From NCBI RefSeq assembly GCF_008124605.1, contig NZ_VRYN01000001.1, positions 856,772 to 920,771 of the forward strand: a DNA stretch of 64,000 nt. The letters run 5' to 3'. The DNA comes from Halobacterium salinarum DSM 3754 (GTDB taxonomy: Archaea > Halobacteriota > Halobacteria > Halobacteriales > Halobacteriaceae). Shown in pieces: positions 1-64,000 of the stretch. The notes beneath the pieces are model-generated. The model was not told where the DNA came from and made no database searches. It worked only from the letters and a program-made list of their open reading frames with translations. The stretch's first letter is position 1. Every line of letters begins with the position of its first letter. The position numbers and the translations under genes were made by a program.

Positions 1-46
1 ACGCCATCAGCGAAGGCTTTTCTCCGCCGGCTGGCAACTCGATGGC

Positions 47-1357
47 GTGCGACTCGTCCAAGTCACGGTGCCAACCGGAAAACGCGACGCGGTGCTGGCC
101 GCCCTCGACGACGAGGGCGTCGACTACGTCGTCACCCCCGAAACGGCAAGCACCGAATACACCGCCGTCGTGCATTTCCCGCTGCCCACCGCCGCGGTCA
201 GCGACGTCCTCGACGCCCTCCAGGACGTGGGGCTGTCACAGGACGCCTACACCGTCGTCGTGGACGCCGAAACGGTCGTCTCCCGGCGCTTCGACGAACT
301 GGACGCGCGCTACAGCGCCGACTCCGACGCCGCCGACGACCACATCGCCCGCGAGGAGCTGGTCGCGCGCGCCGCTGACCTCGCGCCCAACCGCGTGACG
401 TACGCCGTGCTCACGCTCGTCAGCACCATCATCGCGACCGCGGGACTGCTGTTGGACTCGCCGGCCACCGTGGTTGGGTCGATGGTGATCGCGCCGCTGC
501 TCGGCCCGGCGATGTCCGCCAGCGTCGGCACCGTCGTCGACGACGACGACCTGTTCGCGCGCGGCATCCGACTGCAGGTGGTCGGCGTCGCGCTCGCGGT
601 CGTGGGCGCGGCCGCGTTCGCGTTCCTCGTGAAAACCACACACCTCGTGCCCCCCGGCCTCGACGTGTTGTCGCTGTCCGAGGTCCGGGAGCGACTCCGC
701 CCCGACTTCCTGTCGCTCGTGGTCGCGCTCGGTTCCGGGGTTGCCGGCGTCTACAGTCTCATGTCCGGCGTCTCCTCGGCGCTGGTCGGGGTCGCCATCG
801 CGGTGGCGCTCATCCCGCCGGCGGCCACCGTCGGCATCGGGATCGCGTGGGGGGTCCCCACACTCGCGGTCGGGTCCGCCGTGCTGGTCGCCGTGAACGT
901 CCTCTCGATCAACCTCGCCGCGCTCGTCGGGCTCTGGTACTCCGGGTACCGCCCCCAGCGGTTCTTCGCGGTCGGCGACGCCCACGCCGCGCTCGTCAAG
1001 CGCGGCGTCACACTCGCCGTCGCCATCGCCGTTCTCTCGGCGTTCCTCGGCGGCGTTACGCTCGCCTCCGTCGAGGCAGCCGACACCGAACAGGCCGTCG
1101 ACCGCGCCATCGACGACGTGACCGCGCAGGCCGCTCACACCTCGGTCGTCGACGTCCAGTTCCAGTACGACCGCGGCCTCGTTTCGCGCCAGCCACACAC
1201 AGTCATCGTCACGCTCGGCATCCCACCTGGCCAGCAGTATCCCGCGCTCGCGCAGTCGCTGGCCAAGCGCATCGAGACCGACACCGGACGGGAGCTCGCC
1301 GTCGAAGTCCGGTACGTCGAAACCCAGCGGGTCGCGCCGTCCCGCCCCAACGAGTAA
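47..1357 (+). CDS. DUF389 family membrane protein
   Basis: This is a 436-aa membrane protein that I recognise as the DUF389 (TIGR00341) family, whose function is unknown. The N-terminal 100 residues or so are soluble and acidic. From about residue 115 there are several hydrophobic segments with conserved small residues (for example VVGSMVIAPLLGPAMSASVG), and a soluble C-terminal tail follows. The GTG start at 47 gives the family-like beginning MRLVQV; an ATG five bases earlier is out of frame. The next gene follows after 25 bp and may be co-transcribed. The fold assignment rests on the hydrophobic pattern and the characteristic SMVIAPLLGP stretch. Confidence 0.85.
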   Translation: MRLVQVTVPTGKRDAVLAALDDEGVDYVVTPETASTEYTAVVHFPLPTAAVSDVLDALQDVGLSQDAYTVVVDAETVVSRRFDELDARYSADSDAADDHIAREELVARAADLAPNRVTYAVLTLVSTIIATAGLLLDSPATVVGSMVIAPLLGPAMSASVGTVVDDDDLFARGIRLQVVGVALAVVGAAAFAFLVKTTHLVPPGLDVLSLSEVRERLRPDFLSLVVALGSGVAGVYSLMSGVSSALVGVAIAVALIPPAATVGIGIAWGVPTLAVGSAVLVAVNVLSINLAALVGLWYSGYRPQRFFAVGDAHAALVKRGVTLAVAIAVLSAFLGGVTLASVEAADTEQAVDRAIDDVTAQAAHTSVVDVQFQYDRGLVSRQPHTVIVTLGIPPGQQYPALAQSLAKRIETDTGRELAVEVRYVETQRVAPSRPNE

Positions 1358-1382
1358 ATACCGGCACCGAGTACCGCGGCGC

Positions 1383-1703
1383 ATGCGCACGGAAACAGAC
1401 GAGTCCCAGGACCCGACCGCCGCGACGCTCCGGCGCCGAGTCGCGGCCACACTCGACCGCGAGTTCCCCGACCTCAGCCGCGGGACGCGAGTGGTCCAGC
1501 GGGTGAACGCGGAGACCGGCCTCGTCACGCTGTCGTTCGGCTGTGGGTGTTCCGACGGCGTCTCGCCGGACACCGAGCGCGCGATCGAGGCCACGCTCGT
1601 CGCGGACCTCGACGCCGTCACCGGCATCACAACGGACTCGGGCTGTGGCTGTGGGTCCACGGACACCAGCACGGACGACGCTGGCCCCACGGCACCGTTC
1701 TAG
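1383..1703 (+). CDS. Small Cys-rich NifU-C-like protein
   Basis: This is a 106-aa acidic protein. Its central part (GLVTLSFGCGC followed by a helix ending near DLDAVTGI) resembles the C-terminal NifU domain used as an iron-sulfur scaffold, in which a Cys pair follows a V-x-L-x-G strand. Here the cysteines are CGC near residue 54, and a second set, CGCG, lies in a Ser/Thr/Asp-rich tail near residue 90. The usual CxxC spacing is absent, so metal binding is likely but an Fe-S scaffold role is only inferred. A clearer NifU protein is encoded at 28555-28926. Confidence 0.6.
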   Translation: MRTETDESQDPTAATLRRRVAATLDREFPDLSRGTRVVQRVNAETGLVTLSFGCGCSDGVSPDTERAIEATLVADLDAVTGITTDSGCGCGSTDTSTDDAGPTAPF

Positions 1704-1749
1704 CGCGCGCAGTCCGCGGTTCGCGCTCGCTTCGCTCGGTCCGTCCCCG

Positions 1750-2733
1750 CTACTCCTCGAACGGCAGTTCTGGCTCGTGGCCGACCGCGTCGACGGCCGC
1801 GGTCAGCGTCTCCGTGACGCCCTCGCCGCCCTCGACGCTCATGTAGCAGTCCGCCTCGATCTCCGCCGAGAGGTCGGTCTTGCTGCAGACGGTGACCAGC
1901 GGGGCGTCGCCGAAGCGGTCGCCCACCTCCGCGCGCAGCGCCTGCTGGTCGGCGACCGGGTAGCCACACGCGGCGCTGGCGTCCACGAAGAACAGGATCA
2001 CGTCCCCCACGTGCGTGAGCGCCGACACGGCCTGGTCTTCGATCTCGTTGCGCTCGTCGGCCGGCCGGTCGAGCAGCCCCGGGGTGTCGACGAGCTGCCA
2101 CGTGACGTGGTCGCGCTCGAAATGCCCGATGTCCACGGACTTCGTCGTGAACGGGTACTCGGCGGTCTCGATGCTGGCGTTGGTCACGGCGTTCACGAAC
2201 GAGGACTTCCCCACGTTCGGGTAGCCAGCGACCACCACGGTCGGCACGTCCGGCTGGATCTCCGGCAGGGTCTTGAGGGCGTCACGGGCCGCGCCGACGG
2301 CCTCCAGGTCGTCTTCGACCTGGTCCATCACCGACCCCATGCGGCCGAACCCCTGCTTGCGGAGGCTGCGGGCTTTCTCGGCGTCGTTGGGGAGCCGGCC
2401 GATGTACTCGCGGCCGAGGTCGTGGGTCTTCGAGGACGCCCACGACAGCTCCGAGAGGTGTTGGCGGAGCTCGTCGATGCCGTCCTCGCTGGCGAACTCC
2501 TCGCGCAGGATGGCGTCGGCCAGCTCGCCGTAGAACGGATCGACGTGGTCGAAGTCCGGCCACTCGGTGACGACGTTGTGGAGGTTGTCACCCAGGATGT
2601 TCGACGCCGTCTGGAGCATCGACTGCTGTGCTTCCACGCCCTGTTTCGCGCGCCCGGCCCGGGCCGCTCGCGAGAACGCCTGGTCGATGAGTTCCTCCGA
2701 CGTGGGCGTCGTCGGCAGGCTCTCGAAAATCAT
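1750..2733 (-). CDS. NOG1-type (Obg-family) GTPase
   Basis: This 327-aa protein has an N-terminal helical domain of about 160 residues typical of archaeal NOG1-type GTPases. The G domain follows: the P-loop GYPNVGKSS lies near residues 170-178, G3 is DTPGLLDRP, and the G4-like SKTD lies near the C-terminus. Family members are implicated in large-subunit ribosome assembly. I chose the ATG at 2733 (MIFESLP) because the in-frame extension upstream runs into the promoter region of the divergent gene at 2815 and is not acidic. A TATA-like box on the minus strand lies near 2755-2760. Confidence 0.9.
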   Translation of the reverse strand: MIFESLPTTPTSEELIDQAFSRAARAGRAKQGVEAQQSMLQTASNILGDNLHNVVTEWPDFDHVDPFYGELADAILREEFASEDGIDELRQHLSELSWASSKTHDLGREYIGRLPNDAEKARSLRKQGFGRMGSVMDQVEDDLEAVGAARDALKTLPEIQPDVPTVVVAGYPNVGKSSFVNAVTNASIETAEYPFTTKSVDIGHFERDHVTWQLVDTPGLLDRPADERNEIEDQAVSALTHVGDVILFFVDASAACGYPVADQQALRAEVGDRFGDAPLVTVCSKTDLSAEIEADCYMSVEGGEGVTETLTAAVDAVGHEPELPFEE

Positions 2734-2774
2734 GCAACTGGATTCGCGGGCGAGACGTAAAAGGCCACGTATCC

Positions 2775-2807
2775 CCACGCGAGGGTTTTTGCGCCGCCCC
2801 CGCGTGG
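2775..2807 (+). promoter_or_regulatory. TATA-centred inverted repeat, promoter of DUF5518 gene
   Basis: CCACGCG at 2775-2781 pairs with CGCGTGG at 2801-2807. After one mismatch, GGG at 2783-2785 pairs with CCC at 2797-2799, giving 10 of 11 paired positions. The TATA-like GTTTTTGC lies at the centre (about 2785-2792), 24 bp from the ATG at 2815, as expected for a leaderless transcript. This is the longest member of the set described in the findings. Confidence 0.6.
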
Positions 2808-2814
2808 CGGGCAC

Positions 2815-3168
2815 ATGGTCAACTGGCGTGCGGTCCTCACCGGGTTCGGCGTTTCGTTCGTGCTCGGCGTGTTCGCGTTCGCGCTGCCGGGCATCGGCCA
2901 CGCCGCGGCGGGGCTGGTCGGCGGGTTCGTCGCCGGCTGGATGGCCGACGACGGGGCCTGGAGCGGCGCGGTGCATGGCCTCCTGGCGGGCGCGCTCGGC
3001 GGCCTGGTCGTCGTGTCGCTGATCCTCGCTGCCAGCCTCGCCGGCGGGCTGCTGTTCGTCCCCATCGGCGTGCTCGGCGTCGGGGCGGCGCTCGCCGCGC
3101 TCGCCGTCTTCCTGGCGCTCGCCGTCGACAGCGCCGTCGCCGGTGCCATCGGCGGGCTGCTCGCCTGA
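2815..3168 (+). CDS. DUF5518 family small membrane protein
   Basis: This 117-aa protein is almost entirely hydrophobic, with about four predicted membrane helices rich in Gly and Ala and a short charged segment (WMADDGAW) near residue 42. It matches the glycine-rich architecture of the haloarchaeal DUF5518 family, which has no known function. It is divergent from the NOG1 gene and has its own promoter within a long inverted repeat. The family name is from recognition of the overall pattern and could be wrong, but a small polytopic membrane protein is certain. Confidence 0.75.
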   Translation: MVNWRAVLTGFGVSFVLGVFAFALPGIGHAAAGLVGGFVAGWMADDGAWSGAVHGLLAGALGGLVVVSLILAASLAGGLLFVPIGVLGVGAALAALAVFLALAVDSAVAGAIGGLLA

Positions 3169-3229
3169 CGGGGCTCTCGATGGCCGACGCCGCTGTGGAC
3201 CTCCACCATCGGCGGCGCACGTCTCGCGA

Positions 3230-3517
3230 CTACCGGCGGTCGTCGAGTTCGGCCAGCAGCGCCTCGACGTCCATGTCCTGTTGGGCGAGCACGACGAGCA
3301 TGTGGTAGACGACGTCCGCGCCCTCGTGGGCGAGTTCGTCGGTGTCGCCGTCCTTGGCGGCGAGCAGGAACTCGGTGGCTTCCTCGCCGACTTTCTCCAG
3401 GGCGGCGTTCTCGCCTTTCTCGTCGTCGGCCAGCAGACTGGCCGTATACGAGTCCTCGGGCATTGTTTCCTTGCGATCCTCGATCACGTCGAACAGCTCG
3501 CGGAGCGGGTCACTCAT
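3230..3517 (-). CDS. hisE: Phosphoribosyl-ATP pyrophosphatase HisE
   Basis: HisE hydrolyses phosphoribosyl-ATP to phosphoribosyl-AMP, the second step of histidine synthesis. The 95-aa length is normal for a stand-alone HisE. The MazG-like helical fold shows the metal-binding pattern: EKVGEEATE near residue 42 and HEGADVVYH near residue 63. It is the last gene of the secG-pdxT-BFN-hisE run, and its start overlaps the end of the BFN gene by 8 bp, so translation is probably coupled. No other his genes are in the window. Confidence 0.95.
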   Translation of the reverse strand: MSDPLRELFDVIEDRKETMPEDSYTASLLADDEKGENAALEKVGEEATEFLLAAKDGDTDELAHEGADVVYHMLVVLAQQDMDVEALLAELDDRR

Positions 3518-3968
3518 CTCCCATCACCTCCCGGATGTCCCGCAGCTCATCAAACCCGTCGGGCGAGCGCGCACCCTGTGCGAACACGTCGTCGGCGACT
3601 GCGATCGGGGCGTTCGTGCGCGCCGCAAGCGCCAGCGAATCGCTGGGGCGCGCGTCGACCACCGTGCTCCCGCGGGGCGTCTCGACGTGCAGATCCGCGA
3701 AATACGTGCCCGCTTCGACGCTGGAAATCACGACCCGGTCGACGCGCCCGCCCAACTCCTCGACGAGGTCGAGGGTCACGTCGTGGGTGAGCGGGCGGCC
3801 GATGTCGACCGCGTCCAGGCCGCGCGCGATGCTCGCCGCCTCCTCGAAGCCCACGAAGATCGGGAGCACGTCGCCGCTGTCGTCGGCGTCGTCGCGTGCC
3901 AGGACGACCACCGCAATCGTGCCGTCGGGAGTGTCCGCCACTCGCACCGCGTCGATGTCGGCGTTCAT
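3510..3968 (-). CDS. Bifunctional nuclease (BFN, DUF151) family protein
   Basis: This 152-aa protein of the DUF151/BFN family is characterised by a conserved fold with the segments VLPIFVGFEEAASIARGL and ARPSDSLALAART. Plant and bacterial relatives are reported to have nuclease activity; the archaeal role is not established. The start ATG overlaps the end of pdxT (ATGA) and its own end overlaps hisE, so it is translated from the same operon. Co-occurrence with hisE and pdxT may reflect shared expression and need not mean a shared pathway. Confidence 0.88.
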   Translation of the reverse strand: MNADIDAVRVADTPDGTIAVVVLARDDADDSGDVLPIFVGFEEAASIARGLDAVDIGRPLTHDVTLDLVEELGGRVDRVVISSVEAGTYFADLHVETPRGSTVVDARPSDSLALAARTNAPIAVADDVFAQGARSPDGFDELRDIREVMGDE

Positions 3969-4576
3969 GCGTCACCGGCCTGTGCGGACGGTGTTCGGTC
4001 GAAAAACGCGAGTTCGTGCAGCCGCACGTCGGCGGTCAGCTCCGGGTGGAACGACGTCGCAACCACGGGGCCGTCCCGGATCGCAACCGGACGCCCGTCC
4101 CAGGACGCAAGCACCGTCGCGTCCGCGCCGACCTCGTCGATGACCGGCGCGCGGATGAACACCGCGGGGAACGGGTCGGCGAGCCCGTCGACGTCCAGGG
4201 GGGCTTCGAAGGAGTCGACCTGGCGGCCGAACGCGTTCCGATCGACGGTCACGTCGAGCACGTCAAGCGTTTCGACGCGGTCGTCGTTGGCGTCCGTCGA
4301 GGACACGATGAGGCCCGCGCACGTCGCCAGCAGCGGCTTGCCGGCGGCGACGTGGCTGCGGATCTCGGCGTCGATGCCCTCGCGGTCCAGCAGCCGGGAG
4401 ATGGCCGTCGACTCCCCACCGGGCAACAGCAACACGTCACACTCCGGGACGACCCCCGCGGTCCGGATCTCACGCACGTCGGCGGGCTGGCCGTGAGCGT
4501 CGGCAGCGCGGCGGATCGCGGCGGCGTGTTCGGAGACGTCGCCCTGCACGGCGACAACACCGGCAGTCAGTGTCAT
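3965..4576 (-). CDS. pdxT: Pyridoxal 5'-phosphate synthase glutaminase subunit PdxT
   Basis: PdxT releases ammonia from glutamine and passes it to PdxS for pyridoxal phosphate synthesis. The 203-aa protein has the class I glutamine amidotransferase features: the oxyanion segment LLLPGGEST near residue 50, the nucleophile Cys in LLATCAGLI near residue 84, and the catalytic His/Glu in SFHPELT near the C-terminus. The ATG at 4576 gives the family start MTLTAGVVAVQGD; a longer in-frame extension would read through secG in another frame. The pdxS partner is not in the window. It lies 37 bp after secG. Confidence 0.95.
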   Translation of the reverse strand: MTLTAGVVAVQGDVSEHAAAIRRAADAHGQPADVREIRTAGVVPECDVLLLPGGESTAISRLLDREGIDAEIRSHVAAGKPLLATCAGLIVSSTDANDDRVETLDVLDVTVDRNAFGRQVDSFEAPLDVDGLADPFPAVFIRAPVIDEVGADATVLASWDGRPVAIRDGPVVATSFHPELTADVRLHELAFFDRTPSAQAGDA

Positions 4577-4613
4577 ACGCTGCCATATGCGGCTGCCGTG
4601 AAAAAACGTCTCG

Positions 4614-4775
4614 CTACGCGAAGAACTGTGCCAGCAACACCACCAGCCCGAAGAACGCCCCGACCGCAACGACGGACCGCGGGTCGATTTGGAGTGCGTT
4701 GGAGTCCTCGGAGTCGAAGTAGCGGACGAGGCCCGCACTGGACATCAGGCCGCCCGAGTTTTGACCACTGCTCAT
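4614..4775 (-). CDS. secG: Preprotein translocase subunit SecG (Sec61-beta)
   Basis: This 53-aa protein is the archaeal Sec61-beta homologue, a small single-pass subunit of the SecYE translocon. The protein starts [15 protein letters not shown], continues with the conserved [17 protein letters not shown] stretch, and ends in one membrane helix ([19 protein letters not shown]). The N-terminal Gly/Ser-rich cytosolic part followed by a C-terminal tail anchor is the family architecture. Its size makes it easy to miss. It heads the operon with pdxT; a minus-strand TATA-like box (GGTTTAGG) lies at about 4801-4808, 26-33 bp upstream of the start. Confidence 0.95.
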
Positions 4776-4887
4776 GGGTCAGTACTGTCAGCGCGCCCGC
4801 CTAAACCTTTCGAGTTGTCGCACCTCCGGCAACAGACGTGCCGTGAGAAACCCTTAACCACGAAGCCCGCCAATTCGGAGTATATCG

Positions 4888-5157
4888 ATGACTGTCACCC
4901 TGAAAGACTTCTACGCGGACTGGTGCGGGCCGTGCAAGACTCAGGATCCGATCCTCGAAGAGCTCGAGGCGGACTACGACGAGGACGTGTCCTTCGAGAA
5001 GATCGACGTCGACGAAGCCGAGGACGTCGCAAACGAGTACCAAGTGCGTTCGATCCCGACCATCGTCGTGGAGAACGACGACGGCGTCGTCGAGCGGTTC
5101 GTCGGCGTCACGCAGCGCGAACAGCTCGAGGACGCAATCGAGTCCGCGGGCGCCTGA
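4888..5157 (+). CDS. Thioredoxin
   Basis: This 89-aa thioredoxin-fold protein has the redox motif WCGPCK at residues 12-17 and the cis-proline segment RSIPTIVV near residue 58. It probably acts as a cytosolic dithiol-disulfide oxidoreductase. It is short for a thioredoxin because the first beta strand and helix are reduced, which is common in haloarchaea. It is divergent from secG; a TATA-like CCTTAACC lies at 4852-4859, so a short 5' leader of a few bases is predicted. Confidence 0.93.
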   Translation: MTVTLKDFYADWCGPCKTQDPILEELEADYDEDVSFEKIDVDEAEDVANEYQVRSIPTIVVENDDGVVERFVGVTQREQLEDAIESAGA

Positions 5158-5262
5158 GCGCGCACACGTCACGCCGCCTTTTCCGCCGGCTTCGGTCGCG
5201 CCCAGCGGCGCCGCTGCATCCGTTCCGGTAGCCTTTCAATCGTTCCGTCTGACCGTGGCACC

Positions 5263-7119
5263 ATGTCAGCGGTGTCACCACCCGTCGCGCTCGCCGCCGG
5301 GGTCTCAACGGACGTGCTCGTCGTTTTCGGCGTGGTGGTGGGCGCGCTCGTGTTGTTCGTCACCGAGTGGCTGCCGATCGACGTCACCGCCATCCTCATC
5401 ATGGTGGTGTTGGCCGTGCTGGAGCCGTGGACGCGGGTGTCGACGGCCGAGAGCCTCTCGGGGTTCTCGAACAAGGCGACCATCGCCGTGCTCGCAATGC
5501 TCATCCTGTCGACGGGCGTCAGCCGGACCGGGCTCGTCCAGCTCGTCGGCCGGAAGCTGTCGGCGTTCGCCGGCGAGAACAAGTCCCGACAGCTCGGCGC
5601 CACCATCGCCGCGGGCGGCCCGGTGTCCGGGTTCGTGAACAACACGCCCGTGGTTGCGATCCTCGTGCCCGTCATCTCGGACCTCGCGCACAAGGGCAAA
5701 ACCAGTCCGTCGAAGCTGCTGATGCCGCTGTCGTTCGCGTCGATGCTGGGCGGAACGCTGACGCTCATCGGCACGTCGACGAACCTCCTGGCGAGCGAGA
5801 CGACCGCCCGACTGGCCGACCAGCAGGGGATCGCGGGCCTGCACGCGTTCTCGATGTTCGAGTTCACACATCTCGGCGTCCTGGTGTTGGCGGTCGGGTC
5901 GCTGTACCTGTTCGTCGTCGCCCCCCGGCTGCTCTCCGATCGCGTCCCCGTCGAGGACGACTACCTCACGGAGTACGCGCTCGGCGACTACCTCTCGGAG
6001 GTCGTCGTCCGGGAGTCGTCGCCCATCGTCGGGCAGACGGTGCGGGCGGCCATCGACGCCGACCGGTTCGACGCCGACGTGTTGGGGCTGGTGCGCGACG
6101 GCGAGCGGTTCATCGAGCCACTCGGGCAGAAGGTCGTGCGTGCGGGGGATACGCTCACGATCCGCACCGGCCGTGAGACGCTGGCCGACATCGCGACCGT
6201 CGACGACCTCTCGCTGGCGGGCGCGCCCGACGACGAGCGCGACCTCGAACCCACCACGCAGGACGAGCAGGCGCTCGTGGAGGTCGTCATCCACTCGGGG
6301 TCGTCGCTCGCCGGGCAGACGCTGTCCTCGTCGTCGTTCCGCGACCGCTACGACGCCAACGTGCTGGCGTTCCGGTCACGGGGAGAGACGGTCCACGAAC
6401 GTATGGACGACCGGCGGCTCCGCGTCGGCGACACGCTGCTCGTGCAGGCACCGCGCTCGGGGATCGACAGGCTGTCGGCGAACCCCGATTTCATCGTCGC
6501 CCACGAGCCCGACGAGCCGGACTACCGGACGGAGAAGATCCCCCACGCCATCGGCATCGTCCTCGGGGTCGTGCTCGCGGCGACGGTGACCCCGTTTCAC
6601 ATCGTCACGACCGCGCTGGGCGGCGTCGTGGCGATGGTGTCGACCGGCGTCCTCCACCCGTCGGAGGTGTACGACTCCGTCGACTGGGACGTCATCTTCC
6701 TGCTGGCGGGCGTCATCCCCCTGGGCATCGCGCTCGAACAGACCGGGGCCGCACAGCTGCTCGGGGAGGCGATGGCCGCCACGGCGACGGTGCTTCCGGC
6801 GCTGGGTGTGCTGTGGGTGTTCTACCTGTTCACGGGCGTCATCACGAGCGTCATCTCGAACAACGCCAGCGTCGTGTTGCTGATTCCGGTCGCCGTCGAA
6901 GCCGCCGTCGAACTCGGCGCGAACCCGTTCGCGTTCGTGCTTGCGGTGACGTTCGCGGCGTCAACGGCGTTCATGACGCCCGTGGGCTACCAGACGAACC
7001 TCTTCGTGTACGGGCCGGGCGGCTACACGTTCAGTGACTTCTTCCGCGTCGGGCTCCCGCTGCAGTTGCTGTTGTCGGTGGTCACGGTTGGTGGCATTGC
7101 GGCCTTCTGGGGCGTCTAA
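5263..7119 (+). CDS. SLC13-type anion permease with two TrkA-C (RCK_C) domains
   Basis: This 618-aa protein is built as membrane block, soluble block, membrane block. The first and last parts carry about ten helices of the DASS/SLC13 type, with the duplicated Asn-Thr signatures FVNNTPVVAILVPV (near residue 123) and SVISNNASVVLLIPV (near residue 527). Residues about 215-400 hold two TrkA-C/RCK_C domains, recognisable from the repeated VGQTVRAA and AGQTLSSS starts. Such proteins transport divalent anions such as sulfate or dicarboxylates; the substrate cannot be told here. The C-terminal domains probably bind a regulatory ligand. The stop overlaps the stop of the next, convergent gene by 4 bp. 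Confidence 0.92.
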   Translation: MSAVSPPVALAAGVSTDVLVVFGVVVGALVLFVTEWLPIDVTAILIMVVLAVLEPWTRVSTAESLSGFSNKATIAVLAMLILSTGVSRTGLVQLVGRKLSAFAGENKSRQLGATIAAGGPVSGFVNNTPVVAILVPVISDLAHKGKTSPSKLLMPLSFASMLGGTLTLIGTSTNLLASETTARLADQQGIAGLHAFSMFEFTHLGVLVLAVGSLYLFVVAPRLLSDRVPVEDDYLTEYALGDYLSEVVVRESSPIVGQTVRAAIDADRFDADVLGLVRDGERFIEPLGQKVVRAGDTLTIRTGRETLADIATVDDLSLAGAPDDERDLEPTTQDEQALVEVVIHSGSSLAGQTLSSSSFRDRYDANVLAFRSRGETVHERMDDRRLRVGDTLLVQAPRSGIDRLSANPDFIVAHEPDEPDYRTEKIPHAIGIVLGVVLAATVTPFHIVTTALGGVVAMVSTGVLHPSEVYDSVDWDVIFLLAGVIPLGIALEQTGAAQLLGEAMAATATVLPALGVLWVFYLFTGVITSVISNNASVVLLIPVAVEAAVELGANPFAFVLAVTFAASTAFMTPVGYQTNLFVYGPGGYTFSDFFRVGLPLQLLLSVVTVGGIAAFWGV

Positions 7120-7460
7120 GGCGGATATTTCTCGACGCGCCACTTGCCGTCCTCGACGTTGAAGCTGAACGTCCGCGAGCCCTTATCCGACTGCACCATG
7201 AGCTTCCCCCCGGAGACGCTGTACCGCGTCAACATCTTCAGTTCGAGTTCCTCCCGTACCGTCTCGAAACACACCATGTGGCGGCCGTCGGCGACGTAGA
7301 ACCCGATGTCCGTGAGCATCTGTTCGTCAGTCGACTGGAACTCCGCTCGCAGACGCGTGTCCGTCGCCTCGATCACTTCACCGCCGCCGCGATCGACCCA
7401 CGCGGTGAACGCGTCGTTGAACGCGGCCGAAATGCTGTCGTCTGCCCACACTTGTTCCAT
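7116..7460 (-). CDS. Conserved haloarchaeal protein of unknown function
   Basis: This 114-aa soluble protein, which I do not recognise, begins [14 protein letters not shown] and ends KWRVEKYPP. The composition is mixed alpha/beta with several beta strands in the second half ([28 protein letters not shown]), and no catalytic motif is visible. I prefer the ATG at 7460; an in-frame GTG four codons upstream is possible. It is convergent with the SLC13 gene and its promoter region faces thi4. Confidence 0.7.
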
Positions 7461-7486
7461 GCGCGAAATCACGGCCGGGTGTGCTT

Positions 7487-7518
7487 AGCGTTTTGGGCTC
7501 TCACGGGAACCCAACGCT
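7487..7518. promoter_or_regulatory. Interrupted inverted repeat upstream of thi4
   Basis: AGCGTT at 7487-7492 plus GGG at 7495-7497 pair with CCC at 7510-7512 plus AACGCT at 7513-7518; two extra T residues bulge on the left. It abuts the thi4 TATA-like box (CTTAATTAT, about 7517-7525) and lies about 42-27 bp before the leaderless start predicted at 7547. It could be an operator for a thiamine-responsive repressor of the ThiR type, but this is inference. Confidence 0.4.
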
Positions 7519-7546
7519 TAATTATCTAGTTGTACCATGTAGTGGT

Positions 7547-8479
7547 ATGACGTTCGACTCATTCGCTGACGCAAACGAAGCCGAAGTCACACGCGCGATC
7601 ACACGCCAGTGGACCGACGAGTTCCTCGACGACACGGAAACCGACGTGATCATCGTCGGCGGCGGTCCCTCCGGCCTGATGGCTGCCAAGGAGCTCGCCG
7701 ACCGGGACGTAGACGTCACCATCATCGAGAAGAACAACTACCTCGGCGGCGGTTTCTGGCTCGGCGGGTTCCTGATGAACAAGCTCACCGTCCGGTCGCC
7801 CGCCGAAGCAGTCCTCGACGACCTCGGTGTGCCATACGAGTACGACGAAGAAAACGACGGGCTCGCGGTCGCTGACGCCCCACACGCCTGCTCGGCGATG
7901 ATCACGGCCGCCTGCGATGCGGGCGCCCGCATCCAGAACATGACCGAGTTCACGGACATCGTCGTGCGCGACGACCACGCGGTCGCCGGTGCCGTCGTCA
8001 ACTGGACGCCTGTGCACTCGCTGCCCCGTGAGCTCACCTGCGTCGACCCCATCGCGCTGGAAGCCGACGTGGTCGTCGACGCCACCGGCCACGACGCGGT
8101 CGTTGTCTCCAAGCTCCACGAACGCGGCGTCCTGGAGGCCGACGGCATCGAACACGTCGAGGAGCACGCCACTGGCATGGACCAGTCCGGTGACGGCGAA
8201 TACGGCGCGCCCGGCCACGACTCCCCCGGCCACGACTCCATGTGGGTCGCCGACAGCGAGGACAAAGTCGTCGAACAGACCGGGAAAGTCCACGACGGTC
8301 TCGTGACCGCCGGACTCTCCACCGCGACCGTCCACGGCCTCACCCGCATGGGACCGACGTTCGGCGCGATGCTGCTCTCGGGGAAAGTCGCCGCCAACGC
8401 CGTCATGGACGAGCTCGCCGTCGACGAGCCGCGCGTTGACCTCCCCAGCACGGCCGCGCCCGCCGCAGACGACGACTAA
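7547..8479 (+). CDS. thi4: Thiazole synthase Thi4
   Basis: This 310-aa enzyme makes the ADP-thiazole precursor of thiamine from NAD and glycine. The dinucleotide-binding segment [14 protein letters not shown] is at residues 34-47, and a second glycine-rich segment ([10 protein letters not shown]) follows. Counting from the ATG at 7547, the cysteine of RELTCVDP is residue 165, the position shown to be essential in Haloferax volcanii Thi4. That equals the sulfur-donating cysteine of the yeast suicide enzyme, whereas methanogen homologues have His there. It is translated together with thiD-thiN (overlap TAATG). A TATA-like box at about 7517-7525 suggests a leaderless transcript. Confidence 0.96.
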
Positions 8480-9816
8480 TGCACCCCGTTGCGCTCACGA
8501 TCGCGGGCTCGGACAGCGGCGGCGGCGCCGGCATCCAGGCCGACCTCAAGACGTTCGAGGCCGGCGACGCCTTCGGCACCTCGGCGATCACCGCCGTCAC
8601 GGCCCAGAACACGCACGGCGTCACCCACAGTGACATCCTTGCGCCCGAGACCGTGCGCGCGCAGATCGACGCCGTCACCACCGACTTCGACGTTTCCGCG
8701 GTCAAAACCGGGATGCTCGGCGACGCCGCCGTCGTCGACGCCGTCGCCACCGCGCTCGCGGAGACGCCGGCACCGGTGACCGTCGACCCCGTGGTCGTCT
8801 CCCAGTCCGGCGACCGGCTGCTCACCGAGTCGGGGATCGCCGCCGTCCGCGACGAGTTGCTCCCCCGCGCCACGCTCGCCACGCCCAACATCCCCGAAGC
8901 CGAGCTGCTTGCCGACACCGAGATCACCGACGAGACCGATCTCCGCGCGGCCGCCGAGGCGGTCTGCGAGCTCGGGCCGGACGCCACACTCCTCACCGGC
9001 GGCCACCTCGACGGCGACCCCGTCGACGTGTTCGCCGGCGACACCACCAGCGCGTTCACCCGCCCCCGCATCGAGACGCCCACCACGCATGGCTCCGGCT
9101 GCACGCTCTCGGCCGCGATCACTGCGCGCCTCGCCCACGGCGACGCCCTGCGGCCGGCGGTCGAGCGCGGTATCGACGCGGTCGCAGCCGCCATCGACGG
9201 CGACCTCTCCGTGGGCGGCGGCGACGGGCCCGTCGACCACCGCCGCGCCACCGCCACACCCACCACGGGAGTCGGCGCCGGGATCAGGGCTGTCCGGGAC
9301 GTGGTTGCGATGCTCGAAGCCGAGTGGCCGCCCGCCCTGGTGCCGGAAGTCGGCATGAACGTCGCGGTTGCACCCCCGGCAGCCACCACGCCCGCCGACG
9401 TGGTCGCCGTTGATGGCCGCCTCCACGCCACCACGCGTGGCGTCCGCGCCGCCGGCGGCATCGAACCGGGGGCGTCGAGTCATATCGCCCGCTTCCTCCT
9501 GGGCGTGCGCGCCCACGACGCCGACGTGACCGCCGCCACCAACGTCCGGTGGAGCGCCGCCCGCGAGGACGCCCTGGGCGACCACTGGGACACCGTCAGC
9601 GTCGACCGCACCACCGAGCCCGCGGACGCCGACGGCACGATGGATTGGACCGCACAACGCGTCATGGCGGACCGCGACAGCGCGCCCGACGCCGTCGTCG
9701 ACTCCGGCGCTGTCGGCAAGGAAGCGATGGTGCGCGTGCTCGCCGCCGACGCGGACGCGCTCACCGCGAAGCTCCGCACGGTGGCCTCACTCGAACGTGA
9801 CGCCGACGTCGCGTAG
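8479..9816 (+). CDS. thiD: Bifunctional HMP/HMP-P kinase and thiamine-phosphate synthase ThiD-ThiN
   Basis: This 445-aa fusion has an N-terminal ThiD domain (residues about 1-260) that phosphorylates hydroxymethylpyrimidine and its monophosphate; the ribokinase-fold signatures are [16 protein letters not shown] near residue 10 and the anion hole [12 protein letters not shown] near residue 207. The C-terminal domain (about 270-445) is ThiN, which in archaea replaces ThiE and joins pyrimidine and thiazole phosphates. With thi4 immediately upstream it supplies three late steps of thiamine synthesis. The 3' end overlaps the convergent npdG gene by 30 bp. Confidence 0.95.
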
Positions 9817-10455
9817 GTCGTCGTTGTACCGCGCGAGGTTGATCAACAGCGGCGTCAGCGACTCGACCTCCGCGGCGTTCTCCGCCGGCCCGGCGTCCAG
9901 CGCGCGCAGCCCCGTGATGTCGTCTGCGAGCTCCGCCACGCGCGTTCGCGCGCCCTCGTCGTCACCCACAACGAGCGTGTCAGCGTCCAGTTCGGCGTCC
10001 AGGTCCGCGAGCCGGTCGGCCGCGAGGTTGTGGAACGCACCCACCACGTCGACACCGTCGGGTGCGGCGTCCGCCACCAACGCCGTGACGCTGCCCGCCG
10101 ACGGCGGGTTGTAGTGGAGGCCGCGCTCGCCGCTGGCGATGCCGACCGCCGGCGAGATCACCAGCGTGTCCGCGTCGAGCCTGTCCGCGACAGCGCCCAT
10201 GACATCGGTGACGTGGTAGGCGGGCACCGCCACCACTACGACGTCCGCGCGGTCGGCCGCCATCTCGTTGGCGAACCCCGTGAGCTTGCGGTCGACGCCT
10301 TGATCGGCCAACGTGTCCTCGTACGCTGCCGCCGTCTCCCGCGCCTTCTCGGGGTCCCGTGACCCGATCACGATGTCGTGGTCGCTGTCGGTGGCCCACC
10401 GCAGTGCTAGTCCCGCGCCGATGTCGCCGGTTCCGCCGAGCAACGCGATTCGCAT
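9787..10455 (-). CDS. npdG: NADPH-dependent F420 reductase NpdG
   Basis: This 222-aa protein moves hydride between NADPH and coenzyme F420. The N-terminal Rossmann motif is ALLGGTGDIGAGLA, followed by a basic segment (IGSRDPEKA) that suits NADP(H) binding, and the family segments VVVAVPAYHV and GAFHNLAA. I chose the ATG at 10455 because it places the glycine motif near the N-terminus as in the family. A TATA-like box on the minus strand lies near 10481. The gene ends inside the end of thiD-thiN, so the two mRNAs are complementary over 30 bp. Confidence 0.92.
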   Translation of the reverse strand: MRIALLGGTGDIGAGLALRWATDSDHDIVIGSRDPEKARETAAAYEDTLADQGVDRKLTGFANEMAADRADVVVVAVPAYHVTDVMGAVADRLDADTLVISPAVGIASGERGLHYNPPSAGSVTALVADAAPDGVDVVGAFHNLAADRLADLDAELDADTLVVGDDEGARTRVAELADDITGLRALDAGPAENAAEVESLTPLLINLARYNDDLRDVGVTFE

Positions 10456-10543
10456 ACGCCGACGGTCGGCCGGCACCCGAATAAGGATTGCGTGGGCGTC
10501 TCACACCACGGCTTGACGGCTGGTCGCCAGCCGCCCGCCCGTG

Positions 10544-11416
10544 TCACTGCCCGAGAAGCGCCGGCAGATCGTTCACGGAGTCCAGAACGTGGTCGGCACC
10601 GGCGGTGTGGTATTTCTGGCGGCCGGCCTCGCCGGTCAGCCCGCCGGTCAGCACGCCCACCGCGTGGTACTCGCGGCCGGGGTCCGCCTCGCGGGCGTTC
10701 AGCGCCGTCGCCACGTCGTCGAGGGTGTCCCCCACGAACACCACCGAGTCCGCCCCGGTGCGCTCGGCGAGCGCGATCAGCGCCCGGGGGTTCGGTTTGC
10801 CAGCCGCCCAGTCGTCCATCGTGAAGCGGCGCTCTCCCGGGATGTCCAGGCCGACGCGGTCCAAGGCCACGTCGGCTTCGTCGCTGGGCCGCCCGGTCAG
10901 CACGCACACCGGCCAGTCGGCGGTCAGCGCGTCGCCCGTTTCGGGCGCGAGCAAGCGGTCCTCGTCGTGGATGAACCCCGGCGCGGCCAGGTCGGGGTCG
11001 CCGCCCTCGAAGCGGCGGTAGTACTCGGTGCCGAGATACAGCTGCTGGAAAACGTCCCGCAGCCGCTCGGGCTGCCAGGCGTCGCGTACGCGCTCGACGG
11101 CGGCCGGGCCGAGGCTGGCGTCCACGACCGCCTCTGCGCCCGCCAGCCCGCCGCCGTGCTCGGCGATCGCGTCGGTGAACGCGCCCACGCCCCCGATGGT
11201 GCCGTTCTCCCGGGACGCCAGCACCCACAACGCAGCCGCGTCCGTCACCGTCCAGTCGTTGTTGAACCCGCCAGCGTCCTTGAACTGCTGGATGTCAGCC
11301 CGCTCGATGGTGTCGCCGTACACGTGCTCGACGGCCTCCACGATGGCGCGCCGATACGACTCAGCCACGTCCACGAGCACCCCATCCACGTCCAGGACAA
11401 CCGCGTCAACCTCCAT
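10544..11416 (-). CDS. HAD superfamily (subfamily IA) hydrolase
   Basis: This 290-aa HAD-fold phosphatase-like protein has the nucleophile motif LDVDGVLVD near residue 8, the motif II Thr in VCVLTGRPS, motif III Lys in [11 protein letters not shown], and motif [13 protein letters not shown] long helical cap of about 120 residues sits after motif I. It resembles the small clade TIGR01548, which I recall as reported from Halobacterium and cyanobacteria; the substrate is unknown. It lies 32 bp downstream of the UPF0146 gene on the same strand and is probably co-transcribed with it. Confidence 0.85.
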
Positions 11417-11448
11417 ACGCCGGCTGTCGGGCGCACCCGGCAAGTCAG

Positions 11449-11838
11449 TTACGCGTCCCGCGCCACGAACAGCGTCCCTGACGCCACCGTTCGTCGCTCG
11501 CTCACCGGGACAACGACCGGCTCACCACCCAGCGTCGTGAGATAACACGCCGCGCCGACCGCCCCGGCAACGTCCACGACCGCCCGCTGCAGCTCGGGCG
11601 GACACCGCAGGGCGTACACGGCGTCGGCAGCCTCGTATACGGCCCGCTCGGGGTCCGTGACGTCGTCACGCACGAACCGGACCGTCTCGGGCACTGTACA
11701 CGCCTCGATGTCGGTTGCCGTCACCGCACACCCGCGCTCCGCCAACGCCGCCGCGACGTCCGGTCGCGCTCCGATCCCGACCTCCACAACGCGGCTGTGG
11801 GCCGCCAACACCGCGGCGACCGTCGGTGGCTGTGTCAC
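11449..11838 (-). CDS. UPF0146 family protein
   Basis: This 129-aa protein belongs to UPF0146, a small archaeal family that looks like a truncated methyltransferase-type Rossmann fold: [16 protein letters not shown] near the N-terminus, then VTATDIE, and [10 protein letters not shown] further on. No activity is known. I chose the GTG at 11838 ([11 protein letters not shown]) because the longer reading frame would cross the promoter of the divergent amzA gene. A minus-strand TATA-like GTTAAG at about 11864-11869 is 27 bp upstream, consistent with a leaderless transcript from that GTG. Confidence 0.8.
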
Positions 11839-11841
11839 GGC

Positions 11842-11860
11842 GGGATGTTTATGCCATCCC
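11842..11860 (+). promoter_or_regulatory. TATA-centred inverted repeat, amzA promoter
   Basis: GGGATG at 11842-11847 pairs perfectly with CATCCC at 11855-11860. The TATA-like TTTATG occupies the spacer (11848-11853), 27 bp from the amzA ATG. The left arm begins only 4 bp from the UPF0146 start codon, so a factor bound here could affect both divergent genes. Confidence 0.55.
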
Positions 11861-11877
11861 ACGCTTAACGGTACCCC

Positions 11878-12399
11878 ATGCGGGTAGACATCGTCCCCGT
11901 CGGCGACGTGCCCGCGCACGTCAAACGGCAGGCATCGTCCAGCCTCCGCTCGGTCTACGACTGCGAGGTCGTCGTTGCCTCCGAACAGGACGTGCCGACG
12001 GCGGCGTACGACGAGGCCCGGAGCCAGTACCGTGCTGCGGAGTTCATCGACACCGCAACCCGGGCCACCAGCGGCGACAAAACCATCGCCATCACGCCCC
12101 ACGACCTCTTCTACCGCCGCCGCAACTACGTCTTCGGGCTGGCGTATCTCGACGGCCGCGGCTGCGTCGTCTCCACGTACCGCCTCCAGACCTCAAGCGA
12201 CGGTGGCTTCTCCAATCGGTCTTCGAGCGACGTCTTCGACGACCGCGTCCGTAAGGAAGTCGTCCACGAACTCGGCCACACGCTCGGCCTCGAACACTGC
12301 GACAACAACCGGTGTGCGATGAACTTCTCGCCCACCGTCCGCGAAGTCGACCGCAAGGAAGAGAACCTCTGTGGGAGCTGCCAGCGCACCGTCTTCTAA
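11878..12399 (+). CDS. amzA: Archaemetzincin
   Basis: This 173-aa zinc metalloprotease is of the archaemetzincin family. The extended zinc motif HELGHTLGLEHC lies near residue 127 and is followed by the four-cysteine second zinc site (CDNNRC, then CGSC near the C-terminus) and the Met-turn CAMNF. The length is typical of the minimal archaeal form and there is no signal peptide, so it should be cytosolic. Physiological substrates are unknown. It is divergent from the UPF0146 gene, with a promoter inside an inverted repeat. Confidence 0.95.
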   Translation: MRVDIVPVGDVPAHVKRQASSSLRSVYDCEVVVASEQDVPTAAYDEARSQYRAAEFIDTATRATSGDKTIAITPHDLFYRRRNYVFGLAYLDGRGCVVSTYRLQTSSDGGFSNRSSSDVFDDRVRKEVVHELGHTLGLEHCDNNRCAMNFSPTVREVDRKEENLCGSCQRTVF

Positions 12400-12415
12400 C
12401 CGCCCTCGGGGCTGG

Positions 12416-13705
12416 TCAGTCCTCGTTCAACTGCTCGGCCCGCCCCGTGGCCTTCGCGGTGACCTCCGGCCGCGCTTCGAAGCTGAAGGCGATCCGCTCG
12501 CCGTAGTCCGGCTCGTGGACCGTTCCCCGGTCGTGGCACCACGACACGAAGGCGTTGCCGGCATCGGTGTTGGGCACCGACAGCGAGACGCGCCTGCGGT
12601 CCGGCAGCGCGTCGGTGAGCCGGTCCCGGAGCGCGTCTAATCCCTCGGCCTCCGTCGCGCTCGTGACGACCGGCGCGTGCCCGGCGTGCTCGGCGAGCAG
12701 CCGGCGTTTCGCGTCGAGGTCCGTGGCGGCGTCCCGCTTGTTCAGGACGGGGACGAGTGTCCCCTCGGCGTCCGCCAGTTCGTCGCGGCTCGCTTCCACC
12801 TTCGCGCGAATCCCCTCGCGGTCGTCGGTCGCGTCCACGACGAGGAGAACGGCGTCGGCCTCCCGGGCGGCCGCGAGCGTCGTCCGGAACGACGACAGCA
12901 GCCAGCGCGGCAGGTCGTCCACGAACCCGACCGTGTCCGTGAGGAGGACGCGGCGCTCGCCGACGGTCGCCCGGCGCGTCGTCGTGTTCAGCGTCTCGAA
13001 CAGTCGGTCGCGGGAGGCTGCCGTGTCGGTGCGGTCGCCGTGGCCGTCGTTCTCGTCGACGGCGAGGTCGTCCGCGAGCCGCCTGAGGAGGGTGGACTTC
13101 CCGGCGTTCGTGTAGCCCGCGAGCGCCACGAGGTCGAAGCCCGACTCCCGGCGGGCCTCGCGGAGGCCGTCGTCGGCGTCGTCGAGCCGGTCCAGTTCCG
13201 CTCGACGGTCCGTGATGCGCTGGCGGTAGTCCGCCTTCAGCTGTGCGGCCGGGCGTTCGCCGCCGCTCCGGAACCCCTGTCGGCCCTGGGTCTCGCCGCG
13301 CTCGACGCGGGCTTGCGCTCGCGGGAGTTCGTACCGGAGTTCGGCGAGCCGGACTTCCAGCCGGGCGCGCTTGGTCTCCGCGCGCTCCCCGAAGATGTCC
13401 AACACGAGGCGCGCGCGGTCGACCACCTCCGCGCCGACGGCCTCCTGGAGGTTGTGCGCGCGCCCCGGGTCGAGGTGGTCGTCGACGACCACGAGGTCGG
13501 CGCTCCGGCGCTCGACCAGGCCTGCGATATCGGCGACCGCGCCGTCGCCGAGGTCGTAGGTCGGGTCGCGGGGCCGCGCCTGCGTGCGTTCCGCGACGAC
13601 CTCGACGCCCGCCGCCTCGCAGAGCGCACGGATCTCGTCGGTCTCGATGGGGGTGTCTGTTCGTCGCTTCGCGACGACCGCTGTCGAATTCCGTCTGTCT
13701 GTCAT
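12416..13705 (-). CDS. hflX: GTPase HflX
   Basis: This 429-aa ribosome-associated GTPase of the HflX family has an N-terminal HflX domain with the conserved pattern LVVVDDHLDPGRAHNLQ and a Gly/Arg-rich linker (GRQGFRSGGERP) near residue 142. Next come a coiled segment and a G domain with P-loop GYTNAGKSTL at 197-206, G3 DTVGFVDDLPRWL and G4 NKRD. HflX proteins split or rescue stalled ribosomes in bacteria. I chose the ATG at 13705 (MTDRRNS) over an in-frame start 10 codons upstream because the residues between lack conservation signals. Confidence 0.92.
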   Translation of the reverse strand: MTDRRNSTAVVAKRRTDTPIETDEIRALCEAAGVEVVAERTQARPRDPTYDLGDGAVADIAGLVERRSADLVVVDDHLDPGRAHNLQEAVGAEVVDRARLVLDIFGERAETKRARLEVRLAELRYELPRAQARVERGETQGRQGFRSGGERPAAQLKADYRQRITDRRAELDRLDDADDGLREARRESGFDLVALAGYTNAGKSTLLRRLADDLAVDENDGHGDRTDTAASRDRLFETLNTTTRRATVGERRVLLTDTVGFVDDLPRWLLSSFRTTLAAAREADAVLLVVDATDDREGIRAKVEASRDELADAEGTLVPVLNKRDAATDLDAKRRLLAEHAGHAPVVTSATEAEGLDALRDRLTDALPDRRRVSLSVPNTDAGNAFVSWCHDRGTVHEPDYGERIAFSFEARPEVTAKATGRAEQLNED

Positions 13706-13766
13706 GTACGCGTGGGTGTCTCGCTGGGTCAGCAACCGGTCCCCGTCGTGACGCCCGCACGCGGCA

Positions 13767-13785
13767 GCCGCCGGCCGCCGGCGGC
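13767..13785 (-). terminator. GC-only hairpin between abce1 and hflX
   Basis: GCCGCCGGC at 13767-13775 pairs with GCCGGCGGC at 13777-13785. It lies about 130 bp downstream of the ABCE1 stop in the 212-bp spacer before hflX. It may end or pause the ABCE1 transcript, but no T-rich tract follows, so the role is uncertain. I see no gene in this spacer. Confidence 0.3.
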
Positions 13786-13917
13786 GGCCGGGTCGGACGC
13801 CCGGCTATCGGTCGAGCACGGTCATATGAACGCCAGCGGCGCCGACCAACAAAACCCTACCGGCCGCTTAGAACCGACGCCGTCACCCGAACGGGGCTCG
13901 CACGCCCCGGCCCGCAT

Positions 13918-15750
13918 TCAGGTCGTGTAGTAGTACTCGCCGTCGCGTTTCTGCTGTTTGTCGAGCTGGCTGTCGGGTTTGTTGATGCGCGGGCGGCCGA
14001 GGCGCTCGTCGCGCCGGAACGTCACGTCGAGGTTCGCGAGGAACTCGTTCATCCCCGAGCGCATCGCCTGGGGGGGCGACGCCTGCCCGTGTTCGGCGGG
14101 CTCGCCGTCGAACACCATCAGCCGGTCGCTCACCAGATCGATCATGTAGATGTCGTGGTCGATCACCATCACGGTGCTCTCGTTGTTCTCCGCGAAGCGC
14201 CGGATGGCGCGGGTCGCGAGCACGCGCTGCTCGACGTCGAGGTGCGCGCTCGGCTCGTCCAACAGATAGAGGTCGGCGTCCTTCGAGAGGGTCGCCGCGA
14301 TGGCGACGCGCTGGCGCTCCCCGCCGGAGAGGTCCGGCAGGCGTTGCTCCATGATCGGATCCAGTTGCAGCGGATCCGCGATCTCGGTCTGCCAGTAGCT
14401 CGTCCCCACGTCGTCCGTGACCGACGAGAGGAACGCGTCGACGCGCATCTGCTGGTCGGCCTCCACGTACTGGGGCTTGTACGCGATGTCCAGCCCCACG
14501 TCGAGGGATGCGCCCGCCTCGCCGCCGACGCTCGACGGCTCCAGGCCGCCCGCGAGCAACTGCGCGAACGTCGACTTCCCGATGCCGTTCGGTCCGACGA
14601 CGCCCAGCACCTCGTTGCGGTTGATGTCGCCGCCCTCGACGGACAGCGTGAACTCGCCGTCGCCGTAGGACTTCGTCATGTCGGGATACGACACGAGCGT
14701 GTCCCGGCGGCTGGCCGACCGGGGGGCGTGCTCCTCGAACTCGATGGCCTCCGGGCGCACGCGCATGTTCTCGTTTTCGAGGTATCCGCGGAGGTACTCG
14801 TTGATGCCGTTGCGGACGCTTTTCGGCGGCGTCACGACGCCGTAGACGGACGGCTCACCGTACGCGACGTGAATGGAGTCCGCCAGCATGTCCAGGACCG
14901 CGAGGTCGTGCTCGACGACGAGCACGGCCTTGTCGGCGTCTTCGGCGAGCTCCCGCACGAGGCGCGCCGCGGTGACGCGCTGGCCGATGTCCAGGTACGG
15001 CGTCAGCTCGTCCACGAAGTAGAAATCGGCGTCTCGCGCGAGCGTCGCGGCGAGCGCGACGCGCTGGAGCTCCCCGCCCGACAGCGAGTCGATCGCCTGA
15101 TCCATCACCGGCCGGATCGACAGCCGGTCGACGAGGTCATCGAGCACGCCGCGCTCGTCGGTCGCCTCCAACAGCTGGCGGGTGTTGCCGTCGAACTGTG
15201 CGGGGATCTCGTCGACGTACTGGGGCTTTTTGGCGACGTCGACGTCGCCGTCCCGGACGGCCGCCAGGTAGTCCTGGAGCTCGGTCCCGCGGTATTCGTC
15301 GACGACCTCGTCCCAGTCGGGCGGCGACTCGTGGCGGCCGAGGTTCGGCGTCACCTCCCCGGCGAGCAAGTCGACGGCCGTCGACTTCCCGATGCCGTTG
15401 GGGCCAAGCAGGCCGGTGACCTTCCCGGACTCCGGCACCGGCAGCCCGTACAGCGAGAAGGAGTTCTCCCCGTAGCGGTGGGTCGGCTGGTCGTCGAGCT
15501 CCTGGGGGAGGTTGATGATCTCGATGGCGTCGAACGGACATTTCTCGACGCAGATCCCACAGGACTCCCCGAGACAGATCTCCTCGCTGATGTGGACTTG
15601 GTCGGGGTCGCCGTCCCCGGCGTCCTCGCCGCGGAGCGTGATGCACTCCTTGCCGGTGCGGTTCGGCGGGCAGTAGTTCGAACACTCGTAGTTACACCGG
15701 TCCGGCTGACACCGATCCAGGTCGACGACCGCGATGCTGTCGTCCGCCAT
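13918..15750 (-). CDS. Ribosome recycling ATPase ABCE1 (Rli1)
   Basis: This 610-aa protein splits ribosomes after termination. The N-terminus carries two 4Fe-4S clusters: CQPDRCNYECSNYCPP near residue 14 and the ferredoxin-like CLGESCGICVEKCP near residue 60. Two ABC domains follow, each with Walker A GPNGIGKST and an LSGGE signature (SLSGGELQRVAL and DLSGGERQRVAI), plus Walker B (YFVDELTPYLD and YLLDEPSAHLD) and the hinge. I chose the ATG at 15750 (MADDSIAVVD) because it gives the family N-terminus. It lies 2 bp after the EMC6-like gene. Confidence 0.96.
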   Translation of the reverse strand: MADDSIAVVDLDRCQPDRCNYECSNYCPPNRTGKECITLRGEDAGDGDPDQVHISEEICLGESCGICVEKCPFDAIEIINLPQELDDQPTHRYGENSFSLYGLPVPESGKVTGLLGPNGIGKSTAVDLLAGEVTPNLGRHESPPDWDEVVDEYRGTELQDYLAAVRDGDVDVAKKPQYVDEIPAQFDGNTRQLLEATDERGVLDDLVDRLSIRPVMDQAIDSLSGGELQRVALAATLARDADFYFVDELTPYLDIGQRVTAARLVRELAEDADKAVLVVEHDLAVLDMLADSIHVAYGEPSVYGVVTPPKSVRNGINEYLRGYLENENMRVRPEAIEFEEHAPRSASRRDTLVSYPDMTKSYGDGEFTLSVEGGDINRNEVLGVVGPNGIGKSTFAQLLAGGLEPSSVGGEAGASLDVGLDIAYKPQYVEADQQMRVDAFLSSVTDDVGTSYWQTEIADPLQLDPIMEQRLPDLSGGERQRVAIAATLSKDADLYLLDEPSAHLDVEQRVLATRAIRRFAENNESTVMVIDHDIYMIDLVSDRLMVFDGEPAEHGQASPPQAMRSGMNEFLANLDVTFRRDERLGRPRINKPDSQLDKQQKRDGEYYYTT

Positions 15751-15752
15751 CG

Positions 15753-16052
15753 TTACAGGCTCACGCCGGCGGTCAGGAGCACGCCCCACGTGACGAACCA
15801 CAGCGCGAACGTCATGAACGCGACGTAGAAGTAGTCTTTCGCGGAGAACTCTCCGATGTCGACGCCGAACGCCCGCATGAGACCAAGCTCGACGATAACC
15901 AGCCCGAGCAACACGAGCAAGCCCATGCGGCTGGTCGGGTCGGAGACGGCCACCTCCGACACGAACGCCGCCACCACCCCGCCGAGCGTGGCGATGGTCG
16001 TGACCGTCAGGCTTCGCCGATGAGCGGCCGTCGGGTCCAGGTTCTCTGCCAT
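15753..16052 (-). CDS. EMC6-like membrane protein
   Basis: This 99-aa protein has three predicted membrane helices (about 19-38, 45-62, 74-96) and a short acidic N-terminus. The pattern resembles the archaeal EMC6-like family, distant relatives of a subunit of the eukaryotic ER membrane insertase complex. A role in membrane protein insertion is an inference from that relationship. It is the first gene of an operon with ABCE1 (2-bp spacing), which links it to translation. A minus-strand TATA-like CTTTTGAGC is near 16075. Confidence 0.75.
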   Translation of the reverse strand: MAENLDPTAAHRRSLTVTTIATLGGVVAAFVSEVAVSDPTSRMGLLVLLGLVIVELGLMRAFGVDIGEFSAKDYFYVAFMTFALWFVTWGVLLTAGVSL

Positions 16053-16182
16053 ACGGTGGTGTGTGGTGGCCGCGCTCAAAAGCAGTTCGCTTGCCGGATG
16101 ACGCCCCACCGACAGGTCACGTGAACAGTTCCCGTGAGACGACTTCCCGGTGCTTTAAGCGCGTGGAGTGTTTCGAATCGTA

Positions 16183-16455
16183 ATGATGGCTGCAGACGAC
16201 AGCGTACTCGAAGACCTCCCACCGAGCGCCAAACTCGTCTTCAAGGTCCTCGAATACGACGGCCCACTCACACAGAAACGCATCGTCGAGGAAACAATGC
16301 TCTCGGCGCGCACCGTCCGGTACGCGCTCGAACGGCTCGAAGACCGTGACGCTGTCGACGAAGACATCTACTTCGCCGACGCTCGCCAGAGTCTGTATGA
16401 TCTCACTCCGGACGCTGCCCCGGAGGACGCCGACGCGGACGCCGAAGCAGCCTGA
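16183..16455 (+). CDS. Winged helix-turn-helix transcriptional regulator
   Basis: This is a 90-aa protein with one MarR/TrmB-type winged-helix domain: the helix-turn-helix segment is GPLTQKRIVEETMLSARTV followed by the recognition helix RYALERLEDRDAV, and the tail is acidic and Ala/Asp-rich. There is no ligand domain. Two ATG codons in tandem (16183 and 16186) can serve as start. A palindromic TATA-like box (GCTTTAAGC, about 16152-16160) lies 26 bp upstream, so the mRNA is probably leaderless. It is divergent from the EMC6-like/ABCE1 operon. Confidence 0.85.
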   Translation: MMAADDSVLEDLPPSAKLVFKVLEYDGPLTQKRIVEETMLSARTVRYALERLEDRDAVDEDIYFADARQSLYDLTPDAAPEDADADAEAA

Positions 16456-16501
16456 GAACTTCGTTCTGACGCCCCACACGCGGCGTCACTGCTGGTCGAC
16501 G

Positions 16502-18361
16502 CTACGCGTTCGGCACGACCGTGATCATCCGCTCGGTGTCGATGGCGCGCTCTAACTCCTCGGCGATGGTCGACCCACGCGACACCTTGATGTCGCCGCC
16601 TCGGCCCACCGTCGCCGTGAACAAGTACTCGCCGTCGGCCTGCACTTCGACGGTCTCACCGGCGCGGTCGTCGCCCATCGGGACGATGATGTGTCGACTC
16701 GTGATCTCCGGGGTCACGATCTCCCCCGCCTGCGCGTCGTCGGTGTCGCTGTCGGGGTCGGCCGCCGACTCCGTGGGGCGCTCGTCGAGCGTGCGCACGT
16801 CGATGTCGATGCCAAGCCGGTTCTCGATGTCCGCGATGCGGCCCCCGCCCTTCCCGATGACGTGGCTGATGTCGTCGTCGGAGACGTAGACGACCGCGTC
16901 GTTTGGCCCCCGAATGTCGACCGCCACGCGGTCCCGGGTGGCGGCCTGGATCTCCCGTTCGACCTCCTGCTTTGCGAGCTTGTCCACGCCGGACTCCCCG
17001 GCGCCGCCGCTTTCGCCGTCGAGTGGCACGGTCACGACCTGGCGGTTGAACGTGTACAGCTCGTACGCCGGCACGTTCGTCTCGAAGTCCCGCACCTGGA
17101 TGACCGGGCGCGCGAGGTCCTCTTCCATCAGTCCCTCCGGCACCTTCACCTCCGTGGTCACGTCGTAGACGGTCTCGACGTTGCCGGCCTCGATGTAGAC
17201 GACGGTGTCCACGATCTGGGGGATCATGCCCAGCTCGACGCGCCCGACGAGCCGCTGGAGGGCGTCGATGGGGCGGGTGGCGTGGACCACGCCGACCATC
17301 CCGACGCCAGCCAGCCGCATGTCCGAGAACACCTCGAAGTCGTCGGTCTTCCGGACTTCGTCGTAGATGGTGTAATCCGGCCGCACCATCAACAGGGAGT
17401 CGGCGGTCTTCTCCATGGACCCACTCAGTGCCGTGTACTGCGTGACCTCCTCGTCGAGTTGGAGGTCCCGCGGTTTCTCCATGGTCTTCACGACGTTGCC
17501 GGCGTCAGCGAGGAACTCCGCGACCGCCTGCGCGAACGTGGATTTCCCCGCGCCGGGGGCGCCCGCGATGAGCACGCCGCGGTCGCGTTCGAGCAGGCGC
17601 TCACGGAGGGCGTCGGCCTGCGTGTAGTCGTCCATCGTCGTCTTCACGATCGGCCGCACGGCGGTGATCTCGACGCGCTCGCTGAACGGCGGCTCCGAGA
17701 TGGCGATGCGCAGATCCCGCACTTGCGCGATGGTCATGCCGTCCTCCGAGAGCTCAATGAAGGCGTCGTCGGCGCGCTTCGCGGTTGAGACGATCTCCGT
17801 GGCGTACTCCCGCACGAGCGATTCGTCGAGGGCGTCCTCGCCGATGGCCTGGTATTCGATTTCGCCCACGTCACCGCGCTTGGCCTTCGGCACCATCCCC
17901 GCTTTCAGGTGGAGGCTCATCGTGTCCTCGTCGAGGTACTCCTCGATGGCGAGCGCCTCGAAATCCGGTTCCAGGGGTTCGAGGAACTCCACGTCGATGC
18001 CCTTGCCTTCCGCGACCTCCGCTTGCACGATGTCGCTGGTGACGAACGTCGCGTCGTGGGCGGCCGCCACGTCGCGGATGATGGCGTCGATGGCGCCCGC
18101 CGCCGCGCGCTTGATGTCGTCTTCATCGGCGCGCTCGCCGACGTACTCGACGGTGATCGCTCCGTCGTCGGCGAGTTCGACGAGCCGCTGGAGTTCTTCG
18201 AGGGCGTCCCACCCGGTCTGCCGGCCGCCGTTGGCTTGTGCCTCGACTTCGCCCACGACCGCTTCGGGCACATACACTGTCGCGCCTTCGTAGGTCCCGT
18301 CCTCGACGCCCCGCGAGATGCGGCCGTCGACGACGACGCTCGTGTCCGGAACGACGTTCAT
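16502..18361 (-). CDS. PIN domain-ATPase-KH protein (PilT-like)
   Basis: This 619-aa three-part protein has an N-terminal PIN-type nuclease domain (residues 1-140; acidic residues in VVPDTSVVVDGRIS and VTSDIVQAE), a central hexameric PilT/VirB11-like ATPase (about 200-470; Walker A GAPGAGKSTFAQ, Walker B-like TIYDEVRKTDD), and a C-terminal KH RNA-binding domain with the GxxG loop in VIGKGGGRIADIE. The combination points to ATP-driven RNA processing or decay and not to pilus function. It is conserved across archaea and has no established substrate. The start at 18361 gives MNVVPDTS. Confidence 0.88.
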   Translation of the reverse strand: MNVVPDTSVVVDGRISRGVEDGTYEGATVYVPEAVVGEVEAQANGGRQTGWDALEELQRLVELADDGAITVEYVGERADEDDIKRAAAGAIDAIIRDVAAAHDATFVTSDIVQAEVAEGKGIDVEFLEPLEPDFEALAIEEYLDEDTMSLHLKAGMVPKAKRGDVGEIEYQAIGEDALDESLVREYATEIVSTAKRADDAFIELSEDGMTIAQVRDLRIAISEPPFSERVEITAVRPIVKTTMDDYTQADALRERLLERDRGVLIAGAPGAGKSTFAQAVAEFLADAGNVVKTMEKPRDLQLDEEVTQYTALSGSMEKTADSLLMVRPDYTIYDEVRKTDDFEVFSDMRLAGVGMVGVVHATRPIDALQRLVGRVELGMIPQIVDTVVYIEAGNVETVYDVTTEVKVPEGLMEEDLARPVIQVRDFETNVPAYELYTFNRQVVTVPLDGESGGAGESGVDKLAKQEVEREIQAATRDRVAVDIRGPNDAVVYVSDDDISHVIGKGGGRIADIENRLGIDIDVRTLDERPTESAADPDSDTDDAQAGEIVTPEITSRHIIVPMGDDRAGETVEVQADGEYLFTATVGRGGDIKVSRGSTIAEELERAIDTERMITVVPNA

Positions 18362-18735
18362 TTCACTGTCCGTAGTCTCGGCGCACGGATAAGGGTGTTT
18401 GGCCGCGACCGGTGAGATCACTCCGCTGCCCGGCAGGCCACCGCCGAGCGCGGCCGCTGTGGGGTGGCAAGCAGTGAGATGGGACGTGCCCAGGTCCCCG
18501 ACAAGTCCGGTGTGATGGACGGTGCCACTGACAGCGCCCCCGAGCGTGACCGCAAGCGTGGGATGGCGTGCGCGCCGTGGGGGTGCGGGATGGATTCGAC
18601 TGGCGCCGGTCTACGGTGGCGCCGATTTCTGGTAGGCGCGCCGGACGTAAAAGTTGTATGGTGTATGTTAACATGCACATGAATTTCGATGACACACTGC
18701 GGCACCCCGTGCCCCCGCGATCCCACTGCGTTCCG
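18362..18735. other. Geneless spacer with several inverted repeats
   Basis: I see no convincing gene here. A minus-strand frame over 18418-18792 is basic and not haloarchaeal in composition. The GC-rich part (about 18425-18640) can fold into several stems, for example GCCACC with GGTGGC around 18440-18474 and GGCGCC with GGCGCC around 18602-18623. None matches the conserved cores of SRP RNA or RNase P RNA. An AT-richer stretch follows with a strong palindrome. An unknown structured RNA is possible. Confidence 0.35.
18661..18678. promoter_or_regulatory. 18-bp palindrome (operator candidate)
   Basis: ATGTTAACAT at 18665-18674 is a perfect palindrome and extends outward after one mismatched pair with GTG (18661-18663) and CAC (18676-18678), giving 16 of 18 symmetrical positions. 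It lies about 100 bp upstream of the carboxypeptidase start. The size and AT-rich core fit a dimeric helix-turn-helix repressor site. Confidence 0.45.
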
Positions 18736-18766
18736 CGACACGAACGCTGATAGTACCCCGGTGTCG
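18736..18766 (+). promoter_or_regulatory. TATA-centred inverted repeat, carboxypeptidase promoter
   Basis: CGACAC at 18736-18741 pairs perfectly with GTGTCG at 18761-18766 across a 19-bp spacer. The TATA-like GATAGTA (about 18749-18755) is at the centre, 26 bp from the ATG at 18777. Confidence 0.5.
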
Positions 18767-18776
18767 ATGCACACAC

Positions 18777-20285
18777 ATGGCACACGCCACACAGTCTCCG
18801 GACGCCTACGACGCCCTCCTCGATCACTACGAAACCATCACCGGCCTCGGCGGTGCGGCCGGCATCCTCAGCTGGGATCAAGAGGTCATGATGCCCGAGG
18901 GTGGCACGCCCGCCCGTTCGACGCAGAAATCAGCGGTGTCGACGGTCAGACACGACCTGCTGACCGACCAGCAGGTCGCCGATTGGCTCGACGACCTCGC
19001 CGACGCCGACCTCACGGACGAACAGGCGGCGGTCGTCCGCGAGATCCGCCGCGAGCACGAACGCGCCGCCCGCGTCCCCAGCGACCTGATCGCCGACCTC
19101 TCGGAGAAGACCTCCGAGGCCCATCCCAAGTGGAAGCAGGCCCGTGAGGAAGACGACTTCTCGATCTTCGCGCCGGTCCTGGAGGACCTCATCGACCTCA
19201 AACGGGAGTACGCTAACCACATCGACCCCGACGCAGACGCATACGAGGTCCTGTTCGCCGACTACGAGCCCTATCTCGACCTCGACACCGCAGAGCGCGT
19301 GCTCGAACGCCTCCGGGACGAACTCGTCCCGCTCATCGCGGACATCCGCGACAGCGACGTGACCCTCGCGGACCCGTTCGCGGGCAGCCAGTTCGACGTG
19401 GACACCCAGGAGGACCTCGCCCGGGACGTGCTCGACACGCTCGGCTACGACTGGGAGCACGGCCGGATCGACACCGCCCCCCATCCGTTCTCCTCGGGCA
19501 CCCCCTTCGACGCGCGCGTCACCACCCGCTTCGACCCCGAGAAACCCGTCGACGCCCTGCTGTCGACCATCCACGAGTTCGGCCACGCCCGCTACACGCT
19601 CGGGCTCCCCCGAGCGGAGTACGGCACCCCTCTCGGCGAATCACGCGACCTGACCGTCCACGAGTCACAGAGCCGGCTCTGGGAGAACCACATCGGCCGC
19701 TCGCCGGCGTTCTGGGAGGCGTTCCTGCCCGAGATGAAAACCCAGTTCCCACAGGTCGAGGACGCCACCCCACAGGCGGCCTTCGAGGCCGCCAACGAGA
19801 TCTTCGAGGACAACCTCATCCGCGTCGAGGCGGACGAACTCACCTACCACATGCATATCGTGGTGCGCTTCGAGATCGAGCGCGAACTCATCGAGGGCGA
19901 TCTCGACGTCGCGGACGTGCCCGAGGCCTGGAACGACAAGTACGAGGAGTACCTGGGCGTCCGCCCCGAGACCGACGCCGAGGGCTGTCTGCAGGACATC
20001 CACTGGAGCCAAGGGTCGATCGGTTACTTCCCGACGTACTCGCTGGGCAGCGTGCTCGCCGCCCAGATATTCGCCGCGCTGGAGGCCGACATCGGCCCCG
20101 TCGACGAACGCGTCCGCGAGGGCGACTTCGATGTCGTCGGTGACTGGCTGGAATCCAACGTCCACCAGCACGGCGCCCGCTACACCACGCCCGACCTGGT
20201 TCGTGAAGCCACCGGTGAGGCGTTCACGGCCGACTACTTCCTTGATCACGTCCACGAGAAGTACGGCGAGCTGTACGACCTCTGA
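18777..20285 (+). CDS. M32 family metallocarboxypeptidase
   Basis: This 502-aa carboxypeptidase of the M32 family (Taq/Pfu type) removes C-terminal residues from peptides. The zinc motif HEFGHARY lies near residue 265 and the downstream metal-ligand Glu is probably in the ESQSRLWENHIGRS segment near residue 300. Length and helical composition match the family throughout. There is no signal sequence, so it is cytosolic. It has its own promoter within an inverted repeat and a second, larger palindrome about 100 bp upstream, which suggests regulated expression. Confidence 0.95.
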   Translation: MAHATQSPDAYDALLDHYETITGLGGAAGILSWDQEVMMPEGGTPARSTQKSAVSTVRHDLLTDQQVADWLDDLADADLTDEQAAVVREIRREHERAARVPSDLIADLSEKTSEAHPKWKQAREEDDFSIFAPVLEDLIDLKREYANHIDPDADAYEVLFADYEPYLDLDTAERVLERLRDELVPLIADIRDSDVTLADPFAGSQFDVDTQEDLARDVLDTLGYDWEHGRIDTAPHPFSSGTPFDARVTTRFDPEKPVDALLSTIHEFGHARYTLGLPRAEYGTPLGESRDLTVHESQSRLWENHIGRSPAFWEAFLPEMKTQFPQVEDATPQAAFEAANEIFEDNLIRVEADELTYHMHIVVRFEIERELIEGDLDVADVPEAWNDKYEEYLGVRPETDAEGCLQDIHWSQGSIGYFPTYSLGSVLAAQIFAALEADIGPVDERVREGDFDVVGDWLESNVHQHGARYTTPDLVREATGEAFTADYFLDHVHEKYGELYDL

Positions 20286-20311
20286 CGCCGCGTCAGGCGG
20301 TGCGAACAGCC

Positions 20312-20338
20312 GGTAGTTATTTTATCGCGGCGACTACC
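20312..20338 (+). promoter_or_regulatory. Inverted repeat around TATA box, upstream of 18-codon frame
   Basis: GGTAGT at 20312-20317 pairs perfectly with ACTACC at 20333-20338. The TATA-like TTATTTTAT (20317-20325) overlaps the left arm and spacer. The next ATG is at 20344, so a leaderless transcript would begin with the short frame at 20344-20400. Confidence 0.45.
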
Positions 20339-20343
20339 ACGAC

Positions 20344-20400
20344 ATGGTCACCTACGGGGTGCTGCGTGAGGAGTGGGCAGCCCGGCAGCCCACACTGTGA
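20344..20400 (+). CDS. Possible 18-aa leader peptide upstream of alcohol dehydrogenase
   Basis: The frame reads MVTYGVLREEWAARQPTL and stops at 20398-20400. It sits just downstream of a good TATA-like box inside an inverted repeat and ends 2 bp before the first arm of the next promoter dyad. The product resembles no protein I know and may be a leader peptide or a chance frame. If translated, its stop next to the GGGCAGCC/GGCTGCCC repeat would allow coupling between translation and an RNA hairpin. Confidence 0.3.
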   Translation: MVTYGVLREEWAARQPTL

Positions 20401-20401
20401 G

Positions 20402-20425
20402 GGGCAGCCGTTTATCTGGCTGCCC
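20402..20425 (+). promoter_or_regulatory. Perfect 8-bp inverted repeat around TATA box, adh promoter
   Basis: GGGCAGCC at 20402-20409 pairs perfectly with GGCTGCCC at 20418-20425; the 8-bp spacer holds the TATA-like TTTATC. The centre is 27 bp from the ATG at 20441. Further copies of GGCAGCCC lie just upstream at about 20375-20391. Confidence 0.6.
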
Positions 20426-20440
20426 ACCGTCGGGACGAGT

Positions 20441-21484
20441 ATGCGCGCAGCCGTCTATCAGGGACCCGGCGAGATCGCCGTCGAAGAGGTACCGAAACCC
20501 GACATCGAGTCGCCCGACGACGCCGTGATTCGCGTGACCCACACGGCGGTCTGTGGCTCCGACCTCTGGTTCTATCGGGGGGACAGCGACCGCGAGGCGG
20601 GGTCGCGGGTCGGCCACGAGCCCATGGGCATCGTCGAGGAAGTCGGCGACGACGTGACCTCGGTCGCGCCCGGGGACCGCGTCATCGCACCGTTCGCCAT
20701 CTCCTGTGGGGAGTGTGAGTTCTGCCGGCAGGGCCTGTACACCTCCTGCGTTGAAGACGAGTCCTGGGGCAGCGAGGCCAACGGCGGGGGCCAGGGCGAG
20801 TACGTCAAGTGTCCGTTCGCGGACGGCACGCTCGTTCGGGTGCCGGACCGCTACGCCGACGACGAGGACGTACTCGAATCGCTGCTGCCGCTGACCGACG
20901 TGATGGGCACCGGCCACCACGCCGCCGTCAGCGCGGGTGTCGGCGAGGGTGACACGGTCGTCGTCGTCGGCGACGGCGCGGTCGGGCTGTGTGGCGTGCT
21001 CGCCGCCCAGCGCCTCGGTGCCGAGCGCATCATCGCGATGGGCCACCACGAGGACCGCCTCGAACTCGCCACGGAGTTCGGCGCGACGGACACGATCTCG
21101 GCGCGCGGCGACGACGCAATCGAGCGAGCGCGAGACCTCACGCACGGCGGCGCGAACCACGTCATGGAGTGCGTGGGCGCGGCGTCCGCGATGGACTCCG
21201 CCATCGCCATCGCGCGGCCCGGCGGCACCGTCGGTTACGTCGGCGTGCCCTACGGCGTCGAGGACGGCGGGCTGGACGTGTTCACGATGTTTTCGGACAA
21301 CATCACCATCCGGGGCGGAGTCGCGCCGGTTCGGGCGTACGCCGAGGAGCTGATGGCCGACGTGCTGCAGGGGACGCTTGATCCGTCGCCGATCTTCACG
21401 AAGACCGTCGACCTCGATGGCGTCCCGGAGGGGTACGCGGCCATGGACGACCGGGAGGCGATCAAAGTGCTGGTGAAGGCCTGA
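20441..21484 (+). CDS. Zinc-dependent alcohol dehydrogenase family protein
   Basis: This 347-aa medium-chain dehydrogenase has a catalytic zinc site with Cys in AVCGSDL (near residue 38) and His in GHEPMG. The structural zinc lobe is CGECEFCRQGLYTSC (near residue 90), and a Rossmann segment VVVVGDGAVGLCGVLAA starts near residue 167. The substrate is unknown; the acidic segment after the glycine motif does not settle NAD versus NADP. I chose the ATG at 20441 (MRAAVYQGPG) because it is the family start and is correctly spaced from the TATA box in the dyad. Confidence 0.92.
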   Translation: MRAAVYQGPGEIAVEEVPKPDIESPDDAVIRVTHTAVCGSDLWFYRGDSDREAGSRVGHEPMGIVEEVGDDVTSVAPGDRVIAPFAISCGECEFCRQGLYTSCVEDESWGSEANGGGQGEYVKCPFADGTLVRVPDRYADDEDVLESLLPLTDVMGTGHHAAVSAGVGEGDTVVVVGDGAVGLCGVLAAQRLGAERIIAMGHHEDRLELATEFGATDTISARGDDAIERARDLTHGGANHVMECVGAASAMDSAIAIARPGGTVGYVGVPYGVEDGGLDVFTMFSDNITIRGGVAPVRAYAEELMADVLQGTLDPSPIFTKTVDLDGVPEGYAAMDDREAIKVLVKA

Positions 21485-21589
21485 CCGGTCCACCAGCCGG
21501 CGGCGGTGTCGTGGACGCGACTCCTGTGTGTGGTACTACCTGACACCTTGCAGTAGCTTGAAGTGATGGCGCGGTGTACCATGGCATGC

Positions 21590-21763
21590 ATGTCGAGCGC
21601 ACAGACTTCGGACGACTCCCTGCTGGACGAGTTCCTCGAAGACCGCGGCCACGACACCCGGACGTGGGACGAGAGCTACAACAAAAAGCAGTGTCCGGAG
21701 TGTGGTGGGCTCCACGACGTAGACGCACGAACCTGCACAGTCTGTGGCTGGGGACCGAACTAA
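21590..21763 (+). CDS. Small zinc-finger protein (HVO_0416-like)
   Basis: This 57-aa protein has an acidic N-terminal helix (SLLDEFLEDRGHDTRTW) and a C-terminal zinc ribbon made of CPEC and CTVCGW. It resembles the haloarchaeal HVO_0416-type small zinc-finger proteins. The function is unknown; such mini-proteins are often regulators or RNA/protein-binding adaptors. I chose the third in-frame ATG (MSSAQTS) because residues encoded upstream are unlike the acidic remainder. Confidence 0.8.
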   Translation: MSSAQTSDDSLLDEFLEDRGHDTRTWDESYNKKQCPECGGLHDVDARTCTVCGWGPN

Positions 21764-21838
21764 CGCCGGTCACGCGCACCGACCCGCGACCATCGGCTTG
21801 CGGTTCTGTCGAGAGCATCGTACGCCGCTGCGCGCGCT

Positions 21839-21887
21839 ACCCACCCCCGTGTGTGGCCGCTCCGGCGGCCGACGAAACCGGGTGGGT
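21839..21887 (+). terminator. Nested stem-loop downstream of zinc-finger gene
   Basis: The outer stem ACCCACCC (21839-21846) pairs with GGGTGGGT (21880-21887) and the inner stem GGCCGC (21855-21860) pairs with GCGGCC (21865-21870), followed by TTT. It lies 75 bp after the stop at 21763 and about 30 bp before the TATA-like box of the next gene. A terminator or a structured 3' end is likely; no gene is seen in the 21764-21954 spacer. Confidence 0.4.
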
Positions 21888-21954
21888 TTGACGCCCGGTT
21901 CGGAGTGGCAGAATTTCAATCGGTTTATACACCATTAGCTCCTCTAGTGCTGCA

Positions 21955-23784
21955 ATGACGGACTCGGAGCCGGAAGTCACGCGGCTGTTCGGTGGTCCGG
22001 GGAGCGGGAAAACGACCGCGCTCCTCGACCACGTCGAGGAAATCCTCAGCGAGGACGACGTCTCGGTTCGAGACATCCTCGTCGTGTCGTACACGCGCGC
22101 TGCAGCCGCCGAGGTCCGGGAACGACTCGCCGAGCGACTCGATATGAACCCGCGATCCCTGCGGGGGAACGTCGCCACGATGCACGCCAAAGCCTACGAA
22201 CTCCTCGGGTTGTCCCGTGGGGACGTTGTCGGCGAGAGCGACAAGGAGGCGTTCTGTGAGGAGTACGGCATCTCCTTCGAGGACGAGTACGCCTCCGGGT
22301 CGCGCCGGACGGCGCGCTCGACGACGCTGGGGAACAAGGTCATCGCCACCTCACAGTGGCTCCAGCGAACCAGCCGGGACGTCTCGGAGTGGTACGACGT
22401 TCCCTTCCGCTGGGACGACGAGGAGGTCCGCCTCCCCCCGGAGATCGACGAGAACGCACAGGTCGGGAACAAGTACACGCCGACGTGGCCGTCCAGCGAC
22501 GAACGCCACGACATCCCCGAGGCGATCCGGGCGTGGCGGACGTACAAAGGCGAGAACGAACTCGTCGGGTTCGCGGACATGCTCGAACGCGTCGAGCAGC
22601 GCTCGCTGCTGCCGAACGTCGAGTACCTCGTCATCGACGAGTTCCAGGACATCACGAGCCTCCAGTACGACGTCTACGAGGAGTGGCGGCCCCACATGGA
22701 TCGCGTCCTCATCGCGGGCGACGACGACCAGGTGGTGTACGCCTGGCAGGGCGCCGACCCCCGCCTGCTGCTCGACACCACGGTCACCGACGACCAGGTG
22801 TTGCCCAACTCCTATCGGCTCCCCTCCCAAGTGCTTGAGATCGTCCAACAGGAGATCAGTCACATCGACACCCGCCAGGAGAAAGACCTGAAACCCCGCA
22901 AGGAGGGCGGCAGCGTCGAAGCGATCGACAGCCCGTCGATGCTGGATCTCGTGCGGAACGTTCGGCGGACCGTCGAGGCCACCGACGACGACACGGTGAT
23001 GATCCTGTTCCGGGCGCGCTACCAGCTGTTCGACTTCGTGGACGAGTTCATCGGCGACGGCATCCCGTTCCGCGCGCTCACCGACCAGCGGATGTGGACC
23101 GACCGCCTCCAACAGTACATCAACGCCGTCGAAGCCCTGGAGACCGACGACGACGTCAACGGCCTGGAGGCCCGCCGGCTCATGGACATGCTCCAGGATT
23201 CGGCGTTCGGCACCAACGACCGCAGCGATCTCCGGGAGGCCATCGACGAGGCCCAAGGCGAGAGCACCGACCTCACGGAGCTGACGTTCCCCGCGGAGTT
23301 CATCCGGGACTACGTGCCGTTCGTTCCCGGGCCGTCGGCGGCCGCCGACATGCTGCGGAAGGTCACGCGCTACCAGCGCCGCAGCATCGACGCCTACTTC
23401 GAGGGTGACTACCGTGGCATGGATCCGGATCGGGTGCGCGTCGGCACGATCCACTCCGCGAAGGGCCGCGAGGCCGATCACGTCTTCTTGGCGACGGATC
23501 TCACGGAGAAGGTCGTCGAGCAGATGGCGGCGACCGCCGACCCCGAGACGGTGCCCGACGACGTGGAGTTCACGAGCAAAACCAGCCCGGTGCCGATCCT
23601 GACTGACAACGAGCGCCGCGTCTTCTACGTGGGGATGAGCCGTGCCCGCGAGCGCTTGGTACTGTTGCAGGACCTCGTCGGCGGCGCGCCGACGCTCCCC
23701 ATCGACGTGTTGCTGTACGGCGAGCGGACCGGACAGACGCTTGCGGACGCGCTGGACGCCGATACGCCGGTGCAGATCCCGTAA
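21955..23784 (+). CDS. UvrD/Rep-type superfamily 1 helicase
   Basis: This 609-aa SF1A helicase has motif I GGPGSGKTTALL near residue 13, motif Ia SYTRAAAAEV, motif II LVIDEFQDIT near residue 226, motif III AGDDDQVVYAWQGA, motif V GTIHSAKGREADHVF near residue 500 and motif VI VFYVGMSRARERLVLL near residue 555. It probably unwinds DNA 3' to 5' in repair or replication restart. It is somewhat shorter than bacterial UvrD, with reduced 2B insertions. A TATA-like GTTTATAC (about 21920) may give a leaderless mRNA. The M24-like gene follows after 5 bp and is probably co-transcribed. Confidence 0.94.
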   Translation: MTDSEPEVTRLFGGPGSGKTTALLDHVEEILSEDDVSVRDILVVSYTRAAAAEVRERLAERLDMNPRSLRGNVATMHAKAYELLGLSRGDVVGESDKEAFCEEYGISFEDEYASGSRRTARSTTLGNKVIATSQWLQRTSRDVSEWYDVPFRWDDEEVRLPPEIDENAQVGNKYTPTWPSSDERHDIPEAIRAWRTYKGENELVGFADMLERVEQRSLLPNVEYLVIDEFQDITSLQYDVYEEWRPHMDRVLIAGDDDQVVYAWQGADPRLLLDTTVTDDQVLPNSYRLPSQVLEIVQQEISHIDTRQEKDLKPRKEGGSVEAIDSPSMLDLVRNVRRTVEATDDDTVMILFRARYQLFDFVDEFIGDGIPFRALTDQRMWTDRLQQYINAVEALETDDDVNGLEARRLMDMLQDSAFGTNDRSDLREAIDEAQGESTDLTELTFPAEFIRDYVPFVPGPSAAADMLRKVTRYQRRSIDAYFEGDYRGMDPDRVRVGTIHSAKGREADHVFLATDLTEKVVEQMAATADPETVPDDVEFTSKTSPVPILTDNERRVFYVGMSRARERLVLLQDLVGGAPTLPIDVLLYGERTGQTLADALDADTPVQIP

Positions 23785-23789
23785 CCAGA

Positions 23790-24797
23790 ATGCGCGCTCC
23801 ACCTTTCGCCACCGCGCTGGCGGACGCCGACGCCGACGCGTTCGTCCACGTCGGCCCGCCGGATGATCCGGTGGTGTCGTATCTCGCCGGCACACAGCTG
23901 CCGTGTCGCGCGGCCGTCGTGTACGGCGGCCGGGTCGCAGTAGTGCCCGAGCGCAGCCTCCCCGGGGCGTCCGGGGTTCCGGCCGAGGTCACCGTCCTGG
24001 ACCCGCATTCGGTGCCCGCCAGGCGGCTGCCGGGGTTGGCGTCGGACGCAGTGCTTGCGCCCCGCATGCTGCCCCACGACGCCGCGTTGTACCTCGAAGA
24101 AGCGGGCATCGACGTGTCGTCGACGGTCGTCCACAAGCACGCCCGCCGCAGCAAGACGCCCGCCGAGCAGAAAACGTTGCGGGAGGCGGTCGCCGCCGCC
24201 GAAGCCGGCCTTGGGGCCGCCGGCGGCTTGCTCGCCGACGGTGTTGCGGACGACCTCGGGACGCCCGCGGCCGTGCGTCGTGCGGCCAACGCCGGGATCG
24301 CTGACGACGGCGCGGTGCCGGCGACGACCGTGCGGCCGGCGTCGGCGGAGCCGGACACGCCGCTGCGCGTCACGGCCACTGCCGTCGTCGACGGGTACCA
24401 CGCGCCCGTCCGCCGGACGTTCGTCGCGGGCGCGGACGGCGGCTGGGATCGCCGCGCCACGCTGGGCTGTGAGTACGGCGTGGACGCCGCCATCGACGTC
24501 ATCGAGGCGGGGGAGACGACCGCCGAGCGCGCCGGTGAGGAGGCGACCGCCGAGCTGGCGTCGCTGGGGTTCCCGCCCGAGGACACCACCGTCGACGTTC
24601 ACGGGGTCGGCCTGGAGCGCCGGGAAGCGCCGACCGGGGAGGCGACGCTCGCCGAGGGCGCGGTCGTGTCCGTGTCGGCGGGCGTGACCGACGACGGGCG
24701 CACGGTCGGCGTGTCGGATGTCGCTGTCGTCGGCGCGGACGGCGCCGAGCGCGTCGGGTCGTTCCCGCGCTCGGTCGTGCCCAAAGCCGATTACTGA
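23790..24797 (+). CDS. M24 (pita-bread) family protein lacking most metal ligands
   Basis: This 335-aa protein has the two-domain layout of Xaa-Pro peptidases: creatinase-like N-domain (about 1-125) and M24 C-domain. The C-domain keeps the frame of the family (GYHAPVRRTF, VHGVGL, GSFPRSVV). Where active enzymes have Asp (IDxG and SDxTRT) it has Val/Ala and Pro, and the two late Glu positions appear as Ser; only the His of HGVG remains. It is therefore probably a non-peptidase binding protein. It follows the helicase gene by 5 bp. The alignment was done by eye. Confidence 0.75.
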   Translation: MRAPPFATALADADADAFVHVGPPDDPVVSYLAGTQLPCRAAVVYGGRVAVVPERSLPGASGVPAEVTVLDPHSVPARRLPGLASDAVLAPRMLPHDAALYLEEAGIDVSSTVVHKHARRSKTPAEQKTLREAVAAAEAGLGAAGGLLADGVADDLGTPAAVRRAANAGIADDGAVPATTVRPASAEPDTPLRVTATAVVDGYHAPVRRTFVAGADGGWDRRATLGCEYGVDAAIDVIEAGETTAERAGEEATAELASLGFPPEDTTVDVHGVGLERREAPTGEATLAEGAVVSVSAGVTDDGRTVGVSDVAVVGADGAERVGSFPRSVVPKADY

Positions 24798-25042
24798 GCG
24801 TCGTCGCTGTCGTCGTCGTTGTCGGGTGGGTTGGCAACCACCGTGGCAGCGCTCTGCGCGATGAGCGCCGGGATCTCGGTGGGCGTGTAGACGTAGCGGT
24901 CGCACGCCAGGATGGCGGCAGCGAACCCGAGGAAGACCCAGCCGGTGTGGTCCCCGGCGAGCAGTGTTTCGACGCCCAGCATCCCGGCTGGCGCTGCGAA
25001 CGCGACCGCGACGCCGAGGCTGACCGCATCGAGCAGCTTCAC
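24791..25042 (-). CDS. Small membrane protein (DUF7533-like)
   Basis: This 83-aa protein has two predicted membrane helices (about 5-27 and 33-50) and an acidic tail ending in DNDDDSDDAQ. I chose the GTG at 25042 (MKLLDAVSLGV), since the longer frame upstream crosses the riboflavin synthase promoter. A minus-strand CTGTTTTT lies near 25067-25074 inside a 5-bp inverted repeat (GGCGA at 25063-25067, TCGCC at 25081-25085). The stop codon overlaps the end of the convergent M24-like gene by 7 bp. The family name is tentative. Confidence 0.65.
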   Translation of the reverse strand: MKLLDAVSLGVAVAFAAPAGMLGVETLLAGDHTGWVFLGFAAAILACDRYVYTPTEIPALIAQSAATVVANPPDNDDDSDDAQ

Positions 25043-25084
25043 AGGGTGGCTGTGCGTGCGCAGGCGAAAAACAGTTGTCGTCGC

Positions 25085-25106
25085 CACGAACCGGTACGTT
25101 TTCGTG
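25085..25106 (+). promoter_or_regulatory. Inverted repeat upstream of riboflavin synthase
   Basis: CACGAA at 25085-25090 pairs perfectly with TTCGTG at 25101-25106. The centre is 32 bp upstream of the preferred GTG start at 25128. It is a candidate operator, for example for an RbkR-type riboflavin regulator, but I cannot match it to a known motif. The TATA element is poor. Confidence 0.4.
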
Positions 25107-25127
25107 ATGCGTCCCGAATCTGGAATC

Positions 25128-25763
25128 GTGTTCACGGGAATCATCGAGGAGACGGGCACCGTCGAGCGTGTCGTCGACGACGACGACGGTCGCCGCCTCC
25201 GCATCGCAGTCACGGGTTTCGGCGCGTTCAGCCACGGCGAGAGCATCAGCGTCGGCGGCGTCTGTCTCACCGTCGAAGACTGGGGCGAGGACTGGTTTTC
25301 GGTGTTCACCGCCGCCGAGACGCTGTCGAAGACAACGCTGAGCGCCGTGTCGTCGGGCGACCGCGTGAACCTGGAGCGCGCGCTGCCCGCCGACGGCCGC
25401 CTCGACGGCCACGTCGTGCAGGGACACGTCGACACCACCACCGAGGTCGTCGACATCGAGCAGGTCGGCGAGGACTGGACGTTCACGTTCGCGCTCCCCG
25501 ACGGCCACGCCCAGTACGTCGCGCCGAAGGGATCGGTCGCCCTGGACGGCGTCAGTCTCACTGTCGCCGGCATCGACGACGAAGCCGGCACGTTCTCCGT
25601 CGCCGTCATCCCGACGACCTACGAACTCACGTCGCTGTCCGAGCGCAGCCCCGGCGATCGCGTGAACGTCGAGGTCGACGTGCTCGCGAAGTACGTCGAG
25701 CGGATGGCCAGCTACGACTCCTCCGTGGACTCGGTCGGCGGCGCGCTGGACGCAGCCGAGTAA
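25128..25763 (+). CDS. ribE: Riboflavin synthase (alpha type)
   Basis: This 211-aa enzyme condenses two lumazine molecules to riboflavin. It shows the internal duplication of the trimeric enzyme: two lumazine-binding barrels, each beginning with a MFTGI/GHVVQGHVD-type strand. ISVGGVCLTV in the first repeat corresponds to VALDGVSLTV in the second. I prefer the GTG at 25128 because riboflavin synthases start MFTGIIEE; the ATG at 25107 adds seven residues. The end overlaps the convergent PrsW gene by 52 bp. No other rib genes are here. Confidence 0.93.
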   Translation: MFTGIIEETGTVERVVDDDDGRRLRIAVTGFGAFSHGESISVGGVCLTVEDWGEDWFSVFTAAETLSKTTLSAVSSGDRVNLERALPADGRLDGHVVQGHVDTTTEVVDIEQVGEDWTFTFALPDGHAQYVAPKGSVALDGVSLTVAGIDDEAGTFSVAVIPTTYELTSLSERSPGDRVNVEVDVLAKYVERMASYDSSVDSVGGALDAAE

Positions 25764-26851
25764 TCCTCGGGGTCGACGCCCACACCGTCGTCCGCGATCC
25801 GCCGCACCGCCGGCTCGAGCGCGTCGCCGTCCCAGGTTGCGGCGTGCGCCGCGACCGCCGACGCCCCGGTGTGGTTGTACGCCGCCCGGTAGGCCCGGAG
25901 CTTCTTGCCGAGGACCGCCAGGAAGACGCCGTCGTAGGCGATGACGAACACCAGGAACGCGACCCCTTGGGCGACCCCGACGAACTCCGCGACCGGCTTG
26001 AGGTTGGTGACCGCCGTGTTGTACGTCGCGTGAATGAACGTCGCGGTCACCAACCCCTTCACGACGATGGGGCCGGCGTCGTCGGGGTTGAACTTCGCGA
26101 GGCCGAGGTAGTAGCCCGCGAACGCCGAGTAGATCACGTGGCCGGGGCCGGCGAGCGTTCGCAGCGCCGCCACCTGGAACGCCACCTCCGTGGCCTGCTG
26201 GCCGCCCGCGGTCTGCATGACCGACATGACCTCCCGCAGGATGTAGATCGCGTTCTCGACGGTGGCGAACCCCAGGCCCGCCATCGCACCGTAGACCGCG
26301 CCGTCGACGACGGTGTCGAACTCGTCGCTGCGGAAGACGTACAGCCGCACCGCCAGCCACTTCACGATCTCCTCGACGGGGCCGACGACCAGGAAATAAA
26401 ACAGTGCGGACGTGGCCACGGCCGTGCTCCCCGTCATGGGGTCGCTCGACCCGAACAGCACGACCGAGGACATCGCGTTGATGGCGGCCGCAAAGCCCGC
26501 GAACAGGAACCCGAACACGAACGTGGCGACGAGCAACTCGATCGGCTCTTGGCCGGTCGCGTCGGCCAGCCAGATGTAGCCGGCGACGGCCAGCGCGGGC
26601 GCCACCGAGAGCAACACGTAGGCCCCGACGACGGGCCGGTCGAAGAACACCAACCCCGTCGCCGTGGCGAACTGCGCGACGATGATGAGCGCCGCGACAA
26701 CCAACACCCCGGGGCGAAGCCCCGTCCCGAGAGCGTTGTAGAGCCACGTAGCCGCGTAGTCGAGCCGACTACGGGGCTCCCACGTGACGACATCGTAGAG
26801 GTCCATGTCGTCGTCGGCAGCCCGCTGCACCGGGTCCTGGTCAGCGGTCAT
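25712..26851 (-). CDS. PrsW family intramembrane metalloprotease
   Basis: This 379-aa polytopic membrane protein of the PrsW (M82) clan has the metal-binding motif EEIVKW near residue 154, followed by a helix with FATVEN, then GHVIYSAFAGYY, and HATYNT as the last conserved His-containing helix. Bacterial PrsW cleaves anti-sigma factors; the archaeal substrate is unknown. About nine membrane helices are predicted, with soluble acidic tails. I chose the ATG at 26851 (MTADQDP). Its 3' end lies inside the end of riboflavin synthase on the opposite strand. Confidence 0.9.
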   Translation of the reverse strand: MTADQDPVQRAADDDMDLYDVVTWEPRSRLDYAATWLYNALGTGLRPGVLVVAALIIVAQFATATGLVFFDRPVVGAYVLLSVAPALAVAGYIWLADATGQEPIELLVATFVFGFLFAGFAAAINAMSSVVLFGSSDPMTGSTAVATSALFYFLVVGPVEEIVKWLAVRLYVFRSDEFDTVVDGAVYGAMAGLGFATVENAIYILREVMSVMQTAGGQQATEVAFQVAALRTLAGPGHVIYSAFAGYYLGLAKFNPDDAGPIVVKGLVTATFIHATYNTAVTNLKPVAEFVGVAQGVAFLVFVIAYDGVFLAVLGKKLRAYRAAYNHTGASAVAAHAATWDGDALEPAVRRIADDGVGVDPEDYSAASSAPPTESTEES

Positions 26852-26959
26852 GTGTCCCGTCTTTCGCATCCACGTCCTTCATCGTTCCTTCCGACCCGAC
26901 GTGTGTCAGTACTTGCCTCGACGATAGGTTTTGTGTGCTACCAAATCGACGCCACAACC

Positions 26960-27052
26960 ATGGCATACAGTCACAGCCGCGGCCTGTTGTACACCACCCC
27001 AACCGACAGCGACCACTCCGACACGACCCCCGCACAGCCCGCCGACGACTGA
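26960..27052 (+). CDS. Possible 30-aa small protein
   Basis: The frame starts MAYSHSRGLLYTTPTD and ends with an acidic PAQPADD tail. No family is recognised. A TATA-like GGTTTTGTG (about 26927-26935) within an imperfect dyad (GGT at 26927-26929, ACC at 26940-26942, flanked by CGAT and ATCG) is 25 bp before the ATG, as for other leaderless genes here. It could be a real mini-protein or a chance frame. Confidence 0.35.
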   Translation: MAYSHSRGLLYTTPTDSDHSDTTPAQPADD

Positions 27053-27060
27053 AACCCTGA

Positions 27061-27068
27061 TACCGGTA
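27061..27068 (+). promoter_or_regulatory. Palindrome TACCGGTA, putative promoter of FAU-1 leader
   Basis: The perfect 8-bp palindrome is flanked by CCC (27055-27057) and GGG (27070-27072). It overlaps a weak TATA-like GATACC and lies 22 bp before the ATG at 27087. Confidence 0.3.
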
Positions 27069-27086
27069 CGGGCGCAACCACCGCGT

Positions 27087-27134
27087 ATGCAGCGCCACCA
27101 GCCCACCACCGCCGCCCACTCGCACGTCCAATGA
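27087..27134 (+). CDS. Possible 15-aa leader peptide coupled to FAU-1
   Basis: The frame reads MQRHQPTTAAHSHVQ. Its TGA (27132-27134) overlaps the ATG of the FAU-1 gene (27131) as ATGA. Because the spacing from the upstream palindrome suits a leaderless transcript starting here, ribosomes reading this frame could re-initiate on the downstream gene. It may have no function as a peptide. Confidence 0.35.
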   Translation: MQRHQPTTAAHSHVQ

Positions 27135-28546
27135 CCCGGGTTCGCGTCCGCGGCATCTACGCCACCGCGCTCACGCAGTTGCTCCGGAACGCGGGCCTCG
27201 ACGTCGTCGCCGCATCCCCGCCCATCCGGGCACGGTTCCCGGACGCCGACCTCGGTGCCGCCGAACCCCACGCCGACATCCGGATGACGCCCGACCGCCA
27301 GGGCGTCGGCATCACCGCCCACGGTGACGACCACGCACGTGCCGTCCGCGCCGTCGTCGCCGACCTCCCCCGAGACACCTTCGTCTGGCCCGATCCCGTC
27401 CCTCGCGGCGCGGTCTTCGACGCCGCCGTCGACCACACCGTCGGCGGCGGCGCGATCCTCGACCTCGGCGACGACCGCGAGGCCTACCTCCCGTTCGGCG
27501 CCGTCGACGACCACGTCACCGACGGCGACACCCTCCGGGTCGCCATCCGTGATCCAGCCCCGCCCTGGCACGACGACCGCCCCAGGGCCACGGCCACGAT
27601 CACCGTTTCGGGCGCGCTCGCGAGCCTCGACCGCGGCGTCGACGCGCTCGTCGCCGGTGCCGCCACCGACCGCGCCGAGCTCGCCCGCGCGACGGAGCTC
27701 CTCGACCCCGACATCCCCGACAACTGGGGTGTCTACTGGGAGTACGACGGCGCCGACGCGAGCCTCGACGCCCGCGGGACCGCCCTCGACACGCTGGCCG
27801 CCCGGGCAGACCGGCTGGAGGCCACACTCGCCGACGCAGACGGGGGCGATACCCCCGGCCTCGTGGCCGCTCCGGACACCACGCTGTGGGCGTGGTTCGG
27901 CCGCGAAACCCGGTGTGCGCTCGACGACCACCGCCGCACGGTGGCAGCGACGATGCCGGGCCACCACCGCATCAAAGCCGGCAGCGACGCCGCCAGCGAC
28001 GCCGTCGACTTCGCGGAGGCGCTGGGGGCGTCCGTCGACGAGTTCCCGTTCGGCGCGGTCACGGACCAGTTCGGCCCCAGCGTCGGCGCGTCGATCGAGA
28101 TCCAGCACGGCAAACCCGACGGCGCGCTCATCTCGCTTGGCCGCGGCGAAGTCACCGATCGGTCCGCGGAGAACGCCCGCATCACCGTCGAGCGCGAGAT
28201 GACTGGCGGCGGCACGTACGACGCCCTGGGTGTCGCCCGCGAGGCCGGCGACACCGCCACGACCCGGTTCACCGAGGGCAACTGGTGGTATCCGACTGTC
28301 TACCGCAGCGAGGACGGCGAACGCAAGGGGACGTATCTCAACGTCTGCACGCCCGTGGAAGTGTTCCCGGACGCCGTCCGATACGTCGACCTCCACGTGG
28401 ACGTGATCAAACACGCCGACGGTGCCGTCGAGATCGTCGACCGCGAGGAACTGCAGGACTGCGTTGCCGACGGCCTGGTCTCCGAGGAACTCGCCGAAAA
28501 AGCGCTGTCGGTCGCCGAGCGCGTGCAGTCAGCCGTGGCTGAGTAA
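27131..28546 (+). CDS. FAU-1 family RNA-binding protein / RNase E/G-like (DUF402)
   Basis: This 471-aa protein has an N-terminal half resembling RNase E/G, including an S1-like RNA-binding segment (residues about 85-160), and a C-terminal half carrying the DUF402 fold (GNWWYPTVYRSEDGERKGTY ... YVDLHVDVIK). The archaeal FAU-1/AU-1 family is described as binding AU-rich RNA and as a probable ribonuclease acting on rRNA precursors. The start overlaps a 15-codon upstream frame. It converges on the NifU gene with an 8-bp gap. Confidence 0.88.
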   Translation: MTRVRVRGIYATALTQLLRNAGLDVVAASPPIRARFPDADLGAAEPHADIRMTPDRQGVGITAHGDDHARAVRAVVADLPRDTFVWPDPVPRGAVFDAAVDHTVGGGAILDLGDDREAYLPFGAVDDHVTDGDTLRVAIRDPAPPWHDDRPRATATITVSGALASLDRGVDALVAGAATDRAELARATELLDPDIPDNWGVYWEYDGADASLDARGTALDTLAARADRLEATLADADGGDTPGLVAAPDTTLWAWFGRETRCALDDHRRTVAATMPGHHRIKAGSDAASDAVDFAEALGASVDEFPFGAVTDQFGPSVGASIEIQHGKPDGALISLGRGEVTDRSAENARITVEREMTGGGTYDALGVAREAGDTATTRFTEGNWWYPTVYRSEDGERKGTYLNVCTPVEVFPDAVRYVDLHVDVIKHADGAVEIVDREELQDCVADGLVSEELAEKALSVAERVQSAVAE

Positions 28547-28554
28547 CACGCTCC

Positions 28555-28926
28555 TTAGAAGTGTGCGTCGGAGCTGGGGCTGCCCTCGCCGCGACCGCCG
28601 CGGCCGCCCTCGTTGCGGTCGATCCCCATGAAGCTCTCCGCCTGATCGCCGCCCCAGCCGCCGCCGTCGCCGTCGGTGAACCGCACGACGACATCGTCGA
28701 CCTCGTCGAACTCCGCCGCGAGGTCGGTTTTGATCCGTTGTGCCGTCCGCGGGCTGATCCCACACCCGGAACACGCGCCGCCCAACTCGACGACGACTTC
28801 GCCGGCCGTCGCGTCGGCCTTCCTGACGGCGCTGGTCCCCCCGTGGCTCCTGATGATCGGCATCTGACCGACGAGCCAGGTTTCGACGCGCTCGTGGAGG
28901 TCTCCCGCGGCCGCTGTCTCGCTCAT
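28555..28926 (-). CDS. NifU C-terminal domain protein
   Basis: This 123-aa protein has one NifU-C domain. The Fe-S ligands are CSGCG in the segment [13 protein letters not shown] near residue 50, followed by the [12 protein letters not shown] helix. A Gly/Arg/Asp-rich C-terminal tail is unusual. It is a probable Fe-S carrier or scaffold. The ATG at 28926 (MSETAAAG) is 30 bp from the centre of a GGTATACC palindrome that holds the TATA sequence, so it may have its own promoter although it lies 77 bp behind the ROK gene on the same strand. Confidence 0.9.
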
Positions 28927-28951
28927 ACCCGCGGATACACGCTCGATGCAT

Positions 28952-28959
28952 GGTATACC
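28952..28959 (-). promoter_or_regulatory. Palindromic TATA box of nifU-like gene
   Basis: GGTATACC is a perfect 8-bp palindrome containing a TATA sequence in both directions. It lies 30 bp from the start codon at 28926. Confidence 0.45.
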
Positions 28960-29003
28960 TTCGGTTACTGCTCTTTCACGCCGCCCGCCGGTAGACCGCG
29001 CGC

Positions 29004-29984
29004 TCACGGCGCGTGAGTGCTGTCACCGGTCCCGCCCGTGAGCGCCGACGCGATCGCGCCCTTCAGCACCACGTCGTCGCCCAGCGTCGTCAGCCGGATC
29101 TCCGGGACGTTGCTGAACACGCGCTCCTGGATGTAATCTCGGATCGGCCCAAGCACCTGCTCGGGGTTGTGCAGCGCGACCGCCCCGCCGACGTACACCA
29201 CCAGCGGAGCGTACGCCTGGACGAGGTTCGTCACGCCGATCCCGTTCCACACCCCGAGTTGCTCGACGACGTGGGCGGCAAACGTGTCGCCGTCGGCCGC
29301 ACACTCGAAGACGTCTTTGGCGGTGAGCCCCCCGCTGTCCAGGGGCAGTGCCGTCTCCACGCCGTCGGCGTCGTCGGCCAGCAGGCGCGCGTACTCGGGG
29401 ATGTTGTTCCCCGAGCAGTACGCCTCCCAGTGGCCGTCCCGGCCACACCCACACGTCCGCCGGCCGCGCGGGTCCACCACCATATGCCCGAGCTCGCCGG
29501 CGTTGCCGTCCCACCCCCCGATCACGGTTCCGTCGACGGCGATCCCCGCGCCGATCCCCGAGGAGATCGTGAGATACGCCATGTCGTCCGGCGTGCGGTC
29601 GGCGTAGAACCGCTCCCCGATGACGCCGGCGACCGTGTCGTTGTGCAGGAACACGCGTTCCGTGTCGACCCCCAGCAGGTTCGCCAGCGGGCCGACCAGC
29701 GGGATCGTCTCCACCGACGCCGGCATGTTCGCCGGGGAGTCGATGGCACCGTTCGCGAGATCCAGGGGGCCGATGCTGCCGATGCCCGCGGCCTCGATCG
29801 CCGTCGGCGCGACGCCGGCGTCCGCGGCCGCCGCGCGCATCACTGCCAGCACGGTCTCCGTGACCGCGATCCCGGTCGGGCCGCTGGGCGTCTTCCGCCG
29901 GTCGACGCCGACGATGCGTCCCGATTCGTCACTGACCGCCCCACGCACGTTCGTCGCCCCGAGGTCGACGCCCGCGTAGTGCAT
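29004..29984 (-). CDS. ROK family sugar kinase
   Basis: This 326-aa ROK protein is probably a glucokinase or N-acetylhexosamine kinase. The phosphate-1 motif is [13 protein letters not shown] at the N-terminus, the catalytic Asp is in FLHNDTVAG near residue 115, and the ROK zinc site is formed by GHMVVD and [13 protein letters not shown] near residue 180. No DNA-binding domain is present, so it is an enzyme and not a ROK repressor. A minus-strand TATA-like GTTAAGTGG is near 30008-30016, giving a leaderless start. Confidence 0.92.
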
Positions 29985-30050
29985 TCACGTGTAGCGGCGG
30001 GTTCCGACCACTTAACCACTCAGTTTTCACGCAGGATCGTGTCCGCCCGC

Positions 30051-30656
30051 TCACCGGGTCGCAACCCACACCGTGCCCGGCCCGTGGAACCGCCCCACCG
30101 ACGCCGCGTCCTCCATCGCGGACACGCGCTCGACAGCCACGCGCACGCGGTCCTCGAACGCCACGACGTTCGCGGCCGCGACCACGCGGCTGTCCCCCTC
30201 GGCCAGTGCCACCCGTTCCACGCGCCCCCGTCCGGCGACGTACACGGTTCGTTCGCCCGTGAACTGCGTCATCAACAGCCCCATGCCCCGCGTCGGCGCG
30301 TTCCCGATGCTGCGCGCACCCACGCTGACGCCGACCGGCGCCGCAACGAACCCGTCCCACGCCACCGACACCCGCCCCCCGGCAGCGCCCAACTCACAGG
30401 CCGCGATCTCCCCCGGGTAGTCAGGTGCGAACCGCACCACTGCCCCGCCACCGACCGCGCGCACCCGGACCGGCGTCACCTCGCGCTCGCGGGCGGTGTT
30501 CGCGACCGACCGCATCGCCCCCGCCCGCGACCGGTCGATGCGCACGTCCCCCGTGTGATCCACGAGCGCGCCCGCAGCGGCCAACACCGCCTCCTCGGCG
30601 TCCAGTGTGACCTCCAACAGCCCCCCCATCCCGTCGCCGACCGACGCCTCCATCAT
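30051..30656 (-). CDS. AIM24 family protein
   Basis: This 201-aa protein of the AIM24 (TIGR00266-like) family is an all-beta fold of unknown function. Diagnostic segments are FTGERTVYVAGRG near residue 130 and the closing FHGPGTVWVATR. Bacterial and yeast relatives are poorly understood; the yeast protein is mitochondrial. I chose the first ATG of the pair at 30656/30653. The AIM24 and SDR genes are divergent with 113 bp between them; a minus-strand TATA candidate is near 30708-30716. Confidence 0.8.
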   Translation of the reverse strand: MMEASVGDGMGGLLEVTLDAEEAVLAAAGALVDHTGDVRIDRSRAGAMRSVANTAREREVTPVRVRAVGGGAVVRFAPDYPGEIAACELGAAGGRVSVAWDGFVAAPVGVSVGARSIGNAPTRGMGLLMTQFTGERTVYVAGRGRVERVALAEGDSRVVAAANVVAFEDRVRVAVERVSAMEDAASVGRFHGPGTVWVATR

Positions 30657-30734
30657 CGCCACCTCGGTCCGGGACCGCGACCACCGCCCGTCCGCCGCCG
30701 AACACGCATCATACGCGGTCGTGGCCCGCGACCA

Positions 30735-30748
30735 GCATAAGCATATGC
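30735..30748 (+). promoter_or_regulatory. TATA-centred inverted repeat, SDR promoter
   Basis: GCATA at 30735-30739 pairs with TATGC at 30744-30748 around the TATA-like ATAAGCATAT. The centre is 28 bp from the ATG at 30770. Confidence 0.45.
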
Positions 30749-30769
30749 CCGCCGCCCGCAGGTGCGCAC

Positions 30770-31510
30770 ATGCACGCCCCCGACCTCGCCGGCCGGACTG
30801 TGCTCGTCACCGGGAGCGCCCGCGGGCTCGGCCGCGGCCTCGCGCTCTCGCTCGCCGACTGCGGTGCCGCCGTCGCCATCCATTACCACACCAGCGCCGA
30901 CGCCGCCGACGAGGCCGCCGCCGAAGCCCGGGCGCTCGGCGCACCGGCAGTCACGACGGTCCGCGGCGATGTCACCAGTCCCGACGCCGTCGACCACATC
31001 TTCGACACGGTCGAAGCCGACATCGGTCCCGTCGACGTGCTCGTGAACAACGTCGGCGCGTTCGCGCCCACGCACTGGACGGAGATCGACGCCGACACCT
31101 GGCACACCGTCCTCGACACCAACCTCACCGCGCCCTTCCTCACCGCCAAGCGCGCGCTCCCGGGGATGCGCGCCCGGTCGTGGGGTCGCATCGTCAACGT
31201 CGGCTACGCGTCCGCCGAGAAGGGACTGGTCAATCCCACGAACTTCCCGTACTTCGCGGCCAAACAGGGGCTGTTGATGTTTACCCGCATGCTCGCCGCC
31301 GACACCCAAGACGACGGCATCACCGCCAACGCCGTCTCGCCGTACGTCGTCCAGAACTCCGACGAGTTCCCCGCCGACGCACCACGTGGCCGGTGGGCGA
31401 CCGTCGAGGACATCGCGAGCGTCGTCCGGTTCTTCTGCGACGCCGACAGCGGTTACGTCTCCGGCGAGAACGTCAACGTCGACGGCGGCTGGCTGCCCGA
31501 GCACGTGTAG
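30770..31510 (+). CDS. Short-chain dehydrogenase/reductase
   Basis: This 246-aa classical SDR enzyme has cofactor motif TGSARGLGRG near residue 14, NNVGAF near residue 89, and a catalytic Ser/Tyr/Lys arrangement (GYASAEKG followed by YFAAK, near residues 145-165). The C-terminal SGENVNVDGGW is typical. It is FabG-like in overall form, but the substrate cannot be inferred. The Ser-Tyr spacing is about 13 residues, as in the family. Confidence 0.9.
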   Translation: MHAPDLAGRTVLVTGSARGLGRGLALSLADCGAAVAIHYHTSADAADEAAAEARALGAPAVTTVRGDVTSPDAVDHIFDTVEADIGPVDVLVNNVGAFAPTHWTEIDADTWHTVLDTNLTAPFLTAKRALPGMRARSWGRIVNVGYASAEKGLVNPTNFPYFAAKQGLLMFTRMLAADTQDDGITANAVSPYVVQNSDEFPADAPRGRWATVEDIASVVRFFCDADSGYVSGENVNVDGGWLPEHV

Positions 31511-31525
31511 CCGCCGAACCGGCCG

Positions 31526-31723
31526 CTACTCGCCCCGCTGGCTCCACGGGCCGACGCCGGCGAACCGCCCCAGCGCCCAGCCGGCGGCGAACGGCGCGAC
31601 GACGGCCAGACACGCCAGCCCCACCCACCGACCAGGCGGCGGCTGCATCGCGAGGAACACGAGGTAGGCGACGCCGACCACGGGCAGCGACCGTGCGAGC
31701 AGCGAGCGCGACTCCGATGGCAT
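31526..31723 (-). CDS. Small two-helix membrane protein
   Basis: This 65-aa protein has two hydrophobic segments (LPVVGVAYLVFLAM and VGLACLAVVAPFAAGWALG) separated by a PPPGR turn. No family is recognised. I chose the ATG at 31723 (MPSESRS), since the in-frame ATG at 31777 would start inside the end of the LURP-one gene. It lies downstream of that gene on the same strand and may be co-transcribed. Confidence 0.65.
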   Translation of the reverse strand: MPSESRSLLARSLPVVGVAYLVFLAMQPPPGRWVGLACLAVVAPFAAGWALGRFAGVGPWSQRGE

Positions 31724-31777
31724 CGCCTCGGTGTTTGCCCGCACTCGCTGAAGAACCCCGTGCTCGCTGCCGGGCAC

Positions 31778-32350
31778 TCACTGGTTTTCGAGCGCGTCGA
31801 TCACGCAGGCGGCGGCCACGACACCCTCCTTGGGGATGGTGCGTGCGTCGTCGATGGTGACCGTGTACGTGTCCTTCACCGAGAACTGCCCCTCGATGGC
31901 GCCGACCGCCCGCCCCTCGGGGTCGTAGATGTCGTATTTGTTCGGCACGAGGTTCACCACGCCGATGAGGTGGCGGAGCGCCGACAGCACCGTGCTCCGT
32001 GACTCGATGGTGGCAAGCGCGTCGCCGGTGTCGGGGTCCCGGATCGTCCAGTTCTCCGCGAACAGCGAGTAGTCCTCATCGAGCACCACCACGTCCTCGC
32101 CGGTGGTGTCGTCGACGATGGTGTACGTGCCGCCGATGTCGAGTATGCCCCCCGCCGCCACGGTGAACGCCGGGTCACCGTCGTCGGTGACAAACGGGAA
32201 CTGCTCTTTGAGCTTGAACAGCTTCTGTTTCGCTTTCAGCACCACCTCGCCGTCGGCGTTCCGGACGTCGTACTTGTTCCGCACGAGCGCCTGCCTGACC
32301 TCGAAGCTGTCGCCGTCGAGGTCGACGGCGGCAATGTCGTAGTCGGCCAT
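31778..32350 (-). CDS. LURP-one-related (LOR) family protein
   Basis: This 190-aa all-beta protein matches the LURP-one-related/tubby-like fold: repeated short strands such as [28 protein letters not shown] and [16 protein letters not shown]. Tubby-like folds bind membrane lipids in eukaryotes; the prokaryotic role is unknown. I chose the ATG at 32350 (MADYDIAAV). It is divergent from uvrA with 89 bp between them, so its expression might respond to the same promoter region. Confidence 0.8.
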
Positions 32351-32396
32351 GTCGTGTGCTGTTTCGGCCCACTGAAAAGCCTTCCCTGCGTTCGCT

Positions 32397-32426
32397 GGGA
32401 CCGATAGACCTTCCGTGGTCGGTCCC
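32397..32426 (+). promoter_or_regulatory. Perfect 8-bp inverted repeat around uvrA promoter
   Basis: GGGACCGA at 32397-32404 pairs perfectly with TCGGTCCC at 32419-32426 across 14 bp. A weak TATA-like GATAGACC (32403-32410) lies within, and the centre is 28 bp from the uvrA ATG at 32440. Confidence 0.55.
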
Positions 32427-32439
32427 CTGTGCTCTCCCA

Positions 32440-35388
32440 ATGAGCGAAGAGTACATCGAGGTCCGTGGCGCCGAAGAACACAACCTCACGGACCTCGACG
32501 TGGAGCTTCCCCGCGAGTCGCTGAACGTCGTCACGGGGCTGTCCGGATCCGGGAAGTCGTCGCTCGCGTTCGAAACGATCTACGCCGAAGGGCAGCGCCG
32601 GTATATCGAGAGCCTCTCGGCGTACGCGCGCAACTTCCTCGGGCAGATGGACAAACCACAGGTGGAGTCCGTCGAGGGGCTCTCCCCGGCGATCTCCATC
32701 GACCAGAAGAACGCCGCGAACAACCCCCGGTCGACGGTCGGCACCGTCACCGAGCTCCACGACTACCTGCGACTGCTGTACGCCCGCGTCGGCACGCCAC
32801 ACTGCCCGGAGTGTGGCCGCGAGGTCGGCGAGCAGTCCGCCCAGCAGATGGTGCGGCGCATCTTCGACCTCCCCGCGGGAACGAAAGCGAAGCTGCTCGC
32901 ACCGGTCGTGCGCGACCAGAAGGGTGCCTTCGAGGACCTCTTCGAGGACCTCGTCAACGAGGGGTACTCGCGGGTGGCAGTCGACGGCGAGTCCTACGAC
33001 CTCGCGTACGACGACCCCGACCTCGACGAGAACTACGACCACACGGTCGACGTGGTGGTCGACCGCGTGACCGTCACCGAGGACGCCCGCTCCCGGATCA
33101 CTGACAGCGTCGAAACCGCCCTCGACGAAGCCGACGGCGTGCTCAAAGTCGTCGTTCCGGACGCCGGACCCGACACCGAACTCGGCGGCGCGACGGCGCG
33201 CTCGACCGGCGACCTCGCCGACGACGCCGCCGACGACCGCCTCGTCGTGGAGTTCAGCGACGCCCTCGCGTGCACGCATTGCGGCATCGACATCAGCGAG
33301 ATCGAGACGCGCAGCTTCTCGTTCAACAGCCCCCACGGGGCGTGTCCCGAATGCGAGGGCATCGGGAACACCAAGGAGGTCAGCGAGGACCTCGTCGTCG
33401 TCGACACCTCCAAGCCGATCAAAGACGTCTTCGAGGCGTGGAGCTACCAGCGCTCGTACTACCGCACGCGCCTGGACGCCGTCGCCGCGCATTTCGGGGT
33501 CAGCGTCGACACGCCCTTCGACGAGCTAGACGACGCCGTCCAGCAGGCGTTCCTCTACGGCACCAGCGACGAGGTCGTCTTCGAGCGCTCCACGAAAAAC
33601 GGCACCCGCCGCAAGGAGAAGCGCTTCGAGGGCGTCATCCCGAACCTCGAACGCCGGTACGTCGAGACGGATTCGGAGTCCACCCGGGACCACATCGAGA
33701 CGTACATGTCCGTGACGACGTGCCCGGCCTGCGACGGCACCCGCCTGAAGCCGTCCTCGCGGGCCGTCCTCGTCGACGGCACCCCGATCACCGACGTCAA
33801 CCGGATGAGCATCGGCGACGCCCTCGCACACTTCGAGGGGATGGAAGCCGAGCTGGACGCCCGGGACACCAAGATCGCCGCCGAGATCCTCAAAGAGATC
33901 CGCGCCCGCCTCGGGTTCATGACCGAAGTGGGCCTGGAGTATCTCACGCTGGACCGCGAGGCGTCGACGCTCTCCGGGGGGGAATCCCAGCGCATCCGCC
34001 TCGCCACCCAGATCGGGTCCGGGCTGGTCGGCGTACTGTACGTCCTCGACGAGCCCTCCATTGGACTCCACCAGCGCGACAACGACCGGCTGTTGAACAC
34101 CCTCGAAGAGCTGCGGGATCTCGGGAACACGCTGATCGTCGTCGAGCACGACGAGGAGACGATGCGCCGCGCCGACACCGTCGTCGACATGGGACCGGGG
34201 CCGGGCCGCCACGGCGGCGAGGTCGTCGCCAACGGCAGCGTCGCCGACGTCATGGCCGCCACCGACTCCATCACCGGCGACTACCTCGCGGGCCGCGAGC
34301 AGATCCCCGTCCCCGACGAGCGCCGCGACTACGACGACACGCTCACCGTCACGGGTGCCCGCCAGCACAACCTCCGGAACCTCGATGTCGACCTCCCGAT
34401 CGGCGCGTTCACCGCCATCACGGGCGTCTCCGGCTCGGGGAAGTCGACGCTCATGCACGACATCCTCTACAAGGGGTTGGCCCGCGAGATGAACGACAAC
34501 ACGAGCGTCGACCCCGGCGACCACGACGCCATCGAGGGCACCGAACACGTCGAGACGGTGCGGCTCATCGACCAGAGCCCGATCGGCCGCACGCCCCGCA
34601 GCAACCCGGCCACCTACACCGGCATCTTCGACTACATCCGGGAGAAGTTCGCGCAGACGAAACTCGCCACGCAGCGCGGCTACAAGAAGGGGCGGTTCTC
34701 GTTCAACGTCAAAGGCGGCCGGTGTGAGGCCTGTGGCGGCCAGGGAACCCAGAAGATCGACATGAACTTCCTCTCGGACGTTCACGTGCCCTGCGAGGAG
34801 TGTGGCGGCGACCGCTACAACGACGAGACGCTCGACGTCACGTTCAAGGGCAAGACGATCGCCGACGTGCTCGACATGAGCGTCGAGGAAGCCCACGACT
34901 TCTTCGAGGCCGACAGCCGGCTCGGCCGCCGCCTCCAGTTGCTCGAAGACGTCGGCCTCGACTACATGCGCCTCGGCCAGCCGTCCACCACGCTCTCCGG
35001 GGGGGAAGCCCAGCGCGTCAAGCTCGCCGAGGAGCTGGGCAAGCAGTCCTCGGGGGACACGCTGTACCTCCTCGACGAACCCACCACCGGGCTCCACAGC
35101 CACGACGAGCGCAAGCTCATCGAGGTGCTCCAGCGGCTCACCGACCGCGGCAACACCGTCGTCGTCATCGAACACGAGTTGGATCTCGTGAAAAACGCCG
35201 ACCACGTCGTCGACCTCGGCCCCGAGGGCGGCGCGGCCGGCGGCGACGTCGTCGCCACCGGAACCCCGGAGGCGGTCGCGCGCACCGACGACAGCCACAC
35301 CGGCCGCTACCTCCGCGATAAGCTCCCGGCGGTCGACCGCGAGGGGCCGCGAAGCGGCCGCGAGAAACCGGCGCTGAGCGACGACTGA
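32440..35388 (+). CDS. uvrA: Excinuclease ABC subunit A
   Basis: This 982-aa damage-recognition ATPase of bacterial-type nucleotide excision repair has two ABC modules. The first has Walker [13 protein letters not shown] near residue 32 and a zinc site CTHCG/CPECEG near residues 280-305. The second has [13 protein letters not shown] near residue 665 and a zinc site [14 protein letters not shown] near residues 770-790. Signatures LSGGESQRI and [11 protein letters not shown] are present. A third Cys pair (CPECG near residue 122) lies in the UvrB-interaction domain. Halobacteria acquired uvrABC from bacteria; uvrB and uvrC are not in the window. Confidence 0.98.
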
Positions 35389-35401
35389 TCCGCCCGCGAA
35401 C

Positions 35402-35417
35402 TCAAACGCGCGTTTGA
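35402..35417. promoter_or_regulatory. Perfect 16-bp palindrome between uvrA and lipoprotein gene
   Basis: TCAAACGC at 35402-35409 pairs with GCGTTTGA at 35410-35417 with no spacer. It lies 14 bp after the uvrA stop and about 15 bp upstream of a TATA-like GTAATACC (about 35430) that suits the lipoprotein start at 35460. It could be an operator for that gene or part of the uvrA 3' end. Confidence 0.45.
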
Positions 35418-35459
35418 ACCCGCCAAGCCGTAATACCGCCGCCCCGCGTACGGCCGTGT

Positions 35460-36377
35460 ATGCACCGCCGACCGTTCCTCTCGCGGCTCTGTCTCGGGGC
35501 TGTGGCCGCAACCGCGGGCTGTCTCTCTCGGCGCGACGACCGCGACCACTCAGCCACGTCACGCACCCGATCGACGGGCACGGATGCGTCGCCCCCGCCC
35601 TCGGCTGACCGCACGCGCGTCGCGGCCGGCGACACCGCCCGCCGAACCGTCGGCACCGGCAGCCTCGATGCGGGCGGGCTCCGGCGGCCGGCCCGCATCG
35701 CGTTCACCAACCCCACGAGCGAGCCACACGACGGCACGCTCACGATCTCCCGGCGCGGCGAGCGCGTGCTCGACGAGCCGGTGACCCTCGCCGCGGACGC
35801 GAGCCTGGTCGCATCGCTCACCGACCTGGGCGCCTACACCGCGCGGGTGTCCGGCCCCACGCTGCGCGGCAAGCAAACAGCCACGCTGCTTCCGGGCGCG
35901 TTCACCTGCAACGCCACGAGCACCGCCATCACCGTCCAGGACGACGCCACGCTTTCGTCCACGCGCGTCTCGACGCGGATGGCGTGTCCGGGGGTCGTGA
36001 CCGACAACGTGGCGGCCGGCGACACCGCGACTGAGACGGTGGGCGCAGCCGGTGCGGGCGGCGACTACGCGTTGCGCCTCCGGAACGCCACCGCGGCGTC
36101 GTGGACAACGCGGCTCCGCGTCGACACCGACTCGACACCCCGCTTCGACGGCGTCTACACCCTCGCCCCCGACAGCACGGCGGTCGTTCGGCTGCGCGAC
36201 CGCCGCGCGTACACCGCCTCGATGCGAGTGCTCGGGACGGAAGCCACGGCGACCGCTCGGGTCACGCCGGCCGACTTCGACTGCCCCAGCGCCGCAACGC
36301 GGGTGTCGATCGACGCCGCCGGCAGCCTCTCCGTTGCCCGTGACCCGTCGGCGTCGTGCCCCACATCGTCCGTGTAG
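35460..36377 (+). CDS. Tat-type secreted lipoprotein of unknown function
   Basis: This 305-aa protein begins MHRRPFLSRLCLGAVAATAGC: a twin Arg, a short hydrophobic stretch and a lipobox cysteine at residue 21, the usual haloarchaeal Tat lipoprotein signal. The mature part is Ala/Thr/Asp-rich with repeated beta-strand-like blocks that each contain a pair of short cysteine-bearing segments (FTCNAT, RMACPG, FDCPSAA). This suggests two or three Ig-like or similar repeats anchored outside the cell. No family is recognised. Confidence 0.8.
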   Translation: MHRRPFLSRLCLGAVAATAGCLSRRDDRDHSATSRTRSTGTDASPPPSADRTRVAAGDTARRTVGTGSLDAGGLRRPARIAFTNPTSEPHDGTLTISRRGERVLDEPVTLAADASLVASLTDLGAYTARVSGPTLRGKQTATLLPGAFTCNATSTAITVQDDATLSSTRVSTRMACPGVVTDNVAAGDTATETVGAAGAGGDYALRLRNATAASWTTRLRVDTDSTPRFDGVYTLAPDSTAVVRLRDRRAYTASMRVLGTEATATARVTPADFDCPSAATRVSIDAAGSLSVARDPSASCPTSSV

Positions 36378-36392
36378 CTGCCGTACGCAGCC

Positions 36393-36423
36393 GCCAGCCG
36401 TGAGGGAGAAGACCTTTGCTGGC
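36393..36423 (+). promoter_or_regulatory. Inverted repeat upstream of geranylgeranyl-reductase-like gene
   Basis: GCCAGC at 36393-36398 pairs perfectly with GCTGGC at 36418-36423 across 19 bp. The centre is 33 bp before the first ATG at 36441 and 36 bp before the second. A TATA element is weak (GACCTTTG), so this member of the set is less certain. Confidence 0.35.
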
Positions 36424-36440
36424 CACCGGACTACCACGCG

Positions 36441-37523
36441 ATGATGTACGACTTCGTGGTCGTCGGTGTCGGCCCCGCCGGCGCGCGGTTCGCCCGGCGC
36501 GCGGCCCAACAGGGCTACGACGTGATCGCGTTCGAACAAGGAGACCTCGGCACGCCGCTCGCGTGCTCGGGCCACGTCAGCCTCGACGTCTGGGAGTTCG
36601 TCCCCGACGAACACCACGACGCCCTGTTCCAGAACGACATCCGGGGGGCGCGCTTCCACCTCGGCGGCGCGGACTCGTCCGCCCACCCGTTCTACAAATC
36701 CACCCCGATCTCGAACGCCATCGACCGCGTCCACCTCGACGAAGTCCTGGCCGAGGCCGCCCGCGACGCCGGTGCTGACGTCCGCGAACACCACACGGTC
36801 ACCGACGTCACCGAACACCGCAACCGGGTCACCGTCACCGCCCGCGGCCCCGACGACTCCATCGACGTCACCGCGAAGATGGTGGCCGGCAGCGACGGCC
36901 CGCGCTCCCGCGTTCGGGACGCGCTCTCGCTGCCGGAGCCCGACGAGTTCCTGCACGGCGCGCTCGCGTTCGACCCCGACCCCGACCACCAGGACTTCGT
37001 GGACGTCCACCTCACCGTCCCCGGGTTCTTCGCGTGGCGCATCCCCCGCGGCGACGCCGGCGTCGAATACGGGCTCGCAGCCGCCCCCGGCGAGGACGTC
37101 GCCGGTCGCTTCGACGACCTCGTCGCCGACTACGGCGTCGACGTCGAACACCGGTGTTCCGGTCTCATCCCCATCGGCCCGCCGGACACTGTCACCAGCC
37201 ACCGTGGGTTCCTGCTAGGCGACGCCGCCGGGCAGACCAAACCCTTCACCGGCGGCGGCATCCGCTACGGGATGACCGCCGCCGACGCGGCCGCCCGCGA
37301 ACTCGACCCCGACCGCCCGGGCACCCTCGCTGGCTACGAGCGCGCCTGGCGGGACGCCCTCGAACGCGAGATCACGCTCGGCCACCTCGTGCGGGCGGGC
37401 TACTCGATGCCGACGCCCATCCAGTCCGCCGGCCTGCGGCTGTTCTCCGGGGAGATCGCGGTCGACATGGACAAGCCGACCAGCCTGTTCTCACTCGACC
37501 AGGCGCGGGCCCTGCTCCGGTAA
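36441..37523 (+). CDS. Geranylgeranyl reductase family FAD-dependent oxidoreductase
   Basis: This 360-aa flavoprotein has the FAD-binding motif VVVGVGPAGARFARRAA at the N-terminus, the family segment ACSGHVSLDVWEF near residue 46 and the second FAD motif LLGDAAGQTKPFTGGGIRYG near residue 255. Relatives reduce the double bonds of archaeal isoprenoid lipids or of quinone and retinal precursors. This one is shorter than the main digeranylgeranylglycerophospholipid reductase, and its substrate is open. A second ATG lies at codon 2. It converges on the UDP-GlcNAc 2-epimerase gene with a 7-bp gap. Confidence 0.88.
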   Translation: MMYDFVVVGVGPAGARFARRAAQQGYDVIAFEQGDLGTPLACSGHVSLDVWEFVPDEHHDALFQNDIRGARFHLGGADSSAHPFYKSTPISNAIDRVHLDEVLAEAARDAGADVREHHTVTDVTEHRNRVTVTARGPDDSIDVTAKMVAGSDGPRSRVRDALSLPEPDEFLHGALAFDPDPDHQDFVDVHLTVPGFFAWRIPRGDAGVEYGLAAAPGEDVAGRFDDLVADYGVDVEHRCSGLIPIGPPDTVTSHRGFLLGDAAGQTKPFTGGGIRYGMTAADAAARELDPDRPGTLAGYERAWRDALEREITLGHLVRAGYSMPTPIQSAGLRLFSGEIAVDMDKPTSLFSLDQARALLR

Positions 37524-37530
37524 CACAGCC

Positions 37531-38904
37531 CTACAGGTAGTCGAAGGCCTGCTCGCTGCCCGCGTCGAATCCGAGCCGCTCGTGCGCCCAGTCGAAGACG
37601 CCGTCGTCGGCGCGCGCCTGCAGGAACTCGACGATCTCCTCGCCCACGTCGGCCCCGTAGAGTGCCTGCCCCGACCGCATGCGCTCGCGGACGTCGTCGG
37701 TCTCCGCCACGTGGGTGATCATGTCCGCGACGAACGCGCCGCTTGTCGGGGGCACCAGGAGGTTCGTGTTCGCGTCGAACACCGTCTCCGGGCGGTCCGT
37801 GCTGAACCGCGCCGTGAGACACAGCGCCGCCTCGATCTCGTTGAGCTCCTCCTGCATGCTCCCGGAGTCGGTGAACTCCGCGAAACACTGCCCGGATTCG
37901 AGGAACTCGTAGACGTGGGCGTGTTTCTTCCACAGCCCCGTGAACAGGAAGTTTTCCCGCTCGTCGGCCAGCCGCTGGAGGCGCTCCCGGTAGCCGTAGT
38001 TCTCCAACGCCCGCTTGGTGGCGTTCAACTCCACGAAGTTGACGTTGTAGCCGCGCTCGACCAGCTCGATGACGCCCTCGACGATGGCGGTGAACCGCTC
38101 GGGCAGGAGGTTCGCGCGCCGGTGGATGTCCACGCGCAGCCAGTCGTCGCGGGCCTCCAACACCGGATACACGTCGAACACGCTCTCGCCGTCGTGATCG
38201 CGTTTCATCTCGATGGCGTCCACGACCGAGTTCCCGACCACCGGCATCCGCTCGTGGCCGTCGACGCTGCGCGGATACCCCTCGCGTTCGAGGTGCTCGC
38301 GGTTCAACGCCACGGGCGCGAACTGGTAGATCGACGCCGCCGAACCGACGAACGTGTCGTACTGCTCGGGGAACGGCTCGGTCCGCTCGACGTGCCAGTC
38401 ACCGCGCCACTGCTCGCGGATCACGGCCGCCGGGTCGTCGGTGGTCTCGTACGCCGGCGCCATCCCCCGCAGCCCGGCCTCGTTGTGCGCGACCTGCTGG
38501 TTCGTGGCGAACATCCACGCCTGCGGGAAGACGCCGGCGGCGTGTGTGTCACCGTGCACCATCGGCAACACGGTGGTGTCCGGCCACGCCTCGAGGCGCT
38601 CGGCCAGCGTTTTCACCGCCAGCATCATCTCCGCGGTCTTCTGGGTCAGATCGCCCCTGATCCCCAGGTCGGCCGCGATGTGGGGCTCGATCCCGTACTC
38701 TTCGAGCCCGTGCCCGAGCACGTCGTCGTAGTGCTGGCCGGTGTGAATCACGAAACACGGCACATCGTTGGCTTCGGCCGCGGCAACGACGGGGGCCTGC
38801 TTGTAGAAATCCGGCTTGGTCGCTGTCACGACCGCGAGCACGAAGTCGCCGCGGTCCATCTGGGCGGCCAACCGGTCCTCGTAGATCGTCGGGGCTGCGT
38901 CCAT
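37531..38904 (-). CDS. wecB: UDP-N-acetylglucosamine 2-epimerase family protein
   Basis: This 457-aa protein is like WecB, which interconverts UDP-GlcNAc and UDP-ManNAc for surface glycans. Visible features are VVTATKPDFYKQAPVV at the N-terminus, HTGQHYDDVL near residue 55, VHGDTHAAGVFPQA near residue 116, VDIHRRANLLPER near residue 260 and FTDSGSMQEE near residue 352. It is longer than typical WecB (about 370-380 aa), with inserts around residues 150-250. It stands alone and not in a glycan cluster. The ATG at 38904 (MDAAPTIYED) fits a leaderless transcript from the TATA box in the dyad upstream. Confidence 0.85.
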   Translation of the reverse strand: MDAAPTIYEDRLAAQMDRGDFVLAVVTATKPDFYKQAPVVAAAEANDVPCFVIHTGQHYDDVLGHGLEEYGIEPHIAADLGIRGDLTQKTAEMMLAVKTLAERLEAWPDTTVLPMVHGDTHAAGVFPQAWMFATNQQVAHNEAGLRGMAPAYETTDDPAAVIREQWRGDWHVERTEPFPEQYDTFVGSAASIYQFAPVALNREHLEREGYPRSVDGHERMPVVGNSVVDAIEMKRDHDGESVFDVYPVLEARDDWLRVDIHRRANLLPERFTAIVEGVIELVERGYNVNFVELNATKRALENYGYRERLQRLADERENFLFTGLWKKHAHVYEFLESGQCFAEFTDSGSMQEELNEIEAALCLTARFSTDRPETVFDANTNLLVPPTSGAFVADMITHVAETDDVRERMRSGQALYGADVGEEIVEFLQARADDGVFDWAHERLGFDAGSEQAFDYL

Positions 38905-38919
38905 GCCAGCGCGTTCGCC

Positions 38920-38944
38920 GAACACGGTAATAACAGTCGTGTTC
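38920..38944 (-). promoter_or_regulatory. Perfect 7-bp inverted repeat around TATA box, wecB promoter
   Basis: GAACACG at 38920-38926 pairs perfectly with CGTGTTC at 38938-38944. The minus-strand TATA TTATTAC lies in the 11-bp spacer, 28 bp from the ATG at 38904. The half-site AACACG/CGTGTT also flanks the TATA box of artA (62941-62965). Confidence 0.6.
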
Positions 38945-38972
38945 TCGAGCCCGCCGCCGATCCGCCAGCCGC

Positions 38973-40007
38973 CTAGTACTCGGGCCGTCGGCGCGACCGC
39001 TCGCCGGTGTCGACGAACGGCGGCTCGACCACCGCTGCATCGACCCGGTCCCCGTCCGCCGCGACCGAAAGCTCGCCGTGCCATTCGCTCACCACGGCGA
39101 ACGCCAGCGGGTCGCCCCGCATCGGACTCTCTGCCGCCCGCGTCACCTCGCCGACCCGCGATCCGTCGGCGTACACGGCCGCCTCGGAGGCCGGCAGTGC
39201 GTCGGGCGCAAGCCCCACCAGGCGGCGGTGGGGCTCCCCGGCAGCCGCGGCGTCACTCCCGTCGAGGCGCGCGAGCCCGAGCGTGGCAAGCGTTCGACCG
39301 GCGAGCTCGGACGCGAACAGCGGCGTCCCGGCTTCCAGCGTCAGCGTCTCCCAGGTCTCGCGGCCGAACGGCACGGCGTTCAATCCGCGAACCAGCAGCG
39401 TCTCGAACACGTCGTCGGCGTCTTCGGCGGCGCACACGACCAGATATCCCTCCTCGCCGGCGAGGTCGTCGTCGCGCACGACCGTCACGCCGCCCTCCAT
39501 CTCCCCGCGGACGAACCGCAGGCGCTCCTCGGGGGGGCTTGCCCGGTGCAGCACGCTCGCCACCTTCTCAGTGGCCTGTGGGCCGTGGACGCCGAACGTC
39601 CCGAACTCGCCGGTCGACAGCGTGACCGCGGCGTCCCGGTTGCCGGCACGCTCGCGCCACCGGCTGGCAACCCCGTCGCCCTCGCCCGCCGGCACGAGAC
39701 CCAACAGCCGGTCGTCGGTCGCAAACACGTATCCGTCCGCGCGCACACGTCCGTCGTCGCAGACGACCACGTACGCGCCGCGCCCGTCCTCGGTCGGTAC
39801 GCCACCCGACACGCCGGCCGCAACGACCTCGTGGGCGTCCTCGCCGGTCGCCACGACAACGTCGAACGCGTGTTCGGTCACCCCGGCCGCGTTCCTGACG
39901 GCGCGATGCGTGCGGTCGGGGCGGCCGTACTCGACGGGCACCGCCCGCCCCGCCACCTCGCGGAACGTCGCACCGTGCGCCTCGTGGGCCGCCCTCACCA
40001 CAGTCAT
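38973..40007 (-). CDS. GcvT/YgfZ-like folate-binding protein
   Basis: This 344-aa protein is related to the glycine-cleavage T protein and YgfZ. Recognisable are an N-terminal strand (VPVEYGRP), the block LLGLVPAGEGD, GTFGVHGPQATEKVASVL near residue 133 and the C-terminal barrel (VGLAPDALPASEAAVYADGSRVGEVTRA). The canonical T-protein length is 360-370 aa. A repair role in Fe-S proteins (as YgfZ) or a C1-transfer role are both possible; no glycine-cleavage genes are nearby. I chose the ATG at 40007. A palindromic TATA-like GGGTAAACCC (40032-40041) lies 30 bp upstream. Confidence 0.8.
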   Translation of the reverse strand: MTVVRAAHEAHGATFREVAGRAVPVEYGRPDRTHRAVRNAAGVTEHAFDVVVATGEDAHEVVAAGVSGGVPTEDGRGAYVVVCDDGRVRADGYVFATDDRLLGLVPAGEGDGVASRWRERAGNRDAAVTLSTGEFGTFGVHGPQATEKVASVLHRASPPEERLRFVRGEMEGGVTVVRDDDLAGEEGYLVVCAAEDADDVFETLLVRGLNAVPFGRETWETLTLEAGTPLFASELAGRTLATLGLARLDGSDAAAAGEPHRRLVGLAPDALPASEAAVYADGSRVGEVTRAAESPMRGDPLAFAVVSEWHGELSVAADGDRVDAAVVEPPFVDTGERSRRRPEY

Positions 40008-40051
40008 ATCCAGTATCTCGCCGCCCGCAGGGGGTAAACCCACCGCATCGA

Positions 40052-40351
40052 TCAGAGGCCGATCCGCCGCCGGATCGCGTCCAGGACCGACGACTCGTCG
40101 GTCGCGTCGTCAGTCGGGCGTGCCACAACGCGCTCGTCGACTCTGAACTTGGTTCTGCCCTCCGCTTCCTCGGCGTGCACGAGTCCCGCGGCCGTCAGCG
40201 ACGCCAGCGCGGCCTCGATGTCGTCGATGCTGACATCCACGCCCGTCCGCAACTCGAAGACGGTCATCCCGTCGCCGGGGCGTTCAGCGAGCGCATCGAG
40301 GACCGCAACCTCCGTCTGGGGGCGGTCTCGAAACTCGCGCTTCGCAGGCAT
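40052..40351 (-). CDS. Winged-helix DNA-binding protein
   Basis: This 99-aa protein has one winged-helix domain: VAVLDALAERPGDGMTVFEL, then the recognition region SIDDIEAALASLTAAGL and a wing (EGRTKFRVDERVV). The C-terminus is a short acidic helix (SSVLDAIRRRIGL). It resembles the haloarchaeal DUF6432 family; targets are unknown. It is divergent from the zinc-ribbon gene at 40433, sharing an 81-bp promoter region. Confidence 0.75.
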   Translation of the reverse strand: MPAKREFRDRPQTEVAVLDALAERPGDGMTVFELRTGVDVSIDDIEAALASLTAAGLVHAEEAEGRTKFRVDERVVARPTDDATDESSVLDAIRRRIGL

Positions 40352-40391
40352 ACGTTACCGAACGGTCCCCGGTGTCTTAGCCGTGTCCCTG

Positions 40392-40411
40392 AACGGTAGT
40401 CTTTTGCCGTT
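40392..40411 (+). promoter_or_regulatory. TATA-centred inverted repeat, promoter of zinc-ribbon gene
   Basis: AACGG at 40392-40396 pairs with CCGTT at 40407-40411 around a TATA-like CTTTTG. The centre is 31 bp from the ATG at 40433. A second AACGG copy is at 40360-40364. Confidence 0.4.
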
Positions 40412-40432
40412 GGGCTGGGTACGACGCTCCCA

Positions 40433-41374
40433 ATGGGTATCAGGTGTTCCCTGCTCGGGCACGACTACGGTGAGTCGTTCGTCGAGCGGGACCGCGAGGA
40501 GCGCGGAAACGAGGTTGTGGTGACAGAACGCGAGCTCCGGGAATGCCAGCGCTGTGGGTCCGAACACGTCACAAGCGAGAACACCGAAGTGCGGCCGCTT
40601 GCGGACTCCCAGTCGACACCTGACTCCGCGGAGGACGGCGACACCGACGCCACGCAGGCAGCCGATGGCACCAGCAGCGCCGCGTTCTCGACCGCCAGCG
40701 AGGCCGTCGATCACACGACCACCGACGCATCGGCGTCCAGCAACACCACACCGGCGGACGGCAGCGGCGCCGACGACGCGGTCATCCTGGAGGAGTCCAC
40801 GGCCGACACCACGGCCGACGAGGACAGTCCCGGCCGCGACCAGTGGACGGAGCCGGCCGACCCCGAGGTCGATCCGGACAACCCCACAGCGGCGGCGTCC
40901 GCCGACCCGGACGATGAGGCCGTCGAGTTCGTTGACGCCGACCCGGACGCCGACGACGATGCCGCCGGCGTGGACACGTCCCAGGCGACCGCCGACGCGA
41001 CCACGACCGCAGCCGACGACGCGCCGGCGGACCGCGACCACGGCGAGTGGCCCGAGCCCGACGGCGAGGACGAGGGGTTCGATGCAACCCCCGACCGCGG
41101 CACGGACCCAGCCGGTGACGCCGATGTCGTCGCGCCGACCGAGACCGACGCCGACACCAGCACCTTCGAGTTCGAAACGACGGCGGACCCCGACCCGATG
41201 GACGAGACCGAGTTCACAAGCCCCGGAACCGTCGACACCGACGGCAATGACGACCTCGATTTCACGCTGTTCTGCCCGGAATGTGGCTTCGAGCAGTACG
41301 CCGCCGGGGCCAGCCTGCGCGCCGGCGACATCTGCCCGGAGTGCAAGCGCGGCTACCTCGGTGAGGACCGCTGA
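40433..41374 (+). CDS. Acidic low-complexity protein with terminal zinc ribbons (DUF7093-like)
   Basis: This 313-aa protein has three parts. The N-terminus (MGIRCSLLGHDYGE ... CQRCGSEH) carries conserved Cys/His. A central region of about 220 residues is almost entirely Asp, Ala, Thr, Pro and Glu and is probably disordered. The C-terminal zinc ribbon is made of CPECGFEQYA and CPECKRGYLG. The layout matches the haloarchaeal DUF7093 family; the function is unknown. It is followed by the DUF5611 gene 45 bp downstream. Confidence 0.75.
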   Translation: MGIRCSLLGHDYGESFVERDREERGNEVVVTERELRECQRCGSEHVTSENTEVRPLADSQSTPDSAEDGDTDATQAADGTSSAAFSTASEAVDHTTTDASASSNTTPADGSGADDAVILEESTADTTADEDSPGRDQWTEPADPEVDPDNPTAAASADPDDEAVEFVDADPDADDDAAGVDTSQATADATTTAADDAPADRDHGEWPEPDGEDEGFDATPDRGTDPAGDADVVAPTETDADTSTFEFETTADPDPMDETEFTSPGTVDTDGNDDLDFTLFCPECGFEQYAAGASLRAGDICPECKRGYLGEDR

Positions 41375-41418
41375 CGGCACACGAAGGGACTAAAACCCTC
41401 GCTGCCGTTCTCGCGGTC

Positions 41419-41811
41419 ATGAAGGAGTACAAGATGCGGCGGGGGGAGTATCTCGACGAACGCGTGTCTGATATGCTGGCGACTGTCGAGGAGTATTTCG
41501 GCGACGTCACCGACACGAAACGGTTCAAGGACAGCGACCTCTACGTCGTCGAAGACCCCGACAACCCCGTGTTCAAGCGCATCGTCGCCGGAACCGTCGA
41601 ATACGCCGGGAAAAAAGACAAGCTCGGCGTCCAGTTCGAGGAACGGCCCGCCGAGGACGTGATCGCCGAAGGCAACGCCGACGCGGCCGCCGACGCCGTC
41701 GACGCGAAAAACGACTTCCTGCTCGAGGCGACGGGCCGAGACGCCAAGTCCCGCCGCGACTCCATGAAGCGCAGCGTCGAAGACGACGCCGAAAAACCCG
41801 ACACCGTCTAG
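41419..41811 (+). CDS. DUF5611 family protein
   Basis: This 130-aa protein begins MKEYKMRRGEYLDERV and contains the well-conserved core EEYFGDVTDTKRFKDSDLYVVE and IVAGTVEYAGKKDKLGVQFEER. It has a Ser/Arg/Asp-rich C-terminal tail. The family is widespread in haloarchaea with no known function; the fold looks alpha/beta and small-ligand-binding or regulatory. A TATA-like ACTAAAACC (about 41389-41397) is 27 bp upstream, with 4-bp arms AGGG/CCCT around it. Confidence 0.8.
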   Translation: MKEYKMRRGEYLDERVSDMLATVEEYFGDVTDTKRFKDSDLYVVEDPDNPVFKRIVAGTVEYAGKKDKLGVQFEERPAEDVIAEGNADAAADAVDAKNDFLLEATGRDAKSRRDSMKRSVEDDAEKPDTV

Positions 41812-41919
41812 TCGACCGCCGTTCTGCCGTCCTCTCCGTGGTCACAGCCGCCGCCGACGACACACGCATCGGCGCGGCGGTCCGTACGGCACCACTCGAC
41901 CGCCGGCTCTGCCGAGCAG

Positions 41920-42276
41920 TCAGGGCCGGTTGAGCTTCTCACGGCTGATCCCGATCCCGTTCGGCGTGACGATCAGCTGGTCGTCGCCTTTCTGCACGAT
42001 GTCGCCGCCGACCTCCCTGGCGACCTGGCGCAGCTCGTCGATGACGTGTTCGACGGTCCGATCCTCCGTGCGAAGGCGCGTGATGTCCGCGACGACGAGA
42101 TCCCCGTCGTACACCGCGTCCTTGATCGCGATGACGTCTTCCTGGCCGTCGATCTCCGCGATGTGCACGGCCACGCTCGCCTCGCCGGCGTCCGCATTGA
42201 AGTCGTCCGCGTCCAGCTCGACGTAATCCTCGGTGGAGCTGCCGTTCCCACGGAGGATCTTATTCATGAATCCCAT
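41920..42276 (-). CDS. sepF: Cell division protein SepF
   Basis: This 118-aa archaeal SepF anchors FtsZ to the membrane at the division site. It has an N-terminal membrane-targeting sequence (MGFMNKILRG), a short linker (YVELDADDF) and the SepF core (VHIAEIDGQEDVIAIKDAVYDG ... DIVQKGDDQLIVTPNGI). Haloferax SepF is reported to be essential for division. The gene is monocistronic and divergent from the DUF1028 gene. A minus-strand TATA-like AACTATGAAC is near 42300. Confidence 0.93.
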   Translation of the reverse strand: MGFMNKILRGNGSSTEDYVELDADDFNADAGEASVAVHIAEIDGQEDVIAIKDAVYDGDLVVADITRLRTEDRTVEHVIDELRQVAREVGGDIVQKGDDQLIVTPNGIGISREKLNRP

Positions 42277-42428
42277 ACGGTAGACACCAACCCGCCGCGT
42301 TCATAGTTCTTGCGTCAGACGGGGTGAACTGCCCGGTTGCGCACGCTCGCGCCGCCTCACCCCCGATCACGGTGGGGTCGACTGCCGGTTCGATCAGGTC
42401 TTTGCTGCTGCAGGCGCTCGCCCCGAGC

Positions 42429-43157
42429 GTGACGTTCAGCATCTGCGTTCGAGAACCCTACACCGCCGACGGCGACCAGCAGTACCGTTTCGGGGTTGCC
42501 GTGACGACCCGACTCCCCGGGGTCGGCGTCCCCTGTCCACACGTCAACGAGCACGGCGCGGTCGCCACGCAGAGCGTGACCAACCCCCGACTGGGGTCGG
42601 CGGGCGTCGACTACCTCGCCGACGGGCTCGGCGTCGAAGACGCGCTGCAGGCACTCCTCAACGCCGACGACAACAGCTCCGAGCGACAGCTTCACGGCGT
42701 CGGCCGCACCGGGTCGTTCGCGTTCTCCGGCGACGACTGCAACGGCTGGTACGGCGACCGTGCCGGCGAGAACTACACCGTCGCCGGCAACCTCCTCACT
42801 GGCGACGCGGTCGTTGAACGCACCGCCGCGGCGTACGAGGACCAACGAGTCGACGGTGCAACCGACGCCGAAGACGCCGACCCGCTTGCCAGCCGCCTCA
42901 TCGACGCCCTGGGCGCGGGACAGGCCGCTGGCGGCGACAAACGCGAGGCGCTCACCGTGCAGAGCGCGGCGGTCACGGTCGTCGACACGGGCGCCGCGGA
43001 GTCACCGTACTGGAACGACCTCCGGGTCGACGCCAGCGAGGATCCGATCGTCGACCTCCGGGAGACGTACCGGCTCGCGAAAGCGGGCTACGAGGACGCC
43101 ATCGAACTGTACGACGACCCCGACGACGAGGACGCCCCGGCGACGGGAACCGACTGA
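42429..43157 (+). CDS. DUF1028 family protein
   Basis: This 242-aa protein belongs to DUF1028, which is placed in the Ntn-hydrolase fold group; no activity is established. The family start is MTFSI, reproduced here by the GTG at 42429. Conserved blocks are VGVPCPHVNEHGAVATQSVTN near residue 30 and NYTVAGNLLTGDAVVE near residue 115. The first residues after the start (TFSIC) are where an Ntn nucleophile would lie after processing. An ATG 35 codons upstream is in frame but the extra residues lack family features. Confidence 0.85.
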   Translation: MTFSICVREPYTADGDQQYRFGVAVTTRLPGVGVPCPHVNEHGAVATQSVTNPRLGSAGVDYLADGLGVEDALQALLNADDNSSERQLHGVGRTGSFAFSGDDCNGWYGDRAGENYTVAGNLLTGDAVVERTAAAYEDQRVDGATDAEDADPLASRLIDALGAGQAAGGDKREALTVQSAAVTVVDTGAAESPYWNDLRVDASEDPIVDLRETYRLAKAGYEDAIELYDDPDDEDAPATGTD

Positions 43158-43179
43158 CGGACCCGGGTCACCCCGACGG

Positions 43180-43659
43180 TCAGACCGAGAACTCGAACAG
43201 CTCGTCGCCGACGTGATGCAGCGACGACACGACCTTCCCGGACTCACCGTCCATCTCGGTGCCGTCGACGAGCGCCCGCCCCACGGCCAGCGTCTTGCCG
43301 TGTGCTGCCTCCTGGATCACGACCAGGTCGCCGGCAGTGATCTCCGGCGACGCCGCCGTGATCCCGGGCCGCATCACGTCTGCACCGTCGCTCACGAACG
43401 ACACAGCACCGGCGTCCACAGTCACGACCCCCGTCGACGGGTCGGTGCGGTTCGCGCCCGCGACCGTGACGAACGGCTCGCCGTCGGGATACCACACCAG
43501 GGGGTCGCCGTCGACGAGCACGATCTCGAACTCCTCGTCGGCGAACGTCACGCGCTCGTAGGCGTCGCCATCCAACTCGACACCCAACCCCGTTCGGAGC
43601 GCGTCGCCGATCTCGTCGATGTCGTCGCTTCGCAAGTGGTGCCGTGAAGACACGTCCAT
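43180..43659 (-). CDS. PUA domain RNA-binding protein
   Basis: This 159-aa protein has an N-terminal helical region (about 1-70) and a C-terminal PUA domain (about 75-155; VTVDAGAVSFVSDGADVMRPGI ... ITAGDLVVIQEAAHGKTLAVGRAL). The arrangement is like the archaeal MCT-1/Tma20-type or truncated TGT-associated PUA proteins, which bind tRNA or the ribosome. I chose the ATG at 43659 (MDVSSRHH). A minus-strand TATA-like GATTTATGG is near 43685, so the mRNA is leaderless. Confidence 0.87.
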   Translation of the reverse strand: MDVSSRHHLRSDDIDEIGDALRTGLGVELDGDAYERVTFADEEFEIVLVDGDPLVWYPDGEPFVTVAGANRTDPSTGVVTVDAGAVSFVSDGADVMRPGITAASPEITAGDLVVIQEAAHGKTLAVGRALVDGTEMDGESGKVVSSLHHVGDELFEFSV

Positions 43660-43741
43660 ACGTGTCCTCGGGGCGCCTCCAGCCATAAATCGACCGCTGT
43701 CTGCCCAACGGATAAGTGCCCGCCCGGTGAACAACCGCGTG

Positions 43742-44017
43742 ATGTGGGGCGACCACGATCCCGTCACCTGTATCGCGTGCGGCGACACCACCGCACGCAG
43801 CGACGCCCGCGAGTACGACAAACACGGCGACCGCTGGACGCGCACGGACAAGGAGTTCGAATACCTCTGTAAACCCTGTTTCCGTCGGCTCACCAAACAC
43901 GCCCGCGATGGCCTCGAAGCGGCCCTCGACGACGCCGGCGCGGGTCGCGTCCCCGACGACGAGTTCCTCGCCCGGTTCCTCGACGCCACACGCGAAGACA
44001 CCGCCGAACGCGAGTAG
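43742..44017 (+). CDS. Small zinc-finger protein (DUF7562-like)
   Basis: This 91-aa protein has two Cys pairs, CIACGD near residue 10 and CKPC near residue 43, that should form one zinc site, followed by an Arg/Lys helix (FRRLTKHARDGLEAAL) and an acidic tail. The function is unknown. The ATG at 43742 is preceded directly by an in-frame GTG. The stop codon overlaps the first base of the inverted repeat that forms the promoter of the RNB gene. Confidence 0.75.
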   Translation: MWGDHDPVTCIACGDTTARSDAREYDKHGDRWTRTDKEFEYLCKPCFRRLTKHARDGLEAALDDAGAGRVPDDEFLARFLDATREDTAERE

Positions 44018-44045
44018 GGTGGCGACACCACTAACTACGCCACCC
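44017..44045 (+). promoter_or_regulatory. Perfect 8-bp inverted repeat around TATA box, RNB promoter
   Basis: GGGTGGCG at 44017-44024 pairs perfectly with CGCCACCC at 44038-44045. The AT-richer spacer contains the TATA-like CACTAACTA, and the centre is 29 bp from the ATG at 44060. Confidence 0.55.
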
Positions 44046-44059
44046 GGCTACTGGTAGCC

Positions 44060-45349
44060 ATGAGCGATTCTGAACCCGCCCAGGGGTCCATCGAGGACCA
44101 GGGTCCCGTCGAAATCTCGCCCGAACTCGCCCGCCAACTCGAAAACAAACGCGACGACCTCTTCGAGAAGTTCGACCTCCACGACGAGTTCCCGCCGGAC
44201 GTCGTCGCCGAAGCCGAAGCCCGCACCGAAGACGTCCAAGCGGAGATCCAGGCGGAAATCGAGGACCGCGCGGACATGCGCCCGCTGCCCACGTGGACCG
44301 TCGACCCCGTCGACGCCCAGGACTTCGACGACGCGATCTCCGTGCTGGAACGCGACGACGAGTACGTGCTCTGGGTGCACATCGCCGACGTCACCCACTA
44401 CGTTCACCCGGACTCGGAGATGTGGGCGGAAGCCATCGACCGCGCGAACACTGTCTACCTCCCCGGGTACACCATGCACATGCTCCCGCCGGTGCTCGCC
44501 GAAACGGTGTGTTCGCTGGTGCCCGGCGAGGACCGCCTCGCGCACACCGTCGAGATGCACCTCGACAAGGACGACCTCTCGTATCAGACCATCGAGATCT
44601 ACAAGTCCGTCATTCACAGCGACGAACGGCTCACCTACAAGGACGCCGAACAGCGCCTCGACGACGAAACCGCGCCCCTCCACGACGACCTCTCGCTGGT
44701 GTTCGATCTCGCCGACCAGATGCACGAGCAGCGCAAGGCCGAGGGGAGCCTCGTGCTCAACCCCCGCCGCGACCGCGCCCACACCATCATCGAGGAGTCG
44801 ATGCTCAAGGCGAACAAGGCGGTCACCCACGAACTCATGTGGAACCGCGGCGTCGAAGCCGTCTACCGCGTCCACCCCCAGCCGTCCCCCGAGGAGTGGG
44901 ACGACGCCCTCCAGGAGATCCAGGAACTCAACGGCGTCTCCATCCCCGGCGACGCCTGGGACGACCCCCGGAAGGCGGTCAACGCAACCCTCGAACAAGC
45001 CCCCGAGCGCCAGCTCGGCAAGATCCAGTGGGCGGTGATGAAGGTGATGCCGCGCGCGCGATACATGAACGACCCCTTCGGCGGCCACCACGCGCTCAAC
45101 TTCGAGATCTACGGCCACTTCACCAGCCCCATCCGCCGCATGAGCGACCTCGTGAACCACTGGATCGTCTACCAGAACGACGTTCCCGAAACCCTCATCT
45201 CGCTCTGTGACCGCGCCAGCGACAAACAACAAGCCGGTGAAACCGCCGAACGTGAATACCGCGACTTCCTCGAAGAGGTCGGCCTCGACCCCGACGCGGT
45301 GAACAACCGCGGCGTCACGGTCGTCGACTCACCGACGACCTCCTCGTAG
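44060..45349 (+). CDS. RNB-domain 3'-5' exoribonuclease (RNase R-like)
   Basis: This 429-aa protein consists of essentially one RNB catalytic domain. The metal-binding Asp cluster is DPVDAQDFDDAIS near residue 86, with YTMHMLPPVL near residue 140 and the closing HFTSPIRRMSDLVNHW near residue 355. Cold-shock and S1 RNA-binding domains found in bacterial RNase R (700-800 aa) are missing. Haloarchaea lack the exosome and rely on RNase R-type enzymes, so this is a likely housekeeping RNA-decay enzyme. It has its own dyad promoter. Confidence 0.92.
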   Translation: MSDSEPAQGSIEDQGPVEISPELARQLENKRDDLFEKFDLHDEFPPDVVAEAEARTEDVQAEIQAEIEDRADMRPLPTWTVDPVDAQDFDDAISVLERDDEYVLWVHIADVTHYVHPDSEMWAEAIDRANTVYLPGYTMHMLPPVLAETVCSLVPGEDRLAHTVEMHLDKDDLSYQTIEIYKSVIHSDERLTYKDAEQRLDDETAPLHDDLSLVFDLADQMHEQRKAEGSLVLNPRRDRAHTIIEESMLKANKAVTHELMWNRGVEAVYRVHPQPSPEEWDDALQEIQELNGVSIPGDAWDDPRKAVNATLEQAPERQLGKIQWAVMKVMPRARYMNDPFGGHHALNFEIYGHFTSPIRRMSDLVNHWIVYQNDVPETLISLCDRASDKQQAGETAEREYRDFLEEVGLDPDAVNNRGVTVVDSPTTSS

Positions 45350-45468
45350 CCACCACAGACGGTGCCTCACACCGAGCCAGGGGGCCGGACACAGCTGTAA
45401 CTGTTCTCTCTCGACTCGGCACCACGACACTACGGACCGACGCGTCGCTTTGCGGGCAAATACAGGAG

Positions 45469-45540
45469 TGGACTCGCTGGGATTTGAACCCAGGGCCTCT
45501 TCCTTGCGAAGGAAGCGATCTACCGCTGATCTACGAGCCC
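45469..45540 (-). tRNA. tRNA-Ala (anticodon CGC)
   Basis: This 72-nt cloverleaf on the minus strand has acceptor GGGCTCG pairing with CGAGTCC (one G-U), a D arm with AGCGGTA loop, and an anticodon stem CTTCC/GGAAG with loop TTCGCAA (anticodon CGC). The T arm is CTGGG/CCCAG with loop TTCAAAT, and the discriminator is A. No intron and no encoded CCA. It lies 88 bp downstream of rpsJ and may be cut from the same transcript. Confidence 0.96.
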
Positions 45541-45628
45541 GCGACTGCGCAGAAACGACCGCGCGGCGAGGTCGAACATCGAAGACGATGCGAGCCGAAA
45601 ACGGCCCTCACGGGGCCACGGTGGCGGC

Positions 45629-45937
45629 TCAGTCTTCGAGGACGATCTCGATGTTGACGTCGTTGGGAACCTGAATCCGCATCAGCTGGCGGAGCGCGCG
45701 CTCGTCCGCGTCGATGTCGATGAGACGCTTGTGGACGCGCATCTCCCAGTGCTCCCAGGTCGCGGTCCCCTCGCCGTCAGGGGACTTCCGGGACGGCACT
45801 TCGAGGGTCTTCGTCGGCAGCGGGACCGGACCGGAGACTTTCACGCCGGTTTTGTCCGCGATCTCCTGGACTTCGCCACAGATGTTGTCGAGGTCGTCGG
45901 GATCGACGCCGGCGAGACGAACGCGTGCCTGCTGCAT
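45629..45937 (-). CDS. rpsJ: Small ribosomal subunit protein S10 (uS10)
   Basis: This 102-aa uS10 has the conserved blocks [34 protein letters not shown] and [19 protein letters not shown]. It is immediately downstream of tuf (3 bp), the conserved archaeal order, and ahead of tRNA-Ala. Confidence 0.98.
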
Positions 45938-45940
45938 GGA

Positions 45941-47206
45941 TTAGGCTTCGTCGACGTCCAGAACTTTCCCGGCCGCGATGGTCTGACCCATGTCGCGCAC
46001 GGCGAACGAGCCGAGTTCCGGAATCTCCGAGGACGGCTCGAGGCTGAGTGGCTTTTGCGGGCGCACGGTGACGACCGCTGCGTCGCCGGACTGGATGAAG
46101 TCCGGGTTCTCCTCCTGGGTCTCGCCGGACGCCGGGTCCATCTTCTTGTCGATGGATTCGATGGTACACGCGACCTGTGCGGTGTGCGCGTGGAAGACCG
46201 GCGTGTACCCGGCGGTGATGACCGACGGGTGCTGCATCACGACGACCTGCGCTTGGAAGGTGTCGGCGACCGACGGCGGGTCGTCGGCCGGACCACAGAC
46301 GTCGCCGCGACGAATGTCGTCCTTGCCGATGCCGCGTACGTTGAACCCGACGTTGTCACCGGGCTCCGCGTTCGGCACTTCCTCGTGGTGCATCTCGATG
46401 GTCTTGACCTCGCCACCGACGTCGCTGGGCTGGAAGCTGACGTTGTCGCCGGTGTTCATCACACCGGTCTCGATGCGTCCGACGGGAACGGTACCGATCC
46501 CGGAGATCGTGTAGACGTCCTGGATCGGGAGCCGGAGATCGGCGTCCGTCGGCGGCTGTGGCACCGGAAGCCCGTTGAGGGCCTCCAAGAGGGTGGGGCC
46601 GTCGTACCACGGTGTGTTGTCCGAGTGGTCCGAGACGTTGTCGCCCTCGAACGCGGAGGTCGCGATGAACTTCGCGTCGTCGGGGTTGAAGCCGACCTGC
46701 CCGAAGAGGTCCTTGACGCCGGAGACCACTTCGTTGTATTTGGACTCGTCGTAGTCGACGACGTCCATCTTGTTGACAGCGACGATGAGCTCGTCGATGC
46801 CAAGCGTTCGCGAGAGGAAGACGTGCTCTCGCGTCTGGGGCGCGACACCGTCGTCAGCGGCGACGACGAGGACGGCGTTGTCGGCCTGGGACGCACCCGT
46901 AATCATGTTCTTCACGAAGTCGCGGTGGCCAGGACAGTCGACGATAGTGAACTCGTACTCGTCGGTGGTGAACTCCTGGTGGGCGATGTCGATGGTGACA
47001 CCGCGTTCGCGCTCCTCGGCGAGGTTGTCCATGACGTAGGCGAACTCGAAGCCGCCCTTGCCCTTCTCCTCGGCCTCTTCTTTGTGCTGTTCGATGACGT
47101 GCTCGGGTACGCTCCCCGTTTCGTAGAGGAGGCGCCCGACCATCGTGCTCTTGCCGTGGTCGACGTGGCCGATGACGGCCAGGTTCTGGTGGCGGTTGTC
47201 GCTCAT
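45941..47206 (-). CDS. tuf: Translation elongation factor EF-1 alpha
   Basis: This 421-aa aminoacyl-tRNA delivery GTPase has G1 GHVDHGKST near residue 13, the switch-2 motif [12 protein letters not shown] near residue 88 and [10 protein letters not shown] near residue 143, followed by the two beta-barrel domains. The gene is highly conserved. The minus-strand TATA box (GGTTTTAAT, about 47259-47267) is about 55 bp from the ATG, so, unlike most genes here, tuf has a short 5' leader of about 25-30 nt. Confidence 0.98.
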
Positions 47207-47360
47207 ATTCGGATAATGCGCTGAAGACGCGCTCTGTGAAGTCTATTCGTCAGTTCGCATTAAAACCATTTCGGTACGCGACCAGGGATCAGCCGCGACA
47301 GTCGCTGATACCATGCCTTGCAGTACCACGCCGCTGGGAATTTTTGTCAGGAAACCGGCG

Positions 47361-48314
47361 TTACTGTTGGTCGGCGATGTGATCGACGTCCGCAAGCACC
47401 GCCGACGCCGTTGCCGCCCCGCCAGCACCCTGTCCGGACAGGTTCAGCCGCCCCGCGTGCTCGGTCTCCAACTGCACGATGTTCGTGGTCCCGGACACCG
47501 CAAGCGTCCCGTTGGCCGGCACCAACCGCGGCCCGACCCGCACGTGATCCGGCCCCACCTCCCCGATCAGCCGTATCGTCTGCCCGTCGGTCTCGGCCAG
47601 CTCCAGCGCCGACGGTGCCACCCCCGTGATCCCGTCGACGCTGACGCTGTCGAGGTCGTACTCACGGTCGCCGATCACGTTCGCGAGGATCGCACACTTC
47701 AGCGCCGCATCCGTGCCGTCCACGTCAAACGTCGGATCCGCCTCCGCGACCCCCACCTCTTGTGCCTCCGCCAGGACGTGCTCGTACCCCAGTCCCGCCG
47801 CCGCCATCCGCGACAACACGAAGTTCGCGGTCCCGTTCAGGACGCCACGGACAGCACGCACGCGGCCGGCGCCGATGCGCTCGATGGTCGCCATCACGGG
47901 GATCGCACCCCCAACAGTCGCCTCGAACCGGAGGCTGCCCGCGCTCGCCGACGCCAGCTCGCACACCCCAGCGTAGCGCTCGGCGACCGGGCCCTTGTTC
48001 GCGAGCACGACGTGGCGGTCCGCACTCAGCGCGCGCTCGACGTGCCCGAAACCGGGCTCGGCGTCCCCCAGCGTCGTCGGCGTCGCCTCCACGAGCACGT
48101 CGTAGTCGGCGGCCAACGCGTCACTCGGCGCTCCCGCCCCGATCTCACTCGCCGCGTCGCGCTTGCGCGCACACACCGCCGCCGCGTCCACCCCCGAACC
48201 GTCGACGACCGCGCTCGTCGAGTCCGCCACCGCAACCACAGTGTGGCCGTGGGACGCGGCCTGGTCGACGACCGCCTGCCCGACCGCTCCCGCCCCCATG
48301 ACGGCCAGTCTCAT
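47361..48314 (-). CDS. hom: Homoserine dehydrogenase
   Basis: This 317-aa enzyme reduces aspartate semialdehyde to homoserine on the way to threonine and methionine. The Rossmann motif is VMGAGAVGQAVVDQAA, then HVVLANKGPVAE near residue 100 and the catalytic region VLNGTANFVLSRM with GVAEADPTFDVDGTDAALK near residue 190. It lacks the C-terminal ACT domain of long bacterial forms; the upstream gene, overlapping by 4 bp, encodes a separate ACT protein that could supply regulation. The 154-bp spacer to tuf holds no gene. Confidence 0.95.
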   Translation of the reverse strand: MRLAVMGAGAVGQAVVDQAASHGHTVVAVADSTSAVVDGSGVDAAAVCARKRDAASEIGAGAPSDALAADYDVLVEATPTTLGDAEPGFGHVERALSADRHVVLANKGPVAERYAGVCELASASAGSLRFEATVGGAIPVMATIERIGAGRVRAVRGVLNGTANFVLSRMAAAGLGYEHVLAEAQEVGVAEADPTFDVDGTDAALKCAILANVIGDREYDLDSVSVDGITGVAPSALELAETDGQTIRLIGEVGPDHVRVGPRLVPANGTLAVSGTTNIVQLETEHAGRLNLSGQGAGGAATASAVLADVDHIADQQ

Positions 48315-48835
48315 CGCCGATCACCCGCCAGCGGCTCGATCACGCGGACGCCCGCCTCGGCGGCCACCGCTCGCACGGCCGCCAGCGCGCGCTCGGCTGC
48401 ACCATCAGCCACCCCCATCCGGAGGCGCGCACTCGCCTCGTGATCCACCCCTGGCTCGTCGGTCAACGCGAACTCCACCACCGAGGCGGCTTCACACTCC
48501 TCGACGGACGCGAGCAGCTCGGACAGATCAGTGGCCACCAGATCCCCCACCAGCAGCACCGTCACCGCGTCCGCGTAGCGCTCCGCGGTGGCGTCGATGA
48601 CGGTGACGCCCGCGTCCTCCAACGCCCCCACCACCGTCTCGAACCGGTCGGGCTGACACTCCACGGTCACCTCCACGGGGATGCGGCCGCGCGGCGTCAC
48701 CGACCCGCGCTCGTGGAGGACCGACAGCAGGTTCCCCCCTGCGTCCGCGATCGGCGCAAGCGCAGCCAGCAACGCGCCGGGCTCGTCGGCAAGCTCCAGT
48801 CGGAGCACGTGGGTCCGATCCGCGGGCGCGGTCAC
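48311..48835 (-). CDS. ACT-domain protein upstream of homoserine dehydrogenase
   Basis: This 174-aa protein begins with an ACT domain (HVLRLELADEPGALLAALAPIADAGGNLLSV) and continues with a second ferredoxin-like region (PVEVTVECQPDRFETVVGAL). ACT domains bind amino acids, so it is probably the allosteric partner of Hom, whose gene overlaps its end by 4 bp. I prefer the GTG at 48835, which puts the ACT domain at the N-terminus and overlaps the stop of an upstream 38-codon frame (GTGA). An in-frame GTG at 48886 would add 17 residues. Confidence 0.82.
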   Translation of the reverse strand: MTAPADRTHVLRLELADEPGALLAALAPIADAGGNLLSVLHERGSVTPRGRIPVEVTVECQPDRFETVVGALEDAGVTVIDATAERYADAVTVLLVGDLVATDLSELLASVEECEAASVVEFALTDEPGVDHEASARLRMGVADGAAERALAAVRAVAAEAGVRVIEPLAGDRR

Positions 48836-48948
48836 GGCCACCCCACCCCCTGCGTGGCACCCCGCCGGACGCGTGTTGTCGGCCACGAGCCGGACTGCAG
48901 TCGCTCGGTGCCGACCCCGCAGCTCGGATCGCGTCCGCCTGCGAACAT
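48832..48948 (-). CDS. Possible 38-aa leader reading frame coupled to ACT gene
   Basis: The frame starts with the ATG at 48948 (MFAGGRDPSCGVGTERL) and stops with TGA overlapping the GTG of the ACT gene. A strong TATA box (TTATAA, 48973-48978) lies 25-30 bp upstream, exactly the spacing of a leaderless transcript starting at this ATG. The peptide is basic and unlike haloarchaeal proteins, so a regulatory leader is more likely than a functional protein. Confidence 0.4.
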   Translation of the reverse strand: MFAGGRDPSCGVGTERLQSGSWPTTRVRRGATQGVGWP

Positions 48949-48953
48949 GAGTT

Positions 48954-48978
48954 GCAGTCGGACTGCTGGCTGTTATAA
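48954..48978 (-). promoter_or_regulatory. Promoter and operator candidate of ACT-hom operon
   Basis: The minus-strand TATA box is TTATAA at 48973-48978. Between it and the predicted start of transcription is a perfect repeat, GCAGTC (48954-48959), one base, GACTGC (48961-48966). The same half-sites recur at 48893-48902 as GACTGCAGTC. Four copies of GCAGTC/GACTGC within 75 bp suggest a repressor binding site. Confidence 0.5.
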
Positions 48979-49067
48979 CGCTTCGGCCGAGTCAACTCCT
49001 GCCGGCGTCGCCGAGCGCGCGACCGGCCGTCGACGCGCCACGAAATCGAACCCCCCGCGAGAACGGA

Positions 49068-51254
49068 TTAGAAGTGCGTGATGCTCTCGGGCAGCTCCGT
49101 CTTCATGCCCTTGCGCTCGCGGATCTCCATGATGATCTCCCGCTGGAGGTTGTCCGCCATGACGCGGAACCCAGCGTTCTCGGTGTTCCAGGACGCCCGC
49201 CCCTCGGTCGCCGAGCGGATGTCACTGGAGAACCCGATCATCTCGTCGACCGGTGCGATGCCCTCGACGACCATGAGGTCGCCTTCCTGGTACATGTCGT
49301 CGACGCGACCGCGCCGACCCTGCACCTCGCCGGACGCAGCGCCCATGTGCTCGGACGGGACGTCGATGCGGACGTCCTGAATCGGCTCCAGCAGCCGGAT
49401 GTCGGCGTCGATGAGCGCGCGGTGGACGGCGTCCCGAGTCGCCGGGATGACCTGCGCCGGGCCGCGGTGGATGGCGTCCTCGTGGAGGCGCGCGTCGTGC
49501 AGGCGGATGAGCGCACCCTCGACGGGTTCGGCCGCCAGCGGGCCGTCCTCCAGGGAGTCGGTGAGGCCGTCGACGACCAGCTCCATCGTCTCGTTGAGGT
49601 GCTGAATCCCCTTCGTGTCGTCGATGAAGATGTTGCGCCCGATGATGTTCTCGACGTCCTGTGACGTCTCCTTGTCCATGCCCGCCTCCTGGAGGACCTC
49701 GCGGCGCTCCTGTTCGGGCATGTCCATCGACACCTCGCCCAGGCGGATCTCCTCGAGCACGTCGTCGCTGAGCTGCTCGACGGTGATGTAGAACTTGTTG
49801 TGGCGGTTCGGCGAGACGCCCTCGACTTCCTGGGAGTCGCTGGTCGGCGTCTCACGGTAGACGACGATCGGCTCCCCAGTCGTGACCGGGATGCCCTGGT
49901 TGCGCTCGATGCGCTGGGTCTGGACTTCCAGGTGGAGTTCGCCCTGCCCCGAGATGAGGTGCTCGCCGGTGTCCTCGTTGATCTCGATGGAGATCGTGGG
50001 GTCCTCCTTCGAGACTTGTCGCAGCGTCTCGATGAGCTTCGGGAGGTCGTCCATGTTCTGTGCCTCGATGGACTTCGTGATGACCGGCTCGGAGATGTGG
50101 TCGATGGACTCGAACGGCGTCATCTCCTCGCTGGAGACGGTGGAGCCGGCGATGGCGTCCTTGAGGCCGGTGACCGCGGCGATGTTGCCTGCGGGGACTT
50201 CGTCGACCTCCTCGCGCTCGCCGCCCATGTAGATCCCGACGCTCTGAACGCGGTTCTTGCCGGCCGTCCCGGACACGTACAGCTCCTGCCCCTTCTCGAG
50301 GGTGCCGGAGAACACGCGCCCAGCCGCGATCTCGCCGGCGTGCGGGTCGACACCGATGTCGGTCACCATCAGGACGACTTCGCCGTCCTCGTCGACGAGG
50401 CGCATCGACTCCGCGATCTCGGAGTCGGCGTCACCACGCCAGACGGTCGGAATACGGCGGGGCTGCGCGTCGATGGGGTTCGGGAAGTGCTCGGCGACCA
50501 TGTCGAGCACGACGTCGGCCAGCGGCGTCTGCTCGTGCAGCTCCTCGCGCTTGTCCGAGCGCTCCAGGTCGATGATATCCCCGAAGTCCATGCCGGTGCG
50601 CTGCATCGACGGCATCGAAACGCCCCACTTGTAGAGCGCGGACCCGAACGCCACGGTGCCGTCCTCGACGGACACCGTCCAGTCCTCGATGTCGTCTTTC
50701 TCCTCGGTCATCCCGCGGATGAGCTCGTTGACGTCGCCGATCACCGAGAGCAGGCGCTCCTGCATCTCCTCGGGGCCCTCCTGGAGCTCCGAGATGAGGC
50801 GATCGACTTTGTTGATGAACAGCGTCGGCTTGACGCCCTCGCGGAGCGCCTGCCGAACGACTGTCTCCGTCTGGGGCATCGCGCCCTCGACGGCGTCCAC
50901 GACGACGAGCGCGCCGTCGACGGCGCGCATCGCGCGGGTCACGTCACCGCCGAAGTCGACGTGGCCCGGCGTGTCGATGAGGTTGATGAGGTGGTCGTCG
51001 CCCTCGTACTCGTGGGTCATCGAGACGTTTGCGGCGTCGATGGTGATGCCCCGTTCCTGTTCGTCCTCCTCGGTGTCCATCGCCAGCTGCTGGCCGGCGG
51101 TGTCCTCCGAGATCATCCCCGCCCCCGCGAGCAGGTTGTCAGTGAGGGTGGTTTTTCCGTGGTCGACGTGCGCGGCGATGGCGATGTTCCGGATCTGCTC
51201 CGGGTTGTCCATCAGCCGTTCGCACTGTTCGACAATCTTCTTTCGTCGGCCCAT
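49068..51254 (-). CDS. fusA: Translation elongation factor EF-2
   Basis: This 728-aa translocase has G1 [12 protein letters not shown] near residue 28, [12 protein letters not shown] near residue 94 and INKVDRL near residue 148. The diphthamide His lies in [13 protein letters not shown] near residue 600. Length and domain order are as in other archaea. It is separated from rpsL-rpsG by the opposite-strand DUF5781 gene and probably has its own promoter; I see only a weak TATA-like element (ATCCTTTTG) near 51278-51286. Confidence 0.98.
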
Positions 51255-51446
51255 TGGACATTCATACTGCCAGCGGGTTCAAAAGGATAGTGCTTTGCCG
51301 GTCGCATGGCACCCGAGACGCGTGGTGTCACCCCGGAACGCGTCGGGTTCCGGGCCGTCGTTGCCCGCCGACCACCGACTTCGGAGGACGCGGGGCCTGC
51401 TGGGGGCGTAAGAGTCTTTGTCACCACTCCGCTGTGAACTATTACC

Positions 51447-52211
51447 ATGGAGATTCGTGTGTCCGGCGCTGGCCCGGCTGCCCCCTTCTTCAGCGCCCGA
51501 GACGTCTTCGAACCCAGCCACGACCTCGACCTCCCGGTCGACGTCCACATCCGGTCGAACCCCGACGAGCGAACCTGGGCCGGCCACTACGACGACCACC
51601 ACGTTCTCAACATCTCCCAGCAGGCCGCAACCTCCGTGATGGCCCGCGAGCTCGCGCTCCACGAGTTCGCCCACATGCACCGTCACGAACGCGGCCACCC
51701 CAGCCACACCCTCTCGATGGACGAAGTGCTGTTTCTCGCGCTCACCGGCCGCGAAGTCGAACAGCGCGTGCTCACCCACTGCTACCAGATCGCCAACCAC
51801 GTCAAAGACATCTACGCCGACGACATCACGCTCTCGGTCGGCCCCACCGACAAACTCCGCTCGTTCCTGGAATCCGAGCTCGCGGCCGCCATCGCCGACC
51901 AGCCGGCCGACCGCCAGCAGGCCGGCCACCGACTCACCGCCGGCGCCGACCCCTCGATGACCGCGGTCAACGCCGCGTTCGCACTCGCACTCCTGGAACG
52001 CCACGACGCCATTCCCGGCGACCACCGGCTGTACGACCTCGCACACGCGGCCGGCCAGGACGCCCCCGAGATCGACGTCGACGGGTTCCGCCGCCGGTTC
52101 GCCACGCTCGGCCCCGACCCCGACGAGAGCGACTGCCGGCGCGGCCTCGTCGATACGATCCGCACGTACGCCGACGCCCAGACCACCACCACGGGCCCCG
52201 CCGCCGACTGA
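51447..52211 (+). CDS. DUF5781 family protein with HExxH motif
   Basis: This is a 254-aa protein placed between rpsG and fusA but on the opposite strand. It contains LHEFAHMHRHERGHPSH near residue 71, an HExxH zinc-protease-like motif followed by further His and Glu, and EVLFLALTGREVEQRVLTHCYQ after it. This resembles a helical metallopeptidase core, although no activity is known for DUF5781. It has no signal peptide. A TATA-like AGTCTTTG at about 51413-51420 with short arms GAGT/ACTC is 27 bp before the ATG. Confidence 0.82.
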   Translation: MEIRVSGAGPAAPFFSARDVFEPSHDLDLPVDVHIRSNPDERTWAGHYDDHHVLNISQQAATSVMARELALHEFAHMHRHERGHPSHTLSMDEVLFLALTGREVEQRVLTHCYQIANHVKDIYADDITLSVGPTDKLRSFLESELAAAIADQPADRQQAGHRLTAGADPSMTAVNAAFALALLERHDAIPGDHRLYDLAHAAGQDAPEIDVDGFRRRFATLGPDPDESDCRRGLVDTIRTYADAQTTTTGPAAD

Positions 52212-52285
52212 CCACGCGTCGCTGTCCACCCGAGAGCGCGCCAAGCGGAATCACCCGACTCGGCGAAAATCGAAACCCGCCCGCG

Positions 52286-52918
52286 TCAGCGTGCCGCTGC
52301 AGCGACGCGTTCTTTCTCCTTTTTCTGGCCGATGGCGTACGTCTGGACGTTGTAGTCCGCCGCGCCAGCGAGCTGATTGGCAAGCGCCTCCGCGGCGTCG
52401 GTGGGCGTCTTGAACGACGCCGAATGCGCACCGTCCGCGAGGAACTTCAGCGCCTGATCGACGCGGCGCTGCGGTGCCGTGTCGACGGCCTGGGGGACCG
52501 AGATCCCGCCGTACTTCAGGCGCACGGTCTCCTCCCGCGGGGCCGCGTTCTCGACGGCGCTCACGAGCACCTGAATGGGGTTCTCGTCGGTTCGCTCGTG
52601 GACGATGTCGAACGCGTCACGAACGATCTTCAGTGCCTGCTGTTTCTTCCCGGCGTTCGCGCCCGTCTTCATCAAGCGGTTGGCGAGTCGCTCCACGATG
52701 GAGATCTCGCTTTTCTTGAACTGCTTTTGGGCGTGTCGCCCCATCGTGTGCGCGACCGGCGTCACTGCGAGGTAGCGCCGCGTGCTCGGGTCCTCGTAGT
52801 GGATCTCCGCGACGTCCCACTTCCCGAACAGCTTCGCGTTCGCCGCGACCTCCTGGGTGTCCTCGGATTCGGCGGCTGCCTCCTCTGTCTCGTCTTCGGC
52901 TGGTTGCTCGTCGCTCAT
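52286..52918 (-). CDS. rpsG: Small ribosomal subunit protein S7 (uS7)
   Basis: This 210-aa uS7 has an acidic archaeal N-terminal extension of about 30 residues (AEDETEEAAAESEDTQE). The conserved RRYLAVTPVAHTMGRHAQKQF and NPIQVLVSAVENAAPREETVR follow. It lies 3 bp downstream of rpsL in the usual order. Confidence 0.98.
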   Translation of the reverse strand: MSDEQPAEDETEEAAAESEDTQEVAANAKLFGKWDVAEIHYEDPSTRRYLAVTPVAHTMGRHAQKQFKKSEISIVERLANRLMKTGANAGKKQQALKIVRDAFDIVHERTDENPIQVLVSAVENAAPREETVRLKYGGISVPQAVDTAPQRRVDQALKFLADGAHSASFKTPTDAAEALANQLAGAADYNVQTYAIGQKKEKERVAAAAR

Positions 52919-52921
52919 GTG

Positions 52922-53350
52922 TTATCGCACCGGCTTCTCAGCGTTCCCGCGAACCAGTTCGATGAGGCTCACGCCGTTGACCTTCTCGACCTTGTAGTTG
53001 ACACCGGAGAGGTCGCCCATCGCGCGACCTTTCGCCCCACCGATCCCGGCGATGGTGACCTCGTCGTGCTCGTCGATGAACGAGATCGCACCGTCACCGG
53101 GGCAGAACGCAGTCACCTGCTTGCCGTTCTTGATGAGCTGCACCCGAACACACTTCCGGATCGCGGAGTTCGGCTGCTTCGCTTCGATGCCGACCTTCTC
53201 GAGTACGATGCCACGCCCCTGTGGGGCTCCCTCAAGGGGGTCGGACTTCTTACCGAGGCCCCGCTCTCGCCGCGCGTACTCAGAATCGGACCACCGGCGC
53301 TGCTGGCGGTCCTTCTTGAGTTTGCGAGCGGCGTACTTGCCGTTCGTCAT
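52922..53350 (-). CDS. rpsL: Small ribosomal subunit protein S12 (uS12)
   Basis: This 142-aa uS12 has the decoding-centre segments [16 protein letters not shown] and the [21 protein letters not shown] region. The minus-strand TATA box CTTAAG (53375-53380) is 26-30 bp from the ATG, so the rpsL-rpsG mRNA is probably leaderless and separate from the rpo operon, from which it is split by a 163-bp geneless spacer. Confidence 0.98.
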
Positions 53351-53513
53351 ACAGCCGAGTATCCCGCGGAGGCACTTAAGCCCGACCTTTTGCCCTGCGC
53401 TCGGTCGTGTTACCCACTCGTCTGTCCACGGCCGGTGACGAAGCGAGCGGCAGGAAAGCGGAGTGCTTTCAGCGCAGCCCTTGCCAGCACCCGAGAGAGC
53501 GCAGCGAACGGGA

Positions 53514-53933
53514 CTACGTCAGCTGGATGTCGTCGATGTCGAAGTGGCGGGCGGCCAACTCCTTGGCGGTCTCGATGTTCGTACCGTCAGCACCGATCGC
53601 GACGCCCTTGTCCTCGTGGGCGACTTCCGCGTACGCGACCGTCGTGTCGTTCTCGCTGACCGTGACGTTGTAGACCGCCGCCGGCGAGAGCGCGTTCGCC
53701 ACGAACCCCTCGGCTGTCGGGGCATCCTCGACGAGCACCACGCTGCGCCCGAGCGTCGCTTCAAGCGCGTCGACGCGGCTCCCGCCGTCGCCGATGGCGG
53801 CCCCCATCTCGCCCGCAGTGACGACGTACACCACCCGGTCGTCGTCGGGCAGGCAATCGACGGCCGTCGCGTCGGTCTCCGTCTCGAAGACGGCGATGAG
53901 CTGGCGCGCCTCATCTGAGAGCCGGATGGTCAT
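53514..53933 (-). CDS. nusA: NusA-like transcription termination/elongation factor
   Basis: This 139-aa archaeal NusA homologue has two KH domains only, without the N-terminal polymerase-binding and S1 domains of bacterial NusA. The loops [16 protein letters not shown] and [21 protein letters not shown] are the RNA-binding GxxG-type turns. The start overlaps the rpoA'' stop by one base (TGATG), so it is the last gene of the rpo operon. Confidence 0.94.
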
Positions 53934-55126
53934 CAGTCCGACGTCTGTGTCGCGCCCATCCGGAGGTCAACGTCACCAGTTCCGAGCCGAACCGGCTTCC
54001 CGACGATCACGTTCTCGATGACGCCGTCGAGGTCGTCGCTCTCGCCGTGGATCGCCGCGTCCAGGAGGTGGTTCACCGTCACCTCGAAGGCGGCCCGCGC
54101 GAGCACGGAGTTCTTGTTCCCCGAGATGCCGTGGCGGCCGATCGACTCGATGGTGCCGTCGTTGGTCATGATGTCGGCGACCAACATCAGGTGGCGGATG
54201 TTCACGTCGTCGAGGCCCTGCTCTTCGAGGGTGGTCATCGTCTCGTTGATGATCGCCTCCCGAGCGGCCTCGATGCCGAGGGTCTTGTGCACCTCGTGGA
54301 TGTTGTTACACGACGTGCGCGTGGCGTCGACGCCCTCGATCTTGAGCGCCTTCTTGAACGCCGACCCCTCGGTGTAGAGGACGAACTCCTCGCCGCGGTC
54401 GGTTTCTTCGCGCCGAATCACGACCCGGGACACCTCCTCGATGCCCTTGAACACGATGTCCCGGAGCTGCTCGACCAGCTGCAGGAGCTCCCGGTACGAC
54501 GGCTCGCTCGGTCCGAACTCCAGGATCGTTCCGTCCTGGGTCACCGTCACACCGAGGTTCCCCTCGATCGTCTCCGCGACCTCCCCCGCGATCTGCGTCG
54601 TGGAGTCAACCCGCGGCCACCGCTCCTGGAGCGTGTCCTCGTTGAGGTCGATGCGAACGACCATGTCCGCGACGTTCGTGGAGATGTCGCCCAGCGCGAG
54701 GATCTTCGTAGCCTCGATCTTCCAGACGACCTCGTGGGCGCGCTCGCGCTCCTCGGCGTACTCGTCCTCCAAGTACACCTCCATCACCGGCGTGTCCGGC
54801 GTCTTCCGGGCGTCCACGAGCTCGATGAGCCGCGGCAGCCCCTGTGTCACGTCCATCTCCGCGACGCCCGCGTAGTGGAACGTGTTCATCGTCATCTGCG
54901 TCCCCGGCTCCCCGATGGACTGTGCGCTCACCGTCCCCACTGGGTCGAGCGGGTCGACGCGCGTGTCCAAATATTGGGCCTCAACCGCGGTGGCGATCTC
55001 GTTCGCCTGGGACTTCGTGACCCCGCGCTCCTCGGCGGTCGCGAGCACCTCGTCTTTCAGCCGCCGTGGCAACTCGGTGTCCTCGATCACGTCGTGGACG
55101 CCGTCCGTCACGTCGAACTCAGTCAT
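53933..55126 (-). CDS. rpoA2: RNA polymerase subunit A'' (Rpo1C)
   Basis: This 397-aa C-terminal part of the largest RNA polymerase subunit is encoded separately as in all archaea. It contains the trigger-loop region ([22 protein letters not shown]) near residue 72 and the jaw/clamp end ([18 protein letters not shown]). The start overlaps the rpoA' end by 8 bp. Confidence 0.98.
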
Positions 55127-58034
55127 CCGATTCCACCTCCCAGGCGGCGCCGTGCTCGGAGAGGTTCGTCGGCGGCTCCTCGACCTCCAGGAACTCGGCC
55201 TTCTGGGTGTCGCTGTCGAACTCCGAGTTCAGGATGCGGTCGGCGACGTGCTCGACGTCGATGTCGACCTCCTCGTTGGAGGACACCTGCACCGGACTGG
55301 TGCCGTCCTCCCCGAACTCGAACTGCACGATCGTGTCGCTGGTGTCCCGCACGGTGCCGTCGTACTGCGTCTCCAGCTCCGACAGCGCGTTGATCAGCCG
55401 GCGCTGCAGGTAGCCGGACTTCGACGTCCGGACTGCCGTGTCAACCAGCCCCTCGCGGCCCCCCATCGCGTGGAAGAAGAACTCCTTCGGGGTCAGCCCG
55501 CTGGTGTAGGAGTTCTCCACGAAGCCATGGGCCTCACTGGAGAGGTCGTTGGGCGCGAAATGGGAGAGCGTGCGGTCCTCGTAGCCGCGGTTGATGCGCT
55601 CGCCACGAACCGCCTGCTGGCCGACACACCCCGCCATCTGCGTGAGGTTCAACATCGACCCACGCGCGCCGGAGTTCGCCATCACGACCGCGGGGTTGTC
55701 CTCGTCGAAGTTCTCCTCGGCGACGTCCCCCGCGGAGTCCCGAGCCTTTCCGAGCGTCTGCATGATCTTCATCTCCAGGGTCTCGTCGACCGTGCGGCCG
55801 GGCAGGCTCTCTAGGTCCCCGTTCTCGTAGGTCTCGATGAGTTCCTGCACGCGGTCGTACGCCGACTGGATCGCCTCGTCGATGCGCTCGCGGGCCTCCG
55901 TCGACACCGTCTCGTCGTCGATGCCGATCGAGAACCCGAAGTGCATGATCGACCGCATCGCCAGCGACGCGACCTCGTTGATGAAGATGCGGGCGCGCGT
56001 GTTCCCGTGGACTTTCGTGATGGTGTCCACGATCTCACTGCCGTACTCCCCGACCTCGTCGTCGGCGATGGTGCCCTCCAAGAGCTGGCCGTCCTCGATG
56101 ACGACGGTGTCACCGGTCGTGCCGGTGAACTCAAGCGAGAGGTCGTCGGGCAGCAACTCGGAGAAGATCTGGTGGCCGGTCCAGTACTGGTCGCCGTCCT
56201 CGTCGGTGCCGGCGGCCGCCGGCAGCTCGTCGATCCGGGTCTGCCGGAGCAGGTCCGACGCCTGCGTCTCGTTGAACCGCGGATTGTCGTTCGTGAGCAG
56301 GTACGTCCCGGAGATGTGGTCCTGGATCGCGCCGATGATGTTCTCCCCGAACCGCGGGGAGAGGATCTGCTCTTGGACGCGCATCAGCACGCGCGCCTCG
56401 GCCCGCGCCTCCTCGTTCTGGAGGGCGTGCATGTTCATCTCGTCGCCGTCGAAGTCGGCGTTGTACGGCGGACAGACGACCGTATTCAGGCGGAACGTCT
56501 TGTACGGCATCACCACGACCTCGTGGGCCATGATCGACATCCGGTGCAGCGACGGCTGCCGGTTGAAGATGATGATGTCGCCGTCGATGAGGTGGCGCTG
56601 GACCTCCCAGCCGGGCTCGACGCGCTCGGCGAGCTCCTCACACACCTTCTCGGTGACGCGCACGCGACGGCCGTCGGGCCGGGTGACGTAGTTCGCGCCC
56701 GGATGCCCCTCGGGGCCGTTCCGGACGTAGCGTCGGGCGCGCTCGAGGTTCTGCTCGTTGACGACCATCGTCTGTGTCATCTCCGTCGCCACCCGATCCG
56801 GCACCCCGACCTCGTTCAGCGACAGCGTGGGGTCCGGCGAGATGACGGTCCGGGCGGAGAAGTTCACGCGTTTCCCCGAGAGGCTGCCGCGGAACCGCCC
56901 CTCTTTGCCCTTGAGGCGCTGGGATAGCGTCTTCAGCGGGCGGCCGGACCGGTGTCGCGCCGGCGGCGTCCCGCTGATCTCGTTGTCCATGAACGTCGTG
57001 ACGTGGTACTGCAACAGCTCCCAGAGGTCCTCGATGATGAGCTGTGGCGCACCCGCCTCGCGGTTCTCCATGAACCGCTGGTTGATGCGGATGATGTCCA
57101 CCAGCTTGTGCGTGAGGTCGTCCTCGCTGCGCTGGCCGTTGTCAAGCGTGATCGACGGTCGCGCCGTCACCGGCGGCACCGGTAGCACCGTCAGGATCAT
57201 CCACTCGGGCCGACTGCGGTCCGAGTTCACGCCCAGCGCTTCGAGGTCCTCGCCGGGGATGTCCTCGAACCAGTCCCGGATGTCCGACGGCATCAGCTTG
57301 TTCATGTCCTCGGTGGTGAGGTCCGCGCCGATGGCCGTCTCGATGGCCTCACGGTCCTCGCGGCGCGGCCGGAACTCCCCGGAGAGGATCTCGTTGATCC
57401 GGCTGATGTCGATGTCGGTCTGCTCGGCGAGCTCCTGGGGGCTCACGCCAGCGTCGTCCTCGTCCTCGTCGGGCTGCATCGACGCCGCGATGCGCTCGCT
57501 GTAATCCGACGCCAACACCTGCTGGACCTCGTAGTACGTCGTCGGCTTCTCGTGTTTGACGTCGTACTGGACCTCCCCGCAGTGCGGGCAGTGGTCTTTC
57601 TTGCGGGCCTCACGGATCGCCGCCGTCATCACGTCAGAGACGTCCTGGCGGAGGCTCCGCGTCCGATCGAGGTTCTCCCGGTACTCGTCTTTCTCCTCCT
57701 CGGTGAGCAGCAGGCTCGCGCACTCCCGACACGTCCCACGCAGGAGCCGGCGGATGAGCTTCGAGAACCCCACGTGAATCACCGGGGCCGCGAGCTCGAT
57801 GTGGCCGAAGTGGCCGTTGCAGCCGCCCGAGCGCTGCCCACACGTCTTGCACTCCAGGCCCGGATCGATGACGCCCAGCCGGGGGTCCATCAGCCCCATG
57901 TCGATCGGGAAGCCGTCGTCGTCGTACGTGTCCGCCGTGATGACTTTCGTGGCGGACATGTCGCGGTACTCCTCTGGGTCCATCAGCCCGAAGCTGATTT
58001 CGCCGATTTCCTTGGGGGCTTGTCCTGCACTCAT
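55119..58034 (-). CDS. rpoA1: RNA polymerase subunit A' (Rpo1N)
   Basis: This 971-aa N-terminal part of the largest subunit has zinc sites [17 protein letters not shown] near residue 60 and CRECASL/CPHCGEV further on. The catalytic magnesium loop is [12 protein letters not shown] near residue 475, and the bridge-helix region follows. I chose the ATG at 58034 ([11 protein letters not shown]), which overlaps the rpoB' stop by one base (TAATG). Confidence 0.98.
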
Positions 58035-59860
58035 TACACTGCCTCCTCCAGTTCCAGGCGCGGCGCGATGCCGAGCGCCTTCATCTCGTCGAGTAGAAGC
58101 TTGAATGCGTAACTCATCTCGATGCTGTGTACGTCGGTCTCCTCCTCGCAGTTCGGACAGTACACCCGGCGCTGCTCGTAGTTCTCCACGGCCGTCATGC
58201 CGCAGTTCCCACACACGTGGATCTCCTCGCGGTCCGAGGAATCAAGCAGGCGCTCTTTGAGCACCATCGCCGCGCCGTGCCCGATGACGGTGTCACGCTC
58301 CATCTCACCGACCCGCAGTCCGCCCTCGCGGGCGCGACCCTCGGTGGGTTGTCGGGTCAGCACCTGCACCGGCCCCTTCGACCGGGCGTGGAGCTTGTTC
58401 GACACCATGTGGTAGAGCTTGTGGTAGAAGATCGTCCCCACGAAGATCTCGGCCTCGATTTTCTCCCCGGACACCCCGGAGTACATGACCTCCTTGCCGG
58501 AGGATTTGAAGCCGCGGTCTTCGAGCGTGCCACGGATCTCGTCCTCGCCCTCGCCAGTGAACGGCGTGCCGTCGACGGACCGCCCGTCCAGCGACCCCGC
58601 CTTCCCGCCGAGCATCTCCAGCACGTGGCCGACCGTCATCCGCGACGGCAACGCGTGGGGGTTCAACACGAGGTCCGGCACCACGCCTTCCTGCGTGAAC
58701 GGCATGTCCTCCTGGGGCGCGAGGTGGCCGACGACGCCCTTCTGGCCGTGTCGGCTCGCGAACTTGTCGCCGAGTTCCGGGATGCGCTCGTCGCGCACGG
58801 AGACTTTCGCGAGCTTCGAGCCGTCCTCGCCCTCCATCAGCGTCACCGTGTCGACGACGCCGTCCTCGCCCGACCGCATCGTCACCGACGTCTCGCGGCG
58901 CTTCTGCGGGCTCAGCCCGCCCATGTCCTCGGGTTCTTCGAGGAACCGCGGCGGACTCGTCTTCCCCAACAGCACCGACGAATCGTCGACTTTCGTCTCG
59001 GGGTTCACCAGGCCGTCGTCGTCGAGGTGCGTGTACGCGTCCTCACCGCGTGCGCCCCGCACGTCGTCGCCGGGGATCTCGAAGCGGTCTTCCTGGCCGC
59101 CAGGGTAGCGGCGCTCCTCGCCCTCGTACGTGCGGAAGAAATGCGACCGGGAGAGCGCGCGCTCCACGGACCCCTTGTTCATGACCAGGGCGTCCTCGAT
59201 GTTGAACCCCTCGTAGGACATCACGGCGACGACGAAGTTCTGGCCCGCCGGCCGGTCGTCGTAGCCGATCTGCTCGGTCGTCTGGGTGTTCACCATCGCC
59301 TTCTGCGGGTAATGCAGGAGGTGTTGGCGGGTGTCCGGCCGGATGCGGTAGTTCGCCGCCGGCAGCCCCAGACTCTGTTTCATCATCCCCGCCCCCATCG
59401 TAATCCGGGGGCTGGCGTTGTGCTCGGGGTACGGGATCATCCCCGCACCGATCCCGAAGATGAGCTGCGGGTCGATTTCGAGGTGCGTGTGGTCGGCCGT
59501 GAGCTCCTCCTCCTCGACGCCCACGAGGATGTCCTCTTCCTCCTCGGCGTCGATGAACTCGACTTTCCCAGCCTCAACGAGGTCCTCGAAGTCGATGTCG
59601 CCGTTCTTGACGGCCTCCACTTCCTCCTGGGTGACCACCGGCTCGCCGTTCTCCACGACCAGCAACGGCCGGCGCGCCCGGCCAGCGTCCGCGTTCACGA
59701 TGACCTCACCGGTGCGGTCCCTGACCGAGACGTTCACCATCTCGGAGACCTCACCGCGGCGGCGCGCCTCCCGGATCTGTTCTGCTAACTCTTCGGGGTT
59801 CTCGTGTGTTCCAACCAGACTCCCGTTGACGTAGACTTTGGCTTCGCGTTCCGTACTCAT
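58034..59860 (-). CDS. rpoB1: RNA polymerase subunit B' (Rpo2C)
   Basis: This 608-aa C-terminal half of the second largest subunit has [14 protein letters not shown] near residue 360, [18 protein letters not shown] near residue 485 and the C-terminal zinc site [19 protein letters not shown]. The split of RpoB into B'' and B' is seen in Halobacteria and many methanogens. I chose the ATG at 59860 ([13 protein letters not shown]); it follows rpoB'' by 1 bp. Confidence 0.98.
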
Positions 59861-59861
59861 G

Positions 59862-61433
59862 TTAGTCGTCCGCGGACGTCGTCGATGTCGTTTCCATGCT
59901 GATGCCGGGGATTCCCTCCACACCCATCGAGGACAGCTCCTGTTTGAGGTCCCGCTCGTCGTCGACGTCCTGTGAGAGCTCCATCGCCTGCGCGAAGTTC
60001 TTCACCAGCCCACAGTTCGGGCCTTCCGGCGTCTCGGACGGACAGATGCGCCCCCACTGGGTGGCGTGTAGGTCCCGCGCTTCGAAGTGCGGCTGGGAGC
60101 GGCTGAGCGGACTGCGCAGGCGGCGCAGGTGGCTGAGCACACCCATGAAGTCGGTGCGGTCGACGAGCTGACTCACGCCGGACCGCCCACCAACCCAGTT
60201 CCCGGTCGCAATCGGGTGTTCGAGGCGCTCGGTCAACACGTCGGACCGAACCACCGTGTTCACCGTGAGTTCGCGGTTCCGCATGTTCGCGCGCTCCAGC
60301 TGGTATTTCACGTCACGCGCGAGCTTGTTCAGCGCCGTTCGGAACAGGTCTTTCATCAGGTCTCCGGAGACCTTCAGGCGCTTGTTCGCGTAGTGGTCCT
60401 TGTCGTCGGCCTCGCGGCGGCCGAGCGCCAACTCGAAGCACGCCTCGGCCATCCGGCAGAGGTAGTACGCCTTGTTGATGCGTGTCTCCTCTTCCTCGAC
60501 GCCGTCCTCGTGGAGGTGTGGGAGGAGATAGCGGTCGATGACGTAGTTCGCGCGCTTGAGCTGGTAGTTCTTTCCCTGCCCGGAGGCGACGCGCTGGCCC
60601 AGGTCCTCGATGGCTTCCTCCTGGGTCTGGACGTCGGCTTCCTCCAGGTTCTCCAGCATGAACTTCACGATCTCGGGGTCCTCGCTGACCCGGTGGACGA
60701 TCTCCTCGTCGGACTCCAACCCGAGCGCGCGCACGAGCGTTACGAAGCTGATCGACCCGGAGACTGACGGGAACGACACCTCAAGCAGGCCCTCGCGGTT
60801 GCGCTCGACGAGCACGAGCGCGCGGTAGCCGCGGCGCTGGCTGAACGTCTTCGCCACCTGAATTTCGTCGCCGTACTTGGAGTCGTACTCGGCGAGGATC
60901 TTGTTCGGCGCGAGGTCCTCGCTGGTCATCAACACGCGCTCGCTGCCGTTGATGATGAAATACCCCCCGGGGTCGGCCGGGTCCTCACCGATCTCGATGA
61001 GTTCCTCGTCGCTGAACCCGGAAATGTTGCATTTGTCCGAGCCCACCATGATGGGCATCCGACCGACCTTCGTTTCGGTCGTGTCGAGGACACGCTCCTC
61101 TTCTTCCTCGCCACCACGCACGATGCTCATCTCCATGAACACGGGCGCCGAGTACGTGATGTTCCGCAGCCGCGCTTCCTGTGGGTACAGCAGCTCCTCG
61201 CTGCCGTCGGCCTCCCTGACGCGGGGCGTGACGGCTCGAACGTCACCGAGCTCAACCCACACCGGCTCTTCGTCCTCTTTGTCGCCGATGTCCGTCTCGA
61301 TGCGTTCTTTCTCGGTGACGACATCCTGCATGCCGTGTTCGAGGAACGCGTTGTACGAGCGGAAGTGGTGTTCGGCGAGGCGTTCTTTCGAGAAGTACGA
61401 TTCGGACAGTTCGCGTTTGTCTTCCTGTAGCAT
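59862..61433 (-). CDS. rpoB2: RNA polymerase subunit B'' (Rpo2N)
   Basis: This 523-aa N-terminal half of the second largest subunit has protrusion and lobe domains and ends with the fork region [19 protein letters not shown] and [16 protein letters not shown]. The start at 61433 directly abuts the rpoH stop. Confidence 0.98.
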
Positions 61434-61661
61434 CTATTCGATCACCAGTCGGTACACGACGGCTTCGTCTGTGGTTCGCGAGTCCCGAACGATCTCCACG
61501 ACGTCCCCGATTTCGGCGTTGTCGGGCAGCGCTGGATCCTTGTATTTGATCTTCGGAAGCTCCGTGCGGTCGATGTCGTAGTCCGCAAGCACTCCGTCGA
61601 GTGTCTCCTCATCGAGGACGGTGTGCTCGGGTACGAGTTCGTGTTGGCTTACGTCTACCAT
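61434..61661 (-). CDS. rpoH: RNA polymerase subunit H (Rpo5)
   Basis: This 75-aa archaeal counterpart of the C-terminal domain of eukaryotic Rpb5 has the conserved [13 protein letters not shown] near the N-terminus, then [13 protein letters not shown] and a closing VVYRLVIE. It heads the rpoH-B''-B'-A'-A''-nusA operon. I chose the ATG at 61661. The best minus-strand TATA box (CTTAAATGC) is near 61727-61735, so this operon should have a 5' leader of about 40 nt. Confidence 0.97.
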
Positions 61662-61840
61662 GGGTGCACCTGCGTGGGGGGAGAACTGACTCTCACGAGA
61701 TACTACAGGCCAGTTGCTGCCCACAGCATTTAAGCCTTGTCAACCACGGGGCGCGCGAACGGCGACACGACAGCGATACACACACAGCCCGCGATTGGAA
61801 AGTCTTAATACTATACCCCGGATACGAATGAGTGCAGCCA

Positions 61841-61913
61841 GCCCGGATGGTGTAGTGGCCCATCATACAACCCTGTCACGGTTGTGACGCGGGTTCAAAT
61901 CCCGCTCCGGGCG
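61841..61913 (+). tRNA. tRNA-Asp (anticodon GTC)
   Basis: This 73-nt cloverleaf has acceptor GCCCGGA pairing with TCCGGGC, anticodon stem CAACC/GGTTG with loop CTGTCAC (anticodon GTC), T arm GCGGG/CCCGC with loop TTCAAAT, and discriminator G, the identity base for Asp. No intron. A TATA-like CTTAATACTATA (61804-61815) lies about 30 bp upstream. The surrounding spacers (61662-61840 and 61914-62001) hold no genes. Confidence 0.97.
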
Positions 61914-62001
61914 CTTTCTCCGTTCCGCTACTCGAACAGCGCCGCGTCCGTTCCCAACCCCTCCTGTCTCGATCCACGCCAACCGACGGGACCAGGCCGG
62001 G

Positions 62002-62922
62002 CTAGCGGTCGCCGGCGAACCGGCCCGTGATGTCGTATTCATTGCCGGTGAGAACGAACGCCACGTCCTCGATGACGCCGCCCAGCTCCGGCACGATACG
62101 CAGCAGCGCCAGCGTCAACACGACGAGCACCACGACAGACAGCGACTGCGCAAGCACGCGATCCGCGAACAGATACGACACCCGGTTGGGGTTGTCCGTC
62201 GGGAACAACGCAAACACCACGCCTTCGATAACATCCCCGCCGAACCACTGGTTGCCGTGTGCGATCGCGATGAACACGACACGCACCAGGTTCATGCCGT
62301 AGATCAGCGGGATCGCCACCCCCAGTGCGCGCAGCCTGCGCCGCATCGGCGCGTCGACGGCCGCCACGAGCCCGCCGACGATGCTCATGCTTCCGATCCC
62401 CGTACACGCCAGTAGCACTGTCGTGGGGAACCCCCAGGGTTCGCCGGTCACGACGTTCGTCCCGTGGAACGCGAACTTCGCAGGGTAGCCGTGGTAGCTC
62501 GTGGCGACCTCGATCGCCGGGTGGTAGCCGAGTTGGCCCATGATCCACGCGGCGTGGTGTGTCGTCGTGAGGATCGCCCACCGCCGCAGCGGCTCGATCG
62601 TCTGGAACGGAATGTAGAGCAGCCCCATGACCGCGATCGCGCGGGTCAGTGTCGCCAGCGACTTCCGGCCGCTGGCCACGAGGTACGCCGTGTAGAGGCA
62701 CGCGGGCACGGCCGCTGCAGCGAGTGCGCCCTCGATGAGTGACTGCTGCACGAACAGGAAGTGTTCGATGAGCAGGCCCCAGAACAGCCCGAACACGGCC
62801 CACGCGCCGACGGCGGCGTACCGCCGCAACGCCTCGTGGTCGTCGCTGGCCGCGTCGATCAGGGCGCTCGTTGCGAACGCCGCGACGACAACCCATGCGA
62901 GCGCGTCTGTCGCTGCAGTCAT
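62002..62922 (-). CDS. artA: Archaeosortase A
   Basis: This 306-aa polytopic membrane protein of the exosortase/archaeosortase superfamily removes the PGF-CTERM tripartite tail of surface proteins and couples them to an archaeal lipid. The catalytic Cys is C173 in LLACTGIGSMSI and the catalytic Arg is R214 in NLVRVVFIAIAHGN, at the same numbers as described for Haloferax ArtA. A further Arg lies at 255 in FADRVLAQ. About eight membrane helices are predicted. The TATA box (TATAGAC, minus strand) lies inside an 8-bp inverted repeat. Confidence 0.95.
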   Translation of the reverse strand: MTAATDALAWVVVAAFATSALIDAASDDHEALRRYAAVGAWAVFGLFWGLLIEHFLFVQQSLIEGALAAAAVPACLYTAYLVASGRKSLATLTRAIAVMGLLYIPFQTIEPLRRWAILTTTHHAAWIMGQLGYHPAIEVATSYHGYPAKFAFHGTNVVTGEPWGFPTTVLLACTGIGSMSIVGGLVAAVDAPMRRRLRALGVAIPLIYGMNLVRVVFIAIAHGNQWFGGDVIEGVVFALFPTDNPNRVSYLFADRVLAQSLSVVVLVVLTLALLRIVPELGGVIEDVAFVLTGNEYDITGRFAGDR

Positions 62923-62940
62923 GGTTGCTGGTCCGAGCGA

Positions 62941-62965
62941 AACACGCCCCGTCTATAGGCGTGTT
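62941..62965 (-). promoter_or_regulatory. Perfect 8-bp inverted repeat around TATA box, artA promoter
   Basis: AACACGCC at 62941-62948 pairs perfectly with GGCGTGTT at 62958-62965. The TATA sequence is in the spacer, 31 bp from the ATG at 62922. AACACG/CGTGTT are also the arms at the wecB promoter. Confidence 0.6.
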
Positions 62966-63007
62966 GGTGTCTGTGGGTGGCCAGTCGCTGCGGTCGTCTC
63001 GTCATCG

Positions 63008-63169
63008 ACCATTATCATAACTTGGCTTATACATAGCTTTTTCTACAGGCATCCATATCTCAGTTATACGACCTTTCATAACGTATCACGATGGATGCTG
63101 AATAATTCCAATTCTACACCATCTCAATAAAATCAACATTTATATATTGTTAGGTTGTTGTCCGGGATT
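63008..63169. other. AT-rich spacer upstream of secreted-protein gene
   Basis: This stretch is much richer in A and T than its surroundings, with many TTATA-type strings, and contains no gene that I can support. Its last part holds a strong TATA box (TTTATATAT, 63139-63147) with short arms AACA/TGTT, 27 bp before the ATG at 63170. It may be an extended promoter region that melts or bends easily, or old inserted DNA. Confidence 0.5.
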
Positions 63170-64000
63170 ATGATGGGAAACAGCCACATGGATTCCCGCG
63201 CGCTGAAAGCGTTAATTATGACGGCCGTCGTCTGCCTGTCGGCCGTCGCGGCTGCTGGCGTCGTGTCCGCAGACAACGGCCTGAAAGTCACTGTTTCAGA
63301 CGTGACCGTCTCTGATGACGAGCCTGAGACTGGTGACACGATTACTGTCACGCCGACCGTGCGCCACTCCAGTTCCAGCGATGGAGCGTTCGAGATCACG
63401 CAAGTGACCCTCTCCGGCGACGGCGGAAACCTGGCAAAGGTCAGTGATTTGGGAACGATCGCCGGCGGCGAGTCGATCGACGTGCCGCTTCGCACGTCCT
63501 TCGACTCAGCTGGTGACAAAGAACTCACAGTCACCGTTCGCGGTGTCCAGACCGACAGTGACGGGGTCACCCGCAGCATCGATTCCGTCGACTACCCGGT
63601 GTACGTCTCGGTCTCGGAGCCGTCCTCGTCGTCACCACCCGAACCTCGCCTTCAGATCGACGCGCAGTCCGCGGTCGCGGGCACCGACACGCCGGTCACC
63701 GTTACGGTCTCGAACGGCGAAGAGGACCCGCTCACGGACCTGTCGCTCGACCTCGAAGCGACCAACCAGAACCTCGACACTGAGACGCGCCTGAAGCCGG
63801 TGCTCGGCACCGAGAACATCACCCAGTTCGAATTCGATATCCGGCCCGAACGCACCGGGACGATCGACCTCAAGGCATCGCTTGAAACCAGCGACGCCGC
63901 AGTCAACACGTCGAAATCCATCGACGTCGATGCGCTCCGAACCGACGTCCGCGTCGACGCAACAGTCATCGAAGAGAACGACTCGAAGTTCCTCCAGTAT
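63170..64000 (+). CDS. Secreted protein with CARDB-like repeats (3' end outside window)
   Basis: The frame is open from the ATG at 63170 to the window edge (277 codons). The N-terminus MMGNSHMDSRALKAL is followed by a hydrophobic stretch (IMTAVVCLSAVAAAGVVSA), a Sec-type signal peptide with a likely cut after VVSA. The mature part consists of beta-strand repeats of about 110 residues of the CARDB/Ig type (PETGDTITVTPTV and AVAGTDTPVTVTVSNG start two of them). This is a surface or cell-envelope protein. It lies beside archaeosortase A, but whether it ends in a PGF-CTERM signal cannot be seen. Codon use is less GC-rich than its neighbours in the first 40 codons. Confidence 0.8.
   Translation, partial: MMGNSHMDSRALKALIMTAVVCLSAVAAAGVVSADNGLKVTVSDVTVSDDEPETGDTITVTPTVRHSSSSDGAFEITQVTLSGDGGNLAKVSDLGTIAGGESIDVPLRTSFDSAGDKELTVTVRGVQTDSDGVTRSIDSVDYPVYVSVSEPSSSSPPEPRLQIDAQSAVAGTDTPVTVTVSNGEEDPLTDLSLDLEATNQNLDTETRLKPVLGTENITQFEFDIRPERTGTIDLKASLETSDAAVNTSKSIDVDALRTDVRVDATVIEENDSKFLQY

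Follow-up and report, generated by a model that had tools for sequence, protein, structure and literature searches.

A conserved leader frame with rare threonine codons ahead of the ACT–hom operon of haloarchaea resembles a bacterial amino-acid sensor

Introduction

What is the role of a 38-codon open reading frame that lies between a putative promoter and the ACT–hom operon of Halobacterium salinarum DSM 3754, and whose stop codon overlaps the start of the first gene? In bacteria, attenuation by leader peptides is a classic mode of gene control, and we know of no case in which it has been demonstrated in archaea. The window that we analysed is a stretch of 64,000 nucleotides (contig NZ_VRYN01000001.1, positions 856,772 to 920,771). 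On its minus strand, read 5′ to 3′, the TATA box TTATAA (48978–48973) is followed by an ATG (48948–48946) that starts 30 nt past the first T of the box, by 38 codons encoding the peptide MFAGGRDPSCGVGTERLQSGSWPTTRVRRGATQGVGWP, and by a TGA (48834–48832) that overlaps the GTG of the ACT gene (48835–48833). The original prediction took this arrangement to combine a translated leader with an operator built of GCAGTC/GACTGC half-sites. The features that it described (the TATA box, the ATG, the 38 codons, the TGA/GTG overlap and the four half-sites) are all present and their coordinates are right; it made no mention of the threonine codons or of the stem-loop described below.

Results

Organization of the locus

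The features of the locus are as follows.

48973–48986, minus strand: promoter, comprising CCGAAGCG, which we take to be a putative BRE-like element, and then the TATA box TTATAA at 48978–48973 (sequence; TATA-like element in relatives).
48954–48966, minus strand: palindrome GCAGTCCGACTGC between the TATA box and the start, not conserved (sequence; genome search; comparison of 56 leaders).
48832–48948, minus strand: 38-codon leader-peptide frame, probably leaderless (sequence; kept in 13 of 13 genomes of the genus and in 59 of 60 over three families).
48879–48914, minus strand: stem-loop P1, in which UCGGC (48914–48910) pairs with GCCGA (48883–48879) and CGAGC (48907–48903) with GCUCG (48890–48886) (covariation in alignment A1; folding z).
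48893–48902, minus strand: GACTGCAGTC, the in-frame GCAGTC/GACTGC half-sites, which form the apical loop of P1 (sequence; stem comparison).
48874–48879, minus strand: codons 24 and 25, ACA ACA (Thr Thr), the proposed control codons (ACA at codons 23–26 in 55 of 56 leaders).
48841–48850, minus strand: G-rich, SD-like stretch GGGGGTGGGG ahead of the ACT start, of putative function (sequence; GGAGGTG or similar, by eye, in many relatives).
48832–48835, minus strand: GTGA overlap of leader stop and ACT start (sequence; overlap geometry over 56 leaders).
48311–48835, minus strand: ACT-domain gene, 174 codons (Pfam PF01842, E = 4.5e-7).
47361–48314, minus strand: homoserine dehydrogenase gene hom, which shares ATGA with the ACT gene (Pfam PF00742, E = 3.9e-50; NCBIfam homoserine dehydrogenase models).

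By eye, a conserved GG(T/C)AGGAnTTG is seen upstream of the hom-leader promoter across the genus (L009–L020; about 49005–48985 in the window).

The leader frame recurs in three haloarchaeal families

Searches with the ACT protein gave matches in 13 of 13 genomes of the genus, 25 of 26 of the family and 287 of 293 of the order, and the region upstream of the ACT gene was read in 117 genomes. One bacterial locus from the search for related loci was left out of the comparison, as were two second ACT paralogues (L033 and L034), which are more divergent ACT-type gene copies in two f1g3 genomes (G016 and G017). Within the genus, a leader frame of 35–40 codons stands behind a TATA box in all 13 genomes. 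In a set of 60 genomes from three haloarchaeal families (f1g1, f1g3, f1g6, f1g7, f5 and f9), a scripted TATA–ATG rule identified leaders of 33–58 codons in 56, and three more were found otherwise (G080, with 38 codons, and G262 and G163, which at 67 and 65 codons exceed the length limit of the rule), so that 59 of the 60 have, behind a TATA box, a leader of 33–67 codons that leads into the start of the ACT gene preceding hom. (A 70-codon frame in G019, of f1g4, falls outside this set.) The original prediction had proposed a comparison of close relatives, and there the frame is intact throughout the genus; the one broken case, G280, belongs to another genus, has one base fewer than its sisters in a run of C and retains an intact ACT gene. 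This break could be real or could be a sequencing error.

Among the 56 leaders obtained by the rule, the TATA–ATG distance is always 27–31 nt, a spacing favoured by the selection rule, which required a TATA-like element. Between the leader stop and the in-frame ACT start the overlap is exactly 4 nt in 48 of these leaders and 8 nt in 7; in the remaining one the two are adjacent. A strict rule that called for the 4-nt overlap returned a leader of at least 9 codons in 72 of the 117 genomes, but overlooked that of the window itself owing to the point at which the protein match starts. The 72 include 25 TATA-linked mini-frames of other families, which are 9–44 codons long and overlap the ACT start. 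The leader is not present in f1g2, in f1g5 or in five of the six f17 genomes, and the ACT gene itself lies directly behind a TATA box in nine genomes (five of f17, two of f1g2 and two of f1g5).

Because the DNA is GC-rich, an open frame is by itself weak evidence: a shuffled leader has a probability of 0.67 of staying open, and of the 56 leaders 37 are open in one of the two alternative frames and 38 in the other. The weight is carried instead by the codons, the overlap and the spacing. Since the frame recurs in three families with position-specific codons, the comparison confirms it as real and as more than a product of chance.

A rare threonine codon is held in position within the leader

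The codon ACA occurs within codons 23–26 in 55 of the 56 leaders and is absent from codons 1–22 in all of them; the sole leader that lacks it at codons 23–26, that of G253, has ACC at codon 25. At codons 23–26, 94 of the 105 threonine codons are ACA. The rest of the leaders has 6 ACA among 204 threonine codons (Fisher p = 1.6e-58), and the ACT genes of these genomes have 11 among 564 (p = 1.3e-88); both values overstate the certainty, because related genomes were treated as independent. The three leaders found outside the rule hold ACA too, at codon 24 in G262 and G163 and at codon 25 in G080, which has others at codons 5 and 28. Threonine makes up 14.7% of residues in the leader frame, versus 6.4 and 7.1% in the other two frames, and of the ACA triplets in nucleotides 66–77, 94 lie in frame and one does not. 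In several leaders isoleucine codons stand next to ACA, as in ACA ACA ATT ATT (G006), ATT ACA ATT ATT (G259) and ACA ATT ACA (G024/G025).

Taken together, the TATA–ATG spacing, the conserved frame, the overlap and the in-frame ACA give good comparative support to the part of the original prediction that read the frame and its overlap as a translated leader. A conserved frame that appears to lead the mRNA and that holds rare threonine codons looks like a bacterial leader-peptide sensor of an amino acid, and we consider it quite probable that the frame specifies a translated leader peptide by which the ribosome senses threonine supply for the ACT–hom operon.

Leaders with cognate codons precede ilvB and pheS

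Regions upstream of thrC, ilvB, the aspartokinase gene, trpD and hisG were inspected in 12 of the genomes, and those upstream of pheS in 16. The ilvB gene is preceded by a leader of 23–34 codons that ends ..(ATT) ATT/ATC GTA GGG .. stop, giving the peptide end (I)IVG(A). This leader was found across the order in 34 of 36 loci (11 of 12 of L166–L177 and 23 of the 24 examined among L264–L289); as the loci were searched by GTAGGGG, the figure for GTA is selected for. Six of the 42 ilvB loci were left out of the 36 (L260–L263, L277 and L281, of families f10, f12 and f2), of which the four f10/f12 loci gave no match and the two f2 loci have a leader-like frame. ATT precedes GTA in 27 of the 34 leaders; in genes, GTA is used for 9 of 1813 valine codons and ATT for 62 of 768 isoleucine codons. 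A leaderless start is likely at ilvB, if not for each locus, since 31 of the 42 loci pass a loose TATA rule. In the 14 loci that were folded, a GGGG..CCCC hairpin lies across the leader stop, with no consistent T-run after it. By eye, a palindrome-like element, GCAA-N(2–3)-TTGC (for example GGCAACGTTTGC and GGCAAGCCTTGC), is seen shortly upstream of the ilvB TATA box in many of 12 loci (L166–L177), and is perhaps a transcription factor site.

Before pheS, a leader of 25–29 codons ending GFGFFF or similar was found in 14 of 16 genomes (L290–L305), in which TTT makes up 12 of 56 phenylalanine codons compared with 8 of 295 in genes. Of these 14 leaders, only 4 satisfied the TATA rule; others have a T-rich stretch in place of a TATA box. 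In most of these genomes, a fairly constant GG(T/C)GGAC is visible by eye after the stop of the pheS leader.

The codons are specific to the pathway. ACA is held by 55 of 56 hom leaders, 5 of 34 ilvB leaders and 2 of 14 pheS leaders; the corresponding counts are 12, 31 and 0 for ATT and 1, 1 and 10 for TTT. All three leaders occur in the window's own genome, those of ilvB and pheS being MQSHTARSAVLAGSGVAVGLGIVGA and MVPEPQIRCMRPETAPHPGFGFFFDA. Clustered codons for the end product, a hallmark of attenuators, are thus present at hom, with parallels at ilvB and pheS. Before thrC and the aspartokinase gene, a quick scan (12 genomes for each gene) detected no comparable leader. No Trp-rich leader was found before trpD in 12 genomes (one, G101, has an unrelated 51-codon frame), and trpD itself lies behind the TATA box in both genomes where one was called (G286 and G006). 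For hisG no leader was listed in 12 genomes, a weak negative because the TATA rule failed even for hisG's own ATG.

These leaders bear on the possibility that the frame is a constitutive minicistron, which would do no more than feed ribosomes to the ACT gene by termination–reinitiation, given that haloarchaea initiate well on leaderless mRNA, and whose threonine codons would be a slow patch devoid of sensing. The mini-frames that overlap the ACT start in other families are what such a role would lead one to expect, with 24 of the 25 lacking any ACA (the exception, in G038, has it at codon 4), and in the available text of PMC6728339 SD motifs are described as not being used for de novo initiation in haloarchaea. 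However, a minicistron of this kind leaves unexplained why the rare codon matches the product of the pathway at hom (Thr), ilvB (Ile and Val) and pheS (Phe), and we regard it as unlikely.

A stem-loop lies just upstream of the ACA codons

P1 sits immediately upstream of the ACA codons and spans codons 12–24. Alignment A1 brings together in one register 23 of the 56 leaders, from six genera; the rest have the stem in another register or none. Both sides of the stem change at 4 of the 13 pairs of A1. Three measures, namely the covariation score, the proportion of paired cells and the count of doubly changed cells, were each reached by 0 of 500 shuffles, and the first two exceed those of six slid registers, with such scores being inflated by the relatedness of the leaders. 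The other two of the five measures fell within the shuffles (doubly changed pairs, reached by 42 of 500, and further pair types, reached by 153 of 500). With one representative for each of 15 genera, the folding z of P1 against dinucleotide shuffles had a mean of −1.96, with 13 of 15 below −1; against synonymous shuffles the signal in the same genera was weaker (mean −0.94, 9 of 15 below −1). The folding signal is absent in G152 and G033. As a predicted structure, then, P1 is supported by folding and by compensatory changes.

Searches against Rfam gave three matches at chance level (E = 3.6–9.9), far below gathering scores, and none at the gathering score in five loci. A model of P1 (R2), run over 26 genomes of the family with 150 of the thousands of first-look candidates per genome scored, produced one strong match per genome, with E at or below 2.6e-11, in the 13 f1g1 and 2 f1g7 genomes, always before the ACT gene. 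Weak second matches were seen at G012:C1:2704111-2704159 (28.9 bits) and G010:C1:216548-216608 (27 bits).

The position of P1 also helps in weighing two other explanations of the leader. According to one, the product is an arrest peptide, whose conserved nascent chain (GTE....RS.PTT) would stall the ribosome at high levels of threonine or some other metabolite and so reduce reinitiation at the ACT gene. The motif is common to f1g1 and several f5 genera, and the sign of such a response agrees with strict coupling; yet g3, g35, g52 and f9 have lost the motif but kept the threonine codon, and much of the motif coincides with the arms of P1. An arrest peptide therefore strikes us as improbable. 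According to the other explanation, P1 and the adjoining ACAACA form an RNA element that is bound by a protein, a tRNA or a metabolite, with the frame being secondary. Although the covariation of the stem and its folding signal would suit an element of this kind, ACA keeps to the frame by 94 to 1 in nucleotides 66–77, the frame is kept in leaders that range from 33 to 58 codons, the spacing between stem and ACA differs between genera, and nothing in Rfam scored above the gathering score, all of which makes an RNA element very improbable.

The GCAGTC palindromes are neither conserved nor enriched

The four half-sites (48966–48961, 48959–48954, 48902–48897 and 48898–48893) amount to two palindromes, GCAGTC-C-GACTGC and GACTGCAGTC, and so are not four independent sites. 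Within the window, GCAGTC/GACTGC shows no enrichment, with 40 occurrences against an expectation of 50.9. Nor is the 13-mer GCAGTCCGACTGC enriched in the 2.36 Mb genome, which contains one mismatch-free copy; with up to two mismatches the counts were 86 and 122, as against 101 and 107 for a reversed-pattern control. Among the 56 leaders, hexamer sites between the TATA box and the ATG are confined to the window's own leader and to a single hexamer in G033. We therefore reject a DNA operator at which a repressor would bind the palindromes, with the frame being fortuitous: although the palindrome between the TATA box and the start is perfect in the window, its lack of conservation in relatives and of enrichment in window or genome leaves such an operator hardly credible. 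The in-frame half-sites, which had been proposed as part of it, instead constitute the apical loop of the conserved P1. Thus, sequence comparison upholds the translated leader of the original prediction and does not bear out its GCAGTC operator.

No terminator or SD-masking switch was detected

The stretch 3′ of P1, after the ACA codons, showed no structure beyond chance (mean folding z 0.04 over 15 genera, 3 of 15 below −1). Between the ACA codons and a point 60 nt beyond the leader stop, none of the 56 leaders has a run of at least four T, and the idea of a T-run terminator there was dropped (0 of 56). With neither such structure nor a T-run after the ACA codons, there is no classical terminator at hom. 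Mutually exclusive terminator and antiterminator hairpins were likewise not found at hom, where one conserved stem precedes the codons and none beyond chance follows them. A switch in which a stalled ribosome releases a masked SD stretch was rejected as well, there being no effect over 55 leaders: the predicted accessibility of the ACT start region was 0.348 free versus 0.345 with a ribosome masked onto ACA (higher in 32 of 55). In a few genomes, though not in others, CGTGCC-like stretches ahead of the SD were seen by eye to offer the 5′ arm of P1 an alternative partner; this pairing is not claimed here.

Discussion

The findings point to a mechanism whose steps, from the transcription start to the action of P1, we infer from the layout of the leader. 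Transcription would start at or beside the leader ATG, where the ribosome would initiate in leaderless fashion. In translating codons 12–24 the ribosome would unfold P1, and would then decode the rare ACA at positions 23–26, in some species together with the isoleucine codons that follow. After about ten or more further codons it would reach the stop that overlaps the ACT start, at which it could reinitiate; a second such overlap joins ACT and hom. When threonyl-tRNA is scarce, the ribosome would wait on the ACA codons and cover the 3′ arm of P1, so that P1 is held open, and when threonyl-tRNA is plentiful, the ribosome would move on and P1 could re-form behind it. Threonine shortage would be expected to raise expression, as in bacterial attenuators.

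We found neither a terminator nor an SD-masking switch, and so the final step and whether control is positive or negative are likewise what we infer. In Haloferax volcanii, Huber et al. 2019 describe strict coupling at an overlapping gene pair, with translation of the downstream gene lost when the upstream frame is stopped (available text of PMC6728339). We take this pair to be ACT–hom, and by analogy with it the leader should gate ACT and hence hom. Strict coupling alone would have starvation lower hom, which is the opposite of attenuator logic. Nevertheless, as the leaders of hom, ilvB and pheS all follow the cognate-codon rule, we lean towards threonine shortage raising expression.

More broadly, the three leaders probably belong to a general amino-acid control of haloarchaea. 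Ribosomes on mostly leaderless leaders would read cognate, largely rare codons (ACA at hom, ATT/GTA at ilvB and TTC/TTT at pheS), and the output would pass through RNA hairpins and, at hom, through termination–reinitiation, an architecture that does not rest on the terminator switch of bacteria. As far as could be found, the literature holds no report of leader-peptide attenuation in haloarchaea: the available text of PMC12482152 names attenuation only for the trp operon of E. coli, as an analogy, and in the available portions of PMC12186497, PMC8303175 and PMC7531240 there is nothing on leader-peptide attenuation.

The closest archaeal parallels come from Haloferax volcanii. The hom leader shares with the termination–reinitiation pairs of that organism the 4-nt ATGA/GTGA overlap and differs from them, as far as the available text of PMC6728339 goes, in that the cistron upstream is here a small leader frame whose rare codons are position-specific. 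Among the uORFs in long 5′-UTRs that Table 2 of Babski et al. 2016 lists (PMC4983044, available text) are one of 26 residues before pheS and one of 23 residues before the gene for a tryptophan–tRNA ligase. The former may be a Phe leader of the kind found here (25–29 codons); unlike in the present set, hom and ilvB are absent from that table, and no amino-acid sensing is proposed in the available text.

If our reading of the leaders is correct, leader-peptide attenuation would extend to a third domain of life, and archaea would also use control by charged tRNA, in their case on leaderless mRNA. With leaders this short, and with genetically tractable laboratory organisms among those that carry them, the idea is open to testing. 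Among systems outside the archaea, the fungal arginine attenuator peptide and the bacterial arrest peptides exert control over the flow of ribosomes to a biosynthetic gene from an upstream frame. The leaders described here share with them the upstream frame and the biosynthetic gene downstream, and differ in that the threonine codon is conserved, whereas the peptide is not conserved across all genera.

In bacteria, thrL, ilvL and pheM are short leader frames with clustered codons for the end product ahead of an amino-acid operon or a synthetase gene. Unlike these, the hom leader is archaeal, has a probably leaderless start, overlaps the first gene with its stop and carries its stem-loop before the control codons; no SD switch, no T-run and no downstream hairpin that exceeds chance was found. 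Because terminator and antiterminator hairpins were not found, we do not file it as a transcription attenuator of the thrL/ilvL/pheM type, although it may still work like one. The haloarchaeal leaders resemble thrL, ilvL and pheM in being short frames between a promoter, as judged from sequence, and the first gene, and in the codons that they present to the ribosome: threonine with some isoleucine at hom, isoleucine and valine at ilvB, and phenylalanine at pheS.
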